Assembly (NCBI GenBank): GCA_015057325.1
Contig: SVEQ01000006.1
Span: forward strand, 1-64,000
Reading direction: 5' to 3'
From: Lachnospiraceae bacterium
GTDB lineage: Bacteria; Bacillota; Clostridia; Lachnospirales; Lachnospiraceae
DNA: 64,000 bases
Part shown: positions 1 to 64,000 of the stretch, piece by piece
How the letters are laid out: every line of letters starts with the position of its first letter
Numbering within the stretch: the stretch's first letter is position 1
Notes under the pieces: generated by a model
Seen by the model: the letters and a program-made list of their open reading frames with translations, nothing else
Databases searched by the model: none
Told to the model about the DNA's origin: nothing
Made by a program: the position numbers and the translations under genes

Positions 1-93
1 TAGGTCGAAGGCTTATCTTTTTCCAAAGTAATATGAACAATGTCAACATCATCTGTATGAAGTTTTGAAGGTACATTCCTTCAAAGGAAGTTT

Positions 94-167
94 GGCCTGG
101 TGGCTCAGTTGGTTAGAGCGCCGCCCTGTCACGGCGGAGGTCGTGGGTTCGAGTCCCATCCGGGTCG
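94..167 (+). tRNA. tRNA-Asp (GTC)
   Basis: Full cloverleaf with acceptor GGCCTGG pairing to CCGGGTC, anticodon loop CTGTCAC giving anticodon GTC, and a T-arm with GGTTCGAGTCC. Discriminator base is G; CCA is not encoded. It opens an eight-tRNA cluster and is repeated exactly at 484-557. Confidence 0.97.
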
Positions 168-187
168 CTTTTTAAATTTTACAATAT

Positions 188-260
188 GGAATCTTAGCTC
201 AGCTGGGAGAGCATCTGCCTTACAAGCAGAGGGTCACAGGTTCGAGCCCTGTAGGTTCCA
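188..260 (+). tRNA. tRNA-Val (TAC)
   Basis: Acceptor GGAATCT pairs with AGGTTCC; anticodon loop CTTACAA gives TAC (Val). The T-arm is GGTTCGAGCCC. An identical copy lies at 593-665, again just after a tRNA-Asp. Confidence 0.97.
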
Positions 261-267
261 TTTTTTC

Positions 268-340
268 GCCGATATGGCTCAATTGGCAGAGCAGCTGATT
301 TGTAATCAGCAGGTTGAGGGTTCGAGTCCCCCTATCGGCT
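268..340 (+). tRNA. tRNA-Thr (TGT)
   Basis: Acceptor GCCGATA pairs with TATCGGC, discriminator T. The anticodon loop TTTGTAA gives TGT (Thr). Only 7 nt separate it from the preceding tRNA-Val, consistent with one polycistronic precursor. Confidence 0.97.
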
Positions 341-346
341 TTTTAT

Positions 347-420
347 GGACCATTAGCTCAGTTGGTTAGAGCAACCGGCTCATAACCGGTCGGTCCTGGG
401 TTCGAGTCCCCGATGGTCCA
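347..420 (+). tRNA. tRNA with CAT anticodon (elongator Met most likely)
   Basis: Acceptor GGACCAT pairs with ATGGTCC, discriminator A; anticodon CAT. The start pairs normally at position 1-72, so it is not an initiator. CAT tRNAs can also be Ile tRNAs whose wobble C becomes lysidine, and this sequence has a similar body, so Met versus Ile2 is not settled by eye. Confidence 0.93.
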
Positions 421-483
421 CTTAAAAAAATCATCATTTCCTTTTACAAAGTGGAAGTGATGTGGTATTATATATTTGTTTCT

Positions 484-557
484 GGCCTGGTGGCTCAGTT
501 GGTTAGAGCGCCGCCCTGTCACGGCGGAGGTCGTGGGTTCGAGTCCCATCCGGGTCG
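484..557 (+). tRNA. tRNA-Asp (GTC), second copy
   Basis: Exact repeat of the tRNA-Asp at 94-167, with anticodon GTC. It restarts the Asp-Val order seen at the head of the cluster, so the cluster probably grew by tandem duplication of an Asp-Val unit. Confidence 0.97.
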
Positions 558-592
558 CTCCCTTATATAAGGGATAATTTAATGTTAATTAT

Positions 593-665
593 GGAATCTT
601 AGCTCAGCTGGGAGAGCATCTGCCTTACAAGCAGAGGGTCACAGGTTCGAGCCCTGTAGGTTCCA
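593..665 (+). tRNA. tRNA-Val (TAC), second copy
   Basis: Exact repeat of the tRNA-Val at 188-260, anticodon TAC. Flanking spacers differ from the first copy, so duplication is not very recent or the spacers have diverged. Confidence 0.97.
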
Positions 666-695
666 TTATTTATCGGCTATATAGCTGATAAATAT

Positions 696-782
696 GCCGG
701 CGTGGCGGAACTGGCAGACGCACAGGACTTAAAATCCTGCGGGACTTATACTCCCGTACCGGTTCGATTCCGGTCGCCGGCA
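696..782 (+). tRNA. tRNA-Leu (TAA)
   Basis: 87-nt class II tRNA with a long variable arm (GGGACTTATACTCCC), acceptor GCCGGCG pairing with CGCCGGC, and anticodon TAA (Leu). Confidence 0.97.
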
Positions 783-797
783 TAATTAATTTAATAC

Positions 798-871
798 GTG
801 TGCGTAGCTCAGCTGGATAGAGCACTTGGCTACGGACCAAGGTGTCGGGGGTTCGAATCCTCTCGCGCACG
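798..871 (+). tRNA. tRNA-Arg (ACG)
   Basis: Acceptor GTGTGCG pairs with CGCGCAC, discriminator G. The stem CTTGG/CCAAG encloses loop CTACGGA with anticodon ACG (Arg, probably edited to ICG). It is the last tRNA of the cluster. Its T-arm and 3' acceptor sequences recur in pieces in the repeat tract at 917-1206. Confidence 0.97.
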
Positions 872-880
872 TTAAAGAAA

Positions 881-917
881 AAAACAGACAGGATGAAATA
901 TCCTGTCTGTTTTTTTG
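881..917 (+). terminator. Rho-independent terminator of the tRNA cluster
   Basis: An 11-bp perfect stem (ACAGACAGGAT / ATCCTGTCTGT) with loop GAAAT is followed by seven T residues, 10 nt after tRNA-Arg. Confidence 0.93.
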
Positions 918-1206
918 TTCGAGTCCAGTCGGACTCGAACAGGTTCGAATTCTACGCTTCGCTACGGTCGGCGCAGAGCCGAAGTCCACCGGACTTCGTG
1001 CGCCCTCTCGCGCACTTGAAGGGTTCGGTCTCCGCTTCATCGCCAAGACGGCATCCACCGGATGCCGGCGACAGTCCGTGCTAAACGCGTGCCACCGGCA
1101 CGCAGCACCCTCTCGCGCACGGATTAAAGTTACTCGAATGGGTTCGAATTCTACGCTTCATCGCCAAGACGGCATCCACCGGATGCCGGCGACAGTCGGC
1201 GCACTT
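917..1206. repeat. Hairpin array interleaved with tRNA-Arg 3'-end fragments
   Basis: No gene is supported here. The tract holds five perfect palindromes: 917-940 (10-bp stem whose arm is the T-arm word GTTCGAGTCC), 981-997, 1050-1066, 1087-1103 and 1171-1187. The last four all have a 7-bp stem ending in CC, the loop ACC, then GG; the stems of 981 and 1087 differ by compensating changes, while 1050 and 1171 are identical. Between them, pieces of the tRNA-Arg 3' half recur: GGTTCGAATT at 942 and 1141, and CCTCTCGCGCAC at 1004 and 1109 (as in tRNA positions 859-870). A longer direct repeat covers about 1031-1074 and 1152-1195. Confidence 0.8.
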
Positions 1207-2421
1207 TTATTCGTGTTCCATTCTCCAGTCAATGCAACGCTGAAGGTATTCGACGTATGCCGGATTTTTGCACACTCCTTTACCCGGAGTGTCAGAAATT
1301 TTGGCAACGTCCTGGCCGTTGCACATTGTTGTTTTCATTACGATATTAAGTGGTGGAACGCAGGTGTCGTTGGAAAGGTAAGTTCCGATTCCGAACGCGA
1401 CCTTGATACGTCCGTTGAAGTTTCTAAATATTTTATCGGCTTTCTCGAAGTTTAAGTTGTCCGAGAAGAGAAGAGTTTTTGATTTTGGGTCTATGCCAAG
1501 TCCTTCATAGTGCGCAATCATTTTCTCGCCCCATTCAATCGGATCGCCTGAATCGTGACGTACGCCTGAGAATAAGGTTGCATAAGTTAACTGGAAGTCC
1601 TTTAAGAAGCAGTCGGTTGTGATTGCATCTGTAAGGGCGGTTCCGTTAAGTATTCCGTATTCTTTTACCCAAGCATCAAGTGCATACCAGTTTGAGTAAG
1701 CCGGGTTATGCTTGTGATTACCCTGGCCGACACACATGATCCACTCGTGTGCCATTGTTCCTACGGGAGTAAGATTAAACTTCTTTGCAAGATACACGTT
1801 ACTAGTTCCGATAAACTTGCTTGCAGCGTGCATTGTATCATTTAAATGTGAGAACTTTTTAACGACAAGTTCTTGAGCCTCTGCCGAAAGTCTACGGCGT
1901 AAACCAAACTCAGAAAATACACCTGCATACCAGTGCCCGTTTTTCAAGTTCTCGAATTTCTCATCAAGTTTTTCTCTAAAACTTTCAATAAGTTTGTCAT
2001 AATCATGCTGCATACGGAAGTATACCTCATTGACGATGGCAAGGGTTGGAATCTCGTACATTGAGGTGTTAAGCCATGTTCCCTTTGTCTCTATAAAAAG
2101 TCCGCAATCCGCATCATCAGTAATCTCAAAGTCCTCAAAACGAGGTCTCCAAAGTCTTAAGAAATCTACATATGAACCCTTCATCCATTTAATCCTGTCG
2201 ATGTAGGCAAGCTCGTCCTCGGTAAATGTGAGTGTACAATAAGCCTTGATTTGTTCGCGGATTTCCTCAACCATTTCAGCCGTAAAATGCACATCCTTAT
2301 TACGACATTTGAATGTCCATGTGGTCTTATATCCCGGGAATTGGTGATATATTGCCTGTCCCATTGAGAACTTGTAAAGGTCAGTTTCAAGTAAGCTTAC
2401 GATTATCGGATTGAGTTTCAT
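1207..2421 (-). CDS. pncB: Nicotinate phosphoribosyltransferase
   Basis: Converts nicotinate and PRPP to nicotinate mononucleotide in the cytoplasm, the entry step of niacin salvage to NAD. The 404-aa length fits bacterial PncB. The N-terminus (SLLETDLYKFSMGQAIYH) is typical, and the GTMAHEWIM motif contains the His that is phosphorylated in this family. The ATG is 7 nt after a GGAGG ribosome site. It lies 51 bp downstream of the nicotinamidase gene on the same strand, so the pair can take nicotinamide to NaMN. The stop abuts the hairpin tract at 917-1206. Confidence 0.95.
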   Translation of the reverse strand: MKLNPIIVSLLETDLYKFSMGQAIYHQFPGYKTTWTFKCRNKDVHFTAEMVEEIREQIKAYCTLTFTEDELAYIDRIKWMKGSYVDFLRLWRPRFEDFEITDDADCGLFIETKGTWLNTSMYEIPTLAIVNEVYFRMQHDYDKLIESFREKLDEKFENLKNGHWYAGVFSEFGLRRRLSAEAQELVVKKFSHLNDTMHAASKFIGTSNVYLAKKFNLTPVGTMAHEWIMCVGQGNHKHNPAYSNWYALDAWVKEYGILNGTALTDAITTDCFLKDFQLTYATLFSGVRHDSGDPIEWGEKMIAHYEGLGIDPKSKTLLFSDNLNFEKADKIFRNFNGRIKVAFGIGTYLSNDTCVPPLNIVMKTTMCNGQDVAKISDTPGKGVCKNPAYVEYLQRCIDWRMEHE

Positions 2422-2472
2422 TGGTATTCCTCCGTTATAATTGATGTAGTGTTATAGTTTGTATATTGTGAT

Positions 2473-2982
2473 TTATATTATATCTATATGACACGTTTTC
2501 ATTGCTTCAAGAGCAGTGTTGTGGCTGTCAGGTGTTACGCATGCACAAAGATTTGAAAGCACCGAAACAGGTGTGTTTGGTCGTGTCGCCTTTGCAATAA
2601 CAGCGTTGCTTATAACACATATTCCTGTACATACTCCGCAAAGTTCTATTTCCGAAAAATCATTTTCCTTAAGGAAGTCGGAGAGTGCAAGACTTCCAAA
2701 GGTTGGTTTGTCTATTACATTGGAATCATTTACAAATGGTAAAAGTTCGGGAACTATCTGCCAGCCGTTGCTTCCTTTAATGCAGTGCGGGACCGGAAGT
2801 TTCTTTCCTTCCTGTGTTTCGAGATAGTTGTCGTCATGCGTGTCTCGTGTAAAAATTACTTTGCCGTCGAAGTTTTTAACATAGTTTGCCACATCGGAAA
2901 CGATTGCCTGCGCTTCGTTGGTGCCGAGAACTCCCGTTACGAAATCATTTTGCATATCTACTACAATTAAAAGCTTTTCCAT
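2473..2982 (-). CDS. pncA: Nicotinamidase-like cysteine hydrolase
   Basis: Probably deaminates nicotinamide to nicotinate. The 169-aa protein has the isochorismatase-fold pattern: catalytic Asp in VDMQNDF near residue 9, metal-site region RDTHDDNY, the Lys in DKPTFGS, and the nucleophile Cys in CGVCTGICV. It is slightly shorter than many PncA proteins. A GGAGGG ribosome site lies 8 nt before the ATG. Placement immediately upstream of pncB supports nicotinamidase over other isochorismatase-family substrates. Confidence 0.9.
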   Translation of the reverse strand: MEKLLIVVDMQNDFVTGVLGTNEAQAIVSDVANYVKNFDGKVIFTRDTHDDNYLETQEGKKLPVPHCIKGSNGWQIVPELLPFVNDSNVIDKPTFGSLALSDFLKENDFSEIELCGVCTGICVISNAVIAKATRPNTPVSVLSNLCACVTPDSHNTALEAMKTCHIDII

Positions 2983-3277
2983 GATAAATGCCCTCCTGTT
3001 TTTGCATGCAACTATAATAAATGATACGTTGCAATGTTTGATTCAATATTACAACGGTTACATTATAATTGAAAAAATAAGATTCGTCTATATATGTATA
3101 TGTTTGGAGTGGGTTTATATATTAATGATTTTATGATAAAATTAGATTATTGATAAAAGAAATATGTATGCTTGATGCGTGGGTGCAAACGCATGGATTC
3201 AATAAATGTTTAATGTGTTAGGGCGCAAATGCAGAAAGTTAATGTATGGACACAACGATGGCAAGGGAAAATGCGAT
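2983..3277. other. Divergent intergenic region between pncA and the radical SAM gene
   Basis: About 295 AT-rich bases containing the 5' regions of both flanking genes. A palindromic word GTTGCATGCAAC-like sequence lies just upstream of the pncA ribosome site (about 3000-3011) and could be an operator, but no known niacin-repressor site can be assigned by eye. No RNA gene or ORF is convincing. Confidence 0.4.
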
Positions 3278-4276
3278 ATGGAATACAGAAGTCTTAATTC
3301 ATATATGAAGGAGCGGTTTGGGTGCAAGGTGTATAAGCTTGCAATAAATGGTGGTTTTACGTGCCCAAATCGTGATGGCACGATAGATTCGAGAGGTTGC
3401 ATATTCTGTTCGGGATATGGTTCGGGTGATTTTGCAGAGGATGCCTCGTTGTCGGTTACAAAGCAGATTGAACTTGGCAAGAAAAGGGTTGAATCCAAGA
3501 TGCCTTCCGGGGGAAATGGTGCCAAAAGCACCGGAAAGTATATAGCGTTTTTTCAGGCATTTACCAATACATATGCTCCGGTTGAAAGATTAAGAGAACT
3601 GTTTACGGAAGCAATCAAGCACCCTGATGTAGTTGTTCTTTCGATTGCAACAAGACCGGATTGTCTGGGAGAAGATGTGCTTGAACTTTTGTCCGAACTT
3701 AATGAAATAAAACCTGTGTGGGTGGAACTTGGTCTTCAGACAATTCATGAAAAAAGTGCAGAGTATATAAGAAGAGGTTATCCGCTTAAGGTATATGAGG
3801 AGGCGGTTGTCAATTTAAGAAAACGTGGTATAGAAGTAATCACACACGTTATACTGGGGCTTCCCGGTGAGACGAAGGAGGATATGTTAGAAACTGTAAG
3901 ATATGTAGGTGGGGCAATTAAACTTCCATATGAAAATGCAGGAAAAGATACATGCTCGAATGCAGGTGTCAAAGAGAGTAAGGGTGAAAACGGAATGTAC
4001 CGTGTACAAGGAATCAAGCTTCAGCTTTTGCACGTTATAGAAGGTACGGATCTTGCAAAGGACTATAGAGAAGGGAAGTTTGAGTGTCTTGAACTTGATG
4101 AATATGTCGAGCTTGTAAGGAAGTGTATCGAGGCTTTGCCACGAGATATGGTAATTCATCGTATGACAGGGGATGGGGCAAAGAAAACACTTGTTGCACC
4201 ACTGTGGAGTGCTGATAAGAAGAGGGTTTTGAATGCTTTGAATAATACTAACGAGCAGGGAGGAAAGATGTTATGA
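3278..4276 (+). CDS. Radical SAM protein, TIGR01212/YhcC family
   Basis: Family members begin with a Y.SLN.Y....FG.KVYK-like region, which matches MEYRSLNSYMKERFGCKVYK. The cluster Cys motif is the long form seen in this family: CPNRDGTIDSRGCIFC. Later motifs (TRPDCL, WVELGLQT, ITHVILGLPGE) are typical. The substrate of the family is not known to me with certainty. I choose the ATG at 3278 because it aligns with relatives and has AAGGG upstream; the frame is open from an ATG at 3206. Its stop overlaps the start of the next gene by ATGA, so the two are translationally coupled. Confidence 0.88.
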   Translation: MEYRSLNSYMKERFGCKVYKLAINGGFTCPNRDGTIDSRGCIFCSGYGSGDFAEDASLSVTKQIELGKKRVESKMPSGGNGAKSTGKYIAFFQAFTNTYAPVERLRELFTEAIKHPDVVVLSIATRPDCLGEDVLELLSELNEIKPVWVELGLQTIHEKSAEYIRRGYPLKVYEEAVVNLRKRGIEVITHVILGLPGETKEDMLETVRYVGGAIKLPYENAGKDTCSNAGVKESKGENGMYRVQGIKLQLLHVIEGTDLAKDYREGKFECLELDEYVELVRKCIEALPRDMVIHRMTGDGAKKTLVAPLWSADKKRVLNALNNTNEQGGKML

Positions 4277-6543
4277 AAGTTTTACGAAGAAAAGTTATGG
4301 CAGTTACACTTGTGCTTGCAATTGTAATGGGATTTTTGGCAGTGCCGGCAAGTACAAACAATCGAATGGAAAAAACATATGCTAAAGCATCTGCAATTAC
4401 TGTTGATACTGCAAAAAAAGGAATGAAGATTATAGCCGGAAAGTATGTTTACAAGATAACAAAGTTGTCAAAGAAGAAAAGCACGGTTGAAGTAGTCGGA
4501 CTATCAGTAGCCGGTAAGAAGAAACTTAAGAAGGTATCTATTCCTAATACGGTTAAGATCAAATCAAAAAAGGGAAAGAACAAAGGCTCATACAATTATA
4601 AAGTTACTTCTATTGCAAAGAATGCATTTAAGGGCAATAAAAAGATAGTGAATGTTAATATCGGAGAGAATGTCGAGTCTATCGGTAAGAATGCATTTGC
4701 TAATTGCAGCAAACTTAAGAAAGTTAAACTCAGTAAGTCTTTAAAGAATATTAAAGAGGCAGCATTTTTAAATGATAAGAAACTTGAGCAGGTAGTGATA
4801 CCGAAGGATTCTGAACTTCAAACGATTGACAAGAATGCCTTCAAGAATTGCAAGAAGCTTACAAAGATTGATATTGAAAATGCTACAAAGCTTAAGAAAG
4901 TTGATAAAACAGCGTTTGACAACACAAAGGTGGATAAGGACAAACTTAAGGATATTATTGAGATAACAGAACTTAATAAGTACTCCTATGAGATTATTCC
5001 GTTTGTTGAACCATTTAACGATTATTTCTTCATCAAGACAGATAATCCGAATCCGGACACGTTCCGTTTTGTAGATAATTCTTCGGTGTATGCCGGTGAG
5101 GGTAAGACCGGTAGTATCACGCCGGTGGACACTGAGTTTAGCGATGTAATCTATGAGAATAAAGAAACCAAGAGAGTTAAAGGCGGATATATAGCAGTTG
5201 GTTCAAGTACAGATGGTGGCGAGCTTACATTACAGATTCGTGAGGCGAAAGGAAGCACCAGCGTATATAACATTTCAACCGGAACGACATCAGCGCAGAA
5301 GAGATATCAATATCAGGATACGAAGATAACTGTTAAGATTGCGAAAGTGCAAAACGTTGTCGATTACCTGATTACAACATATGGTGATAACAAGAAATCA
5401 TATTTTGAAAACATGGACGCGATTCAAAAGGGATTTTCGCAGGTATGTTTGTATAGTGGTGCTTATGTACTTGGTGAACAGACAAAGAGCACGAAATCTC
5501 CGTATTTCGGACTTTCGACATCGCCTCATGTTGACCAGATATACTATATTCAAAGTCCATACTCGCGTAAAGGTAACAAGTCACTGCTTTGTTCGGCAAT
5601 CCATCCGATGAGATACGATTCGATAGGTTTCCCGTCGGTTATGTCATCAGTTGCGAAGAAGCTTAACAGTGCAGCAACTGTAAAGTGGAGCGATTCTGCA
5701 CACTATATTGTTAATGTTACTCTGGACGGTGTTACCAAATCGTATGGTGGACAAGGTAACGGAGAAGGCCAGGGAATATATGCCAATCAGATAAAATATT
5801 GGTACAAGTTTGATGGTTCAAAGGATGATGCATATAAGACACGCACTCTTAAGGAAGTTGCTGATATGATTCTTGACTATGGTAAAATGACGGTTCCGGA
5901 AGAGCCGATAGATCAGGAGAAACTTACATGGGCGTCGGTTCGTAAGACAGTTGGAAAAGATGGCGCGTATGTTAAGCTTATATTGCTTACGTCGATTTTC
6001 GGAGGAAGCGGTACCGGTTATACATTTATGTATGATAATGGAAGTACATCAGAAGGAAGGCAAGGTTGGGGTTCTGTAGGCCATTTCTACAATGCGTGGT
6101 ACGACGGAAGATATTACAACAAATGGGAATACTATTATCCCGGCGCGACGCTGGAAAAGACAGTTGAGGATGTTCAGCCATCATTGATATTTAAGGATGT
6201 GAAAATCAAGATTCCTGATGATGGTAAGTCTTATTTATACAATTACAGTTCGATTGATAAGGCTACTAATTATAACAAGGAAACAGGAGTGTGGAGTGGC
6301 TTTACAACATTTAATTACGATAAGGAAAGTAAGACGTGGAAGGCAAGTATATTAAACTCAATAACTTATAGAGCCGATAACAAATATAATAAGATTGAGG
6401 ACCAGGATTTTGTTGATGCTTGTACGATAACAATGGATGAGGCAAAGGAAATGGAGATCGACAAGAACACGAATACAGAACCGGAATGCTATTACATATA
6501 TGATATGGTGACGCCTCCGGGAACTTATCATAGTGGGAAATAA
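4273..6543 (+). CDS. Secreted BspA-like leucine-rich-repeat protein
   Basis: 756 aa. A Sec signal peptide occupies about residues 1-37 (KVLRRK then a hydrophobic stretch ending near TYAKA). Residues about 75-230 carry LRR_5/BspA-type repeats with the pattern (V)TSIAKNAFKGNKKIVNVNIG and SIGKNAFANCSKLKKVKL. The remaining two-thirds is a Tyr- and Trp-rich region that I do not recognise. No LPXTG signal or C-terminal membrane helix is visible, so it is either released or held non-covalently. A strong GGAGG lies 8 nt before the ATG, and the start overlaps the stop of the radical SAM gene. LRR_5 proteins often mediate adhesion; that role is only an inference here. Confidence 0.85.
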   Translation: MKVLRRKVMAVTLVLAIVMGFLAVPASTNNRMEKTYAKASAITVDTAKKGMKIIAGKYVYKITKLSKKKSTVEVVGLSVAGKKKLKKVSIPNTVKIKSKKGKNKGSYNYKVTSIAKNAFKGNKKIVNVNIGENVESIGKNAFANCSKLKKVKLSKSLKNIKEAAFLNDKKLEQVVIPKDSELQTIDKNAFKNCKKLTKIDIENATKLKKVDKTAFDNTKVDKDKLKDIIEITELNKYSYEIIPFVEPFNDYFFIKTDNPNPDTFRFVDNSSVYAGEGKTGSITPVDTEFSDVIYENKETKRVKGGYIAVGSSTDGGELTLQIREAKGSTSVYNISTGTTSAQKRYQYQDTKITVKIAKVQNVVDYLITTYGDNKKSYFENMDAIQKGFSQVCLYSGAYVLGEQTKSTKSPYFGLSTSPHVDQIYYIQSPYSRKGNKSLLCSAIHPMRYDSIGFPSVMSSVAKKLNSAATVKWSDSAHYIVNVTLDGVTKSYGGQGNGEGQGIYANQIKYWYKFDGSKDDAYKTRTLKEVADMILDYGKMTVPEEPIDQEKLTWASVRKTVGKDGAYVKLILLTSIFGGSGTGYTFMYDNGSTSEGRQGWGSVGHFYNAWYDGRYYNKWEYYYPGATLEKTVEDVQPSLIFKDVKIKIPDDGKSYLYNYSSIDKATNYNKETGVWSGFTTFNYDKESKTWKASILNSITYRADNKYNKIEDQDFVDACTITMDEAKEMEIDKNTNTEPECYYIYDMVTPPGTYHSGK

Positions 6544-6550
6544 AAAACCA

Positions 6551-6592
6551 GAAAAAGACAGTAAATTTCAATAAAATTTGCTGTCTTTTTTG
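6551..6592 (+). terminator. Terminator after the 756-aa LRR protein
   Basis: A 15-bp stem with one G-T pair (AAAGACAGTAAATTT / AAATTTGCTGTCTTT), short loop and a T-rich tail, beginning just after the stop codon. Confidence 0.88.
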
Positions 6593-6673
6593 TTTGTTTT
6601 GTGGTAAAATAATAATTACTTTATTGAGGAGATGGCAATTGTCAGATAATTATTATAACAAGGAGGGTATTAT

Positions 6674-9600
6674 ATGGAGAGGAAGAAAAGACTACTGGGC
6701 ATCATTATGACATTTGCAGTCTGTATGGGACTGGGCGTGTTTGTTAATTCTTTTACAACACACGCAGAAAGAAATGATGCAGACACGCTGTATGTAGCGG
6801 AAGTGTATGCAAATGGTGAAGGAGAGGTTATGCTTCCTGAAGATCAGGAGGATATTAACAACATGGGATGGTATAAACCTGATGAGTGGGACGGCTATGT
6901 TCATTGGGAAGCATTCTCTCACAAAAGAGTTGCATTTGCATACAAAGATAATAAAAATGATATGATTATCATAAAAGCGGGCATTGATAAGATGTCGGTA
7001 ACTGAAGCGGACTGTGAGACTCATGAAAAGTTTGAGCAGTGGGCTAAACCTCTTAGTGACTTTATTCACCAGTACGAATATGAAAAAATGGAGGAAGGCA
7101 CTGAAGAGCCCGAAGGTGAAGAAGCACCTGAAGAGGGAAGAAAGCCCGTGGTTGTAAAAGTTCCCGGTGTTTTTGAAATGGGCTTATATGATGCGTGGTT
7201 TGTTATTGAATACAACGGATATTCCATGACAATTTGTTCGGATAAACCGAGTGTTGGTATATATATCAGACATGTAGAAAATGAAGGCTTAGAAAATGAA
7301 AGTTCATGGTTTGAGTATGCAGCTTGGGATCGCAACTTCGAATATGAAGAAGGTGTGGATTATTATATAGGATGTAGTTATTATCTTGAGCAAGATGAGA
7401 CATTGGATGAGGGTTCTATCAACATTAGCTTGGAAGGAACAGAGAAAGATGGTTTTAAACTAAGTAATGCCGAAACCCAAATTGTTGATGACGAAATGCA
7501 AATGGTTTATAGATTGTTTACGGTTAATAAGGATTTTATCAAGAGTTTTGATTTAGAGGCGAAATTTGAGTATGAAACAAATAGAACCGAAGAGCCAAGA
7601 GTTGAACAGAATGGTTTCATGGCATTTGCAAAAAGAGAAGGACTTGTAATAACGAATACGGATTATGACGGACCATTTAGAGATAATTATTGGGATTATA
7701 AAAAGAGTTCGGATCAATATGTTAGAGATGAATGTTGGGTTTCATTAGGTTTTGTCGATTCGGAAAACGAAAATGTGAACCTTGCTCCACATGATGAGAA
7801 TGAAGACAATGCTTTAGATTACTTTACAATAACTCATGCTGATGGTTCGGATATTGAAGACGGAGAAGCTACAATATCTACAACTTTTGAGGGTGACAGA
7901 GTCACACAGGATGGTGTGTATTTAATTAAACTTAATAAGTGCGGAACATATAGAATTACTTATGAAAAAGGTACTATAACTTCCTTTGTTGAAGTGAAAG
8001 CCGTATTGCCTAATATTGGCGTTTATAAGGGAAATGAGGCAAATGATGAGAACTTGTTGGGAGACCCGACATCAGAGGTGGAATATGAACCGGGGAAAAC
8101 TTATTATGTAATGATGTCTCCTGATATGGTCGAGGAAGCAAAATATAAAATGGATTATGAAAATCTCTCAAGGCTTGAAATCAACTTTGATAATGCGATG
8201 TTTGAGAATCCTTTGGATGAAAATGTCAAAACATGGAGTGATTTGGAAGATCCAACATGCTGGGGATTTGAAATCTCACGAGACTGTATAGGAACTATGA
8301 GACCGGGTATTTGTGCTGAGTGGGTATACAAAAATGAAGAAAACGAAGAAAATGAAGATGGCAGAAGAGAAGTAATAAGGGAAATTAACTTATTTGCAAA
8401 ACCAACTGGCCTTTGTATAAGTAATGCTTTCTATGAGAATGGTCAAAATCCATATCCTACTAAACATAACGAACTGTCCAAGGCATATGATGCTGAACGT
8501 TGTTGTGAAAATGAGGTTAATCTCGGTATAGTTAGCGATGAAGTTGGTATAACTTGTATTACTGCAGGTGATATTGATAAGTTCAAAATACTTAAAGATG
8601 GTGAAGAGGTTGCTGCAAATGTTGCAAGTATTGTTCCTATAAAACAATATGATGAGGATGCGGATGAGGATCTCCCGGTTGATGGATATTTTGACTTGAA
8701 ATTTAATGAAATCGGTAATTACACATTGGAATACACGATAGCACAAAATAACAAGACGGTTGTGGAGATTAATGTTAAGGAACCTACAGTTGCAATTTAT
8801 GATACAGAAGGAACTCTTATTGGAGGTAAAGTAGAGTACACAAATACAGACAGAGAATTCACTGTTAAGGTTTATGAGCAAGAAGATAATAACGGACATG
8901 AGGAAATAACAATAAAGGACGTTATATTTAAAGAAGGAACCGATGATTTTGTGGATTGCGATATTGCAGCTGACGGAAAGAGTTTTAAAATAACTCTTGC
9001 TGAGCCAAAGATACGTAGGTTTGCAATAGCAGTAAATCTGGAACGTACATGGATTAATTCTGAAGGAATTGGTGGAGGAGTACGAGATGAGGAATCTCGT
9101 TGGTTAAATTTTGAGCCGGGTGATGATATTTGCGAGGCTTACCTTGACGGAGAACCACAACAGGGATTTTCGGGTTGTTATATTCCTGAGGATTGGTTTA
9201 TAAATGGTAACTGGACGAGTGATTCACAATATCCAATGTATTGGGTACATGCAAAATCTGTTCAGGATGTAATTAATAAGCTTTCTGAAACAGCTGTTGG
9301 TGATAAGTTCGAAGGCTACTATATGGGACCCGATGGTAATTTTGTAAAAGCATCGGAAAATGTCAATATTGTTAATACAGGTTATATTGCAGTATTCCCA
9401 AGTACATACGGTGGTGAAGCATTAGATTCTCAGTATGTTGCTTCATCGGGCAACCTTAAAGGTATATCGTTTGGCAGTTTTTCAAACCACGACTATTTTG
9501 TCAAACCTGATGAGGAAGGCAATTATTTTGCAATAACCCATAAGACCGGAGGAAGCGGTGATTTTGTTGAAATGGGCGTGTTTGATGCTAAGTCTGTAAA

Positions 9601-11755
9601 GGATTATTTGCAAAGAGCGGATGGAATGAACAGAAATCTTAACTCAGCACAGGAAACAGCATTTGATAATGCCTTGGCAGTAACATTATACAAAGGTGCA
9701 GTATATAGCTTGGATGTGGAAAGCGGGGAATACACATCTCGTGACGGAGTTCGCAAAGAATATAGAAATTACACATTCAAAAATACTACTCCAATTATTG
9801 ATGGTTTTAGTGATAAAGAAGAAACGAAGATTGTTAAAAACGTAAAGTCGTTACAGGTTTGTGAGAACTTTGTCGGACTCCATGTTAATGCGTACTGTGA
9901 TATGAAGTTCGTGGGAGATATGGGTAAACTTGTAATAGGATATCCTGATAAGAATCTAGCAAGCAAGAATGGTCAGTACTTTGATACAAAGATTGGTGAT
10001 TTCTGTAAACTGCAGCCTACTGAAGAAGACCCTGAACACCATAGAGTACAAAACCTTTATCGTGATATAAACGGACCTGATGCATATCCAACCGAAACAC
10101 AAATTACTCCACCTAATAATGGTACAGGACTAGTTGACGGTGAAGGACATGATGCACAAGAAAGATTCTATGAATATGATACAAATATTGATTACAGTTA
10201 TCCGTTAATCACTTATGCTATAGACAGTGAAAGTGAGGTTACGGGAACATTAGATGGCGTTGACGTTATTGTGCCTGAGCCTAATGCTCTTACCGAACTT
10301 TCATATAAACAGAAAGATGCAATTGAAGCGGGTGGAAAACTTACCGTTAGTATGACCGCAGATGCGTTAGATGAAAAGACTGCAAGTGACTCCTCAAAAG
10401 AAGGAATCGAAGCAATCAAAAATGAAATGAGCGAGGACGAAGAAATCGAATACGGAAGAGTTGATTATATTGATTTGTCTGTCAAGGCATCAGTAGGTGA
10501 AGAGGAAACAGCAATCACAGAAACTGCTGTTCCTATGGAAGTTACTATTCCGATTCCTGATGGATATAAGGAAAATACAAACTTTAGAATTGCCAGATAT
10601 CATAAAGATAAGGAAGGCAAAACAGAAGTATTCTTCCTTGATCGAGTAGAATCATTACGTGGTGAGATTGGTTTAAATATCGGATATGTGGAAAATGATG
10701 ATAACACACTTACATTTTTCACAGACCGTTTCTCAACCTACGCGCTTATGGAAGTGGGCGGAGACAGCCGAACAGAAATTGATTTCTCTAAGACTGCATG
10801 GAATTATACAGGAGTATTTACAGCAGACGGAAATATCAAGAAAGTTGAACTTACCGGAGTTCCTGAGGGAGTAAGTGTTGCATATTCCGACAATGAAGCA
10901 ACAGCAGCAGGAAAGTACACTGCAAAAGCAACATTTACAGTAAAGGATGTGAAAGCATATAAGCTTCCTGCAACAATACCGGATAAGTTAAAAACGCTTG
11001 AGTGGGAGATTAAAGCAGCAGAACCTGCACCAATACCAACACCTACGCCTACTCCTACTCCGACACCTACGCCGACACCTGCACCTGCAGAGGTTGGTCA
11101 GACAATTACTGATACATCAGGCGCAGCAAAAGGTGAAACATTTACTGTTACAGGAACAGGTGATAATGCTACAGTTACTTATGCGGGTCAGGAAGCAGGA
11201 AATACTGCTACAACGTTGGTAATTCCGGATGCGGTTGTTGGTGCTGATGGAAAGGAATATGCGGTTACTGAGATTGCTTCTAATGCACTTAAAGGAAACA
11301 CAACAGTTGAAGAGGTTAAAACCGGTAAAAATATTAAAAAAATCGGTAGCGGTGCGTTCCAGAACGCTACTAACCTTAAGAAAGCCACACTTGGTAAAAG
11401 TGTATCAGAAATCGGAGCTAATGCATTTTCCGGATGTAAGAAGCTTACTACAGTGAAGTGTACAAGTAAGACTGTTAAGACTATTGGAGCAAGCGCATTC
11501 AAGGGTACAGCTCTTAAGAGTGCAGACTTTGGAAAATCAAAGATTACTACAATCGGAGCTAATGCGTTTGGCGGATGTAAGAAGCTTACTACACTTACAC
11601 TTAACGGTGCTAATATTAAGAAGATTGGCAAGGGAGCAATACCTAACAATAAGAAAGTAACAATTAAGGTCAAAGGTACTACACAGCAGGTCGAAGCAGT
11701 TAAGAAGCTTCTTAAGAAAGCAGGAGCAAAGAAAGTCAAAGTTAAAAAAGCTTAA
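6674..11755 (+). CDS. Very large secreted surface protein with C-terminal LRR_5 repeats
   Basis: 1693 aa. Signal peptide at about residues 1-32 (ERKKRLLGIIMTFAVCMG..., cleavage probably near THA). The body is highly acidic (many E and D) and looks like a chain of beta-rich Ig-like or Big-like modules (for example ADGSDIEDGEATIS, VKAVLPNIGVYKG), though none is certain. A Pro-Thr linker (PTPTPTPTP, around residue 1455-1473) separates it from C-terminal BspA-type LRRs with repeated IGANAFSGCKKLTTV units. The C-terminus is Lys-rich with no LPXTG or anchor. AAGGAGG stands before the ATG. Likely an extracellular binding or adhesion protein; ligand unknown. Confidence 0.85.
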   Translation: MERKKRLLGIIMTFAVCMGLGVFVNSFTTHAERNDADTLYVAEVYANGEGEVMLPEDQEDINNMGWYKPDEWDGYVHWEAFSHKRVAFAYKDNKNDMIIIKAGIDKMSVTEADCETHEKFEQWAKPLSDFIHQYEYEKMEEGTEEPEGEEAPEEGRKPVVVKVPGVFEMGLYDAWFVIEYNGYSMTICSDKPSVGIYIRHVENEGLENESSWFEYAAWDRNFEYEEGVDYYIGCSYYLEQDETLDEGSINISLEGTEKDGFKLSNAETQIVDDEMQMVYRLFTVNKDFIKSFDLEAKFEYETNRTEEPRVEQNGFMAFAKREGLVITNTDYDGPFRDNYWDYKKSSDQYVRDECWVSLGFVDSENENVNLAPHDENEDNALDYFTITHADGSDIEDGEATISTTFEGDRVTQDGVYLIKLNKCGTYRITYEKGTITSFVEVKAVLPNIGVYKGNEANDENLLGDPTSEVEYEPGKTYYVMMSPDMVEEAKYKMDYENLSRLEINFDNAMFENPLDENVKTWSDLEDPTCWGFEISRDCIGTMRPGICAEWVYKNEENEENEDGRREVIREINLFAKPTGLCISNAFYENGQNPYPTKHNELSKAYDAERCCENEVNLGIVSDEVGITCITAGDIDKFKILKDGEEVAANVASIVPIKQYDEDADEDLPVDGYFDLKFNEIGNYTLEYTIAQNNKTVVEINVKEPTVAIYDTEGTLIGGKVEYTNTDREFTVKVYEQEDNNGHEEITIKDVIFKEGTDDFVDCDIAADGKSFKITLAEPKIRRFAIAVNLERTWINSEGIGGGVRDEESRWLNFEPGDDICEAYLDGEPQQGFSGCYIPEDWFINGNWTSDSQYPMYWVHAKSVQDVINKLSETAVGDKFEGYYMGPDGNFVKASENVNIVNTGYIAVFPSTYGGEALDSQYVASSGNLKGISFGSFSNHDYFVKPDEEGNYFAITHKTGGSGDFVEMGVFDAKSVKDYLQRADGMNRNLNSAQETAFDNALAVTLYKGAVYSLDVESGEYTSRDGVRKEYRNYTFKNTTPIIDGFSDKEETKIVKNVKSLQVCENFVGLHVNAYCDMKFVGDMGKLVIGYPDKNLASKNGQYFDTKIGDFCKLQPTEEDPEHHRVQNLYRDINGPDAYPTETQITPPNNGTGLVDGEGHDAQERFYEYDTNIDYSYPLITYAIDSESEVTGTLDGVDVIVPEPNALTELSYKQKDAIEAGGKLTVSMTADALDEKTASDSSKEGIEAIKNEMSEDEEIEYGRVDYIDLSVKASVGEEETAITETAVPMEVTIPIPDGYKENTNFRIARYHKDKEGKTEVFFLDRVESLRGEIGLNIGYVENDDNTLTFFTDRFSTYALMEVGGDSRTEIDFSKTAWNYTGVFTADGNIKKVELTGVPEGVSVAYSDNEATAAGKYTAKATFTVKDVKAYKLPATIPDKLKTLEWEIKAAEPAPIPTPTPTPTPTPTPTPAPAEVGQTITDTSGAAKGETFTVTGTGDNATVTYAGQEAGNTATTLVIPDAVVGADGKEYAVTEIASNALKGNTTVEEVKTGKNIKKIGSGAFQNATNLKKATLGKSVSEIGANAFSGCKKLTTVKCTSKTVKTIGASAFKGTALKSADFGKSKITTIGANAFGGCKKLTTLTLNGANIKKIGKGAIPNNKKVTIKVKGTTQQVEAVKKLLKKAGAKKVKVKKA

Positions 11756-11770
11756 TAATTGATTAATTGG

Positions 11771-11798
11771 CGGACCGCTCATTAGGGCGGTCCGTTTT
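11771..11798 (+). terminator. Terminator after the 1693-aa gene
   Basis: GC-rich 8-bp stem CGGACCGC / GCGGTCCG with an 8-nt loop followed by TTTT. Confidence 0.88.
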
Positions 11799-11832
11799 CA
11801 TGTCTTTACAACATTTATTCTCTTTAAAACTA

Positions 11833-11861
11833 TGGACATAAAGCTTGATAATTGTTACAAT
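11833..11861 (+). promoter_or_regulatory. Sigma-A-type promoter of the GHL10 operon
   Basis: TGGACA, exactly 17 bp, then TACAAT, 32 bp before the start codon at 11894. It follows a terminator and precedes a closely packed gene run. Confidence 0.7.
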
Positions 11862-11893
11862 AGAAAAGATTGGGATAAGGAAGGAAAAGAGTT

Positions 11894-13021
11894 ATGTTTG
11901 AAGGTTTTCAGAAGAGAATTAAAGGTAGTTTGAAATTAGCAATGATGTTGGTGTTGGTATGTTTGCTGGCGGCACTTCCGACAAAAGTGGTAGGTGCAAC
12001 AGAGACAGTAGCAAGCAATGATGCTACAAACAGTGTTAATTATAACAGGAAGCCTGTTAATCCAAAGACACTCACCAATATGCGTGGTGTGTGGGTGGCA
12101 TTTGTTGATTACAAAAATATGGGACTTTACAATAAGTCGGAATATGTCTTTCGTGCCAATGCAAGAAAGATGTATGCGCAGATGAAGAAAGACAAGATTA
12201 ATACCGTGTTTTTCCATGTGTGTCCTTGTAACGATGCCATTTATCCAAGTGAGTATCTTAAGTGGAGCAAGTATATGTTTACAAAGGCACCAAGTTATGA
12301 TCCGTTAAAGATCCTCGTTGAGGAGGCTCATAATTATGGTCTTTCATTCCATGCGTGGATTAATCCGTACAGAAAGAAAATGGGCGTAAGCTTTAATCCG
12401 GGCAAGGAATCATCTGTTGACAGAATCCTTGATATAGTAACTGAAATTATTGACAATTACGAAGTCGACGGAATCCATATGGACGATTATTTCTATCCGT
12501 CTAACGGACAGTTTAAGAAGGTGTCAATGAAGAAACGCAAGGCTAATGTCAACAACATGATCAGCCAGGTATACGAGACAATTAAGGATACTAATCCGAA
12601 ACTTTTATTTGGAATAAGTCCTGCAGGTTCGATAACTTATGCGGAGTCGATAGGTTGTGATTTGGAAACATGGTTTAATGAGGATGGATACGTGGATTAC
12701 GTTATTCCACAAATCTATTGGTCGGATAAGTACATTTTAAATGGCAAGAAAACGAAACTATATACCGAACGACTAAAGCAGTGGAAACAGCTTAATAATG
12801 GCAGAAAGCCGATGATGATCGGACTTGCGCTTTATCGTGCGGGGATGAAGGATAGTCTTGATAAAGGGTGGAAAAAGAAGAACAATATCATCGTAACGCA
12901 GATTAAGAAGGAAAAGGCAGCGGGATGCCAGGGCTTTGTGTTGTTTAGTTCAAGTTATATGACTAACAAGGCTGCAAAAAAGGAAATGAAAAACTACAGA
13001 AAGTATTTCAAGGTTAAATGA
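11894..13021 (+). CDS. Secreted glycosyl-hydrolase-like protein (GHL10/DUF187, YngK-like)
   Basis: 375 aa with an N-terminal signal peptide (hydrophobic core LAMMLVLVCLLAALPTKVVGA). The mature part follows the GHL10 pattern: MRGVWVAFVD, then KMKKDKINTVFFHVCP-like strand, Y-P-S-E, FHAWINPYR, and IHMDDYFYP, with two adjacent Asp residues in HMDDY as the likely catalytic region. Family members are TIM-barrel enzymes thought to act on glycans at the cell surface; the substrate is unproven. It is about 100 residues shorter than B. subtilis YngK and has no extra C-terminal module. It starts an operon with aroD, whose start lies 17 bp after its stop. Confidence 0.88.
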   Translation: MFEGFQKRIKGSLKLAMMLVLVCLLAALPTKVVGATETVASNDATNSVNYNRKPVNPKTLTNMRGVWVAFVDYKNMGLYNKSEYVFRANARKMYAQMKKDKINTVFFHVCPCNDAIYPSEYLKWSKYMFTKAPSYDPLKILVEEAHNYGLSFHAWINPYRKKMGVSFNPGKESSVDRILDIVTEIIDNYEVDGIHMDDYFYPSNGQFKKVSMKKRKANVNNMISQVYETIKDTNPKLLFGISPAGSITYAESIGCDLETWFNEDGYVDYVIPQIYWSDKYILNGKKTKLYTERLKQWKQLNNGRKPMMIGLALYRAGMKDSLDKGWKKKNNIIVTQIKKEKAAGCQGFVLFSSSYMTNKAAKKEMKNYRKYFKVK

Positions 13022-13037
13022 AAAAATGGAGACCAAT

Positions 13038-13799
13038 ATGAATAGTAACAGCGTTAAGGTTAGGACAATAGATATAGGCAGCGGGATACCCAAGATTTGT
13101 GTTCCGGTAGTTTCTGATTCAAGGCAGACGCTTAAGACAGATCTTTCTTCTGTCATTAAAGCAGAGCCTGATATTATTGAGTTCCGTGCAGATTATATGA
13201 TGTCTTGCATGGATGAACTTGAAGAAATATTATCCGATATAAGAGAACATATTGGTGATACGGTATTGCTATTTACAATAAGAACTGCTACCGAGGGCGG
13301 TGAAGCAGATGTCGATGATGAAGCATATGAAGGATTGCTGCTTCGTGCTTGTGAGAGTGGCAACGTTGATATGATAGATGTGGAGGCCTATAAGAAGGAA
13401 GGACTTCTTGAAAATATGTGCAAAGTAGCACATGCAAACGGTGTTTATGTGGTTGCAAGCAATCATGATTTTAAAAAGACACCTGATGTGGATGAAATTG
13501 TTACAAGACTTACTTACATGAAAAACCAAGGCGCGGACATTCCGAAGATTGCGGTTATGCCGGACTCAAATGATGACGTTATAACGTTATTGTCCTCAAC
13601 TAACAGGTATTGCGAGAAAGAAGGCGGACCGGTTATTACAATGTCTATGAGTGGCAAAGGTGTGATTAGCAGGCTTGCAGGTGAGTGGTTTGGTTCGGCG
13701 GTAACATTTGCTACTGTGACAAAGGCATCGGCACCCGGACAGGTTCCGATTGATGATGTAAGAAATGTGCTTAATGTAATTCATGAAAGTATCTCGTAA
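13038..13799 (+). CDS. aroD: 3-dehydroquinate dehydratase, type I
   Basis: Third step of the shikimate pathway: 3-dehydroquinate to 3-dehydroshikimate, cytoplasmic. Recognisable features are EFRADY near the N-terminus, FTIRTATEGGEA, the catalytic His in SNHDF, the Schiff-base Lys in KIAVMP, and the C-terminal SMSGKG...TFATVTKASAPGQ. Length about 253 aa is normal. I start at 13038 because GGAG lies 6 nt before it; an in-frame ATG at 13026 has no ribosome site. No other shikimate genes are nearby. Confidence 0.95.
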   Translation: MNSNSVKVRTIDIGSGIPKICVPVVSDSRQTLKTDLSSVIKAEPDIIEFRADYMMSCMDELEEILSDIREHIGDTVLLFTIRTATEGGEADVDDEAYEGLLLRACESGNVDMIDVEAYKKEGLLENMCKVAHANGVYVVASNHDFKKTPDVDEIVTRLTYMKNQGADIPKIAVMPDSNDDVITLLSSTNRYCEKEGGPVITMSMSGKGVISRLAGEWFGSAVTFATVTKASAPGQVPIDDVRNVLNVIHESIS

Positions 13800-13855
13800 A
13801 TTGCGAGAGACATATTAAAGATAGAATGTTTACAGGGGTACGGGAGGAAACTGTA

Positions 13856-15292
13856 ATGGATAATAACAAAGGAAAACTTCAAGGAGGAGCCGTAGAGATC
13901 GACACAAGTTCTGCTGCAAGGAACGCAGTGGATGACGCTACAAGAGTAGTTCCAACCAAGAGTGTGGCTGCTGCAGAGAAGAAAGCAGAACCGGTCAAGA
14001 ATGTAATGCCGGAGAAGAAAGTTGAATCGGCTAAGACGCAGGCTATGAGTACGAAAACAAATGCGGCAAAGACGGTCACAGGTAAGCCTGCAAGTGTTGA
14101 GAAAAAGGATGAGTCGGTTAAGAACGTGACTCCTGAGAAGAAAAATGATTCTCCGACAGGAGAAAGAAAAATGGTAGATGTTAAGGAGACAACAGGGACA
14201 CCTGCATACATTTCTACTCCAACTGATATAGGTAAGAAAGAAACAATTAAGCTTGAAAAAGAGGAAGTTGACGATGATATGCCGACTCCTATTAAGAGAA
14301 AAGAAGGAATTACCGTCGGTTCGGTTATTGGTGGTTTCTTTGAAGTTGTTTGGACAGTATTTAAACTTGCGGTTTTGGTAAGTGTAGTAATCGCAATTGC
14401 AGGATTCTTCCTTTGTAGAGAAATGTTAATCCGCGGACGTAACGGTAATCTTAAGAGTCTTTCGGATATGCATGCGACATCGACTATTCTTGCAAATAAG
14501 GATAAAGAAGATACAGATGTTGCAGGTTGGTTAAAGAGAGTTAAAAGAGAGAAACTTACTCTTGAAAGTGATGACGGCAAAATACTTGTTGCAAGAAAGG
14601 TTATGGCAGAAGGAGAATCTGACAAATGGGTAGTTGTGCTTCATGGATATAACGGTAGTATGGAAGATATTTACGACATCGCTATGCATTACTACAATGA
14701 AGGATTTAATGTGCTTATGCCTGACCTTCGAGCAAGTGGTGAGAGCGAGGGCTCATTTATCGGTATGGGTTGGCTTGACAGACTTGATGTTATCAATTGG
14801 ATAGATGTTATACTCGAGGAGCAGCCGGACGCACGTATCGCTATTCATGGCGTGGATATGGGAGCCGATACTGCAATTATGCTTTCGGGCGAGCCGATTA
14901 AGGATAATATCAGAGTAATCGTTGCTGATGGTGCATATACAAGTGCGTGGGATGTACTCAAAAAAGAGTTTAAGTTAAGACACGAGAAATTACCGGTATT
15001 TCCTGTTATGGAAATGGTTAATCCGGTTGCAAGAATCTGGGGCGGATACACACTTCGTGAGGCAAGTGCCGTGAAACAGGCAGAGAAGAGCAAGGTCCCG
15101 ACGCTTCTTATTCGCGGAGGAAACGATACATATGTCACAGCAGAAATGACGGATAAATTAAATGCGTCAATGGCGTCAATACATAAGGTTGATACTATTT
15201 CATCAGGTAACCATGATGACAGCAGATATGCCGATCCTGATGCATATTACAAGGACACGTTTGACTATGTAAAGGCACAGATTATAGATTGA
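13856..15292 (+). CDS. Membrane-anchored alpha/beta hydrolase with Asp in the nucleophile position
   Basis: 478 aa from the ATG at 13856, which follows GGGAGG by 8 nt. Residues 1 to about 145 are low complexity, rich in K, E, T, V, with a duplicated block (EPVKNVMPEKK / ESVKNVTPEKK). One membrane helix follows at about 160-185 (FKLAVLVSVVIAIAGFFL). The rest is an alpha/beta hydrolase domain: HGYNGS oxyanion region, nucleophile elbow HGVDMGAD, then IRGGNDTYV (acid) and SSGNHDDSR (His). The elbow has Asp334 where relatives have Ser (usually G-x-S-x-G). Function unknown; possibly an outward-facing hydrolase with an Asp nucleophile, or inactive. Confidence 0.82.
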   Translation: MDNNKGKLQGGAVEIDTSSAARNAVDDATRVVPTKSVAAAEKKAEPVKNVMPEKKVESAKTQAMSTKTNAAKTVTGKPASVEKKDESVKNVTPEKKNDSPTGERKMVDVKETTGTPAYISTPTDIGKKETIKLEKEEVDDDMPTPIKRKEGITVGSVIGGFFEVVWTVFKLAVLVSVVIAIAGFFLCREMLIRGRNGNLKSLSDMHATSTILANKDKEDTDVAGWLKRVKREKLTLESDDGKILVARKVMAEGESDKWVVVLHGYNGSMEDIYDIAMHYYNEGFNVLMPDLRASGESEGSFIGMGWLDRLDVINWIDVILEEQPDARIAIHGVDMGADTAIMLSGEPIKDNIRVIVADGAYTSAWDVLKKEFKLRHEKLPVFPVMEMVNPVARIWGGYTLREASAVKQAEKSKVPTLLIRGGNDTYVTAEMTDKLNASMASIHKVDTISSGNHDDSRYADPDAYYKDTFDYVKAQIID

Positions 15293-15307
15293 TAGGACGA
15301 GATACAT

Positions 15308-16528
15308 ATGGAAGAAAATAACAAAAGAGTATACAAACAGTTAACCGATGAATTAAATGACAGAATAATTAAGGATCGGGCAAACGGTGTAGTTAATCCA
15401 TGTAAAACTGCAGATGACGCAGCTATCAGAAGAAATCAGAAATGGGATAAGAATACGATTCTTCGCCCGGCGTATGTAAGAGATGTGGAAAAGATTATGC
15501 ATACACCGTACTATAACAGGTATGCGGATAAAACACAGGTGTTTTCTTTTTATAAAAATGATGATATAACAAGGCGTGCACTTCATGTGCAATTGGTTTC
15601 GCGAATTGCACGTAATATTGGTTCACTGCTTTCTCTTAATACGGATTTAATTGAGGCAATCGCACTTGGCCATGATATCGGACACACGCCTTTTGGACAT
15701 GCGGGAGAGAGGTTTCTAAGCGAATGTTTATATGAGCATACGGGAAGATACTTCAATCATAATGTGCATAGTGTAAGAGTTCTTGATGAGATAATGAACA
15801 GGAATATGAGTCTTCAGACGCTTGACGGAATACTATGTCATAATGGTGAGTTTGCGCTGAAGGAATATCGACCTGTTCCGATAGAGGATTTTGAGAGATT
15901 CGATAAAAAGGTTGAAGAGTGTTATGTGGATGAAGAGGCAATTGGAAGACTTGTTCCGTATACGCTTGAGGCATGCGTTGTCAGAGTGTGCGATATGATT
16001 GCATATCTTGGTAAGGACAGACAGGATGCAATAAGAGCTAATCTCATAAAGGATGATTCTGTATTTGAAAATGCAACATTTGGTAGGAGTAATCCCGAGA
16101 TAATTAATAATATGATTGTCAATATTGTGGAGAACAGTTATGGCAAGGATTATATTATGATGGATGAGGAATACTTTAATGCAATCAAAACTGCCAAGAA
16201 AGAAAACTACGAAATCATATGCTTTAATGAGGAACTCGAGACTAAATATACGGATTGCATAAGACCGATGTTTCATGATATATACGAGAAAATGTTGTCT
16301 GATATCAAAGCCGGTGACAAGAACTCGATTATATATAAACATCATATTGAGTTTGTCAAGGAAAATACAACAACCTATGGATGCGAAGAATATTTGAAAA
16401 ACACGACAGATGAGCAAATGGTAGTTGATTTCATTGCGAGCATGACAGACGATTACTTTGTTGATTTGCACGAGTATTTATTCCCGAAGAGCAAGTATCG
16501 GGTGGAGTACATATCGTATTTTGCGTGA
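15308..16528 (+). CDS. dgt: dGTP triphosphohydrolase-like HD-domain protein
   Basis: 406 aa. The HD metal-binding core is intact: R-(A)LHVQLVSRIARNIG, then ALGHDIGHTPFGHAGE, later CVVRVCDMIAYLGKD. The N-terminal segment Y.DKTQVFSF also fits Dgt. Such enzymes cleave dNTPs to the nucleoside and tripolyphosphate. The sequence lacks nothing obvious, but the substrate may be other dNTPs. It starts 15 bp after the hydrolase gene. Confidence 0.85.
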   Translation: MEENNKRVYKQLTDELNDRIIKDRANGVVNPCKTADDAAIRRNQKWDKNTILRPAYVRDVEKIMHTPYYNRYADKTQVFSFYKNDDITRRALHVQLVSRIARNIGSLLSLNTDLIEAIALGHDIGHTPFGHAGERFLSECLYEHTGRYFNHNVHSVRVLDEIMNRNMSLQTLDGILCHNGEFALKEYRPVPIEDFERFDKKVEECYVDEEAIGRLVPYTLEACVVRVCDMIAYLGKDRQDAIRANLIKDDSVFENATFGRSNPEIINNMIVNIVENSYGKDYIMMDEEYFNAIKTAKKENYEIICFNEELETKYTDCIRPMFHDIYEKMLSDIKAGDKNSIIYKHHIEFVKENTTTYGCEEYLKNTTDEQMVVDFIASMTDDYFVDLHEYLFPKSKYRVEYISYFA

Positions 16529-16587
16529 CAGCGAGCAGCTTAGCTGCGAGATGTCAGCATGGCGATTAAGAATAGAAGGAGAACCCT

Positions 16588-17745
16588 ATGAACAAACGAG
16601 AGATTAATGAGATAAAACGCCAGTTTACACCGGAACACTGTACGATTACAAGAATATGCGGTTGCTATGTGGACGGTGACAAAAACAAAAAGACAGAACT
16701 TGCACAGACATTTATGATGTTGACGGAAGAGGAGAACTTCAAGTACTTTAACATTTTTAAAAGTACTCTTTCGGGAACGATAGGAAAGAATCTTATCAAT
16801 ATGGAGTTCCCGACAGAACAGGAAAAAGAAGGTGGCACACAAGAATTTTTACTGCGGTTAAAATCTTCAAAACTCGAGGATGAGAAACTTGTTGAAGAGT
16901 TTTATGATAAGGTTATAGCTTCTTATGAATATCCGGAGAACTATTACATAATCCTTGTGTACGCATCATATGATGTTCCGGGTCAGACTTCAGATGGAGT
17001 TACTAACGAAGATGCATCGGATTATGTGTATGACTATATTCTTTGTAGTATTTGTCCTGTTAAACTTACGGATGCAGGTCTTTGCTACAACGAGAGAAAC
17101 AACAGTATTGAAAGCAGAATAAGAGACTGGTTGGTTACAGCGCCGACACACGGATTTTTATTCCCTGCATTTAACGACAGAAATACTGATATTCATGCAC
17201 TTTTGTACTATACGAAGAACTCGGAACTTTTGCAGGAGAACTTTATAGATAATTTGATGGGATGTGATGCGCCGTTATCATATAAGGCACAGCAGGAGAC
17301 ATTTCAGGATATTATAGAAAACTCTTTAGGCGAGCAGTGTGATTTTGAAACGGTCAAGACAATTCACGAAAACCTTAATGAATATTATGAGGCTAGAAAG
17401 GATGCTGACCAACCACCTGAACTTGACAAAATGGAGATGAAAAAACTCTTAGAAGAAAGTGGTGTGAAGCAGGAGGCTCTTCAGAATTTTGATGAAGCAT
17501 TTGATACAATCGTATGCGATGAAGAACAGCCTAAGTTTAGTGCTGCGACTGTTGCGAGCACAAGAAGTTTTGATATCAAAACACCTGATGTTGTGATTAA
17601 GGTTAAACCTGAACGCACGGATCTTGTGGAGACACGTACAATTGACGGAAGACAGTATATCTTGATAGAGGTTAACGATAGTGTAGAGGTTAACGGAATC
17701 AACGTACGAAATGTTGATGTTGAGACAGGCGAGATACTAGAGTGA
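16588..17745 (+). CDS. DUF4317 family protein
   Basis: 385 aa with the family start MNKREINEIKRQFTPEHCTI and motifs CGCYVDGDKNKK and ILVYASYDVPG. It is a soluble protein with no signal peptide, widespread in Clostridia and of unknown function. GAAGGAG lies before the ATG. It is followed 47 bp later by a DUF815 ATPase. Confidence 0.85.
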   Translation: MNKREINEIKRQFTPEHCTITRICGCYVDGDKNKKTELAQTFMMLTEEENFKYFNIFKSTLSGTIGKNLINMEFPTEQEKEGGTQEFLLRLKSSKLEDEKLVEEFYDKVIASYEYPENYYIILVYASYDVPGQTSDGVTNEDASDYVYDYILCSICPVKLTDAGLCYNERNNSIESRIRDWLVTAPTHGFLFPAFNDRNTDIHALLYYTKNSELLQENFIDNLMGCDAPLSYKAQQETFQDIIENSLGEQCDFETVKTIHENLNEYYEARKDADQPPELDKMEMKKLLEESGVKQEALQNFDEAFDTIVCDEEQPKFSAATVASTRSFDIKTPDVVIKVKPERTDLVETRTIDGRQYILIEVNDSVEVNGINVRNVDVETGEILE

Positions 17746-17792
17746 TAGGGTATTTTAATATCACGATAGTATAGATGAAAAGAGGAATAATC

Positions 17793-19175
17793 ATGTATAA
17801 ACACGTATCAAACTTAATTGTATATAGAGAACTCGGTGATGACAGCATTCTTATGGAGCTTGCGAGAATATTTGAGGATTTTGACTGGTATAGAGCTAAT
17901 GTACTTGGTGAGTCGGTAGCATTTTCAGCTTCCAAAGTTGCAGAGATTCAGGATAAAAAGCACATAAGTAAGGAAAGCCTGACAACGAGAGTTTATGCAC
18001 AGGTAAAACGACTTCTTGATCTTGGAACTGACTATGGTTTTGATGATAATTTGTGGCATAACTATCTTACGTTTGTAATGATTACCAATGAGAATTCCTT
18101 TACTTTAACAAGCGAGAAGGTTGGTGCGAACGAGGGTAGTGTCAATCACTTTGCAATGAATGACTTTGCTATTTTTAAGGAATTGTTTGATTATGATTTT
18201 TCTGAGATTGAGAAGGAATTAGATATTGATTGTTTCTCGACACTATCTAATTACAAGGCGATTGTTAAGAAGGAGAGAATGTATAACTACAATGTTTCTG
18301 AAAAGGTTCGCGGACTTTCAAAGAAACTTGAAGAGTGTGTTGATGCAAAGGTTTTTTTTGATGTGATAACCGGATTTTATGCAGATTACGGAGTGGGAAT
18401 GTTTGGTCTTAATAAAGCATTTCGCATACGTAATGTGGGAGATAAGGTTGACATTTACCCAATTAACAACACGGAAAATGTGCTTCTTGACGACTTGGTG
18501 GGATATGAGATTCAGAAGAAAAAGTTGGTTGATAATACCGAAGCTTTTGTTTCCGGAAAGCCTGCTAACAACTGTCTGCTTTTTGGTTCTGCCGGAACAG
18601 GAAAGTCTACATGTATCAAAGCGATTATTAATCAGTACTATGACCGTGGACTTCGAATGATTGAGATTTACAAGCATCAGTTCAAGGATTTGTCAACGGT
18701 GATATCCATGATTAAGAACCGTAATTACAGATATATCATTTATATGGATGACTTATCATTTGAGGAGTTTGAGATTGAGTATAAGTTCTTAAAGGCAGTT
18801 ATCGAGGGTGGTGTTGAGACTAAGCCTGATAATGTGCTTATATACGCAACCTCTAACAGACGTCATCTTATTAAGGAAACATGGAATGACAGGAATGATA
18901 TGGAGACCGGCGGCGAGGAGATTCATCATTCGGATACGATGCATGAGAAATTATCTTTGGTTAATCGCTTCGGTGTGACAATTAGTTTTTCGTCACCTAC
19001 ACAAAAGGAATATTTCAATATAGTTAAAGAGCTTGCGGCACGTCATCCGTCCATTACACTTTCTGAGCAGGAACTTTGTGCGGAAGCCAATAAATGGGAG
19101 CTTTCGCATGGTGGAATCTCGGGACGTACGGCACAGCAGTTTATTAATTATCTTGCGGGAATGAGCCGTGATTAA
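17793..19175 (+). CDS. DUF815 family AAA+-like ATPase
   Basis: 460 aa from the ATG at 17793, chosen because AGAGGA lies 7 nt upstream; an ATG six codons earlier has no site. The C-terminal half is a P-loop ATPase: Walker [11 protein letters not shown], Walker [15 protein letters not shown], an Asn sensor in [10 protein letters not shown], and an arginine-rich tail region. The N-terminal 200 residues are specific to this family. Biological role unknown; the ATPase core resembles remodelling AAA+ proteins. Confidence 0.88.
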
Positions 19176-19319
19176 AATATTTCAAAATGGACTTTATTTT
19201 TTCACATTTTTCATATAAAATAGTAGTGTATGTTTTCTTGCAGATTAGGCTTTTTGTGAAAAATGAGCTTAAATGCTTTTTACATAGATTAAAAATATTA
19301 ATGATAAGGAGAGCGGGGT

Positions 19320-20408
19320 ATGATTTCAAATCAAATATTACAGGATACGATTGAAGGAATTAAGGCGATAACAAGAATTGATCTTTGTGTTATGGACACA
19401 GAGGGCAAGGCACTTGCCTCTACACTTCGTGAGACTCACGAGTACGAGAAGTCAGTGCTTGCATTTGTAGATTCTCCTGCTGAGAGTCAGATGCTTTCAG
19501 GCTATCAGTTTTTCAAGGTGTTTGATGATAATCAGCTTGAGTATGTGATTATAGCAAAGGGTGAGGCTGATGATGTCTATATGATCGGTAAGATTGCGGC
19601 ATTCCAGGTTCAGAATTTGTTGGTTGCTTACAAGGAGAGATTTGATAAGGATAACTTCATCAAGAACCTGTTGCTTGACAACCTCCTCTTGGTAGATATA
19701 TACAATCGTGCTAAGAAATTACACATCGATACAGATGTAAGAAGAGTAGTATTTATTATTGAGACAAAGAACGAGAAAGACACGAATGCATTAGAGACTG
19801 TTCGTAACCTTTTCTCAAGTAAGGCCAAGGATTTTGTTACAGCCGTTGATGAGAAGAATATTATTCTTGTCAAAGAGGTTAAACAGAATGAGACATATGA
19901 GGACATGAGCAAGACAGCTAAGGTAATTGTTGATATGCTCAACACGGAAGCAATGTCTTCGGTTCATGTTGCTTACGGAACAATCGTTAATGAGATTAAG
20001 GAAGTTTCACGTTCATACAAGGAAGCCAAGATGGCTCTTGATGTTGGTAAGATTTTCTATGGAAACCGCAACATTATTGCATACAGTAACCTCGGAATAG
20101 GACGTCTTATTTATCAGCTTCCAATCCCTCTTTGTAAGATGTTCATCAAGGAGATTTTCGAAAATCGTTCTCCTGATGATTTCGACGAGGAAACACTTAC
20201 AACAATTAACAAGTTCTTTGAGAACAGCCTGAACGTTTCAGAGACTTCAAGACAGCTCTATATCCACCGTAATACTTTGGTATATCGTCTTGATAAACTT
20301 CAGAAGAGTACAGGACTTGACTTAAGAGTATTTGAAGATGCGATAACATTTAAGATTGCGCTTATGGTTGTTAAGTATATGAAGTATATGGAGTCGCTTG
20401 AATACTAA
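19320..20408 (+). CDS. CdaR/PucR-family transcriptional regulator
   Basis: 362 aa. Residues about 1-130 form a CdaR-like sensing region (TRIDLCVMDTEGKALAS). The C-terminal HTH of the PucR type is clear: SLNVSETSRQLYIHRNTLVYRLDKLQKSTGLDLR. CdaR relatives sense sugar diacids or other small metabolites; no metabolic target gene is adjacent, so the ligand is open. GGAGAG lies before the ATG. The gene precedes ftsE by 56 bp and could be cotranscribed with it. Confidence 0.88.
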   Translation: MISNQILQDTIEGIKAITRIDLCVMDTEGKALASTLRETHEYEKSVLAFVDSPAESQMLSGYQFFKVFDDNQLEYVIIAKGEADDVYMIGKIAAFQVQNLLVAYKERFDKDNFIKNLLLDNLLLVDIYNRAKKLHIDTDVRRVVFIIETKNEKDTNALETVRNLFSSKAKDFVTAVDEKNIILVKEVKQNETYEDMSKTAKVIVDMLNTEAMSSVHVAYGTIVNEIKEVSRSYKEAKMALDVGKIFYGNRNIIAYSNLGIGRLIYQLPIPLCKMFIKEIFENRSPDDFDEETLTTINKFFENSLNVSETSRQLYIHRNTLVYRLDKLQKSTGLDLRVFEDAITFKIALMVVKYMKYMESLEY

Positions 20409-20464
20409 TACTATAGATGATATGAGATTTCATCTCATGAATAATGACAGAAAGGAGCACTGAA

Positions 20465-21151
20465 ATGATAGTGCTTGATCATGTGTCCATGAAGTATCCC
20501 ACAGGGACACTTGCATTGGATGACGTAACATTTCACATTGGAAAAGGAGAGTTTGTTTTTATCGTCGGAAGCAGTGGCTCCGGCAAGACAACTCTTATAA
20601 AACTTCTTCTTAACGAGATCAAACCTACAAAAGGCGATATTGTTGTGTCGGGAATGACTTACAGCAAATTAAAACGTAGAGAAATCCCAAAACTTCGCAG
20701 AAAGTTTGGTGTAGTATTTCAGAACTTTAGGTTGCTCAAAGACCGTACGGTATTTGAAAATGTTGCCTTTGCACAACAGGTTGTTGAAAAGTCCAATAAG
20801 GAGATTAGAAGAGAGGTTCCTGCGGTACTTACAATGGTTGGGCTTGCCAATCAGTATAAGCAGTATCCTAAGCAACTTTCCGGCGGTGAGCAGCAGAGAG
20901 TTGCAATTGCAAGGGCGATTGTTAACCGTCCTGATATCATTTTGGCAGACGAGCCTACAGGTAATCTTGATCCTGCAAACTCTACGGAGATTATGCAGCT
21001 TCTTGATGATCTTAATAAGAAAGGAACAACCGTTGTGGTTGTTACACATAATAAAGAAATAGTGGATGCCATGCAGAAGCGTGTCATCAGATTAAAGAAG
21101 GGCAGAATTGTCAGCGACGTAGAAAAAGGTGGTTATAAAGATGAAGATTAG
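20465..21151 (+). CDS. ftsE: Cell-division ABC transporter ATP-binding protein FtsE
   Basis: 228 aa from the ATG at 20465, 7 nt after AAGGAG. The ABC signature is complete: Walker A GSSGSGKT, Q-loop VVFQNF, LSGGEQQRVAIARA, Walker B IILADEPTGNLD and H-loop VVVTHN. The near-universal FtsE start IVLDHVSMKYP is present. FtsE works with FtsX at the membrane to switch on a cell-wall hydrolase. Its stop overlaps the ftsX start. Confidence 0.97.
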   Translation: MIVLDHVSMKYPTGTLALDDVTFHIGKGEFVFIVGSSGSGKTTLIKLLLNEIKPTKGDIVVSGMTYSKLKRREIPKLRRKFGVVFQNFRLLKDRTVFENVAFAQQVVEKSNKEIRREVPAVLTMVGLANQYKQYPKQLSGGEQQRVAIARAIVNRPDIILADEPTGNLDPANSTEIMQLLDDLNKKGTTVVVVTHNKEIVDAMQKRVIRLKKGRIVSDVEKGGYKDED

Positions 21152-22052
21152 TACACTAAGATACAGCATCAAACAGAGCTTTATTAGTATCCGACGTAAT
21201 CTTCTCTTTTCACTTGCGTCGATTGGTACAATTGTTGCCTGTTTGTTCTTATTTGGAGTTTTTTATGCAATAATTCTCAATATGGCAAATGAGGTTAAGT
21301 CAATTCAGAGTACACTCACGGTTTCGGTTTTCTTTGATGAGGGCACTGATGAGAATCGAATCATGGAAATCGGCAAAGAACTACAATCCATATCCAACGT
21401 AGATACTATTAATTATGTTTCGGCAGAGAAAGCGTGGGCCGGTTACATTGATGACGTGTACGGTGGAGATACTGATTATGTTCATGCAGTTTTTGGCGAT
21501 GATAATCCGCTTGAGAATGCATCATCATATGAGATTACGCTTAAGAATATTAATAAGCAGGACGAAACGGTTGAGATAATCAAGAAAATTCCTGATGTAA
21601 GGAAAGTCAACAGCAGCGATGTTACTGCACAGAGCCTTAATTCCGTAAGCAGACTTGTCGGTTATGCGTCGGTTGGAATAATTGTTATTTTGTTCTTGGT
21701 ATCACTGTTCCTCATAAGTAATACAATAACAATAGGTATCTCAGTCAGAAAAGAAGAGATTGCCATTATGAAACTTATCGGTGCAAAGGACAGTTTTGTT
21801 CGTACCCCGTTTGTTATTGAGGGTATAATAATCGGACTTGTGGGATCATTTATACCGCTTGTTATGTTGTATTTTATGTATAACGCAATGTCGCAGTATT
21901 TGTCGGAACATTTCAAACTTATTGCCAATATGTTCAAAATGGTCCCTGCGATGGAAGTATTTAAGGGAATGGCGCCTATTTCGCTTGCTATGGGCGTTGG
22001 AATGGGATTTTTCGGAAGCTTACTTACAACACGTAAACATCTTCGTGTATAG
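21141..22052 (+). CDS. ftsX: Cell-division permease FtsX
   Basis: 303 aa from ATG 21141, 8 nt after AAAGGTGG. The start STLRYSIKQSFISIRRNLLFSLASIG is typical. One membrane helix near the N-terminus, a large extracellular loop (about 55-165), then three helices with the conserved VRKEEIAIMKLIGA motif. FtsX passes the FtsE ATPase state to an outside hydrolase, here most likely the M23 protein encoded next. Confidence 0.96.
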   Translation: MKISTLRYSIKQSFISIRRNLLFSLASIGTIVACLFLFGVFYAIILNMANEVKSIQSTLTVSVFFDEGTDENRIMEIGKELQSISNVDTINYVSAEKAWAGYIDDVYGGDTDYVHAVFGDDNPLENASSYEITLKNINKQDETVEIIKKIPDVRKVNSSDVTAQSLNSVSRLVGYASVGIIVILFLVSLFLISNTITIGISVRKEEIAIMKLIGAKDSFVRTPFVIEGIIIGLVGSFIPLVMLYFMYNAMSQYLSEHFKLIANMFKMVPAMEVFKGMAPISLAMGVGMGFFGSLLTTRKHLRV

Positions 22053-22065
22053 GAGGTAGATTTTC

Positions 22066-23424
22066 TTGATAAACATAAGAAAAATGAAACTGTTAAGTTG
22101 TGTCTTGGTTGCGGCGATTTCGATAGGTTTATGCGGTGGTAACGGAGTGCTTGTCAAAGCGACAGAACCTCAAGCGGAAGAAACTCCTGTTACGGAGGCG
22201 CCTGTTACGGAAGCTCCCACAACACAAGCAACTACTACGGAAGCCAAGGCGAAAACCAAAAAGACTACCGAGTCAAAGAAAACAGAAAAGAAAACAACGG
22301 AAAAGACAACGGAACAGCAGGTGATTACCGATAATAACGGTGTTTCTGATGCATCGGTTATTAAGGCTAGAGAGGATATCCAGACTGCCCGTAAGGCAAG
22401 GCAGGATGCGGAAAATGTGCTTAAGAACCTTAAGAATACTAAGAATGACCTGCAAAGATACGTTAATGAGATTGATACGTCTATTAATGAACTTCAGATA
22501 GAGATGACTCATCTTGAGACAACACAGAAGGAACTTGAACAGACGATAGAGACAACAACAAAACAGCTTGAAGATGCAAAAAAGGCACAGCAGACTCAGT
22601 ATGACAGCATGAAAACAAGAATACAAATGGTATATGAATCCGGTAACAAGCGTTATTTGGATGTTTTGTTAAGTGCGGCTTCGATGACGGATATGCTTAA
22701 TAAAACAGAGTATATCTCTCAAGTATCATTGTATGACTATAATATATTAAAACAGTTAAAAAATGCCAAAGAGATGGTTGCTAACTTAAAACAGAAATTA
22801 GAAAGTGACCTAAAAAACAATGAGGCACTTCAAAGAGAAATAACTGCTCAACGCAAAACCATGGAGCAAATAGCTGAAGAAAAAAAGGATCAGATTGCAC
22901 AGTATAATATTTCAATTGCAAGCCAGGAAGCCGAGGTACAGAAATATCTAAAGGCAGAGGCAGAGGCTGAAAGTATTATTTTGGCGGCAGAGCAGGCTGC
23001 CATGAGTTACGATACGTCAACTCAATATACGGGCGGACAGTTCACATGGCCTGTTCCGGGTTATTATGAGATTTCATCTTATTTTGGAGCAAGAACATCC
23101 CCTGTAGCGGGAGCAAGTTCTAATCATAAGGGAATAGATATTAAGTGCGATCCCGGAGTTCCTGTAGTTGCTGCATCAGCCGGTACGGTTATTGTTGCAA
23201 CATATAACTATGCGGAAGGTAATTATGTAGTTATTGACCACGGTGGTGGAGTGGTTACACTTTATATGCACAATTCTTCGCTAAATGTTTCGGTGGGCGA
23301 AACTGTAGCAGCCGGTCAGCAAATAGCATGTGCCGGTTCAACAGGTATATCTACAGGCCCGCACTGTCATTTTGGTGTGCGTGTTAATGGAACGTATGTA
23401 GATCCGCTGACATATCTGCAGTAA
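22066..23424 (+). CDS. Coiled-coil M23 peptidase, probable FtsEX-activated cell-wall hydrolase
   Basis: 452 aa, TTG start with AGGAGGT 8 nt upstream. Signal peptide at about 1-29, a Thr-rich tract (EAPTTQATTTEAK...), a long coiled coil at about 90-300, then an M23 domain with complete Zn ligands: H354 and D358 in HKGID, and H433-x-H435 in HCHF. The layout is that of EnvC/CwlO/PcsB-type partners of FtsEX. E. coli EnvC has lost the catalytic residues, whereas this protein keeps them and should cut peptide bridges itself. It starts 13 bp after ftsX. Confidence 0.92.
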   Translation: MINIRKMKLLSCVLVAAISIGLCGGNGVLVKATEPQAEETPVTEAPVTEAPTTQATTTEAKAKTKKTTESKKTEKKTTEKTTEQQVITDNNGVSDASVIKAREDIQTARKARQDAENVLKNLKNTKNDLQRYVNEIDTSINELQIEMTHLETTQKELEQTIETTTKQLEDAKKAQQTQYDSMKTRIQMVYESGNKRYLDVLLSAASMTDMLNKTEYISQVSLYDYNILKQLKNAKEMVANLKQKLESDLKNNEALQREITAQRKTMEQIAEEKKDQIAQYNISIASQEAEVQKYLKAEAEAESIILAAEQAAMSYDTSTQYTGGQFTWPVPGYYEISSYFGARTSPVAGASSNHKGIDIKCDPGVPVVAASAGTVIVATYNYAEGNYVVIDHGGGVVTLYMHNSSLNVSVGETVAAGQQIACAGSTGISTGPHCHFGVRVNGTYVDPLTYLQ

Positions 23425-23477
23425 TTTATGCACGGAACGTGTTTGTTAAACTAGATGTTTTTGGAAAGAAGGATATT

Positions 23478-24797
23478 ATGATTTCAACAAAGAGACTTGC
23501 GATTATGACTATAGCGGCAGTAATGCCGCTTACACTTTTTGGATGCGGAAGACTTTCACTTACCCAACCTGATGATGAAAAAGTAACAACGCAGCAGGCT
23601 ACTGAAGAAAAAACAACTACAGAAGCAGAAAGTGCTGATATTAAAACTCTGAATGGAAGCAGTGTTGTAGGTGTTGATACTAATTATAAATTAGAGCAAA
23701 TTCAGGATATACTCGGTAAGAATTTTTATTTTGAAGAGGATGAACAGAAGAAACAGGATGGACTAATCAAGGGATACATGGAAGGACTTGATGATCCGTA
23801 TTCGGAATATTATACGGCAGAGGAATATGCTAAATTCATGGAGAATACCGAGGGAGAATATGTAGGCGTAGGTGTGCAGGTTTCGCAAGCTGTAGATACG
23901 AATGTTGTTACTGTTGTCAAAGTTTTTGATGGACCTGCCAAAGAAGCAGGAATTGAGGACGGCGATATTATAACAGAGGTTGCAGGTACGGATGTTGGCG
24001 AAATGGATCTGGATTCGATTGTCAATATGATAAGAGGAACAGAAGGTACAGATGTAGTTATCAAGGTGTATCGTAAGCTTGATGGCAAATATTACGAATA
24101 TACAGTGAAGAGAAGAAAAGTTGAGAATCCTACTGTTGAGTATAAAATGCTTGATAATAATATAGGTTATGTCTCGATTTCAAGTTTTTATGAGGTTACC
24201 GCAAACCAGTTTATAGATGCAGTTGGAGAACTTAATGTTCAAGGAATGGAAGGACTTATTATAGACCTTCGTGATAATGGTGGCGGACTTCTTGACATTG
24301 CAACACAAATGCTTGATTTCATGCTTCCTGAGGGCAAACTTGTATATACTGCTGACAAGGACGGCAATATAACAGATGAATATACATCAACAGATGAGCA
24401 ACAGTTTACAAAACCGCTTGTTCTTCTGGTTAATGGATACAGTGCTTCGGCTTCAGAGATTTTTGCTGGAGCAATCAAAGATTACGGAACAGGAACACTC
24501 GTGGGAACCAAGACCTACGGAAAGGGTATTGTTCAGAGAATGTTCCCACTAACAGACGGTTCTGCGGTTAAGATTACAATTGCAAAATATTTCACACCTA
24601 AGGGAAATGATATTCATAAGGTAGGAATCGAACCTGATGTTAAGGTTGAGTTTGATGCACAGGCATACAGAGATTCTGATGGTGAGAAGGATAATCAGTT
24701 AGATGCAGCGGTAGAGGAAATGATGAAAAAGCTTGGGAAGTCAACAGGCTCCTCTAACACCGATACTAATGCAAAGGAACCTGAAAAAGACGAATAA
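23478..24797 (+). CDS. ctpA: C-terminal processing peptidase (S41), lipoprotein
   Basis: 439 aa from the ATG at 23478, which follows AAGAAGG. A lipobox LTLFGC marks an N-terminal lipoprotein. A PDZ domain covers about residues 115-200 (GVGVQVS..., AGIEDGDIITEVAG) and the S41 catalytic part follows, with the Ser motif YSASASE and the Lys in TYGKGIVQ. Ctp proteases trim outside proteins and limit cell-wall hydrolases; placement directly after the FtsEX/M23 genes suggests the M23 enzyme is one substrate, which is an inference. Confidence 0.92.
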   Translation: MISTKRLAIMTIAAVMPLTLFGCGRLSLTQPDDEKVTTQQATEEKTTTEAESADIKTLNGSSVVGVDTNYKLEQIQDILGKNFYFEEDEQKKQDGLIKGYMEGLDDPYSEYYTAEEYAKFMENTEGEYVGVGVQVSQAVDTNVVTVVKVFDGPAKEAGIEDGDIITEVAGTDVGEMDLDSIVNMIRGTEGTDVVIKVYRKLDGKYYEYTVKRRKVENPTVEYKMLDNNIGYVSISSFYEVTANQFIDAVGELNVQGMEGLIIDLRDNGGGLLDIATQMLDFMLPEGKLVYTADKDGNITDEYTSTDEQQFTKPLVLLVNGYSASASEIFAGAIKDYGTGTLVGTKTYGKGIVQRMFPLTDGSAVKITIAKYFTPKGNDIHKVGIEPDVKVEFDAQAYRDSDGEKDNQLDAAVEEMMKKLGKSTGSSNTDTNAKEPEKDE

Positions 24798-24844
24798 TGA
24801 TAATATTGTCATTGACGTAATAGATAAACAGGAGGAAATACATT

Positions 24845-26419
24845 TTGAACAAAGAATTGGTAATAGTAATTGATTTTGGCGGACAGTACAATCAGTTGGT
24901 TGCAAGACGTGTCAGAGAATGTAATGTATATTGTGAAATATACTCATACAAGACTGATATAGCCAAGATCAAAGCCATGAACCCGAAGGGAATCATTTTG
25001 ACAGGAGGCCCTAACAGTTGTTATGAGGAGGGAGCACCTTCCTACACAACTGAGCTTTTTGAACTCGGAATACCTGTGCTTGGACTTTGCTATGGCGCAC
25101 AGCTTATGCAGTTAGAACTTGGCGGTAAGGTAGAGACGGCGCCTGTACGTGAGTACGGTAAGATTGAGGTTAGTGTTGATACTAAATCTCCGCTTTTTAA
25201 GGACATTCCTGAAAAGACGGTTTGCTGGATGAGCCACAATGATTACATCAGCCAGGCAGCGCCCGGATTTGATATAATTGCTCATACACCTGATTGCCCG
25301 GTTGCGGCAGCTTCTAATGAGAGTAAGAAATTATACGCAATCCAGTTCCATCCGGAAGTGCTTCATACTGTCACAGGTAAAGAGATATTATCCAATTTTG
25401 TATATAATGTCTGTGGTTGCGCGGGCGACTGGACTATGGATTCGTTCGTTGATTACCAGATTAAAGCAATTCGTGAGAAAGTCGGCGACGGCAAGGTATT
25501 GCTTGCATTATCAGGCGGTGTAGATTCCTCTGTTGCGGCAGTATTGCTTGCAAAGGCAGTCGGCAAACAGCTCACATGCGTATTCGTTGATCATGGTCTT
25601 CTTAGAAAAAATGAGGGTGATGAGGTTGAAGCAGTATTTGGACCTGAGGGACCTTATGATCTTAACTTCATTCGTGTAAATGCAGCCGAGAGATACTACG
25701 GCAAACTTGCCGGAGTAACGGAGCCTGAGAAGAAGAGAAAGATTATCGGTGAAGAGTTTATCCGTGTATTTGAGGAAGAGGCTAAGAAGATAGGTGCTGT
25801 AGATTTCCTCGTACAGGGTACCATTTATCCTGATGTTGTAGAAAGTGGACTTGGCGGTGAATCTGCAGTAATTAAGTCACATCATAATGTAGGCGGGCTT
25901 CCTGACTATGTTGACTTTAAGGAGATTATTGAGCCGCTGCGCGATCTTTTTAAGGATGAGGTTAGAAAGGTTGGACTTGAGCTTGGAATACCTGATTATC
26001 TTGTGTTCCGTCAGCCGTTCCCGGGACCGGGTCTCGGTATAAGAATTATCGGTGAAGTTACAGCCGAGAAGGTTAGAATTGTGCAGGATGCAGATGCTAT
26101 ATACAGGGAAGAGGTTGCTAAGGCGGCTGATTCATATAAGGCCGAGAATGGTGAGATGCCATCATGGATACCGGATCAGTATTTTGCAGCACTTACCAAT
26201 ATGCGTTCGGTTGGTGTTATGGGTGACGAGAGAACTTATGATTACGCAGTTGCACTCCGTGCAGTTAAGACAATAGATTTCATGACGGCAGAAAGCGCCC
26301 AGATTCCTTGGGAAGTATTGCAGACTGTAATGAATCGTATTATCAATGAAGTTAAGGGTGTTAACAGAGTAATGTATGATCTTACTTCAAAGCCGCCCGG
26401 AACGATTGAGATGGAATAA
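24845..26419 (+). CDS. guaA: GMP synthase (glutamine-hydrolysing)
   Basis: 524 aa. Converts XMP to GMP. TTG start with AGGAGG upstream. The glutaminase domain has Cys in [10 protein letters not shown] and the FHPEV motif; the ATP pyrophosphatase domain has the P-loop [11 protein letters not shown]; the C-terminal dimerisation part ends [11 protein letters not shown], as in all GuaA. The 3' end of guaA is a known insertion site for genomic islands in several bacteria, and the accessory region here starts immediately after it. Confidence 0.98.
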
Positions 26420-26442
26420 TTACTTGTGGCTTATCAGTAATA

Positions 26443-26480
26443 AAAAAGGCAATTCGCAGATTTTCTGCGAGTTGCCTTTT
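26443..26480 (+). terminator. guaA terminator
   Basis: A 17-bp stem with one G-T pair (arms AAAAGGCAATTCGCAGA and TCTGCGAGTTGCCTTTT), loop TTT. A related hairpin lies at 34320-34359, at the far side of the island. Confidence 0.9.
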
Positions 26481-26581
26481 CAGGTTACAGTGTGAACTGG
26501 ACAAATAACAAAAAAGTAATATTTATAAGTCAAGATTTGTGTGTTATAATAAAAATTGATTTTGATTTGTAAAATAGGAGA

Positions 26582-27154
26582 ATGTCGGAAGATCAACTTA
26601 CAGATTTAGAGCAATTTCCTTATTTGTACATCAATAAAATTAATAAGAAAGTTAATTCTTTGCTCGACCTTCATGCAAAAAAAGTCTTTCATGAGTGGAT
26701 TGAACAGGACAAGATTTCATGTTTACCTTCTTATAGATTGCCTAAGGAGATTTCGCCAGTTGATACGATTTCTTCCATTCCAAAATCCTTGTATAGTGAA
26801 GAGGAAAAGTTTGACAATGACTACGAAAGAAAAGTAGTAATGGAACTAGCTTCACTGGATAACATCAAGTGGTGGCATCGAAATATGGCTAGAAAAGGCT
26901 TTGCAATAAATGGATCTATTAATGCGTATCCGGATTTGTTGGTTAGAACAGAAAGTGGGAAACTTTTATTAATTGAAACAAAGGGTGATCAGTTAGACAA
27001 TCCTGAGTCCAAAATGAAGGCAGAAGTAGGTGCACAATGGGCGGCTATGGCTGGAAGGATGTATAAATACTACATGGTATTTCAAACTAAGAACCCTGAT
27101 TATAATGGGGCATATTCTTATGAGGAATTTATGCGTATTGTTAAAGAGTTATAA
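26582..27154 (+). pseudogene. C-terminal fragment of a type III restriction-like R subunit
   Basis: 190 aa matching only the last part of DEAD/DEAH-helicase restriction subunits: the nuclease signature is PDLLVRTESGKLLLIETKGD, a PD...ExK core around residues 118-136, with ERKVV and SKMKAEVGAQWA nearby. The helicase part (about 700 residues) is missing, and an in-frame stop lies 10 bp before the ATG. An AGGAG is only 3 nt from the ATG, too close for good translation. Only about 100 bp separate it from the guaA terminator, so the rest was probably lost when the island border formed. A free-standing nuclease is possible but less likely. Confidence 0.65.
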
Positions 27155-27469
27155 TTAGGTTTAAAAAGTGGGGAATAGATAGTGTAATGTTTTTTGCCTT
27201 ATAGAAATGGCTATAAGGGTATTATGTATTCTATGTCAAGAACGTTCTTGACCAGAATCAATAGTGTACAGTAGATAATGTAGATGATTATATTGTCCAT
27301 TGTATGCCCTCCTATTGCCAGTGAAACAAAGTAGCTGTTAATATTATTATACAATACATCGTATTTGGAGGAGGTAGAGTTCCTTGTGAAAACGAGGTCC
27401 AATTGATTTTAATGCTTGCTGGCATTAGATATCTACCGGTCGTTAGTCAGTAAGCTTTTAGGAGAACAA
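27155..27469. other. Noncoding stretch upstream of the reverse transcriptase
   Basis: About 315 bases with no plus-strand gene. It contains a hairpin CCTTATAG/CTATAAGG (about 27198-27219), an 18-bp perfect palindrome GTCAAGAACGTTCTTGAC (27235-27252), and the minus-strand micro-ORF at 27211-27300. Several bacterial defence reverse transcriptases use a noncoding RNA template encoded just upstream, and this is where such an RNA would lie. I cannot fold it reliably by eye. Confidence 0.4.
27211..27300 (-). CDS. Putative 29-aa hydrophobic peptide
   Basis: A 29-codon frame with a near-perfect GGAGGG site 6 nt before its ATG, and a TATAAT on the same strand at 27346-27351. The peptide is one membrane-spanning stretch with an internal K and two acids (MDNIIIYIIYCTLLILVK, then NVLDIEYIIPL). 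Size, hydrophobicity and position antisense to a possible RNA resemble type I toxins, but no known family is recognised. The 18-bp palindrome at 27235 is inside the coding part. Confidence 0.4.
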   Translation of the reverse strand: MDNIIIYIIYCTLLILVKNVLDIEYIIPL

Positions 27470-28768
27470 ATGAGTAAGGAAATTTATAAGGACAAGTATT
27501 ATACACATTTTGATGTAAAAAAGAAGCACATAGATTATGAAAGGAAAGTAGAGAATATTGACTGGGTTGGTAAACATGGATTTTATCCTTTCATTCATTT
27601 CAGCATGAAATTCGACAAATATACAAATGATTCAGAGGGAAATAAGTATCTAAAACCTAAGGAGAGGGATATTTATTACTCTGCGCATATTGACAGATAT
27701 ATTTATGAATTTTATGGTAATCGGCTTAATAACAGGTACAATGTTTATTAAAAAAAGAACGGCATTAATAGGGTGCCCATAGCATATAGAAATTGTCTTC
27801 CGGGTAAATGCAATATTGATTTCGCAAAAGAGGTTTTTGAGTTTATTGTATCTAGTGGAAATGCGTATATTTTCGTTGGTGATTTTAGTAAATTCTTTGA
27901 TAAGCTAGACCACAAATATTTGAAGGAAAAGATAAAAACCGTTGTTGGAACGGACTCTCTGGATAGTGCTGATTACGCTATCTTTAAGAACATAACGCGA
28001 TTCTCATATATTGAAGCAGATGATATTGAGAAGGAAAAAGGAAAACTGAGACGCGATATGCGAGAAATGGATAAGTATTTCAATACTGAAGAGTTTCATG
28101 AAGTTAAGAAAAAATTTCTAAAAACCAACGTGAAGAATTACCAGATACCACAGGGGTCATCAATTAGTGCTGTTTATGCAAATGTTTATTTGATTGATTT
28201 TGATAAAAAAATTAATGATTACACCACGTCAAAACGTGGACTGTATAGAAGATACTGTGATGATATTATTATCATAATTCCAATGACGAAAAAAGAGATG
28301 CTAAGTGGTGCTGACAAGGCAATAGCGGAATTTGTCTATTCTGTTAGGAATCAGATTCCGAATTTGGATTTGAATGCAGATAAGACAGAACATTTCTTTT
28401 ATAACAATGGTACAGTTGAAAAAATAATGGGAGAGAGTAGCCTAATTAATTATCTTGGCTTTACTTTTGATGGAAACACTGTTCGTATTAGGGATAAGAG
28501 TTTGTTTAAATATTATTGCCGGGCATACAGAAAGATAAAGCGAGTAAAAGATGCTAAAGACATAAAAGCATTCAATGCCGGAAGAAAGGCAGTATACAAG
28601 GCATATACTCACTTGGGGGTAAGGAGAAATCCAAGGGAACATGGGAATTTTCTTACATATGCGTATAAAGCTGATGAAATATTCGGCCAAAGCCAGGTGT
28701 TGAAAAGTGAAATACGCAATCAGGTCAAAAGACACTGGTGGAAAATTGAGAGTAGGTTGAAATTGTAA
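27470..28768 (+). pseudogene. Reverse transcriptase of the defence (UG/DRT/Abi-like) class, interrupted by an in-frame TAA
   Basis: Start ATG 27470, with AGGAG upstream. The frame is continuous through 28768 except for one TAA at 27749-27751 after 93 codons; both sides are in the same frame, so a single substitution rather than an indel explains it. The N-terminal part has KPKERDIYYSAHIDRYIYEFY (RT motif 1 region). After the stop come motif A GDFSKFFDKLDH, motif B IPQGSSISAVYANVYL, catalytic YCDD in YRRYCDDIIII, LDLNADKTEHF, and INYLGFTFDG. It has no maturase or endonuclease domain, so it is not a group II intron protein. A lone RT of 432 codons with upstream noncoding DNA recalls DRT2-type systems; the subclass is uncertain. 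Confidence 0.75.
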
Positions 28769-28859
28769 AACTAATGAATAATGATGCATAAAGAATTGAA
28801 AAGGTGATTACATTCAATGAACAAGTAAAAATCGGAGTTTTTAACGAGGAGGTCTATGT

Positions 28860-30869
28860 ATGCAAGAGATATCAATTACGACTGAAGGAATACAGAAAAA
28901 TTTAAAAAATTACAAGCCTCTAGATGCGTTATGCGAATACATATGGAATGGATTTGATGCTTTGGCCGATACTATATGTGTCAACTTGCATACAAACGAG
29001 TTCGGATTGATTAATATGATTTCGATAGTCGATAACGGCACAGGTATTGCATATGAAGAATTGGGGAATAAATTTAAACCGTTTAACGATTCAAAAAAGG
29101 CTAATAGCTCAAAGGTGGTTAATCATTCATTGCCACATGGAAGACAAGGGATAGGCAGATTGACGTTTTTTGCATTTGCACAAAGAGCAAGATGGAATAC
29201 TGTATATATTAAAGATGGGAAAAAATATGAGTATTTTATTGATATGGAGAAAGATTCTTTAAATCAATACGATGACAATGGTGGAAAAGATCCGAAAGTT
29301 TCGGAAAAGGCTTTGGGAACAGAAGTTATTTTTACTCAATTGCAGCAGTTTTCTAAAGAGGAGATAGTTCAGCGAATAAAGGTGGAGTTCTTTTGGTTCT
29401 TAGAGTTGAATCGAAATAGGAACTATAAAATTATTGTAGACGACGAAGAACTGCGCTATGAAGATTTTGTGGTGAAAAGAGTAGAATTAGTGCCAGAAGC
29501 GGAACTGGCTCATAAGTATATGATATCAGTTGTTCAATGGAATCAGAGTTTGGGTAAGGAATTTTCCAAGTTTTATTTTATCAATTCTGAAAATGAGGAA
29601 CAATATAAAGAAGCAACAAAGCTTAATAAAAAGTCAGATGAATTTTATCATAGTGTATTTGTAAAAAGTGATTATTTTGATGAATTCTTTTTTGAAAAAG
29701 AGAACGAGGGTCAAATCAACCTTTTTCCGAATAGAAATGAACAAGAGTTTAAGTTACTTATGGACTATATTTATGATTTCTTGTATAAGTTCAGAAGAAA
29801 TTACCTAAAGGAAGCATCAGACAGGTTTATCGATAAATTGGTTGATTCTCATATTTATCCAGAATTTGACGGCAATAATATTATTGATACTTATAGGAAA
29901 ACTGAACTAGATAACTTGGTAGGTACATTATATGCTGCACAACCTAAAATTTTCACTAATCTAAGTGATGATAACAAAAAAATAACAATTGGATTATTGA
30001 AGCTCATCATGGATGCGGAAGATAAAGACAATTTATTTGCTGTTCTCAAGCAAGTGATTGATTTGGATGAAAATGAACTGGCAGAGTTGTCTGGAGTGTT
30101 AAAATATACATCTTTGTCAAACATTGCTAAATTGGTGAAATTGTTAGAAGATAGGCAAAAGGTAATTCAAGGACTTAAAGAATTGGTGTTTAATAAAGAA
30201 TTGTATGCTAAAGAAGTTCCGCATATTCAAAGTGTAGTAGAAAGCCATTATTGGTTGTTTGGAGAACAATATAATTTAATAACTGCTGCAGAGCCAGATT
30301 TTACTTTGGCACTTAAAGGTTTGTTACTTGCAACAACAGGTGAAGAGGAAAATGTTGACATAGATCATGAAGATAAAAATAAGGAAATGGATATTTTTAT
30401 GATCCGGCAAGATAGAAAAGGCGATGTAACAGAAAATGTTGTGGTTGAGTTAAAAAGGCCAACTGTAGCTTTAGGCGAAAAGGAATTGTCTCAAGTAAAA
30501 AAATATATGCAAGTCATTCGAAGTGATGATCGATTTAATATGGGAAAGGTAAAATGGACATTTTATTTGGTTGGAAATAAATTTAATAAAAGCAGTTTTC
30601 TAGAAGGAGAACTGGAGAATAATAAAAACCATGGAGAAGATCATCTGGTTTATTGGGTGGATAAAGGCTTGACTAAAATATATGTATTAAAGTGGAGTGA
30701 GATATTTGACGAGTTTTCTAAACGACACGATTATCTGCTGGAAAAATTGAAATTAGAGGAAACAATATGGTTGGAACAACATGACAGTGCAGATCAAATT
30801 GTTAGTGATGTCAACAGCAACTACGCAGTATTGGATAAACCATTAATTCCGAAGAGGAAAAGTGATTAG
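28860..30869 (+). CDS. GHKL ATPase fused to a PD-(D/E)XK nuclease (paraMORC/Shedu-like)
   Basis: 669 aa, ATG 7 nt after GAGGAGG. The N-terminal domain has all GHKL motifs: E..(W)NGFDA near 27-34, DNGTGI near 58-63, and GRQGIGRLTFF near 95-105, as in Hsp90/MutL/MORC proteins. A helical middle follows (about 300-450). The C-terminus has WLFGEQYN, then D511-x18-E530-x-K532 (EMDIF..., VVVELKRP) and LSQVKKYM, the pattern of DUF4263/Shedu-type nucleases. Leu codons are mostly TTG/TTA, unlike the CTT-rich core genes, which suggests transfer. GHKL-nuclease fusions have been predicted as restriction-like defence proteins. Probably cotranscribed with the next two genes. Confidence 0.8.
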   Translation: MQEISITTEGIQKNLKNYKPLDALCEYIWNGFDALADTICVNLHTNEFGLINMISIVDNGTGIAYEELGNKFKPFNDSKKANSSKVVNHSLPHGRQGIGRLTFFAFAQRARWNTVYIKDGKKYEYFIDMEKDSLNQYDDNGGKDPKVSEKALGTEVIFTQLQQFSKEEIVQRIKVEFFWFLELNRNRNYKIIVDDEELRYEDFVVKRVELVPEAELAHKYMISVVQWNQSLGKEFSKFYFINSENEEQYKEATKLNKKSDEFYHSVFVKSDYFDEFFFEKENEGQINLFPNRNEQEFKLLMDYIYDFLYKFRRNYLKEASDRFIDKLVDSHIYPEFDGNNIIDTYRKTELDNLVGTLYAAQPKIFTNLSDDNKKITIGLLKLIMDAEDKDNLFAVLKQVIDLDENELAELSGVLKYTSLSNIAKLVKLLEDRQKVIQGLKELVFNKELYAKEVPHIQSVVESHYWLFGEQYNLITAAEPDFTLALKGLLLATTGEEENVDIDHEDKNKEMDIFMIRQDRKGDVTENVVVELKRPTVALGEKELSQVKKYMQVIRSDDRFNMGKVKWTFYLVGNKFNKSSFLEGELENNKNHGEDHLVYWVDKGLTKIYVLKWSEIFDEFSKRHDYLLEKLKLEETIWLEQHDSADQIVSDVNSNYAVLDKPLIPKRKSD

Positions 30870-30901
30870 AAATTAGTATTCATTTAGAAGAAAGGAGTCA
30901 C

Positions 30902-32407
30902 ATGGCAATCCCAACAAACATAAAAAACTTATTGTCCGGCAATGTTGTAGAATGGGCAAGAATTGAATTTAAAGAAACATGGGATCCAGCTGCATCATTA
31001 AAGACCATTTGTGCATTCGCAAATGATCTTGATAACTGGGGCGGTGGGTACATTGTTATAGGAGTTGAAGAGAAAGAGGGACGACCAGTATATCCATTAC
31101 TAGGTGTTCCAGCTGGTAAAATTGATAAGTATCAAAAGGAAATCTTTGCAAAATGTAAGCTTATCAGACCGGCATATTCTCCAATAATTGGTGTAGAAAC
31201 CTATGAAGACAAGCAGTTTATTGTTATTTGGTGCCCTGGCGGTGACAACAGACCGTACTCTTCGCCAAAGACGATGGACAAGGACAATAAAGAGAGAATT
31301 CATTATATCCGAAAGGCATCAAATACTGTAGAGCCATCGGATGATGAAGAAAAAGATTTGTTTAATTTGGCCAATAGGGTGCCGTTTGATGATCGTATCA
31401 ATCATAACGCTGAGATTTCGGATTTAAATATAACACTTATTCAAAGCTATCTGAAAGAGATTAAGAGTTCCTTGTATGAGAAGTCTAAAACAGGGGATTT
31501 TATTGAAGTGTGTCAGGATATGAATATTGTTAATACACTTCCAGAATATACCAAGCCAAAGAATGTTGGATTGATGTTTTTCAGTATGGAGCCGGAAAAG
31601 TTTTTTCCGAATGCTCAGATTGATGTTGTTCAATTCCCTGAAGGCTTGGGCGGCAATGATATTATTGAGAAAACCTTTCGAGGACCGCTTCATCAACAAC
31701 TGCGTGATGCACTGCAATACATTCAGAATGTAATCATTACGGAAAAGGTTGTAAAGCATCCGGATAGAGCTGAAGCAGACCGATTTTTCAATTTCCCTTA
31801 CGCAGCAGTTGAAGAAGCTTTGTCAAACGCTGTTTACCATCGTGCATATGATGAACGCGAGCCAATTGAGGTACGTGTTGAAAATGACAGAATGGAAATT
31901 GTAAGTTTTCCTGGTCCAGATCGTTCGGTTACGATTGAGGGGCTGAAAAATTACCGGGTATCAAATCGCCGTTACAGAAACCGTCGCATTGGCGACTTCC
32001 TAAAAGAGCTACATCTTACAGAGGGACGTAATACCGGATTTAAGAAGATTATTGATGCACTGGAGGCAAACGGCTCACCAAAACCGGAATTTGAGACGGA
32101 CGAGGATAGAAGTTATTTTATTACGAGACTGTTCGTGCATGAGGGGTTTTGTGATAGTTCTAACCCAGAGCCAAAAAGGAGCCGAAAAGGAGCCGAAAAG
32201 GAGCCGATAAAAGGTGCTGAACGGAAGCAAGCTATATTAAGATTGGTATCACAAAATCCTACAATTACGCAAAGCCAGATAATGGAACAGATGAACCTGA
32301 CAAGAAAGCAGGTGCAGAGAGATATGAAGGAATTGCAGGAAGAAGGTGTGCTTGTTAGAGAGGGAACAAATAGAAGCGGCTATTGGCTCGTGTCTGGAGA
32401 AAAGTGA
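30902..32407 (+). CDS. AlbA_2 (Schlafen-like) ATP-binding regulator
   Basis: 501 aa. Residues about 15-150 form an AlbA_2/Schlafen domain (EFKETWDPAASLKTICAFAN, GGYIVIGVEE). The middle has a RecG-like HATPase_c_4 region (AVEEALSNAVYHRAYDEREPIEV, with the N-box, then KNYRVSNRRYRNRRIGDFL). A winged HTH ends the protein (ITQSQIMEQMNLTRKQVQRDMKELQEEG) after a short KGAEKEP repeat linker. Such proteins are usually transcription regulators or defence-linked. It begins 32 bp after the GHKL-nuclease gene with GGAG 5 nt before the ATG. Confidence 0.85.
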   Translation: MAIPTNIKNLLSGNVVEWARIEFKETWDPAASLKTICAFANDLDNWGGGYIVIGVEEKEGRPVYPLLGVPAGKIDKYQKEIFAKCKLIRPAYSPIIGVETYEDKQFIVIWCPGGDNRPYSSPKTMDKDNKERIHYIRKASNTVEPSDDEEKDLFNLANRVPFDDRINHNAEISDLNITLIQSYLKEIKSSLYEKSKTGDFIEVCQDMNIVNTLPEYTKPKNVGLMFFSMEPEKFFPNAQIDVVQFPEGLGGNDIIEKTFRGPLHQQLRDALQYIQNVIITEKVVKHPDRAEADRFFNFPYAAVEEALSNAVYHRAYDEREPIEVRVENDRMEIVSFPGPDRSVTIEGLKNYRVSNRRYRNRRIGDFLKELHLTEGRNTGFKKIIDALEANGSPKPEFETDEDRSYFITRLFVHEGFCDSSNPEPKRSRKGAEKEPIKGAERKQAILRLVSQNPTITQSQIMEQMNLTRKQVQRDMKELQEEGVLVREGTNRSGYWLVSGEK

Positions 32408-32424
32408 CGATAAAAGGATGAATA

Positions 32425-33225
32425 ATGTATATGAAAAATGCAGCATATGAAGTCGCAAAAGTGTTTGAGGGGGTAGAAAGATTTGAAAATCGAATAGTAG
32501 CATTTGTGGATGTTATGGGAATCAGAAGCCGCATGAAAAATGCGGAGACTCCACAAGAACTTGAAATGTTCTCGAAACTTATGCATATGTACAATAACCA
32601 ACCTTTTGCTGAAGACAAGATTGAAACCATTATGTTTTCTGATTGTATGTATTTGGTTGCAGAGCCTCAGTATATTAAGGAATTAATATGTTTGCTCTCG
32701 AACTTTGCATATAACCTATTGGTTAATAGAACGACTGAAATTACTCTTAAAGAAGAAGGGGGATTTGAAAGTAATAATCTTTGGGATTGTTTCAAATTAA
32801 GGGGCGGAATTACATATGGAAAAATATTAGTGTTAGATGAGCAAGCAAAAAAGGAAAAAATATCTTTTAATTCAAACATAGTATTAGGTCCTTCTGTGAT
32901 TGCAGCTTACGAATTGGAGAGTAAGCAAGCTATTTATCCAAGAATTATTGTAGACGAGGCGTTTTTATCTTTGCTTGATATGAATCAACTGTCATATGAG
33001 GAATGTTATTTGGTTGAGGATAAGAATGACAAATTATATTATTTGGACTTTTGGAAATATATGTTTAAGGGGAAATGTGGTCCGGTTGACTTTTTGATTG
33101 GATGTATAAAATATGTTAGGAAAGAACTTGATGAAGCAGTGAAAGAAGAGAATGAAAAACTAGTGAAACAATTGAAGTGGTTTATTGAATATCTTGAAGA
33201 CAAGGTTAGGTGCAGTATGCAATGA
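32425..33225 (+). CDS. Class III nucleotide-cyclase-like protein
   Basis: 266 aa. The two metal-binding Asp of class III adenylate/guanylate cyclases appear in order: D29 in AFVDVMGIRSRM and D73 in MFSDCMYLV, 44 residues apart, the spacing known in this family. LRGGITYGKI matches the R-I-G-(I)-A-x-G strand, and GPSVIAAYELES aligns with G-x-x-V-N-x-A-x-R. In that last motif the Asn and Arg that stabilise the transition state are Ile and Glu, so it is not a canonical cyclase. Cyclases of this fold make the messenger in Pycsar phage defence. It starts 17 bp after the AlbA gene. The protein is probably cytoplasmic, with no membrane segment. Confidence 0.65.
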   Translation: MYMKNAAYEVAKVFEGVERFENRIVAFVDVMGIRSRMKNAETPQELEMFSKLMHMYNNQPFAEDKIETIMFSDCMYLVAEPQYIKELICLLSNFAYNLLVNRTTEITLKEEGGFESNNLWDCFKLRGGITYGKILVLDEQAKKEKISFNSNIVLGPSVIAAYELESKQAIYPRIIVDEAFLSLLDMNQLSYEECYLVEDKNDKLYYLDFWKYMFKGKCGPVDFLIGCIKYVRKELDEAVKEENEKLVKQLKWFIEYLEDKVRCSMQ

Positions 33226-33399
33226 TTAGAAATGAGCAGAGAAGCAATAATAGTGAGAATAAACTATACGCAGATCCCCAACTTGAGGACTTATAGTAAT
33301 TGTAAGTAGGAAGATTTGGGAACGAAGGTTGTTCGAGGAAATAATAAGCTCTCAAGTCTTTTGTCTTGCTATGTTTAGACGGGAAGGATATATGCAAAA

Positions 33400-33705
33400 A
33401 TGTATAAATTCGAGTATATAAAATGGTATTGGAAATATACAGATGATGAAACTCCGGTAATACTTTTTTATGAAGTGGATCTGGAAAATGAAAGATATGC
33501 AACAAGAATGGTAGAGGTATTTTGTGATAAGTCGGTTAGGTCCGTAAAAGAAGAGGGATTTAATTTCGTTACAGAGGCTTGTGTACCAAGTGTGCAAGAA
33601 ATTAATCGTGAGCCAGAGTTCAGCGCAGAGATTATTTCTAAAACAGAATTTGAGGAAGTTTATAATTCCAAGAAATACAAGGGGCACATTGAGTTCCCTA
33701 AATAA
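33400..33705 (+). CDS. DUF6881-like small protein
   Basis: 101 aa: a start YIKWYWKYTDDETPVILFYEVD, then RMVEVFCDKS and VPSVQEINREPEF, ending with SKTEFEEVY, which matches the DUF6881 pattern. Members are often found among immunity proteins of toxin loci, but no toxin gene is next to it. GGGAAGG lies about 11 nt before the ATG. The 174 bp upstream show no gene. Confidence 0.7.
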   Translation: MYKFEYIKWYWKYTDDETPVILFYEVDLENERYATRMVEVFCDKSVRSVKEEGFNFVTEACVPSVQEINREPEFSAEIISKTEFEEVYNSKKYKGHIEFPK

Positions 33706-33726
33706 AAGATTTTAGGATGGAAAATT

Positions 33727-34095
33727 ATGATAAAAAAATATGATATGGATTGTGTCCAGGGAGTGCGTTCAGGGATGTTTCTTTACGCAGACTGTGGGAC
33801 GATAGAAAAGATAGATTTAAAGAAAAGTGCAGAACTTTGGTGGGATAAACATCATAAAGCTACTATTATGGACATCTTGCTAAGAAAACGCACTAAAAAT
33901 ATATACGTTGGGGACAAGTGTTTTAATTTTTCGGAACCCTATATTAGGCTGTATGTAGAAAAGGATGAAGTTGTTTTTTCAAAAAGCTTTCCAGATGAAG
34001 TTGATACAAGTGATGCAAGCGAATTTAAAATGTGGTGGGATGAAATAAACAGAGGATTAAATCAGCAAGGATATTGGTTGTTTGATGAGGGATAA
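33727..34095 (+). CDS. Unrecognised small protein, immunity-like context
   Basis: 122 aa, soluble, with no signal or membrane segment. Notable stretches are WWDKHHKATIMDILLRK and KMWWDEINRGLNQQGYW. I do not recognise the family. It starts 21 bp after the DUF6881-like gene behind AGGATGG, and Leu codon use resembles the island rather than the core, so the two are probably a unit. Confidence 0.6.
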   Translation: MIKKYDMDCVQGVRSGMFLYADCGTIEKIDLKKSAELWWDKHHKATIMDILLRKRTKNIYVGDKCFNFSEPYIRLYVEKDEVVFSKSFPDEVDTSDASEFKMWWDEINRGLNQQGYWLFDEG

Positions 34096-34405
34096 TATAT
34101 TTTCATTGAAATATGTTGCGATTTGATTCATAATATCCCCATGGACTGGTAAATCCCCCTCCTCACATCCGGTACTAAAATGGTACTATTTCTCATTCTA
34201 AAGCCGGATAATGAGAGGAAAAACGACAACTTTCTATACAAAATAATATAGAAATAACCCTAAAACAGAATCGGACTACGAAGGTCTTTGCGAGTTTGAA
34301 TAAAATATTAGACTCGAACAAAAAGACAACTCGTGATTTTTTTGCGGGTTGCCTTTTTGTATATGCATCTTTTTATAGCATGTTTTGAAATAAGGGAGAA
34401 TCTAT
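34096..34405. other. AT-rich right part of the island, no gene
   Basis: About 310 bases without a supported gene. It holds a short hairpin TCTCATT/AATGAGA (about 34192-34218), a CGAGT/ACTCG pair (about 34290-34315), and the terminator-like hairpin at 34320-34359. No integrase, transposase or att repeat is clear. Confidence 0.5.
34320..34359 (+). terminator. Terminator-like hairpin related to the guaA terminator
   Basis: A 15-position stem with one mismatch (AAAAAGACAACTCGT with GCGGGTTGCCTTTTT) and T-rich end. The 3' arm TGCGGGTTGCCTTTTT closely resembles TGCGAGTTGCCTTTTC of the guaA terminator, so this may be a displaced copy of the guaA downstream region, marking the right border of the island. 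Confidence 0.7.
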
Positions 34406-34575
34406 ATGGATATAATGTACGAATACCAGTTCAATACATTGTTTGATTATGCAAGAACAGATCAATAGACGGAATAATTATATCGGCGGGAAGTATTGGA
34501 TGTTTTGCTGAAGATGAGAAACTTTATGTTGCTAAGCAGAATAAGGTAAGGACAGTCGAAAAAAGTAATGCATAA
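34406..34575 (+). pseudogene. Frameshifted fragment of a LacI-type periplasmic-binding sensor domain
   Basis: An ATG with AAGGGAG upstream opens MDIMYEYQFNTLFDYARTDQ, then TAG at 34466. Shifting by one base at 34465 gives IDGIIISAGSIGCFAEDEKL and on to a stop at 34573. The joined reading looks like the second and third strands of a LacI-type ligand-binding domain, found in Lachnospiraceae fused to GGDEF or other output. A one-base loss plus truncation to under 60 codons shows it is dead. Family assignment is from the short motif only. Confidence 0.5.
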
Positions 34576-34716
34576 CAAGGTTGTTAAAATAAATAAACTA
34601 AACAGTTTATAACTTTGCATCGTCAAAAAAATTACAATCCTTGTAAAGAATCTTTATTATTTTAAGTAATAAAACAATAATTCAAAATAAAATATTTCTG
34701 GGAGAGAGAAGCTTGC

Positions 34717-34745
34717 TTGACAGCGTATTTTTGTTGTGTTACACT
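34717..34745 (+). promoter_or_regulatory. Consensus sigma-A promoter before the double-nitrilase leader
   Basis: TTGACA, 17 bp, TACACT. Transcription should begin near 34752, just 20 bp before the hairpin at 34771. Confidence 0.8.
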
Positions 34746-34770
34746 CCGCAACATCGAAAGACGAATGGCA

Positions 34771-34812
34771 AAGGCGTTATTGGTACTTGATACCGATAGC
34801 GCTTTTTTTTTT
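34771..34812 (+). terminator. Leader terminator upstream of the double-nitrilase gene
   Basis: A 12-bp stem with two G-T pairs (GCGTTATTGGTA / TACCGATAGCGC), loop CTTGA, followed by ten T residues. It lies between the promoter at 34717 and the start codon at 34862, so it either ends a roughly 60-nt RNA or controls read-through into the gene. Confidence 0.85.
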
Positions 34813-34861
34813 CGTTTTAAGATATCTGCAGATTAAATTAATAAGACCTGGAGGTAACGAT

Positions 34862-37561
34862 ATGAGAAAAGGCATGATGAAAGAACGTTGGTTAAAAACA
34901 GTTACTTCGGTGACAATGTCCTTAGCAATGGTTGCTTCGCTTATAGCAATCAAAATTGATACTAAGGCTGCAGTAATAACAGAGAAGGAAATCGTTAGAA
35001 GTGAAAGATTGACACAGCCAACCAGCTCACACACATTTGCAGTAGATGAGCTTGGTGTTGTAAACTTTCATCCTACGTGGGGAAATAAAGAAGAAAATGT
35101 TGAAGATATGTTGGAGTATATTGAAGAAGCACATCAGAAGGGAGTTAAGATTTTGCTTTTCCCTGAAATGTGTGTAACCGGATATGTATCATCAAGCAAC
35201 CCGGAAGCAGAAGATTATAAATGGGCTGTAGAAAGTGCGGAGGAACTTGACGGACCTACAGCACAGACATTTGCAAAGGTATCTGATAAATATGACATGT
35301 GGATCATTTATGGAGCAACACAGAAGATAGACGGCGATGATAAACATGCGTACAACTCAGCATTTGCATGTTCACCTGATGGAGATATAACAGCATATCA
35401 GAAGATGCATCCTGTTGAAGGCGCGTGGTGTACAGCCGGGACAACTCCTGTACTTTTAGATGCCGGTGAGTATGGAAAGATTGGCTTGAGTATCTGTTAT
35501 GATACATACGCAACACCTGAACTTTCACGTTTTTACTCTGCACAGGGATGTAACTTATTGCTCAATCCGACAGCGACATCAAGAGGATACAAAACTACGG
35601 ATGATTCGGCTTGGGAATGGTATTACAAGAACAGAATCGAAAGTGCAGCTTCACGAGAGGGCTTCACTATTCTTAGTGCAGACCTGGTCGGTAAGGACGG
35701 TTTGGGGGACAAGTACACCTTCCCAGGAGGTAGTGTTATCTTAAATGGTAGTGCAGCATATTACGGTGGTACTGAAGGAGCAAACGGAAGAGGTAATGTA
35801 AATGCAGATATTATTACAGGGCAGGAAGGACTTGTAACTAATGTAGTAAGATGCAGCACCAGATCGAGTGGTGCATGTAACAACAAGGACTTTAATCCTG
35901 AGTTGTATGCTAAACTTTACAAAGAATTAGCAGATAAGCTGGAAAACGGTGAGTCATTAAAATATAATACGAATCAAACGAAAGAACAGCCAAGAGCAGC
36001 AGTGGTTAACATGACTGGCTACTGGGGTAACAAAAAGAAGACACTTGAAAAAATGATAAAGTATATTGATGAAGCAGCCCAAAACGGCGTTGATATTCTC
36101 GTATTCCCTGAAACAGTATTGTCAGGATATGGATATGTTACACCTGATAAGGATCCTTTTTATCATAAGTATGGTGTATCAATGCAGGTAGCAACGGCAG
36201 AAACTATCCCGGGCGAAAGCACCTACAAGCTTTCTGAGTATGCTAAGAAGTATGGAATGTACATCATTTTCGGTATGACTCAAAAAGAAAAGAAATACAA
36301 GATGATTGAAGGTGGTGTTGAAAAAGTATATAACGCTGCGGCAATTCTTTATCCGGATGGTAAGATAGATTCGTACCAGAAGATTCAGAGAGCAGGACAG
36401 GAAGATCAGTGGTCAGTATGCGGAACAACACCAAAGATTATCGAAACAGAATGGGGTAAAGCCGGAGTAGATATTTGTCGTGATGGTCACTTCTACCCTG
36501 AAATTGGAAGATATTATGCAGCAATGGGTTGTACATTATTCATTCATCCAACTGCTACAACAGGTAATGCATGGTATCGTGAAAGCAGAATAGGTTCATA
36601 TACAGACAGAGATGGTATGGCAGCAATAACATGTAATCTCTTAGGTGGTGACGGTATATATAATCCAAGTGGATCATTTAATCCAGAAAATGATGAAGCT
36701 AACTTTGATGATGAAGGAAACTTTATCGGTGGGGATCCTATACCGGAGAATTTTGGTAATTACGATCCACAGGAAACATACTGGAAGTCATCAAGCTGGA
36801 TTGGTACAGGTGGCATCTTTAACAGTACGAGCTTGATTATTACAAAAGCAAGGACAAATGTAAACTTAAACGGTACAGGTTCTGAATCGGAAGTATATGC
36901 GGAAAACGGACTTACAAGTCCTCTTGGTTTAGAGATTGCAGATATGGATCTCTCAAGGAGCGGTTTCTCAATTACAGGATTTAATCCTTCGATTTTCTCG
37001 AAGATGTATGACAAACTGTCTATCTTATACAGAGGCGGTTATACAAGTATTTACGGTGGAGACGTAGTTCCGACACCTGTCACAATAAATGTGAATGATA
37101 TTGAAACAAAGCCAATCGATGAACCATCAACTGAAGAACCAAAGCCTGAAGGAGCTGCTTCTGTAAGTGCTCCTAAGGAGCAAGCCAGTGTGGAAACTCC
37201 GACTGTTTCTGAGACGCCTGCTGTAGTTGATACAAACATCACTGCCTCTCCTACTAACAAGAGTGATGCAACTACAGTAGAAAAGTCAAAAACAGTTGCA
37301 GGAATAAAAGTTGCAAGCAAGAAAGCAGAATCAATAACTGTTGAGTTTAAGGCAGTCAAAAAAGCAAAATCTTACAAGATTCAGTATTCAACAAGTAAGA
37401 AGTTTGCAAAGGCAAAAACCAAGACAAAGACAACTAAAAAGACTAAACTAAATATAAGTAAGCTCAAAGTCGGCAAGACCTATTACATAAGAATAAAGGC
37501 TGTTGATAAAGCAGGAAAAGGAAAATGGTCTAAGGTTAAAAAGATTATTGTAAAGAAATAA
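34862..37561 (+). CDS. Secreted protein with two nitrilase domains and a C-terminal Fn3 module
   Basis: 899 aa from ATG 34862 (GGAGG 8 nt upstream; the frame is open to 34736 but that part crosses the leader terminator). Signal peptide at about 1-39. Two carbon-nitrogen hydrolase domains follow, each with the full Glu-Lys-Cys triad: E102, K181, C212, and E417, K507, C539. After a Pro/Glu/Thr linker (about 735-810) comes a fibronectin III-like domain ending KKIIVKK. Nitrilase-family enzymes hydrolyse amides or nitriles and are usually intracellular; a secreted double copy is uncommon. The substrate is unknown. Confidence 0.87.
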   Translation: MRKGMMKERWLKTVTSVTMSLAMVASLIAIKIDTKAAVITEKEIVRSERLTQPTSSHTFAVDELGVVNFHPTWGNKEENVEDMLEYIEEAHQKGVKILLFPEMCVTGYVSSSNPEAEDYKWAVESAEELDGPTAQTFAKVSDKYDMWIIYGATQKIDGDDKHAYNSAFACSPDGDITAYQKMHPVEGAWCTAGTTPVLLDAGEYGKIGLSICYDTYATPELSRFYSAQGCNLLLNPTATSRGYKTTDDSAWEWYYKNRIESAASREGFTILSADLVGKDGLGDKYTFPGGSVILNGSAAYYGGTEGANGRGNVNADIITGQEGLVTNVVRCSTRSSGACNNKDFNPELYAKLYKELADKLENGESLKYNTNQTKEQPRAAVVNMTGYWGNKKKTLEKMIKYIDEAAQNGVDILVFPETVLSGYGYVTPDKDPFYHKYGVSMQVATAETIPGESTYKLSEYAKKYGMYIIFGMTQKEKKYKMIEGGVEKVYNAAAILYPDGKIDSYQKIQRAGQEDQWSVCGTTPKIIETEWGKAGVDICRDGHFYPEIGRYYAAMGCTLFIHPTATTGNAWYRESRIGSYTDRDGMAAITCNLLGGDGIYNPSGSFNPENDEANFDDEGNFIGGDPIPENFGNYDPQETYWKSSSWIGTGGIFNSTSLIITKARTNVNLNGTGSESEVYAENGLTSPLGLEIADMDLSRSGFSITGFNPSIFSKMYDKLSILYRGGYTSIYGGDVVPTPVTINVNDIETKPIDEPSTEEPKPEGAASVSAPKEQASVETPTVSETPAVVDTNITASPTNKSDATTVEKSKTVAGIKVASKKAESITVEFKAVKKAKSYKIQYSTSKKFAKAKTKTKTTKKTKLNISKLKVGKTYYIRIKAVDKAGKGKWSKVKKIIVKK

Positions 37562-37623
37562 TAATACTGTCTAAACTTATAGTGAAAAGCGCTACATATG
37601 GAAAACTAAGTAAAAAGTATAAC

Positions 37624-37660
37624 AACCCCTTGAGGATTATTCTTCAAGGGGTTGCTTTTA
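37624..37660 (+). terminator. Terminator after the double-nitrilase gene
   Basis: 10-bp perfect stem AACCCCTTGA / TCAAGGGGTT, 10-nt loop, T-rich tail GCTTTTAT. Confidence 0.88.
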
Positions 37661-37682
37661 TATGTGTGCCCGGTAAAAAAAG

Positions 37683-37711
37683 TTGAAAAACATGCCATTT
37701 CCTAGTATAAT
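37683..37711 (+). promoter_or_regulatory. Sigma-A promoter of the signalling operon
   Basis: TTGAAA, exactly 17 bp, TATAAT, 27 bp before the first start codon at 37739. The following eight genes are packed with gaps below 35 bp or overlaps, so this probably drives all of them. Confidence 0.85.
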
Positions 37712-37738
37712 ATTAATATATGTGTAGGGGGACACGAT

Positions 37739-38749
37739 ATGGCGGATTGGGTTATTGTAGTAGATGATGATACTGCCAATCTTAAAATGGCAGGACATAT
37801 ACTTAGCAAGGGTGGAATGCGTGTCACGGCTCTTAAGTCGGGACAGGCTTTACTTGACTATGTCGCTGAGCATGGCTCGCCCGATCTTATATTACTTGAT
37901 ATACTTATGCCGGGAATGGACGGATTTGAAACTCTGTTAAAACTCAGAGAACAACAGGAATCTGTCAAAGAAGTTCCGGTTATTTTCTTAACCGCTAACG
38001 AGGACGAAGAATCTGAAACAAAGGGCCTTTCTTTAGGGGCTATGGATTTCATTAAGAAGCCGTTTGTATCAGAGGTATTGACCTTGAGGGTTAGACATAT
38101 AATTGATCTTGTTCATCTTCAGAGGAATCTTGAAGCTGAAGTCGAAAAGAAGACAGCAGAGAATCAGAAGCTGTTTCTTAATGTCGTTTCCACACTTACA
38201 ACTGCAATAGATGCAAAGGACACGTATACCAACGGTCATTCTAATCGTGTGGCTTTCTATGCCAGTGAGATTGCAAAGCGCTCCGGCTATTCAGAAAAAG
38301 AGCAGAAGGACATTTACATGATGGGTCTTTTGCATGATGTTGGTAAGATTGGTGTCCCTGATACAGTTATTAATAAGCCTGCCAAACTTACAGAGGATGA
38401 GTTTGACAAGATTAAGAATCACCCTGTAATGGGTGCGAGAATACTTAAGAATATTAGGGAGATGCCCAAACTTGCAACCGGTGCAAGATGGCATCATGAA
38501 AGATACAGCGGCGGAGGATATCCGGACGGACTTATTGGTGAGGATATTCCCAAAGAGGCAAGAATTATTGCTGTTGCCGATGCATATGACGCTATGACGA
38601 GTAGGAGAAGTTATCGTGACATTTTGCCGCAGGGCATTGTGCGCGAGGAGATAGAGAATGGAAGAGGTACGCAGTTTGATCCGGATTTTGCGGATATAAT
38701 GCTTGCGATGATTGATGAGGACGTAGATTACAAACTGCGGGAGGAGTAG
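37739..38749 (+). CDS. Response regulator with HD-GYP output (c-di-GMP phosphodiesterase)
   Basis: 336 aa. A receiver domain spans about 1-120 with VVDDDTANL acids, phospho-acceptor Asp in LILLDILMPGMDG (about 55) and Lys in IKKPF. After a coiled linker comes an HD-GYP domain: GHSNRVAFYASEIA, LLHDVGKIG, HP near 225, HHERYSGGGYPDG and ADAYDAMTS. HD-GYP enzymes degrade c-di-GMP to pGpG or GMP. First gene of the operon; it stops 1 bp before the next start. Likely one output of the phosphorelay encoded downstream. Confidence 0.93.
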   Translation: MADWVIVVDDDTANLKMAGHILSKGGMRVTALKSGQALLDYVAEHGSPDLILLDILMPGMDGFETLLKLREQQESVKEVPVIFLTANEDEESETKGLSLGAMDFIKKPFVSEVLTLRVRHIIDLVHLQRNLEAEVEKKTAENQKLFLNVVSTLTTAIDAKDTYTNGHSNRVAFYASEIAKRSGYSEKEQKDIYMMGLLHDVGKIGVPDTVINKPAKLTEDEFDKIKNHPVMGARILKNIREMPKLATGARWHHERYSGGGYPDGLIGEDIPKEARIIAVADAYDAMTSRRSYRDILPQGIVREEIENGRGTQFDPDFADIMLAMIDEDVDYKLREE

Positions 38750-38750
38750 T

Positions 38751-41363
38751 ATGGGGGACAAGTTCAGAGACAACGAACTTTTTAATACCGCACATGTAAT
38801 GATTCTTATAAGCTACACTATTTTTTCGGCAGTGTTGATTTTTGAATCATTACTTTTATCGTGGGAAAAATGGGCCCTTGTAATAGTTACTGCGGGGCTT
38901 ACGTTAAGCTGGGTTATCCACATAAGACAGAGAATTTCAGGATACATCCGATTGTGGGTTTATTCTGTTCTTATGATGGGTACTTTTTTCTTTTATGGAG
39001 TCCATACGACAAGTACATATGACCTTGCGGTGGTAATGGCCGCCGTTATTATTATTTACACAATGACAGGTGTTAAAGCACTTATCAAATTGTGCGTGGT
39101 TACTTACTGTATAACAATGGCGTATGAAGTGTGGGCACTCGTAATGGAGGGAACTGTGTTTACTCCGCTTGATATAAGCCGTACAATGCTACATTACTCC
39201 ATCGTCATAATGATTGGCTGGGTCAGCACTGTAATAATAGACAAATGGTACTCTGTACTTGGTAGTGCCGATGATCAGATATCGGAACTTGGAGATGCAA
39301 CGACCAGACTTAGTGATTTCCTTGCCAATGTTTCTCATGAGATTCGTACTCCGATTAATGCGGTTATCGGTCTTTCGAAAGTGTGTATTAAGCGAGAGAA
39401 GGACGAAGCTATCAAGAGAGATCTTGGTGCAATTTCTGCAGCCGGCAAAAGAGTATACGAACAGATAAGTGATATTCTTGATTATTCGGAAATAGACAGG
39501 GGCAACCTTGCAGTTAATTATGAGGATTACATGATTTCCTCGATATTAAATGATATTGTGACGGAGATTAGACCGTATAAGAACCCGAGGCTTGAACTTG
39601 TAATAGATGTTGATCCCGGTGTTCCTTCAGTTATGAATGCAGACGTCTACAAACTCAAAAAGATTTTGTGGCATCTTATTATGAACGGGTTGAAATATAC
39701 AAGAGAAGGTGGAGTGTATGTTCGTATTACAACAAAGCCACAGGAGTATGGAGTTAATCTCTATATAGAGGTTACAGATACCGGAATTGGTATGAATGGT
39801 GAAGAACTTGATAAGATATTTGACAGATTTTACCAGGGGGATTCGGGAAGGACAAGAACAACCAGCGGTCTTGGACTTGGAATGTCTATAGTAAGCGGTT
39901 TTGTGTATTCTATGGGTGGATTTATAACAGTTGAGAGTGAACCTGATGAAGGTACTTCTGTAAGAGTAAGTATTCCGCAGACGGTTGTCGATTATTCTGA
40001 ATGTATGTCTATTAGTAATCACGATGATATATGTGTCGGTGCATTTCTTCATTTTGACAAGTATTCTAATCCGCATGTCAGAGAATATTATAATTCTACA
40101 GTCCTTAACATTACGCGTGGCCTTAAAGTGTCACTTCACCGTGTTGACAATATCGACAGTCTTAAGAAACTTGTCAAAAAGATACAACTTACCCACCTAT
40201 TCGTGGGCGAAGAGGAATACGATACAGATGTCGATTTTATGGAGGAACTGTCTAAAGAAGTCAGAATCGAAGTGGTTGCTAATGACAGTTTCAAGTTGCC
40301 GCTTGGTTCACGAATAAAGATATTGAAGAAGCCTTTCTATTGTTTTCCTGTTGCGAGTGTTCTTAATTATCAGGGAGAGGATAGTGAGGATGAAGGCAAG
40401 ATGGTATGCCGTAATGTTCGCGTGCTTGTTGTAGATGATGAGCCGATGAACCTTACAGTGGCGATGGGAATATTTAACAGTTACGGTATGATTGTTGCAA
40501 CTGCCGACTCGGGAATTGAGGCGGTAAGCAGATGCAAGAGAAATAGTTATGATATTGTATTTATGGATCATATGATGCCGGGCATGGATGGTGTAGAAGC
40601 AATGAAGAGAATTCGTGCAGAAGCGTCAAAAGATCATGAAGAATTCCCAATCGTTGCACTTACTGCCAATGCTGTAAGTTCTGCAAAGGAAATGTTTATC
40701 AAAGAAGGTTTTGATGGATTTGTCAGCAAACCGATTGAAACAGAAGAACTTGAACGAGTGTTAAAACGTGTTCTTCCTGTATCGGCAATTACATACGAGA
40801 AGAGAGTATCGGAAGAAGATAGTGGAGAGAATATAAGCAAGAAAGCATTTGAACGTCTTAATGATATTGGTATAGATACCGAAAAAGGAATGCACTACTG
40901 TCAGAATGACAGAGGATTTTATAAGTCACTTATGCTTCAGTTTGCAACGGAAGCATTGACCAAGAAGGTCAATATGGAAAGATATTTTGAGAGTGGGGAC
41001 CTTACCAATTATGCAATACTTGTTCATGCACTTAAGAGCACTGCCAAAATGATAGGTGCTACGGAACTTTCTGAAAAAGCGAGATTGTTAGAGGAGGCTG
41101 CCAAAGCATCTGATAAGACTTATATTGATAATCATCATGAAGATATGAATATTCAGTATGAGAATATAACTAACGGAATTAAGACAGCATACGGTGTTAA
41201 TGATGATATCGCAGGCGATACATCACAAGATTATAATGCTGAAGACGACGGAGAGATTTTGGAGTTTTCGCCGGAGGGCGAAAGTGATGACGCCTCTACA
41301 GAGGAAGAAGTCAAGGTTTACAGCGACGATGATGAAATAATGGAGTTTTTGCCGCAAGAGTAG
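38751..41363 (+). CDS. Hybrid histidine kinase with receiver and HPt domains (pair 1, member A)
   Basis: 870 aa. Six or so membrane helices in residues 15-170, no large outside domain. HisKA has H196 in VSHEIRTPINAV, followed by HATPase (N-box LWHLIMNGLKYT, TGIGMNGEE, GLGLGMS). A receiver-like stretch without acceptor lies near 420-545. A true receiver has D606 in FMDHMMPGMDG. An HPt domain has H759 in VHALKSTAKMIG. The tail is acidic. The set H-D-H allows a full internal relay ending at HPt, which could pass phosphate to the HD-GYP regulator. Confidence 0.92.
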   Translation: MGDKFRDNELFNTAHVMILISYTIFSAVLIFESLLLSWEKWALVIVTAGLTLSWVIHIRQRISGYIRLWVYSVLMMGTFFFYGVHTTSTYDLAVVMAAVIIIYTMTGVKALIKLCVVTYCITMAYEVWALVMEGTVFTPLDISRTMLHYSIVIMIGWVSTVIIDKWYSVLGSADDQISELGDATTRLSDFLANVSHEIRTPINAVIGLSKVCIKREKDEAIKRDLGAISAAGKRVYEQISDILDYSEIDRGNLAVNYEDYMISSILNDIVTEIRPYKNPRLELVIDVDPGVPSVMNADVYKLKKILWHLIMNGLKYTREGGVYVRITTKPQEYGVNLYIEVTDTGIGMNGEELDKIFDRFYQGDSGRTRTTSGLGLGMSIVSGFVYSMGGFITVESEPDEGTSVRVSIPQTVVDYSECMSISNHDDICVGAFLHFDKYSNPHVREYYNSTVLNITRGLKVSLHRVDNIDSLKKLVKKIQLTHLFVGEEEYDTDVDFMEELSKEVRIEVVANDSFKLPLGSRIKILKKPFYCFPVASVLNYQGEDSEDEGKMVCRNVRVLVVDDEPMNLTVAMGIFNSYGMIVATADSGIEAVSRCKRNSYDIVFMDHMMPGMDGVEAMKRIRAEASKDHEEFPIVALTANAVSSAKEMFIKEGFDGFVSKPIETEELERVLKRVLPVSAITYEKRVSEEDSGENISKKAFERLNDIGIDTEKGMHYCQNDRGFYKSLMLQFATEALTKKVNMERYFESGDLTNYAILVHALKSTAKMIGATELSEKARLLEEAAKASDKTYIDNHHEDMNIQYENITNGIKTAYGVNDDIAGDTSQDYNAEDDGEILEFSPEGESDDASTEEEVKVYSDDDEIMEFLPQE

Positions 41364-41378
41364 AAGGAGAGTGTCTGG

Positions 41379-44051
41379 ATGATCTTTAGAAGAGTTAAAA
41401 ACAGAATAATGGATTCAGATCTCGGACTGCACGATAAGTTGTTCATTTTGCTTTCGGGGGTTGCTTTGCTTGCACTGGTTATTATTTTCTTTGTGGGAGT
41501 ATTAATTGGAGAATCATATACGGACCTTGTGATGCTTGGCGGTGCCATTCTTATTGCAGGTCTTTTGAGTATGTTTGCAATTATCAAAAGAAAGATTGGA
41601 ATTATGGCGGGAGTTTTTTCATTTGTTATTGTTTTCTTTCTCCTGCCGGTTACATTTTTTACAGGTGGCGCAATATTTGGTGGCGGGCCGCTTTGGTTTG
41701 TGTTTGCAATTTTATTTATCAGTCTGACATTGCGTAGAAAAGTTAAATTATTATTTTTGCATGCACTCATTTTTGTTTCGGCAGCATGCTATGGCTTTGC
41801 ATACCATTACCCAACGTACGTTACACAACATGATTACACTATGGCGTATTTGGATTCATTTATATCATTGTTACTTATAATGTCATCCATAAGTATTATG
41901 ATCACGTTTGTAACAAAGTTATACACACTTGAGAATGAGAAGGCTGAAGCAAGACAGAAAGAGATAGAGGAACTTAATGCATCGCAGAATCATTTCTTCT
42001 CAAGTATGAGTCATGAGATAAGAACACCGATTAATACAATTATCGGACTTAATGAAATGATACTTCGTGAGGATGTATCGGCTGAAGTTGCAGAGGATGC
42101 TGCTAATATCCAGTCGGCAAGTAAAATGTTGTTGCACCTTATCAACGATATTCTCGATATGTCCAAACTTGAGTCGGGTCAGATGCAACTTAATATGGAT
42201 TCTTACAATATTGGCGACATGCTTTCGGATGTTGTTGGTATGCTTTGGATTAGAGCAAGAGACAAAGGACTTGAGTTTCATGTTGATTTAGCCCCTGATA
42301 TGCCTTCGGGATATTTGGGTGATGAAGTCAGAATTAAGCAGATACTTATCAATGTAATTAATAACTCAATCAAATATACAAAAACAGGTTCTGTCACGCT
42401 TTCAATTCAATGTGCAAGACAGGATGACGGTATGGCTAACGTTATATTTACAGTGGCTGATACCGGTATCGGAATTAAGAAAGAGAATATTCCTTACTTG
42501 TTTACAGCTTTTAAACGTGTTGAGGAAGAACGTAACAAATATATAGAAGGAACCGGTTTGGGACTTTCTATTGTTAAACAGTTTGTTGACATGATGGGTG
42601 GAAAGATAACGGTTAATAGTGTTTATACAAAGGGTTCGACATTTATTATTGAGATACCTCAAAAGGTTGTCGATGAGGAGTCGGTTGGAGAGTTTGGACT
42701 TGAGAATCGTGCTGCAATGCAAACGAGAGAAACATATCATCGAAGTTTTGAGGCGCCGAGCGCAAAGGTCTTGGTTGTTGATGACAATGCATCCAATCTC
42801 ATGGTTGTCAAGAAGTTACTAAGAGATACATTGGTTAAGATTGACACGGTAGAAAGTGGAGCCGAGGCGTTGGAGAAGACGTTGGAGAAGGAGTACAACG
42901 TTATTTTCATGGATCATATGATGCCGGAGATGGATGGTATAGAGTGTCTCAAAAAGATCCGTTCACAGGCCGGAGGACGATGCAAACAATCAAAGATTGT
43001 TGCACTTACGGCTAACGCCGGTTCTGATAATCAGCAATTGTATGTTAGAGAAGGTTTTGATGGATATCTGTTAAAACCTGTAAGCGGAGAGGCTATAGAA
43101 CACGAACTATACAGACAGCTTCCAAGAGATGTTGTTATTGTCTCTGATGAGGATGTTGCAATCCTTGAGGAGAGTACGGCATGGATGCAGACGCATAACA
43201 AGAAGGTAGATGTTGTGATTACAACAGAAAGTGTTGCCGATATTCCTAAAGCTCTTCTTAAAAAGCATAACATTGCGGTTATTCCGCATTTGGTTGAAAC
43301 GGAAGATGGATTGTTTGAGGATGGTTTTGAGATTGAGTCACATGGTCTTATCTCGTATATGAATAAAGGAGATAATGTTGCATGGACTAAGGCACCAAGC
43401 ATAGAGGCACACGAAGCGTTTTTTGCAGAGCAGCTTGCCAAGGCAAACAATGTAATACATATATCTTTATCAAGCAAAGTTAACAACAGTGGTTGCGATG
43501 TTGCGATGGAGGCAGCGGGAATATTTGAAAATGTTACCGTTTTTGATACGGGACATTTATCAAGCGGTCAGGGAATAATGGTTCTTGAAGCGTGCCGAAT
43601 GGCAGAAGAAGGAATGTCTGTTGACGAGATTATTCCAAGACTTGAGAAATTAAGATCAAAAATACATTCTAATTTCATTGTGGAGAATATGGATTATTTG
43701 GCAAAATCCGGACAAATGGGTGAGTATGTATCAAGTATAGCCAATGCATTTAATGTACATCCGGTAATGATTCTTCGCGCTGGCAAGATGGTTGTCGGAG
43801 GATTTTATTTCGGTTCACGTGAACGTGCATGGAGAAAATACATTAACAGAATGATTGGCAAAATGGGTTCGGCCAATAAGAGATATCTGTTTGTTACATA
43901 TGTAGGTCTTACCCAAAAAGATATTGCAGAAATTAAGGAGATTCTTGCTAACAGAGTACACTTTGATAATGTGTATTTTCAAAAAGCGTCACCTGCGATT
44001 GCTGTTAACAGCGGCCCGGGAACATTTGGACTGCTTTATATGGATGAATAG
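41379..44051 (+). CDS. Hybrid histidine kinase-receiver-DegV fusion (pair 1, member B)
   Basis: 890 aa. Membrane helices at about 20-180, coil, HisKA with H212 in MSHEIRTPINTII, HATPase (INVINNSIKYT, DTGIGIKKEN, GTGLGLSIVKQ), receiver with D512 in FMDHMMPEMDG, then a C-terminal domain at about 608-890 that is a DegV protein: VVITTESVADIPKALLKKHNIAVIPHLVE, SSKVNNSG, NVTVFDTGHLSSGQG, and GPGTFGLLYM. Free DegV/FakB proteins bind single fatty acids for FakA kinase. Here the domain replaces the HPt output seen in the partner gene, so this kinase may sense acyl chains inside the cell. I know of no described kinase of this type. Confidence 0.9.
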   Translation: MIFRRVKNRIMDSDLGLHDKLFILLSGVALLALVIIFFVGVLIGESYTDLVMLGGAILIAGLLSMFAIIKRKIGIMAGVFSFVIVFFLLPVTFFTGGAIFGGGPLWFVFAILFISLTLRRKVKLLFLHALIFVSAACYGFAYHYPTYVTQHDYTMAYLDSFISLLLIMSSISIMITFVTKLYTLENEKAEARQKEIEELNASQNHFFSSMSHEIRTPINTIIGLNEMILREDVSAEVAEDAANIQSASKMLLHLINDILDMSKLESGQMQLNMDSYNIGDMLSDVVGMLWIRARDKGLEFHVDLAPDMPSGYLGDEVRIKQILINVINNSIKYTKTGSVTLSIQCARQDDGMANVIFTVADTGIGIKKENIPYLFTAFKRVEEERNKYIEGTGLGLSIVKQFVDMMGGKITVNSVYTKGSTFIIEIPQKVVDEESVGEFGLENRAAMQTRETYHRSFEAPSAKVLVVDDNASNLMVVKKLLRDTLVKIDTVESGAEALEKTLEKEYNVIFMDHMMPEMDGIECLKKIRSQAGGRCKQSKIVALTANAGSDNQQLYVREGFDGYLLKPVSGEAIEHELYRQLPRDVVIVSDEDVAILEESTAWMQTHNKKVDVVITTESVADIPKALLKKHNIAVIPHLVETEDGLFEDGFEIESHGLISYMNKGDNVAWTKAPSIEAHEAFFAEQLAKANNVIHISLSSKVNNSGCDVAMEAAGIFENVTVFDTGHLSSGQGIMVLEACRMAEEGMSVDEIIPRLEKLRSKIHSNFIVENMDYLAKSGQMGEYVSSIANAFNVHPVMILRAGKMVVGGFYFGSRERAWRKYINRMIGKMGSANKRYLFVTYVGLTQKDIAEIKEILANRVHFDNVYFQKASPAIAVNSGPGTFGLLYMDE

Positions 44052-44080
44052 ATAAAAATAATGGAGGTTGAGGTGTTAAG

Positions 44081-45019
44081 ATGGTTCATAAACTGATGAT
44101 AGTTGATAACAACAGCATACAGAAAGTACTCTTGGAACAGTTGCTTATCAAAGTTCTTGGCAAAACTGTTGAGATTCACTGCTTCAACTCTATTTCCGAA
44201 AGTGACTTTGACGATGATTGGGAAGCTATGTTTGTTGACTTGTATATCCCGGGAACATCTAGGGGTGAAATAGCAGATGTTGTTAAGGATGAACTTGAGA
44301 AAGTTAACAGGAAAGTTCCTGTTGTCTGGTTGGGCGACGATGATGAACTTGAGAATATGCCATATATTGATAATGGGGAGTTATATAATCTCGAGAAGCC
44401 TGTTCAGTACAAAGTGCTTTGTAATGTATTGGAAGATATATTGGAACTTTCATACGATCCCGAAGCACTTGGTTGGATAGAGAAAGAAATCGGAATTGCC
44501 AATTGTGGTTCGGAAGATAGTTATGATGAAGCAGCACGAATATATTCTTCAACCGGACGAGGTAAGATTGAAGAAATACGAGAGTTCTATAAGTCAGAGG
44601 ATTGGGAGAACTATACAATCAAGGTTCATGCACTCAAAAGTTCTTCAAGAATTATCGGAGCGATGGAACTTGGTGACCTTGCAGAGGAACTTGAACATGC
44701 CGGAGACGCTCTCGATTTAAATACAATTCATGAGAAGACGGAAGACTTGCTTAAAGGTTACGAACTTTGTATCAATACAATCGAAAAAATGCAGAGTAAC
44801 AATGTTGAAGGAAAGCCTTCTGTTGACGCCGCATACCTTGCAGATGCATACGCGTCTATGTACGATTTTGCATGTCAGGAAGACTATGACCTTATGGAAA
44901 TGGTACTTGACGAACTTAAGAACTATGAGATTCCCGAAGAAGATGAAATCAAGATTAAGGATATTAATGAGATGTTCCTTCGCTGGGACTTTGAAGGTAT
45001 AAAGGAGAAATTATCGTGA
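44081..45019 (+). CDS. Receiver-HPt protein
   Basis: 312 aa, soluble. An N-terminal receiver has D53 in MFVDLYIPG and a Lys in LEKPVQY, but the acid pair reads VDNN, so phosphorylation may be weak. An HPt domain carries H183 in KVHALKSSSRIIGAMELGDLAEELEHAG. The last 60 residues form helices of unknown role. It sits between the two kinase pairs and is placed to carry phosphate between them or to the HD-GYP regulator. The next gene starts in its stop codon region (GTGA overlap). Confidence 0.88.
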   Translation: MVHKLMIVDNNSIQKVLLEQLLIKVLGKTVEIHCFNSISESDFDDDWEAMFVDLYIPGTSRGEIADVVKDELEKVNRKVPVVWLGDDDELENMPYIDNGELYNLEKPVQYKVLCNVLEDILELSYDPEALGWIEKEIGIANCGSEDSYDEAARIYSSTGRGKIEEIREFYKSEDWENYTIKVHALKSSSRIIGAMELGDLAEELEHAGDALDLNTIHEKTEDLLKGYELCINTIEKMQSNNVEGKPSVDAAYLADAYASMYDFACQEDYDLMEMVLDELKNYEIPEEDEIKIKDINEMFLRWDFEGIKEKLS

Positions 45020-47520
45020 AAGCCGCAAAAGATGTTAATTCAACCAGAATTAAAGATCGTGCCCTTGAGGAAAATGAGAATAGGGAAAAGGACCGCTTAC
45101 GAGTAGTGAGTCTTTCGATAGTATCGTCATTTACCTTGTCTGCACTTGCACTTATGGTGGGTATTACTTTGCTACATTGGGAAATATGGGCATACCCTCT
45201 TATTATTGTATCGTTATTTGTTGTATGGGTAATGCATATCAGGCAGGATATCAATATGCGAGGCAAGACATTTGCGTATGCGTTTATGTTCTATGCGATT
45301 GCATTCTTTCATGGTATTCATCCTGATAGTATGTTTGATTCGTCGTTGATTATATGTTTTATAATGCTTTTATTTACCATGCTTCAGGAAACATCGGTTA
45401 TCAATGTCGGTATAGCTGTTTATTTCCTTTTGATTGCTAATCAGTTCTATACGATGCATCTTAATAAAACAAGCATAGAAGAAATTGATATTGCCAGAAT
45501 AATTCTTCATATTGTTATAGTATTGATAACATCAAGAATTGCCAAGATGACAATAAGTGGAAGGAAATTGATGGGAGAACGCTACGGCGGAACTATATCA
45601 AAGCTTGGCGAAATGAATCGACGCATGGAAGATTTCATGGCGAATGTGTCACATGAACTTCGTACACCGATCAATGTTGTTATGGGTCTTAGTAAAGTGC
45701 TTCTTGAGGACGAATCCAATCCGTCAAAGAAGGCAACAATGCAGGCACTTTTTGCTGCAGGTAACAGACTTTCGGGTCAAATTGGTGATTTGCTTGACCA
45801 TACGGAAATCGATACAAACAAACTGATATTATCAAGAGAACCATATGAGATTACATCAATTGTTAATGATGTTATAAGTGAATTGTCAATGTATGACATT
45901 AAGCAAATGCCGGAGATAGTTGTTAATCTTGATCCTTCGGTTCCGAGAACAATGATTGGTGACGCTGTAAGAATCAAGAAAATACTGTGGCATTTACTTA
46001 CCAATGCAGTTAAGTTTACTGAAGACGGTGGTGTGTATATGCACATTTATCATCGATATATGGATTACGGAGTTAATCTTTGTATAGAGGTTGTTGATAC
46101 CGGAAAAGGTATTGAGCCTGAAGAAAAAGAGAAGATGATGAACGGTCTATATCAGAGCAATTCAGGCAGAAACAGAGAGACCGGAGGTATTGGAATCGGA
46201 CTTTCACTTGTTTATGGTTTTGTTCATGCGATGGGCGGTTTTGTTACAATAGATTCGGCTATAGAGCAGGGAACCCATGTAAGAGTATCCATTCCGCAGG
46301 GAATTGCTGAAACATCGCATTGTCTTACAGTTAATGATGATGAACAGCTCCGTGTCGGTTTTGTGTTTAATACAGAGAATTACTCTGTTCCGATGCTCAG
46401 AGATTTCTACAGAGATGTGACTGTTACTCTTGTACGCGGTCTTAAGGTTCCGATTATAAGGCTTGCTTCATTTAACGAGTTCAAGGAGTTAAATGAGGTT
46501 GAACAGTTTACGCATATCTTTGTCGGAACAAGGGAATATCTTGACTACAGAACTTCTTATGAGAAGCTTGCAAAGGTGATAAATGTTGCGGTAGTTGCGG
46601 CAGAGGATTTCACGTTCCCTAGTGACAGCAGAGTTATTCATTTCAAGAAACCGTTCTGCTCGTATAACTTTGTTGAGATATTAAATGTTGGAAACGACAG
46701 AGAAGAATACACCAACATGCATGAGGAGACAAAACTTTCGTTCCCTGATACAAGAGTTTTGGTTGTTGATGATGAAGAGATGAATCTCGTCGTTGCGGGT
46801 GGAATTCTTAGTAAATATGATATGCAGGTTGATACCGCAATAAGCGGTAAAGAAGCAATACTCAAATATACGGAGAACGATTATGATGCGATTTTCATGG
46901 ATCATATGATGCCGGAGATGGATGGTGTTGCTGCAACTGCTGAAATTAGAAAGATACAGGAGAAGATGGGACGCAACACGGTTATAATAGCACTTACTGC
47001 CAATGCGGTCAGCGGTGCTCGTGAGATGTTCTTGTCATCAGGCTTTGACGGCTTTGTTCCAAAACCTATAGCAATTGTTGAACTTGAGAGAACACTTTGC
47101 AGTCTTCTTCCTAAGAATATGGTAATTCAGAGTAGCCACAGACCGATAGCATCACTCGTATGGGATGCAAACGGTATTTGCGATTTCTCTGTAATAAGAG
47201 AGTACTGTCTTGGTGATAAGGCAATTATGGATAAGGTTTGTGATACATTTATTGATGAGGCTGACGATGTTATGACAGCAATTCAAAATGCGTATGAAGA
47301 GTCATATATCAGTGATTACAGAAGCCAAATGATAGCCGTAAGAGATACGGCAAGACTTGTGGGTGAGAATAACCTTATTAAGATGACAGCTGAAATTCAG
47401 GAGCACTTCCTTGATAAGGGAATGATGCCGAATAGAGCAAGAAATATCAAACTTATTGATGAGTATAGAAAAGCAGTTGAATATATCGAAAAAGAGAAGA
47501 GGGGAGGGGACAATCTGTGA
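45016..47520 (+). CDS. Hybrid histidine kinase with receiver and decayed HPt (pair 2, member A)
   Basis: 834 aa, GTG start 8 nt after AAAGGAG, overlapping the previous stop. Membrane part about 30-185, HisKA H213 in VSHELRTPINVVM, HATPase (WHLLTNAVKFT, DTGKGIEPEE, GIGIGLSLVYG), pseudo-receiver, then receiver D629 in FMDHMMPEMDG. The C-terminus aligns with the HPt of the gene at 38751, but the phosphorylated His is missing (IAVRDTARLVG in place of VHALKSTAKMIG, Ile at the His position). The relay would therefore have to leave this protein at D629. Confidence 0.9.
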   Translation: MKAAKDVNSTRIKDRALEENENREKDRLRVVSLSIVSSFTLSALALMVGITLLHWEIWAYPLIIVSLFVVWVMHIRQDINMRGKTFAYAFMFYAIAFFHGIHPDSMFDSSLIICFIMLLFTMLQETSVINVGIAVYFLLIANQFYTMHLNKTSIEEIDIARIILHIVIVLITSRIAKMTISGRKLMGERYGGTISKLGEMNRRMEDFMANVSHELRTPINVVMGLSKVLLEDESNPSKKATMQALFAAGNRLSGQIGDLLDHTEIDTNKLILSREPYEITSIVNDVISELSMYDIKQMPEIVVNLDPSVPRTMIGDAVRIKKILWHLLTNAVKFTEDGGVYMHIYHRYMDYGVNLCIEVVDTGKGIEPEEKEKMMNGLYQSNSGRNRETGGIGIGLSLVYGFVHAMGGFVTIDSAIEQGTHVRVSIPQGIAETSHCLTVNDDEQLRVGFVFNTENYSVPMLRDFYRDVTVTLVRGLKVPIIRLASFNEFKELNEVEQFTHIFVGTREYLDYRTSYEKLAKVINVAVVAAEDFTFPSDSRVIHFKKPFCSYNFVEILNVGNDREEYTNMHEETKLSFPDTRVLVVDDEEMNLVVAGGILSKYDMQVDTAISGKEAILKYTENDYDAIFMDHMMPEMDGVAATAEIRKIQEKMGRNTVIIALTANAVSGAREMFLSSGFDGFVPKPIAIVELERTLCSLLPKNMVIQSSHRPIASLVWDANGICDFSVIREYCLGDKAIMDKVCDTFIDEADDVMTAIQNAYEESYISDYRSQMIAVRDTARLVGENNLIKMTAEIQEHFLDKGMMPNRARNIKLIDEYRKAVEYIEKEKRGGDNL

Positions 47521-50222
47521 AAAAATGGATTAAAGCCATAAAAGACCCCGGTCTTGGCATGCGTTTACGTACATTTTATCTTGCAGGCGGAGTTGGAACC
47601 ATAGCGTTATTGTTCATGGTCTTGATAAGCTTGCTAATTGGCGAGAATACATCAAGTATTTTGTTGGTAGCGGGATGCACCTTTGGATATGCGTTATTGT
47701 TTTACCTGACAATTCATTTTAATAAACTGGATGTTGGTGGTTCTGTCATATGTTTTCTTGTGGTATGTGTATTGTTCCCGGTTTGCTTCTTCTGTTCTGG
47801 TGGTTTGTATGGAGGCTCGTCGCTATGGTTTGTTTTTGGCGTGGTATTTATAAGTAGTCTCATGAGAGGAAGGCTACAGATATTTTTCTTTGTCCTGACT
47901 ATTGTTGCGCTTTCTGCATGTTACGGAATATCGTATGTGAGACCTGACCTTGTACTTGCGCACACAACGGAGACTTTCTTTTTGGATTCGTTTGCGTCGG
48001 TAATACTTATAAGTTTTCTTATACTATTGCTTATAACATTCCAGTCTAACATTTACAAAGAGAAGAATGAACTTGCACAAAAGCGTAGTGAAGAAATCGA
48101 GGAATTAAACAGAGCACAGAATCGTTTCTTCTCAAACATGAGTCACGAGATAAGAACGCCGATTAATACGATAATCGGTCTTAATGAAATGATTCTTCGT
48201 GATACAACAGACAAGGAAGTTGCCAAGGATGCCAACATTATTCAGGGTGCTAGTAAAATGCTTCTGACCCTTATTAATGATATTCTTGATATGTCCAAGA
48301 TTGAGTCGGGTAAGATGGATATTGTGGCTGTGGAATATGGAACAGGCGATATGTTATCTGAGATTGTCAATATGATATGGCAAAGAGCAAACGATAAGGG
48401 CATCGACTTCAAAATTGAATTTGATGAGGCTATCCCGACAAGATTATTTGGTGATGAAGTAAGAATTAAACAGATTCTTATTAATCTTCTTAATAACGCA
48501 ATCAAGTATACGAAGGAAGGTTCCGTTGTTTTATCCGTTCAATGTGAGCCGGCTGACGAGAATAATGTATGGATTGTGTACAGTGTCACAGACACAGGAA
48601 TGGGAATTAAGAAGGAAAACATTCCGACACTTTTTGATGTATTCCAGAGAGTGGATGAAGAAAAGAATCGTCATATAGAAGGAACAGGACTTGGTCTTTC
48701 CATTGTTAAACAGTTGGTTAATCTTATGGGCGGAGAGGTTACCGTTAACAGTGTTTACATGAAGGGCTCAACATTTATTGTCAGACTCCCTCAGACAATT
48801 TCTGACAGACAGCCTCTTGGCACGCGTAATTTCTTGGAGCAGGGACGAATTGTCGGAATTGAGAGATACCGTACAAGTTTTGAGGCACCTCGCGCAAACA
48901 TTCTTATAGTAGATGATAATGAGGTAAATGTTACCGTTGAGAAGAAGCTTTTGCGTGACACCAAGATGAATGTTGAGGCGGTACTTAGCGGCGAAGAATG
49001 TCTTAACAAGACGGTATCTAAAAAGTATGATGCTATTTTGATGGATCATTTGATGCCGGAGATGGATGGTATAGAGTGTCTTCACGCGATTCGTTCGCAA
49101 AAGGGTGGACTTAACAATAATACGCCGGTAATTGTGCTTACTGCCAATGCGGGTTCTGAAAATCAACATTTGTATAAGGTTAACGGATTTGATGATTATT
49201 TGTTAAAGCCGATTAGCGGAAAACAATTAGAGGATAAGTTGATTCGTTTCATACCAAGAGGTCTTATAAAAGAGTTGTCGGGTCCGACTGTAATTGAAGC
49301 AAGGGATCAGAATACAGGAATTCGACTTCATAAGGTTGCAATCTGTGTAACCGCAGACAGTGTATGTGATATAAGGGAAGATGTTGTCAGAAAATACAGA
49401 ATAGGAATAATTCCAAGTCATATTCATACTGATGACGGAGATTTCTTGGACGGTATTGAGACCAATGCTGACGAGATTATGTATTATATGAAAGAGAAGA
49501 AGGGACGCGTTCGTACTTCTGCGGCAACGGTTGGAGAATACGAGAGATTCTTTGCTGAAAATCTTTCGAAAGCATATCAGATAATACATATATCCAATGC
49601 CGGTGGAGTCCGTGAAAGCTATTTCAATGCATGTGAGGCAGCAAAAGCATTCGGTAATGTTACTGTTATTGATTCGGGACAGATATCAACCGGTATCGGA
49701 GTTTTGGCATACGAAGCAGCTCGCATGGTTCATGAAGGCGGAATGCGAGTTGACGAAATCGTCGAAGAACTTGGCAAACTTAAGAAAAATGTTTTGTCCG
49801 GATTTGTTGTGGGCTCTACGGAATATCTTGCAAACAGCGGTATGATTGGTCAGGGAGCACACAGAATATTTGATTCAATACTAATCCATCCGGTAATAAG
49901 TATCGTTAACAGTGAGATGGCCTTTAAGAAGTTTATGTGGGGAACCACGGATGGTCTTAGAAACGCTTTTGTTAAATATATGCTTAATAAGGCTGACAAT
50001 ATAGATAAAGGCAGAATATATGTCTCATATTCAGCACTTTCTGAAAAGGACAAAACTGAAATCGAGAAAATGATACGTGAACAAAAGAAAGTTGAAGAAG
50101 TTATATTTAATCAGTGCTCCGCAACAAATGCAGCTAACTGTGGTCCGGGAACATTTGGTATTGCATATATAACCAATTACAAAGAAAGAGAGAAACGTTA
50201 TGAGTCAGGTATCGATAATTAG
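47517..50222 (+). CDS. Hybrid histidine kinase-receiver-DegV fusion (pair 2, member B)
   Basis: 901 aa, GTG start overlapping the previous stop, GGGGAGGGG upstream. Same layout as the gene at 41379: membrane helices, HisKA H210 in MSHEIRTPINTII, HATPase, receiver D510 in LMDHLMPEMDG, DegV at about 605-890 (VAICVTADSVCDIREDVVRK, ISNAGGVRESY, VTVIDSGQISTGIG, CGPGTFGIAY). The DegV parts of the two genes differ in the pocket-lining stretches, so they may bind different lipids. The stop lies inside the next gene. Confidence 0.9.
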   Translation: MKKWIKAIKDPGLGMRLRTFYLAGGVGTIALLFMVLISLLIGENTSSILLVAGCTFGYALLFYLTIHFNKLDVGGSVICFLVVCVLFPVCFFCSGGLYGGSSLWFVFGVVFISSLMRGRLQIFFFVLTIVALSACYGISYVRPDLVLAHTTETFFLDSFASVILISFLILLLITFQSNIYKEKNELAQKRSEEIEELNRAQNRFFSNMSHEIRTPINTIIGLNEMILRDTTDKEVAKDANIIQGASKMLLTLINDILDMSKIESGKMDIVAVEYGTGDMLSEIVNMIWQRANDKGIDFKIEFDEAIPTRLFGDEVRIKQILINLLNNAIKYTKEGSVVLSVQCEPADENNVWIVYSVTDTGMGIKKENIPTLFDVFQRVDEEKNRHIEGTGLGLSIVKQLVNLMGGEVTVNSVYMKGSTFIVRLPQTISDRQPLGTRNFLEQGRIVGIERYRTSFEAPRANILIVDDNEVNVTVEKKLLRDTKMNVEAVLSGEECLNKTVSKKYDAILMDHLMPEMDGIECLHAIRSQKGGLNNNTPVIVLTANAGSENQHLYKVNGFDDYLLKPISGKQLEDKLIRFIPRGLIKELSGPTVIEARDQNTGIRLHKVAICVTADSVCDIREDVVRKYRIGIIPSHIHTDDGDFLDGIETNADEIMYYMKEKKGRVRTSAATVGEYERFFAENLSKAYQIIHISNAGGVRESYFNACEAAKAFGNVTVIDSGQISTGIGVLAYEAARMVHEGGMRVDEIVEELGKLKKNVLSGFVVGSTEYLANSGMIGQGAHRIFDSILIHPVISIVNSEMAFKKFMWGTTDGLRNAFVKYMLNKADNIDKGRIYVSYSALSEKDKTEIEKMIREQKKVEEVIFNQCSATNAANCGPGTFGIAYITNYKEREKRYESGIDN

Positions 50223-50952
50223 TGTAACGGAAACATTTACGGTAAAAGGTATTGTGAAAAAAATACAAGAGTTTGGTATGGAGGTTGAGAGTATCGGCGC
50301 TACCAATGAGGACATTGAGAGAACTGTGGAAAATACTGCGGTTTACATCATCATGGCCAACGATTCGGCTGCAAGTATGGTCGGAGTCATTGATGACCAC
50401 AAGGATGTATTTACTGCCCATTGCGAACACGTGCTTTTAATCGGAACAAAAAATGATTCCAAAATCTTTGAGAATTATTTGTCCTTTAATGAGGGATGGG
50501 AGTTCTTTGAGCGCCCGATAGATGTTTCTGAATTAGTTGCAAAGACGCAGCGTATAATGGAAGAAGAGAATACATTTGAGAAAAAACCTTGTATTCTTAT
50601 AGTAGATGATGATATAACATATTGTGAGATGATAAGAGGTTGGCTTAAAGATTTCTTCAGAGTAAGAATGGCAAACTCGGGTGTCAATGCAATAACATGG
50701 CTTGCTAATAATCATGCCGATTTGATATTACTTGATTATGAAATGCCTATCACATCAGGGCCGAAGGTACTTGAAATGTTAAGAAGCGAGGAAGAGACTG
50801 CCGATATTCCGGTTATCTTCCTTACGGGAGTTGGAGATAAGGCAAGTATCACGCGTGTGCTTTCACTTAAGCCTAACGGATATCTTCTCAAAAGTATCAA
50901 GAAAAAAGAACTTATTGAGCAGGTGAGTCGTTTCCTGATTGAGGGTCAGTAA
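50200..50952 (+). CDS. Two-receiver protein without output domain
   Basis: 250 aa. Residues 1-120 have receiver-like strand order but no acceptor Asp, ending FERPIDVSEL. Residues 128-250 are a complete receiver with VDDD acids, D179 in LILLDYEMP and Lys in LLKSI. There is no DNA-binding or enzyme domain, so it probably acts as a phosphate sink, shuttle or protein-binding switch. Overlaps the previous gene by 23 bp. Confidence 0.88.
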   Translation: MSQVSIISVTETFTVKGIVKKIQEFGMEVESIGATNEDIERTVENTAVYIIMANDSAASMVGVIDDHKDVFTAHCEHVLLIGTKNDSKIFENYLSFNEGWEFFERPIDVSELVAKTQRIMEEENTFEKKPCILIVDDDITYCEMIRGWLKDFFRVRMANSGVNAITWLANNHADLILLDYEMPITSGPKVLEMLRSEEETADIPVIFLTGVGDKASITRVLSLKPNGYLLKSIKKKELIEQVSRFLIEGQ

Positions 50953-50983
50953 ACAGTATGTTTGATTGAAGCGGAGGAAAAAA

Positions 50984-52693
50984 ATGGCTTTAGCATTTTA
51001 CACATTTACATTTGTTTTAGCAGTTTTATTTACAATTATATATGTGTATATGTGGAATAAACATTATGAAACTAATATCACTATCATTTTTGTGTTGATT
51101 GTTATTAGTAATCTTTCGTACATGTTTTTGTACGGTGTTAAAACCGCTGAAACCGCAACGGTTGCTCTTAAGATGCTATACATAGGGGGATGTTTTTTGC
51201 CGTGGTTTGTAACCATGTGTGTTGTCAATCTGTGTCAGTTTAAACTTCACAGGGTTGCTCGTTTGATTATGTTTTTGGTCAACGCGTTGATGTATTGTGG
51301 CATACTTACAGTAGGATACTACCCGTATTTTTATAAGAGGTTGGATTTTCAAATTGTTGACGGGGAGTGGATTATTAAAAAAACGTATGGTCCACTTCAT
51401 ACCGTTTTTTATATAGTCATTGGTGCGTATTTGATTGCAGGAATTGCTATAATTATCTATACATATAGAACAAAGAAACAGGTTTCAAGGAAGATTTTAT
51501 ATCTTCTCACCTTGCCTGAAATAACGTCTATTATGAGTTACTTTTTAACCCACTTTGGCAAGAGGTCAATAGAGTTTGTCCCGTTGACGTATGATATAGC
51601 ACTTGTTGTATATCTTTTTATTGTTAGGAGAATGTCCACTTATGATGTGAGCGATATGGTAATTCAGTCCATGGTCGAGACCGGTAACACCGGATTTGTA
51701 TCTGTTGATTTCAAACTTAATTATCTTGGAAGTAATGAGACAGCAAAGCACATTTTGCCACAGCTTTGTGACTTGGCAGTTGACCAATCGATAGATGGTG
51801 TTGAAGCCCTTAAAGATACTATTTTGTATTGGATTGCTCATTTTGAGAAGCATGGTGGTAAAGGTCAGAATGCATTTGTAATTAATAAGAAATCGGAAAG
51901 TAATGAGGATGAAGCATATAAGGTAGAAGTCAATTACTTATACTACGGAAAGAGGAAAATAGGTTATCAGATATTCCTTTCAGATGATACTCAAAACCAG
52001 CGATATATCAAGCTTTTAGATAAGTACAACTCGGAGCTTGAAGAAGAAGTTGCTACAAAAACAGAGCGAATAGTTATGATGCACAATAACCTTGTGCTTA
52101 GTATGGCGACAATGGTTGAAAGTCGTGACAATTCAACAGGTGGACACATAAAAAGAACAAGTGAGGGTGTTCGTATTCTTATAGACGAAATGAAGAAGGA
52201 TAGCGAGCTTAATCTTTCAGAGGAGTTTTGTGCTAACATTATCAAGGCGGCGCCGATGCACGATCTTGGTAAGATAGCCGTTGATGATGCGATTCTTAGA
52301 AAGCCCGGACGTTTCACGCCTGAAGAATTTGAGGTTATGAAGTCACATGCACCTGAAGGAGCCAAAATTGTCCACGAAATCCTTAAGGGTACAGATGATG
52401 GGGCATTTAAGATTCTTGCAGAAAATGTCGCACATTATCATCATGAACGAGTTGACGGCTCGGGATATCCTGAAGGACTTAAAGGTGAAGATATTCCTTT
52501 AGAGGCAAGGATTATGGCTATTGCCGATGTATATGATGCTCTTGTAAGTAAAAGAGTATATAAAGAAAAAATGTCTTTTGAAGAGGCAGATAAGATAATA
52601 ATGGAAGGTATGGGTACTCAGTTTGATGAGAAATTAAAGAAATATTATGAGAGTGCAAGACCAAAACTTGAGGAATATTACAGCAAACAATAA
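50984..52693 (+). CDS. Membrane HD-GYP protein (7TM sensor, c-di-GMP phosphodiesterase)
   Basis: 569 aa from ATG 50984, which follows GCGGAGG. Seven membrane helices at about 1-225 resemble the histidine-kinase N-terminal 7TM module. A PAS-like region follows (about 225-350), then HD-GYP: GGHIKRTSEGVRIL, APMHDLGKIA, KSHAPEGAKIV, HHERVDGSGYPEG and ADVYDALVSKRVY. It closes the operon opened by another HD-GYP protein, so c-di-GMP breakdown is the shared theme of the cluster. Confidence 0.9.
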   Translation: MALAFYTFTFVLAVLFTIIYVYMWNKHYETNITIIFVLIVISNLSYMFLYGVKTAETATVALKMLYIGGCFLPWFVTMCVVNLCQFKLHRVARLIMFLVNALMYCGILTVGYYPYFYKRLDFQIVDGEWIIKKTYGPLHTVFYIVIGAYLIAGIAIIIYTYRTKKQVSRKILYLLTLPEITSIMSYFLTHFGKRSIEFVPLTYDIALVVYLFIVRRMSTYDVSDMVIQSMVETGNTGFVSVDFKLNYLGSNETAKHILPQLCDLAVDQSIDGVEALKDTILYWIAHFEKHGGKGQNAFVINKKSESNEDEAYKVEVNYLYYGKRKIGYQIFLSDDTQNQRYIKLLDKYNSELEEEVATKTERIVMMHNNLVLSMATMVESRDNSTGGHIKRTSEGVRILIDEMKKDSELNLSEEFCANIIKAAPMHDLGKIAVDDAILRKPGRFTPEEFEVMKSHAPEGAKIVHEILKGTDDGAFKILAENVAHYHHERVDGSGYPEGLKGEDIPLEARIMAIADVYDALVSKRVYKEKMSFEEADKIIMEGMGTQFDEKLKKYYESARPKLEEYYSKQ

Positions 52694-52734
52694 AATAGTA
52701 TTTTGAAATGTTAACCTTGTGAAGCGATAAGGGG

Positions 52735-52763
52735 TTGACAATAGAGAATCGTTCTTGTATACT
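52735..52763 (+). promoter_or_regulatory. bioY: Consensus sigma-A promoter of bioY
   Basis: TTGACA, 17 bp, TATACT. A perfect inverted repeat begins one base after the -10 box and would cover the transcription start. Confidence 0.85.
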
Positions 52764-52793
52764 AAAGTCCGTTGAGAGCTCAACGGACTTTTT
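52764..52793 (+). terminator. Hairpin at the bioY start site (terminator or operator)
   Basis: A 12-bp perfect stem AAGTCCGTTGAG / CTCAACGGACTT with a two-base centre, followed by TTT. It can end transcripts from the signalling operon 70 bp upstream. Because it overlaps +1 of the bioY promoter, it could also be a DNA-level operator. Confidence 0.7.
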
Positions 52794-52810
52794 ATATTAA
52801 GGGGAACAGA

Positions 52811-53359
52811 ATGATGGATACAGCAAAACAAAGAATTTCAACAAAAACAATGGCTTTAATTGCAGTTATGACGGCAGTGACATGCGTATTGTCACCATTT
52901 TCAATTCCAATTGGGCCTGTGCCTATTTCACTGGCAACGCTTACAATATATCTTGGTGTGTATGTTCTTGGAATGATGAAGGAAGCGGTAAGCGTTATAG
53001 TTTATCTGCTTATAGGTCTTGTTGGAGTACCGGTTTTCTCGGGATTTTCGGGTGGACCAGCCAAACTTATCGGACCTACGGGCGGTTATCTTGTCGGTTA
53101 TGTCTTTATGGCGGTAGTTGCCGGAGCGTTTGTTGACAAGTTTGACGGAAAGATTGTGCCGAGTGTTATTGGTCTTTTACTGGGAACTGTCGTATTATAT
53201 GCAATGGGTACTGTATGGTTTTGTATTCAGGCAAAGACAGGAGTTGTATCGGCATTGATGCTTTGCGTGATTCCGTTTATTCCGGGAGATATAGCAAAAA
53301 TAATTATAGCTTCATTTTTCGGTATTAGCATACGTAAGGCGTTAAATCGTGATGCCTGA
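52811..53359 (+). CDS. bioY: Biotin transporter BioY
   Basis: 182 aa, six membrane helices. Family motifs are FSIPIGPVPISLATLTIYLGVYVLG and GFSGGPAKLIGPTGGYLVGY. BioY binds biotin, either alone or with an ECF energy module encoded elsewhere; none is in the window. Start chosen at 52811 (MMDTAK) because AAGGGGA lies 6 nt upstream. Confidence 0.95.
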   Translation: MMDTAKQRISTKTMALIAVMTAVTCVLSPFSIPIGPVPISLATLTIYLGVYVLGMMKEAVSVIVYLLIGLVGVPVFSGFSGGPAKLIGPTGGYLVGYVFMAVVAGAFVDKFDGKIVPSVIGLLLGTVVLYAMGTVWFCIQAKTGVVSALMLCVIPFIPGDIAKIIIASFFGISIRKALNRDA

Positions 53360-53396
53360 AGGAAAGCGTTAACGATACAATCATATATAACTGATG

Positions 53397-53425
53397 AAAA
53401 GAAGGTTTTTCAAGCCTTCTTTTTT
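53397..53425 (+). terminator. bioY terminator
   Basis: AAAAGAAGG / CCTTCTTTT stem with 9-nt loop and T run. Confidence 0.85.
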
Positions 53426-53545
53426 CGTGCAAAAATCGTTCGTTTGTCATATAATGAAATGAGTGTGTATATGTGAAATTACATAAAGACTTCATTGGCT
53501 TAATGTAGAATGATATATATTCAATTAAGATTAGAGGAAGTGTGA

Positions 53546-54934
53546 ATGATGAACGATTATGGGAAACAGGAATCGCGACGTAAGATGATGACGGAAACGC
53601 CGGTTCCGCAACTTATAGTAAAACTATCAATTCCTACTATAATAAGCATGCTGGTGACTGCATTCTATAATTCGGCAGATACTTATTTTGTGGGTAGAAT
53701 ATCAACACAGGCAACGGCAGCAGTCGGACTTGTGTTTTCGGTTATGGCGATAATTCAGGCTCTTGGATTTTTCTGTGGTCACGGTTCGGGAAACTTTCTT
53801 TCGAGAATGCTTGGTGCAGGAGACTACAAGAAAGCCAATGAGATGGCTTCGACAGGATTTGCGATTGCATTGATATTAGGAGTTATAGTGGCTGCGGTTG
53901 GCAATATATTTCTTCACAGGATTGCACTGTGGCTTGGTGCATCGCCAACAACGATAACCGATACGGAAAACTACATGCGAATAATTTTGCTTGGTGCACC
54001 GTTTATGATGGGGCAGTTTGTAATCAATAACCAGTTAAGGTTTCAGGGGAGTGCAGTGTATGCCATGGTTGGCCTGATGTGTGGAGCGGTTATTAATGTG
54101 GTTTTAGACCCGGTTCTTATACTCGGACTTAAATGGGGAGTTACGGGAGCTGCGATTGCAACAGTATCGGGACAGATTACAAGCTTTATTGTTCTTTTGA
54201 TTGGAAGCAGTAGAGGTCAGAACATACATTTAAAACTATCCAATATACATATTAATTGGTTCTACATTTTTGAGATTACCAACGGTGGAGCGCCGTCGTT
54301 GTTTAGGCAGGGCCTTGCAGCAGTGGCAACATTACTCCTTAATCATCATGCAGGCTTTTATGGCGGGGATGCTGCGATTGCAGGAATGTCTATTGTTACG
54401 AGAGTAATGATGATGCTTATGTCGGCACTTATCGGTTTTGGTCAGGGATACCAACCGGTATGCTCTTATAATTACGGTGCCGGATTAAAATCCAGAGTAC
54501 GTGAAGGCTATTTCTTCTGCGTTAAGTGGGGAACGGTTTTTCTCTTTGTTGTCGGTGCGTTATGTTTTGTGTTTGCACCGGATGTTATTAGATGGTTTAG
54601 AGATGATGATGCGGTAGTTGCGGTAGGGCGTGTCGCACTTAGATGTCAATCGGCAGCATTTCCGCTTACGGCGCTTGTTGTAATGACAAACATGATGCTT
54701 CAATCGATGGGAAGAGGTCTTAAGGCAACAATTACTTCGTCGGCGAGAAACGGAATATTTTTTATTCCTTCTATATTAATACTTCCAAGAATATTTGGGT
54801 TGCTGGGAGTTGAGATTACACAAACGTGTGCGGATGTATTGTCAATTCTCATTACAATACCATTTGCATATACGGAATTAAAACATTTAAAAGAAGATGA
54901 CACCGGTGAAGTTGAGCAGAGACAAGTAGAATAA
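53546..54934 (+). CDS. MATE family efflux transporter
   Basis: 462 aa with 12 predicted membrane helices. Family features are PQLIVKLSIPTIISMLVTAFYNSADTYFVG at the start and GFGQGYQPVCSYNYGA in the second half. Such proteins export drugs or metabolites with Na+ or H+ exchange; the substrate cannot be told. Single-gene unit: terminators on both sides. Confidence 0.93.
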   Translation: MMNDYGKQESRRKMMTETPVPQLIVKLSIPTIISMLVTAFYNSADTYFVGRISTQATAAVGLVFSVMAIIQALGFFCGHGSGNFLSRMLGAGDYKKANEMASTGFAIALILGVIVAAVGNIFLHRIALWLGASPTTITDTENYMRIILLGAPFMMGQFVINNQLRFQGSAVYAMVGLMCGAVINVVLDPVLILGLKWGVTGAAIATVSGQITSFIVLLIGSSRGQNIHLKLSNIHINWFYIFEITNGGAPSLFRQGLAAVATLLLNHHAGFYGGDAAIAGMSIVTRVMMMLMSALIGFGQGYQPVCSYNYGAGLKSRVREGYFFCVKWGTVFLFVVGALCFVFAPDVIRWFRDDDAVVAVGRVALRCQSAAFPLTALVVMTNMMLQSMGRGLKATITSSARNGIFFIPSILILPRIFGLLGVEITQTCADVLSILITIPFAYTELKHLKEDDTGEVEQRQVE

Positions 54935-54963
54935 CATCTATACGATATGGAATAAGCAAAAAT

Positions 54964-54997
54964 AAAACGGACACAGAGATTAATCTGTGTCCGTTTT
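54964..54997. terminator. Bidirectional terminator between MATE and MFS genes
   Basis: 14-bp perfect stem AAAACGGACACAGA / TCTGTGTCCGTTTT with loop GATTAA. A-rich and T-rich flanks make it work for both converging genes. Confidence 0.92.
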
Positions 54998-55016
54998 CTA
55001 TATTAGTCAGAATTGA

Positions 55017-56390
55017 TTATGCTTCTTTTGAAGCCTTCTTAGCAGCTTTTGCTTCAAGTGCTTTGTCTGTAGGTCTTACAAGAACCAAGCAAAGGATTAA
55101 AGCGATGATGTAAAGTGCTATTGTGAAGAACAATACATTCTGGTATCCAACTGGGTTAACCTTGATTACGTTACCTGCTGCGTCTGTACCGTGCTCAATC
55201 CACTCACCTGAATGGTTAACGATGTAGGTTGCAACCTGGTTACCTGTAAGTCCGGCAAATGCCCAAGCTGAAAGTGTGATACCGTGAATTGCACTGATGC
55301 TGCTCATTCCGTAATGATCTGACAAAAGTGTAGGCACGTTTGAGAAACCACCACCGTAGCCTGCATTTACAATGAAGATAAGTGCAAGTACAAGAATAAC
55401 TAAACCGATATTGCCCTCGCCTGTCTTGATACCCTGAGTAAGCATAACAAGTGCAGTAAATGCGATCGATAAAATGAAGATTAATTTGTAAATAGTATTA
55501 CGATCCTTCATTGTATCAGCCCAAGCAGAGAAACCAAGACGTCCGCCTGCGTTAAAGATTGCAGATACTGTAGAGATTATTCCTGCAGAAGCTGCAAGAC
55601 CGATACATTTAACAATCATTTTCTCCTGAGAGATAAGTGCAAGACCACAAGTAATGTTGATGTAGAACATTAACCAGATTCCAATGTAGTTTGTCATTGG
55701 CTTGGTCTTTAATACTGACATAATTGAAGGCTTGTCCTCTTTGCCTGATGGCTCATGCCATCCGTCCGGCTTCTTAAGAAGAAGGTGACCTACAAACATC
55801 ATACAGAAGTATACTCCTGCAAGAATCCAGAACATTTTGTAGATTCCGCCCTCGCCTAAGTTCTCAAGCATGCTCTGCATGATAGGTGATGCAATAGCCT
55901 TAGCGGCACCGAAACCTGCAACTGCAAGTCCTGTTGCAAGACCTTTACGATCCTGGAACCAAAGCATCAAAGTTTTAACAGGTGAAAGATAACCGGTACC
56001 AAGGCCGACACCCATGATAAAACCGTAGCTTAAATATATACCTACAAGGGATACAATACTACCTGTGTGCTGTCCACCGTAGTAAATGAAGAAGCCTGTA
56101 AGAGCCATACCTACGGAGAAACAGATAGTTGCAATAAGTGAAGATTTGTGGATATCCTTCTCAACTACATTTCCAAGGAATGCTGCTGACATACCAAGGA
56201 AGAAGATTGCAAATGAAAATGCCCACTCGGTTGCACCTTTCGAAAATCCAATGTAGTCGGCAATCTCCTGACTGAAAATTGACCAACAGTAAACAGTACC
56301 GATACTGCAGTGAAGCAGTAATGCCGGAATTGCCGCGCGAATCCATTTGTTGCTGCGCCATCCGGATGAGTTTGATTCATTCTTTCCCAT
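55017..56390 (-). CDS. OFA family MFS transporter (oxalate/formate antiporter type)
   Basis: 457 aa from the ATG at 56390, which follows AAGGGAG; an upstream in-frame ATG at 56432 has no such site. Twelve membrane helices. OFA hallmarks: IRAAIPALLLHCSIGTVYCWSIF, GVGLGTGYLSPVKTLMLWFQDRKGLATGLAVAGFG and GGGFSNVPTLLSDHYG. Characterised members exchange oxalate for formate, but many clostridial ones probably carry other monocarboxylates. No oxalate-degradation genes are nearby. Confidence 0.92.
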   Translation of the reverse strand: MGKNESNSSGWRSNKWIRAAIPALLLHCSIGTVYCWSIFSQEIADYIGFSKGATEWAFSFAIFFLGMSAAFLGNVVEKDIHKSSLIATICFSVGMALTGFFIYYGGQHTGSIVSLVGIYLSYGFIMGVGLGTGYLSPVKTLMLWFQDRKGLATGLAVAGFGAAKAIASPIMQSMLENLGEGGIYKMFWILAGVYFCMMFVGHLLLKKPDGWHEPSGKEDKPSIMSVLKTKPMTNYIGIWLMFYINITCGLALISQEKMIVKCIGLAASAGIISTVSAIFNAGGRLGFSAWADTMKDRNTIYKLIFILSIAFTALVMLTQGIKTGEGNIGLVILVLALIFIVNAGYGGGFSNVPTLLSDHYGMSSISAIHGITLSAWAFAGLTGNQVATYIVNHSGEWIEHGTDAAGNVIKVNPVGYQNVLFFTIALYIIALILCLVLVRPTDKALEAKAAKKASKEA

Positions 56391-56542
56391 GACGTTACTC
56401 CCTTTTTCTTTTGATTTTATTTTAGTGTTCAAAACATTCCTATTATATATGGTATTGTGTTATATTGCAACGGTTTTCGTTGTTTTTCTTGCAAAGTCGT
56501 GTTATAATGCCTAAAAATTTGCATGTGATTAGGAGTCTTTTT

Positions 56543-57184
56543 ATGTACGAGGTAGTTTTGTTTGATTTGGACGGCACACTTTCTGATTCGAAGCCCGGAA
56601 TTGAGGCGGGAATTAAGTATGCGTTGTCGAAGTACGGTGTTAAGATAGAAAATGATGAGCAAATGCGCAAGTATCTGGGTCCACCGATAAGGGATTCATT
56701 TCGTGAGTATAACGGATTTGACGAGGAAACATGCGAGCAGGCGGTTGCTTATTACAGGGAATATTATGCAGACAAAGGTATTTTCGAAAATGAATTATTT
56801 CCCGGTATGAAGGAGTTGTTAATTAGTCTTAAGGCAGCGGGAAAGACACTTTTGACAGCAACTTCAAAGCCGCAGGAATATACTGACAGAATAGTGGACT
56901 ACTTTGAAATAAGACAGTATTTTGATTTTATTGCCGGCTCTAATATGGATGGAAGTCGCAATCGTAAGGCAGAGGTTATCAGCTATTCCCTGGAGAACGC
57001 AGGTGTTACAGATTTGAGCAAAGTTATCATGGTTGGAGACAGAAAGTATGATATTCTTGGCGCAAAGGAAATCGGAATTGACAGTATCGGAGTTCTTTAC
57101 GGATATGGTGACAGAGAAGAACTTGAAAGCGCAGGGGCAACATTTATAGCAGAAAATGTTGCTGATATAGCAAAGTTTGTTTAG
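56543..57184 (+). CDS. HAD hydrolase, phosphoglycolate phosphatase-like
   Basis: 213 aa from ATG 56543, 7 nt after AGGAG. HAD motifs: DLDGTLSDS, motif II Thr in LLTATSKP (with the Lys), and MVGDRKYDILGAKEIG. The alpha-helical cap is the type found in Gph/PpaX enzymes. The substrate is uncertain. It is divergent from the OFA gene. Confidence 0.88.
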   Translation: MYEVVLFDLDGTLSDSKPGIEAGIKYALSKYGVKIENDEQMRKYLGPPIRDSFREYNGFDEETCEQAVAYYREYYADKGIFENELFPGMKELLISLKAAGKTLLTATSKPQEYTDRIVDYFEIRQYFDFIAGSNMDGSRNRKAEVISYSLENAGVTDLSKVIMVGDRKYDILGAKEIGIDSIGVLYGYGDREELESAGATFIAENVADIAKFV

Positions 57185-57268
57185 TGTTTGCATGCAGGGT
57201 TTTGTTGTGCTAGAATTAAGCAGATAATTATAAAAAGATAATTACATATTATATAGAGGAGTTCAAAT

Positions 57269-57649
57269 ATGGAACAGCAGCAAATGCCAAGCGAAACAGA
57301 ATGGCAGGTTATGGAGATTGTTTGGGGAAGCAACAGTAAGCTTACTTCTCAGGAGATAATTAAGTCTATGAAGGAGCGGGATACCAATCTTTCCCCCAAG
57401 ACTATACGAGTACTTATTAATCGACTTTGTCAGAAGCAGATATTAGATTATGAGAATGACGAGAAGGATGCAAGAATATATCATTATTATGCGACATGTA
57501 CAAGAGAGGAATGTTTGAAGGAAAAGAGTAGACATTTTGTTGACATTTATTTTTCGGGCAACAAAGCGTCGGCGTTTGCGTCGCTTATAACAGGAGCAAA
57601 ACTTACTGATTCGCAGATGAAAGAATTGAAGAAACTACTTGATATTTAG
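57269..57649 (+). CDS. BlaI/MecI/CopY-type repressor
   Basis: 126 aa winged-helix protein: LPSETEWQVMEIVW-like start, TSQEIIKSM, SPKTIRVLINRLCQKQIL and a C-terminal dimer region. BlaI relatives are cut by a BlaR1 membrane protease or respond to copper (CopY). No BlaR1, beta-lactamase or CxC copper motif is seen here, so the signal is unknown. Followed at once by a terminator. Confidence 0.9.
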   Translation: MEQQQMPSETEWQVMEIVWGSNSKLTSQEIIKSMKERDTNLSPKTIRVLINRLCQKQILDYENDEKDARIYHYYATCTREECLKEKSRHFVDIYFSGNKASAFASLITGAKLTDSQMKELKKLLDI

Positions 57650-57673
57650 GGACTTTTATAAAGTCCCTTTTTT
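57648..57673 (+). terminator. Terminator of the BlaI-like gene
   Basis: AGGGACTT / AAGTCCCT stem overlapping the stop codon, then six T residues. Confidence 0.9.
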
Positions 57674-57735
57674 ATCTCATTTTGTGACAAATGCACAAAT
57701 TGCATAAAATTATCTGACAAATTAGCGTTTCGTTG

Positions 57736-57764
57736 TTTACATTTGTTATCCGATGGTGTATAAT
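57736..57764 (+). promoter_or_regulatory. Promoter of the 57849 gene
   Basis: TTTACA, 17 bp, TATAAT, 84 bp before the start codon at 57849. Confidence 0.75.
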
Positions 57765-57848
57765 AACATCAAATAGTGGTAGATTGCGCCATTATTGAGC
57801 TTAGAGACTATTGACGCAGGTGTCTCAATAATTAAAGGAGGGATGCAG

Positions 57849-58397
57849 ATGGCAGGGATTAATATCAGTCCTTATCAGGCGTATAATCAGACTCATAACT
57901 ATTCGTCATTATTCGCAGGCGTGAACAAAGCGTCCTCTGATAATGGTTGGGATTTATCTGGTTTATCTGATTATGCGTCAATCAAAAACGGCAGTTATGG
58001 CAAGCTGGTCAAAGCAAGTTATGCGAAGGCTAATAAGTCTTCAGACACAGACACTAATTCTAAGTCGACTATTAAGACGGCAGAGGAGAGACGTGCAGCA
58101 AGAGAGAAAGCCAATACGTCAACAGATAGCAAGGATACCGGCAAGACGGAGCTTACCGGAGCAGCGGCAAGACGTGCGGCCAGAGAAGCCAGAATTAACA
58201 AGACTGCCACAACCGGAGCAGATGAGAAAGCCCTTACCACAACAGATGTAGCTAAGTCTAATATAGGCTCTTCTACTGCAGAGGCAACAAATGCCATTGC
58301 GCAGGAAGATAGTGCTAAGGCTATATACACGAGTAGTGCAGTTGCTTCACCGACAATGTCGGAACTTATGGCAAGCACATTTGATATCAATGTATAG
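57849..58397 (+). CDS. Unrecognised protein with ISPYQAYNQ start and SYGKLVKASY motif
   Basis: 182 aa from ATG 57849, 7 nt after AGGAGG. The first 60 residues are structured (NISPYQAYNQTHNYSSLFAG, then SDYASIKNGSYGKLVKASY); the rest is low complexity, rich in A, T, K, S with two AARRAAREA-like blocks. No signal peptide. I recall SYGKL motifs in unassigned Lachnospiraceae proteins, but no function. It pairs with the next gene, which also has a Ser/Thr/Ala-rich disordered part. Confidence 0.7.
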   Translation: MAGINISPYQAYNQTHNYSSLFAGVNKASSDNGWDLSGLSDYASIKNGSYGKLVKASYAKANKSSDTDTNSKSTIKTAEERRAAREKANTSTDSKDTGKTELTGAAARRAAREARINKTATTGADEKALTTTDVAKSNIGSSTAEATNAIAQEDSAKAIYTSSAVASPTMSELMASTFDINV

Positions 58398-58453
58398 AAG
58401 ATTTCCGGTTGAATGTAACTAATGTGCCGCACATATAACAAGGAGGTTTGATT

Positions 58454-59113
58454 ATGGTTTCAGGAATTGAGAGTACAAGCAGTAATGCTTATGTGGCTTC
58501 AACAAGTCAGGTTGCTCAGTCTTCTGCAGAGAGTACAACAGCTAAGACAGAAGATACAGCAGCTAAGGTTGCTGATGGAGTGGTGTATGATAAGAGCAGT
58601 GATACTGTAGATAAGAAAGCACCTTATTCTATCAACAAGATGAGCAAAGAAGACAGAGATGCTTTGGTTAAGCAACTTAAGGACGACGAATTAAATCGTC
58701 AGCAGAGTCTTCTTGATATCGTTAACAAGACTTTGGGACAGCAGGCAACAAAGTTCACACTTGCTAATCTTACAGGCGAGGAAGATGATAGCTTCTGGAA
58801 GTACATTGCAGAAGGTAACTATGAGGTTGATGAAGAGACCCGCAAGAAAGCACAGGAGGATATTTCCGAGGACGGATATTGGGGAGTTAAACAGACCTCC
58901 CAGAGAATGTTTGATTTTGCAAGTGCTCTTGCCGGTGATGACGTTGATAAGATGAAAGAGATGCAGGCTGCTATCGAAAAGGGATATAAGGCAGCTACTA
59001 AAGCTTGGGGAAGAGATCTTCCAAGTATTTCCAACGATACTATGGATGCAACCAACAAGCTCTTTGAAGAATATTATAAGTCAAAAGAGCAGGCTAATGG
59101 TATTGTAGGATAG
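58454..59113 (+). CDS. Unrecognised soluble protein, partner of the previous gene
   Basis: 219 aa from ATG 58454, 7 nt after AGGAGG. Residues 1-55 are Ser/Thr-rich and disordered; the rest is helical and acidic, with EDGYWGVKQTSQRMFDFASALAGDD and AIEKGYKAATKAWGRDLPSIS. No signal peptide or membrane segment. The style (disordered N-terminus plus amphipathic helices) is like proteins linked to flagella or secretion in Clostridia, but I cannot name a family. Confidence 0.7.
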   Translation: MVSGIESTSSNAYVASTSQVAQSSAESTTAKTEDTAAKVADGVVYDKSSDTVDKKAPYSINKMSKEDRDALVKQLKDDELNRQQSLLDIVNKTLGQQATKFTLANLTGEEDDSFWKYIAEGNYEVDEETRKKAQEDISEDGYWGVKQTSQRMFDFASALAGDDVDKMKEMQAAIEKGYKAATKAWGRDLPSISNDTMDATNKLFEEYYKSKEQANGIVG

Positions 59114-59132
59114 AATTGATATTGACCTACTG

Positions 59133-59184
59133 AAGGGGCTGTCGCGTCAGATGATGAGTTCATCTGTGCGATGGCTCCTTTTTC
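59133..59184 (+). terminator. Long terminator after the 58454 gene
   Basis: Outer stem AAGGGGCTGTCGC with GCGATGGCTCCTT (G-T pairs) and inner stem CAGATGA / TCATCTG, followed by TTTTTCT. Confidence 0.88.
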
Positions 59185-59257
59185 TATATTTGTCGTATTA
59201 GAAAAAAGGTGCTATATTATAGATAAATTCTAGTACAGATACAAAATGGAGGGCTAT

Positions 59258-59947
59258 ATGACTATAGGGATAGTGGATGATAAAGAGGAAGATCTTGAAG
59301 TTTTCTCAAATAAATTACGGGAAAGATTAGACATCAGTGACAATATACGTTGTTACACGCATCCGGAAGAAATAAAGCTTCAGATAAATGAGCTTGATGT
59401 CGTTTTTATGGATGTGCAGATGCCGGAAAAAGATGGAATAAGTCTGGCAAAAGAATTGCTTGATATTAATTCAAAAATAATACTTGTTTTTCTGTCGGAT
59501 TATGATAGCTATGTGTGGGATAGCTTTGCTGTAGATGCGATATATTACATGAGGAAACGTTTCTTTGAAAAGGAACTTGGACAGGTTATCAAACAGATAA
59601 ATGACAAGTTTATCAAAAGAAAAAAAGACTATTCGACGATAAAAGTTGGGAATAAAATATACAATTTAAATTTGAGAAATATATTATATGTAGAAGCTCA
59701 ACAAAAGGATGTTAGGATTGTTACACGGGACGGTGATATCAAAATAAGATATCGTATCAGCTCTCTGGAAAAGGAATTGGAAGGTTTTATAAAAATACAC
59801 AGGAGTTATCTTGTTAACCCAATTTACGTTAAGAGCGTCAAAGAAAGAGAATGGATTATGGAAAATGATGAATCTTTGCCAGTATCAAAATACAGACGTG
59901 AAGAGGTCAGACAGGAATATTTATCATTTTTGAGTATGTATATGTAG
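59258..59947 (+). CDS. LytTR response regulator (AgrA-like)
   Basis: 229 aa from ATG 59258, with GGAGG upstream. Receiver about 1-120 with IVDDKEED acids, D52 in VFMDVQMPEKDG and a C-terminal LytTR DNA-binding domain (IYNLNLRNILYVEAQQKDVRI, FIKIHRSYLVNP, LPVSKYRREEV). Such regulators bind pairs of direct repeats next to promoters. First gene of a locus with a split AgrC-type kinase; the intact D52 makes it the likely phospho-target. Confidence 0.92.
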   Translation: MTIGIVDDKEEDLEVFSNKLRERLDISDNIRCYTHPEEIKLQINELDVVFMDVQMPEKDGISLAKELLDINSKIILVFLSDYDSYVWDSFAVDAIYYMRKRFFEKELGQVIKQINDKFIKRKKDYSTIKVGNKIYNLNLRNILYVEAQQKDVRIVTRDGDIKIRYRISSLEKELEGFIKIHRSYLVNPIYVKSVKEREWIMENDESLPVSKYRREEVRQEYLSFLSMYM

Positions 59948-59972
59948 TAATACATGGAGTGGGGGACATCAA

Positions 59973-60866
59973 ATGAGTTACTATTCGGGGATAAAGGCGG
60001 TTTTGTGGGATTTAATAGACCCCATTGAAGCATTATTGGTTCTGGATTTTATAATTGCAAACACGGCATATAAGAATTCGGAGAAAAAGGGAAAAATAGG
60101 AAAACTAATCTGTTCATTAGGGTGGCTGATTATGGTTTTGCTAAATGAAAAATATATTCCGTATGTTCCGGTGGCAATAATTCTGTGTATTTTTGTGTTT
60201 GGAATTTACGCAGCGTTATATTTGAAATGTGGAGCACTTCAATACATATTTTGGTATATTATGGGTATTGTATCTATGACTCTGTTTGATACATTGTCTT
60301 TTTTGATTATTACGGTGATTGTTAATACGAACGATCCTTATAGTTACATAATGGATCATTTTCCTATTCGGATGTCGGGAGCAATAATAAGCAAATTATT
60401 ATTTTTTATTTTTATTGAGTTGTATAAACGTTTTAAGGGACGAGATTATGAAAATGAGCATAAAGAGATAACGCCGGAGATAGTAGTCAGTGTCGCCTTT
60501 GCAACTGTATTTGTAATTTTGCTTGTTTACAATTTGATGGGAATTTCTCGGAATACGGAAGCCATTGTACAATTAAATATCTATATTGTAGTTCTTGTGA
60601 TGGTAGTTTTGAGTGGCGGTTTTTTTGTCAGGAACAGACGTGAAAAAGAGACAATGCGAAAAAAGACTGAACTTATACTAAATGAAAACAAAATGATAAA
60701 TGCACATTATATGGAAGATGTTTCGTTATACGAAAAGATGCGAGAGAATCGACATGATGTAAAACATCATAAAGAGTATCTGCGTTATTTGGAAAAGGAG
60801 CAGAAATACGAAGAAATGATTCAGTACATTGGACAGATTTTATCAGGAGGAATGAAGAATGAATAA
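59973..60866 (+). CDS. AgrC-like membrane sensor with histidine box but no ATPase domain
   Basis: 297 aa. Six to seven membrane helices in residues 10-220 (start GIKAVLWDLIDPIEALLVLDF), a coiled segment, then the phospho-acceptor H261 in NRHDVKHHKEYLRYL. The protein ends 36 residues later, just where AgrC-family kinases continue into their GHKL ATPase. The next gene, overlapping by 8 bp, supplies an ATPase. It is nearly superimposable on the gene at 61739. Either a natural split kinase or a truncated duplicate. Confidence 0.82.
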   Translation: MSYYSGIKAVLWDLIDPIEALLVLDFIIANTAYKNSEKKGKIGKLICSLGWLIMVLLNEKYIPYVPVAIILCIFVFGIYAALYLKCGALQYIFWYIMGIVSMTLFDTLSFLIITVIVNTNDPYSYIMDHFPIRMSGAIISKLLFFIFIELYKRFKGRDYENEHKEITPEIVVSVAFATVFVILLVYNLMGISRNTEAIVQLNIYIVVLVMVVLSGGFFVRNRREKETMRKKTELILNENKMINAHYMEDVSLYEKMRENRHDVKHHKEYLRYLEKEQKYEEMIQYIGQILSGGMKNE

Positions 60867-61746
60867 AACCAGGAGAATAGTATATAATCTTGAGGATATT
60901 GTGCTGTTTAGTTGTATTTTGGTTCTTTTTTTCATACTCACTGCAACGGGATTTAACGTTTTTGAAAAGACGAGCTTTAGAATTCTTTTTACTCTGTTAA
61001 GTGTGGTGATGTCTTTGGTTGTTGGCGGAACGGTATTTTCACTTAAAAGAAAAAATCAGAAGGCAGAGGAAGAGTGGTTTGAAGTAAAAAAGAAGCAAAT
61101 GGAATATACGATGGGGCTTAATTATCAAAAGGAAACAAAGGCCCTGCAAGATGAATTTAAAAACATACAAGAAGAGCAATCATTGTTTTACAACAGGTTA
61201 TATGACTGTCTTGTTGAGAAAAAATATAACGAAGTAGAAAAGCTTTTGAGAGGGAAAAAGACGGAATCGTTTGATGGAGAATTGTTTTTTTCAGGGAATC
61301 GTGTTTTGGATGTAGTGATAAGTCAGAAAAGTTTTCGTGCTTCGGAGGAAAATATACACATCAAATGTGATGTACAATGTCCGGATATTTCCTATATTAA
61401 GGAGACGGATCTTAATGTTCTTTTGTCTAACCTTTTAGATAATGCCATAGAAGCAGTACTAAGATGGAAAAAAGAGGGTGGTAGTGAAGAGGATGAGGCA
61501 ATCATATCATTGACCATTAGAAAACACAGAAATTATCTTGTAATACTTGAAGAAAATCCATGCATTAAAGTGCTGCAGGGAAAAAACAAACGCCTTAAAA
61601 CAACGAAAACAGATAAAAAGCATCATGGCATTGGAATGCAAAGTATGGAACGAATAGCTGTCGAATATAATGGTTTGATTGACTTTCATGTTTTAGATGG
61701 ATGCTTCAGCATAAAAGTGATTCTGGAGGACAAGTTAAATGGCTGA
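60859..61746 (+). CDS. Membrane GHKL ATPase without histidine box
   Basis: 295 aa. Two membrane helices (about 12-60), a coil, and an AgrC-type GHKL ATPase with N195 in LSNLLDNAIEAV and HHGIGMQSMERI. In the stretch where RHDxKHH should be, it reads IQEEQSLFYNRLYD, so no acceptor His. It can bind ATP but must phosphorylate a His in another protein; the flanking genes offer H261 and H262. It overlaps both neighbours by 8 bp, which favours fixed ratios of the three proteins. Confidence 0.85.
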   Translation: MNKTRRIVYNLEDIVLFSCILVLFFILTATGFNVFEKTSFRILFTLLSVVMSLVVGGTVFSLKRKNQKAEEEWFEVKKKQMEYTMGLNYQKETKALQDEFKNIQEEQSLFYNRLYDCLVEKKYNEVEKLLRGKKTESFDGELFFSGNRVLDVVISQKSFRASEENIHIKCDVQCPDISYIKETDLNVLLSNLLDNAIEAVLRWKKEGGSEEDEAIISLTIRKHRNYLVILEENPCIKVLQGKNKRLKTTKTDKKHHGIGMQSMERIAVEYNGLIDFHVLDGCFSIKVILEDKLNG

Positions 61747-62617
61747 ATTTGATGGAATACGTGCAGTCTTGTGGGATTTGATTAATCCGATAGAAGCATA
61801 TATCATATTACGTTTTGTTGCTTTTCATGTTGGTTATAAAGATAGAGTGTGGGGAAGAAAAATTGCTCTTGCTACTTATCTGATAGTTTGGGACATAATT
61901 GTTGTTGTCAACGGATTTGTTTTGCCGGACATACCGATTGATATGTTTATAAATGCAGTATTGGTTCTTATATATGGTCATTTTTATCTCAAAGGTACTG
62001 TTTCCAAAAAACTCTTTTGGTACATGATATCAGTGTTAGTAGTTGTTGTATCCGACTCGATTGCAGGGGTGTTTTTTTTCCTGACGTTAAGATCTTCGTA
62101 TGGATTTGATTATTTGATGAAAAACTTTGAGTTAAGAATGCTCTTTGCTTTACTTGGAGTTATGATTTTATTTGTTATTACGGAATTGTATTTTCGCATT
62201 CGACGTTCGAAAGATATTAATTATACAAATAAAGATGTCTCGCCTAAAATGGTTTTTGCTGCAGTAATGATAGTGTTTACCGTAATGGTAATCGTGTATA
62301 GTTTTATGACTGTCGAAAAAAGCATTGCAGGGCTTGTACGTATGTTAGCATATATTTTAATTTACATTGTGCTGTTATATCTGATTGGGAATTATCTTCA
62401 TAATATAAAAGAGAAAACGGCACTTAAACAGGAACTGGAATTAATTAGGGAATCGGAGGAAAAAAGAACAGTTCATTATGAAGAAGGCGATGCAATACTG
62501 ACCAAAGCAAGAGAATTACGACATGATGAGAAGCATCATTTAATATACTTGGAAATGTTAAATGAAAAAGAAAACTATGGTGAAATGTTGTGTTATTTAA
62601 AACAAATAAAAGGGTGA
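61739..62617 (+). CDS. Second AgrC-like membrane sensor with histidine box but no ATPase
   Basis: 292 aa, same plan as the gene at 59973: start GIRAVLWDLINPIEAYIILRF, membrane helices to about 225, coil, H262 in LRHDEKHHLIYLEML, and an end 30 residues later. The membrane halves of the two genes are similar but clearly diverged, so they may read different signals. Ribosome site inside the previous gene; 8-bp overlap. Confidence 0.82.
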   Translation: MAEFDGIRAVLWDLINPIEAYIILRFVAFHVGYKDRVWGRKIALATYLIVWDIIVVVNGFVLPDIPIDMFINAVLVLIYGHFYLKGTVSKKLFWYMISVLVVVVSDSIAGVFFFLTLRSSYGFDYLMKNFELRMLFALLGVMILFVITELYFRIRRSKDINYTNKDVSPKMVFAAVMIVFTVMVIVYSFMTVEKSIAGLVRMLAYILIYIVLLYLIGNYLHNIKEKTALKQELELIRESEEKRTVHYEEGDAILTKARELRHDEKHHLIYLEMLNEKENYGEMLCYLKQIKG

Positions 62618-62628
62618 TTTATATGAGG

Positions 62629-62655
62629 GGAGAGACTATATTGTCTCTTCTTTTT
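62629..62655 (+). terminator. Terminator of the split-kinase operon
   Basis: Short stem GGAGAGAC / GTCTCTTC with loop TATATT and five T residues, 12 bp after the stop at 62617. Confidence 0.75.
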
Positions 62656-62661
62656 CCTTTT

Positions 62662-62721
62662 GTGGCATGATTTGACTTTTCGTGGCAAGATATGGAAACA
62701 AGAATTTTTATCCGATATAAT
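62662..62721 (+). promoter_or_regulatory. Direct-repeat promoter of the second LytTR gene
   Basis: GTGGCATGAT at 62662 and GTGGCAAGAT at 62682 are spaced by 20 bp; TATAAT follows at 62716, 34 bp after the second repeat. The -35 region (TGGAAA) is poor, as expected for activation. The same layout recurs at 63517-63576. Confidence 0.75.
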
Positions 62722-62853
62722 CAATTTGTTAATTGTCGGGTAGGATAGAAATATGTTGAAGATATTAAATGTTACAAAAAAAATGTCATATTTTACATTC
62801 GCAAACAACTCCTGTTTTTTCAGAGTAAAATGTTAATTGAAGGGAGGAGTAGT

Positions 62854-63432
62854 ATGAGAATAGCATTATATGATTCGGAACAGAGCATATTGGATAAATA
62901 CAAAGCATTACTCTGTGATAGGTTGGATGAAAAAGTATTTGAAATAGATTGCTATACGGAGCAGCAAAAGTTGGTTGATGTTTTGGAACGATATGACCTT
63001 GTGTTTATGACAGAGTGTGCGATGTCTCATTTGACAAAGGCGTGCGGCGATGATGAGGTTATTCTTGTTTCGGGTAGTAGGGTTGAAACTATATCGATTG
63101 AGGATATTATATATATTGAGGCAGATCTTAAACAGGTTCATATCTTTTTGAAGAATGGCGGAGAAATAGTTATTCGTCTTACTTTTAAGGATGTGGAACA
63201 ACAATTAAAAAAATCTCAAAAAGCTTTTGTTAAAGTGCATCGAAGTTATATTGTTGCCATGGATATGATTAGGCGGATACAAAACAAAAGTGTTTTGCTA
63301 AAGAATGGTGTGGCTTTACCAATCAGTAAATACAGATTGCAAGAGGTTATAGACAGCTATCTTGCATATCAGGAAAAGCAAGCAATTATTATTCGAGACG
63401 CAACAGAGGAAGACGAGTCTGATACTGAATAG
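62854..63432 (+). CDS. LytTR DNA-binding protein with a receiver lacking the acceptor Asp
   Basis: 192 aa from ATG 62854, which follows GGGAGG. The N-terminal 55 residues are a shortened receiver (MRIALYDSEQSIL, YDLVFMTECAMSH) with T53 where the first LytTR protein has D52, and about 35 residues missing before the LytTR domain (VETISIEDIIYIEADLKQVHI, FVKVHRSYIV, LPISKYRLQEV). It should bind DNA without phosphorylation. It lies behind a repeat-bearing promoter and may compete or cooperate with the 59258 regulator. The tail is acidic. Confidence 0.85.
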   Translation: MRIALYDSEQSILDKYKALLCDRLDEKVFEIDCYTEQQKLVDVLERYDLVFMTECAMSHLTKACGDDEVILVSGSRVETISIEDIIYIEADLKQVHIFLKNGGEIVIRLTFKDVEQQLKKSQKAFVKVHRSYIVAMDMIRRIQNKSVLLKNGVALPISKYRLQEVIDSYLAYQEKQAIIIRDATEEDESDTE

Positions 63433-63458
63433 CAAATAGAGAGAAATAGATTTTATAT

Positions 63459-63491
63459 GAGCTTATATCGGAGGAAATCCGGTATAAGCTC
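63459..63491. other. Stem-loop after the second LytTR gene
   Basis: A 14-bp stem (GAGCTTATATCGGA / TCCGGTATAAGCTC with one G-T pair) and loop GGAAA. No T run follows, so it is a weak terminator or an RNA-stabilising hairpin. Confidence 0.6.
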
Positions 63492-63516
63492 GTTGTATTT
63501 GCAATGAAAACTTTTC

Positions 63517-63576
63517 GTGCCGTATATCGTCCGTTGGTGGCGTGGTAAAAAATGTATAAAGCAAAAATGATATAAT
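63517..63576 (+). promoter_or_regulatory. Direct-repeat promoter of the terminal gene
   Basis: GTGCCGTAT at 63517 and GTGGCGTGG at 63537 are spaced by 20 bp; TATAAT starts at 63571, 34 bp after the second repeat. This is the same geometry as 62662-62721. There is no -35 box (AAAAAT), so it should need an activator, most likely a LytTR protein of this locus. Confidence 0.75.
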
Positions 63577-63693
63577 TTTAGTTGGAGAATTGTTGTCAAA
63601 CCTTACATTATAATTGTTATTTTTTCCATAACAGGAATTATCAGTAAACAGATATTAAACTGACAATATAAAACATAAATGGAGGGATTATAT

Positions 63694-64000
63694 ATGTACA
63701 TTTTGGATTTTTTTAAGAGGACTTTAAGAGTATCAAATATTCCGGTAATTATTTATTTAATTATTAATGTATTGATTATTATCGGTGCAACATATCTGTT
63801 TGTAGGGGATGTTCTGTTAGCAATAGTTATTGGTCTGGGAATATATATTGTTTCGATGATGATTACTTTGTCTCCAATCGGAGAGTGGATATTAAGGCAG
63901 CAAACCGGATGTAAAAAAATTACACGAAAAGAATATAAAGATTATCTTATGCCTATATTTGAAGAAGTCTATACGAGAGCAAGAAATGAGGATCCGACAA
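63694..64000 (+). CDS. Membrane protein, probably a M48-type metallopeptidase (5' part only)
   Basis: 102 codons visible, running off the window end without a stop. ATG 63694 follows GGAGGG by 8 nt. Two membrane helices (about 16-37 and 42-65), then SPIGEWILRQQTGCKKITRKEYKDYL and FEEVYTRARNEDPT, which I associate with clostridial M48-like peptidases; the HExxH motif would lie outside the window, so this is not confirmed. It follows the second direct-repeat promoter. Confidence 0.6.
   Translation, partial: MYILDFFKRTLRVSNIPVIIYLIINVLIIIGATYLFVGDVLLAIVIGLGIYIVSMMITLSPIGEWILRQQTGCKKITRKEYKDYLMPIFEEVYTRARNEDPT

Follow-up and report, generated by a model that had tools for sequence, protein, structure and literature searches.

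Two promoters near the end of the window, the 64,000-nucleotide stretch of a Lachnospiraceae contig that was analysed here, carry the same direct-repeat element, and this element is conserved in relatives, where it is linked to genes for LytTR-family regulators. It is likely that the elements are LytTR-family operators bound by the protein encoded at 62854, which would switch on both its own gene and a cluster encoding an M48 peptidase-FHA fusion, kinases, a phosphatase and LRR proteins.

The element, here called class A, is a direct repeat with a spacing of 20 bp (CTTTTCGTGCC...|CNTTGGTGCC...), and the operators, promoters, hairpins and genes of the window from 59246 onwards that are described below lie on the forward strand. 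Operator 1 has its repeat units at 62656–62675 and 62676–62695 (CCTTTTGTGGCATGATTTGA|CTTTTCGTGGCAAGATATGG; 15/20 positions identical between the units), and operator 2 at 63511–63530 and 63531–63550 (CTTTTCGTGCCGTATATCGT|CCGTTGGTGGCGTGGTAAAA); from the start of unit 1 to the TATAAT is 60 bp in each. The original prediction was of repeats 20 bp apart and a TATAAT 34 bp later at both promoters, and every coordinate is correct: site 1 has GTGGCA starting at 62662 and again at 62682 and its TATAAT at 62716, and site 2 has GTGCCG (63517), GTGGCG (63537) and TATAAT (63571). The shared flank CTTTTCGTG is also present, but it belongs to unit 2 of site 1 (62676) and to unit 1 of site 2 (63511). The -35 boxes had been described as poor or absent, which holds for promoter 2, where a -10 box (63571–63576) is accompanied by no recognisable -35, but not for promoter 1 (62693–62721), where a usable TGGAAA stands 17 bp from the TATAAT (62716–62721; 10/12 in score) with the same spacing as in the sites of relatives. 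At site 1, as in relatives, the -35 starts 17 nt into unit 2; at site 2 this spacing is kept without a -35. A plain promoter scan carries no weight alone, promoter-like sites being no commoner than in shuffled DNA. Immediately 5´ of each operator lies a terminator-like hairpin, that of the preceding gene at 62625–62654 and that of the 62854 gene at 63457–63493, and each operator pair therefore probably heads its own transcription unit.

The window contains two copies of the pattern GTGSCR-N14-GTGSCR, where 0.03 would be expected by chance, and the genome scan that the original prediction had proposed, with TATAAT 26–30 nt later, returns exactly these two sites in 3.05 Mb, the reversed-pattern control giving no match in the same genome. 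These counts are descriptive only, because the pattern was derived from the two sites themselves, and independent tests weigh more for the same reason. The repeat of site 1 (15/20 identity plus TATAAT) was equalled in 1 of 20,000 shuffles of its own intergenic region. A weight matrix was built from 15 sites outside this genome, with both window sites excluded. Of the 229,868 positions that it scored in this genome, site 2 came first (38.4) and site 1 next (12.7), and no other scored above 0.4. Among 464,344 positions in other loci, not one reached the leave-one-out score of site 1, 15.6 (closest 15.4). A model built on ten sites of other genomes places its best match in this genome at 63509–63579 (28.1 bits, E 6e-6), the best score outside genomes with linked sites being 20.5 bits; site 1 is weak by this measure (13.3 bits, E 0.25). 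Some of the relatives' sites had been selected visually, guided by the words seen in the window; those of G152, G168 and contig C11 of G150 came from automatic scans, without such choice. Weak matches within coding regions (e.g. in L148 and L150) were discounted as chance. A fortuitous likeness of two AT-rich promoters would accord with the internal repeat of site 2, which alone is not significant (3143 of 20,000 shuffles), but is scarcely credible in the face of the held-out ranks, the genome-wide E value of site 2 and the conservation across species and genera: the sites are real and conserved.

The class A element is present in 9 of the 25 other genomes of the genus, preceding genes for half-receiver LytTR proteins (see below), for REC-LytTR-FHA proteins and for surface proteins. 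The half-receiver gene is preceded by it in this genome and in G150, G162, G168, G173 and G174; G150 and G174 also have it in front of REC-LytTR-FHA genes, and in G152, G162 and G166 it is found ahead of BspA-type genes. Ten sites aligned with this genome left out read CTTTTCGTTCnnTATATTGT CCnTTGGTTCnATATTGTTGAAAT...TATAAT, with a -35 TTGAAA beginning 17 nt into unit 2 and the -10 about 17 bp further. The region 5´ of the half-receiver gene on contig C8 of G150 was too diverged to be counted. An all-sites model, circular for both window sites and applied to new sites only, added one on contig C124 of G161, which shares 31 of 40 positions with site 2. Across 298 genomes drawn from other genera and from the remainder of the family, its two best held-out matches were in G300 and G111 (E 3e-9 and 2.5e-8 among 299 genomes). 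In each case an oppositely oriented LytTR response-regulator gene has its 5´ end beside the site, which gives the LytTR reading independent support. A class A-like promoter conserved across two genera (L161:801–873 and L173:6772–6842) has no LytTR gene near it.

The gene between the two operators (62854–63432; the listed open reading frame starts at 62830, and a Shine-Dalgarno sequence favours 62854) encodes a protein that matches the LytTR family (PF04397, E 8.8e-19) and, in the family scan, gives no Response_reg match. At the expected position of the phospho-acceptor Asp it reads YDLVFMTECAM. Homologues occur in 7 of the 25 other genomes of the genus, and in the 11 aligned half-receiver proteins (the window protein was judged from its own sequence) the receiver ends after the third strand, where the phospho-acceptor Asp would be expected, and both this Asp and the remaining half of the domain are absent. 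Having lost half of the receiver, such proteins presumably cannot be phosphorylated. Judged from its sequence, the 62854 protein is thus not an ordinary response regulator, as it lacks half of the receiver together with the phosphorylation site, and phosphorylation would not be what drives it. A tree of 59 LytTR domains unites the 12 half-receiver proteins of the genus, that of 62854 included, in one clade (99/94), sister (88/91) to a regulator with a complete receiver, RR1, of this genome and G166, and set apart from a REC-LytTR(-FHA) clade, RR2 (97/90). The half-receiver proteins and RR1 have PxSKYR near the C terminus in common, and RR2 proteins mostly end in SRKYYE or similar. An AlphaFold model of the half-receiver protein alone (pLDDT 37.6) was set aside.

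RR1 itself (59246–59947) is an AgrA-like protein with receiver and LytTR domains and was found in two genomes only, this one and G166. That its gene, placed at 59258 in the original prediction, has no operator at its own promoter was borne out by our search. The three genes beside it (59973–62617) lie outside the operator. Two of them (59973–60866 and 61739–62617) encode membrane proteins with an RHDxKHH motif at the end and no ATPase domain, and the one between (60859–61746) a GHKL ATPase protein without that motif; the trio may represent a split histidine kinase and a signal input. A similar trio in G166 (L053) consists of a GHKL protein, RR1 and one H-box protein. The small proteins encoded 5´ of RR1 (57795–58397 and 58448–59113) have no family matches; somewhat similar-looking small genes adjoin LytTR/GHKL operons in G158, G162 and G170.

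Downstream of operator 2 lies what had been called a terminal membrane protein. It is in fact an M48 peptidase-FHA fusion, encoded from 63694 to the window's end at 64000 and on to contig position 65109 (listed open reading frame from 63679), and it is the first gene of a large FHA/kinase/phosphatase/LRR cluster, apparently for surface signalling, of ~35 kb reaching about contig position 98,000. After it come three kinase-like proteins, a 2319-aa LRR/Big2 protein, a PP2C phosphatase and a member of the RR2 clade (REC-LytTR; contig position 78548). The pairing of an M48 peptidase with a C-terminal FHA domain (L023:3694–5109) is unusual, and one Ser/Thr kinase (L023:6670–8622) is fused to an extracellular solute-binding-protein domain (PF01547) and is a possible ligand-sensing kinase. 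In relatives, most half-receiver genes are found in or beside clusters for Ser/Thr kinases, PP2C phosphatases, FHA proteins and BspA-type LRR proteins. The clusters of G174 and G150 include a 1519-aa protein that we take, from the look of its sequence, to be EssC-like and small proteins that we likewise label WXG100-like, which suggests type VII secretion there.

A second operator class, class B, occurs in the same clusters. It has a 21-bp period (TTACATTT; consensus GTCAAAAnTTACATTATCTTTGnTAAAAnTTACATTTT) and precedes secreted-protein, WXG100-like, RR2 and half-receiver genes. In this genome it has matches at contig positions 95782 and 93674, with weak ones 3´ of both class A promoters. A tentative repeat at 62772–62800 (TTACAAAA...TTACATTC; 7.1 bits, E 0.04 in 5 kb), with TAAAAT 33 bp past its unit 2, may be a second promoter of the half-receiver gene; at 63595–63622 there is an equally tentative partial element with a single good unit (10.4 bits, E 0.0034 in 5 kb). 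Where class B sites precede secreted-protein genes in L059 (11630–11690, 13720–13780 and 15830–15890), a strong hairpin with a T-run comes after the site and overlaps the supposed -10 box, as it also does in G174 and G150 (z -4 to -6). This hairpin may be the terminator of the upstream gene or a regulatory element.

Which LytTR protein reads the class A sites can be approached through co-occurrence, with p values that are weakened by the kinship of the genomes: half-receiver or RR1 genes are present in 8/10 class A carriers and 1/16 other genomes (p 2e-4), the association of class A with the RR2 clade is weaker (p 0.05), and class B occurs only in genomes with RR2 (9/9 carriers, p 7e-4). In G161 and G169, both class A carriers, neither a half-receiver nor an RR1 gene was seen, and in G156, which has the regulator, a class A site was not found; fragmented assemblies are among these genomes or the neighbours. 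One alternative is that RR1, which is phosphorylatable, is the main binder, and that the half-receiver protein competes with it and damps the response by negative feedback. RR1 and the half-receiver proteins being sister clades, and the latter lacking the receiver part normally used for activation, this arrangement is conceivable, and G166 pairs RR1 with a class A site, no half-receiver gene being detected there. Six genomes, however, combine class A sites and half-receiver genes without RR1, and we consider the idea unlikely. Binding of class A sites by the RR2-clade protein encoded at contig position 78548 is improbable. The clade is present in 8/10 class A carriers, and class A precedes RR2-clade genes in G150 and G174, but the clade fits class B better, G160 and G170 have it together with class B and no class A site that could be found, and its end motif differs.

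The arrangement also recalls the LytTR Regulatory System (LRS), in which a membrane inhibitor keeps a LytTR protein inactive, a role that would fall here to the M48-FHA protein. Points of resemblance (PMC6193735) are that the LytTR protein has no functional receiver, that autoregulation would run through repeats and that a membrane protein is encoded next to it. The M48-FHA gene, however, has its own promoter, with a terminator-like hairpin 5´ of the gene, its product carries peptidase and FHA domains, and a membrane protein gene of this type does not lie 3´ of the half-receiver genes of relatives. An LRS of this kind is thus very improbable, and membership was rejected on the grounds that regulator and inhibitor are not in one operon and that relatives have no such pair.

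In what we regard as the best explanation, then, the 62854 protein would bind both operators, activating its own gene through operator 1 and the M48-FHA/kinase/phosphatase/LRR cluster through operator 2. The direct repeats are about two helical turns apart (20 bp) and end at the -35 region, so that a LytTR dimer on one face of the DNA could help RNA polymerase; by analogy with AgrA and LRS promoters (PMC4227749, PMC6193735), it may recruit or reposition the polymerase at a poor or missing -35. RR1, which has a complete receiver and is encoded next to the split kinase genes, is also likely to recognise these sites and may provide the signal input. Of the small autoregulated regulon in the original prediction, autoregulation is likely, as the promoter of the small LytTR gene has the site here and in five relatives, but the regulon is not small, because promoter 2 opens the cluster to about contig position 98,000. 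Positive feedback at the half-receiver gene is, for the same recurrence of the site at that gene, the most likely design. A broader reading, tentative and somewhat less likely than not, is that half-receiver LytTR proteins have, genus-wide, come to control operators that once belonged to a two-component regulator and drive themselves together with large kinase/phosphatase/FHA clusters, including type VII secretion in some species, and that a second LytTR clade uses the second operator class within those clusters.

The core word TTCGTGGCA fits the AgrA-type core consensus at 5 of 9 positions, too few for us to count it as a match. This is not treated as defining, because operator cores vary between LytTR regulators (PMC6193735). 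LytTR direct-repeat operators are known from AgrA P2/P3 and from the HdrR and BrsR promoters of Streptococcus mutans (PMC4227749, PMC6193735); like those described here, they consist of two repeats ~20–22 bp apart just 5´ of a poor -35 and often sit at the regulator's own promoter. The repeat period and the position relative to the -35 are as published (PMC6193735) and, together with the LytTR gene linkage in relatives, fit the claim of LytTR-type operators; with such textbook geometry, the original interpretation largely holds, with the corrections given above. What differs is the core, here TTCGTGCC/TTGGTGCC, and that a half-receiver regulator and FHA/kinase clusters are served. As in the LRS (PMC6193735), the regulator has no working receiver and probably regulates itself through direct repeats; in contrast to it, the operon has no dedicated membrane inhibitor and the receiver is truncated, not wholly lost. 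Response regulators with a pseudo-receiver (PMC12632262) likewise have a receiver-derived domain without a phospho-acceptor, whereas the second half of the receiver is here absent rather than just mutated. RR1, with adjoining AgrC-like H-box and GHKL parts, resembles agr-type two-component systems, but the kinase parts are on separate proteins and RR1's own promoter has no site; none of eight proteins scanned gave an AgrB family match.

In conclusion, the operator architecture was already known. Its sequence class, together with the half-receiver regulator and the cluster that is served, makes up a variant of which our searches of open-access literature found no description; nor did they find a regulator described for FHA/kinase/phosphatase clusters in this family. 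The sites provide defined DNA sequences for the control of such clusters, some of them linked to type VII secretion, in these anaerobes, and a LytTR clade that has shed half of its receiver raises the question of what replaces phosphorylation.
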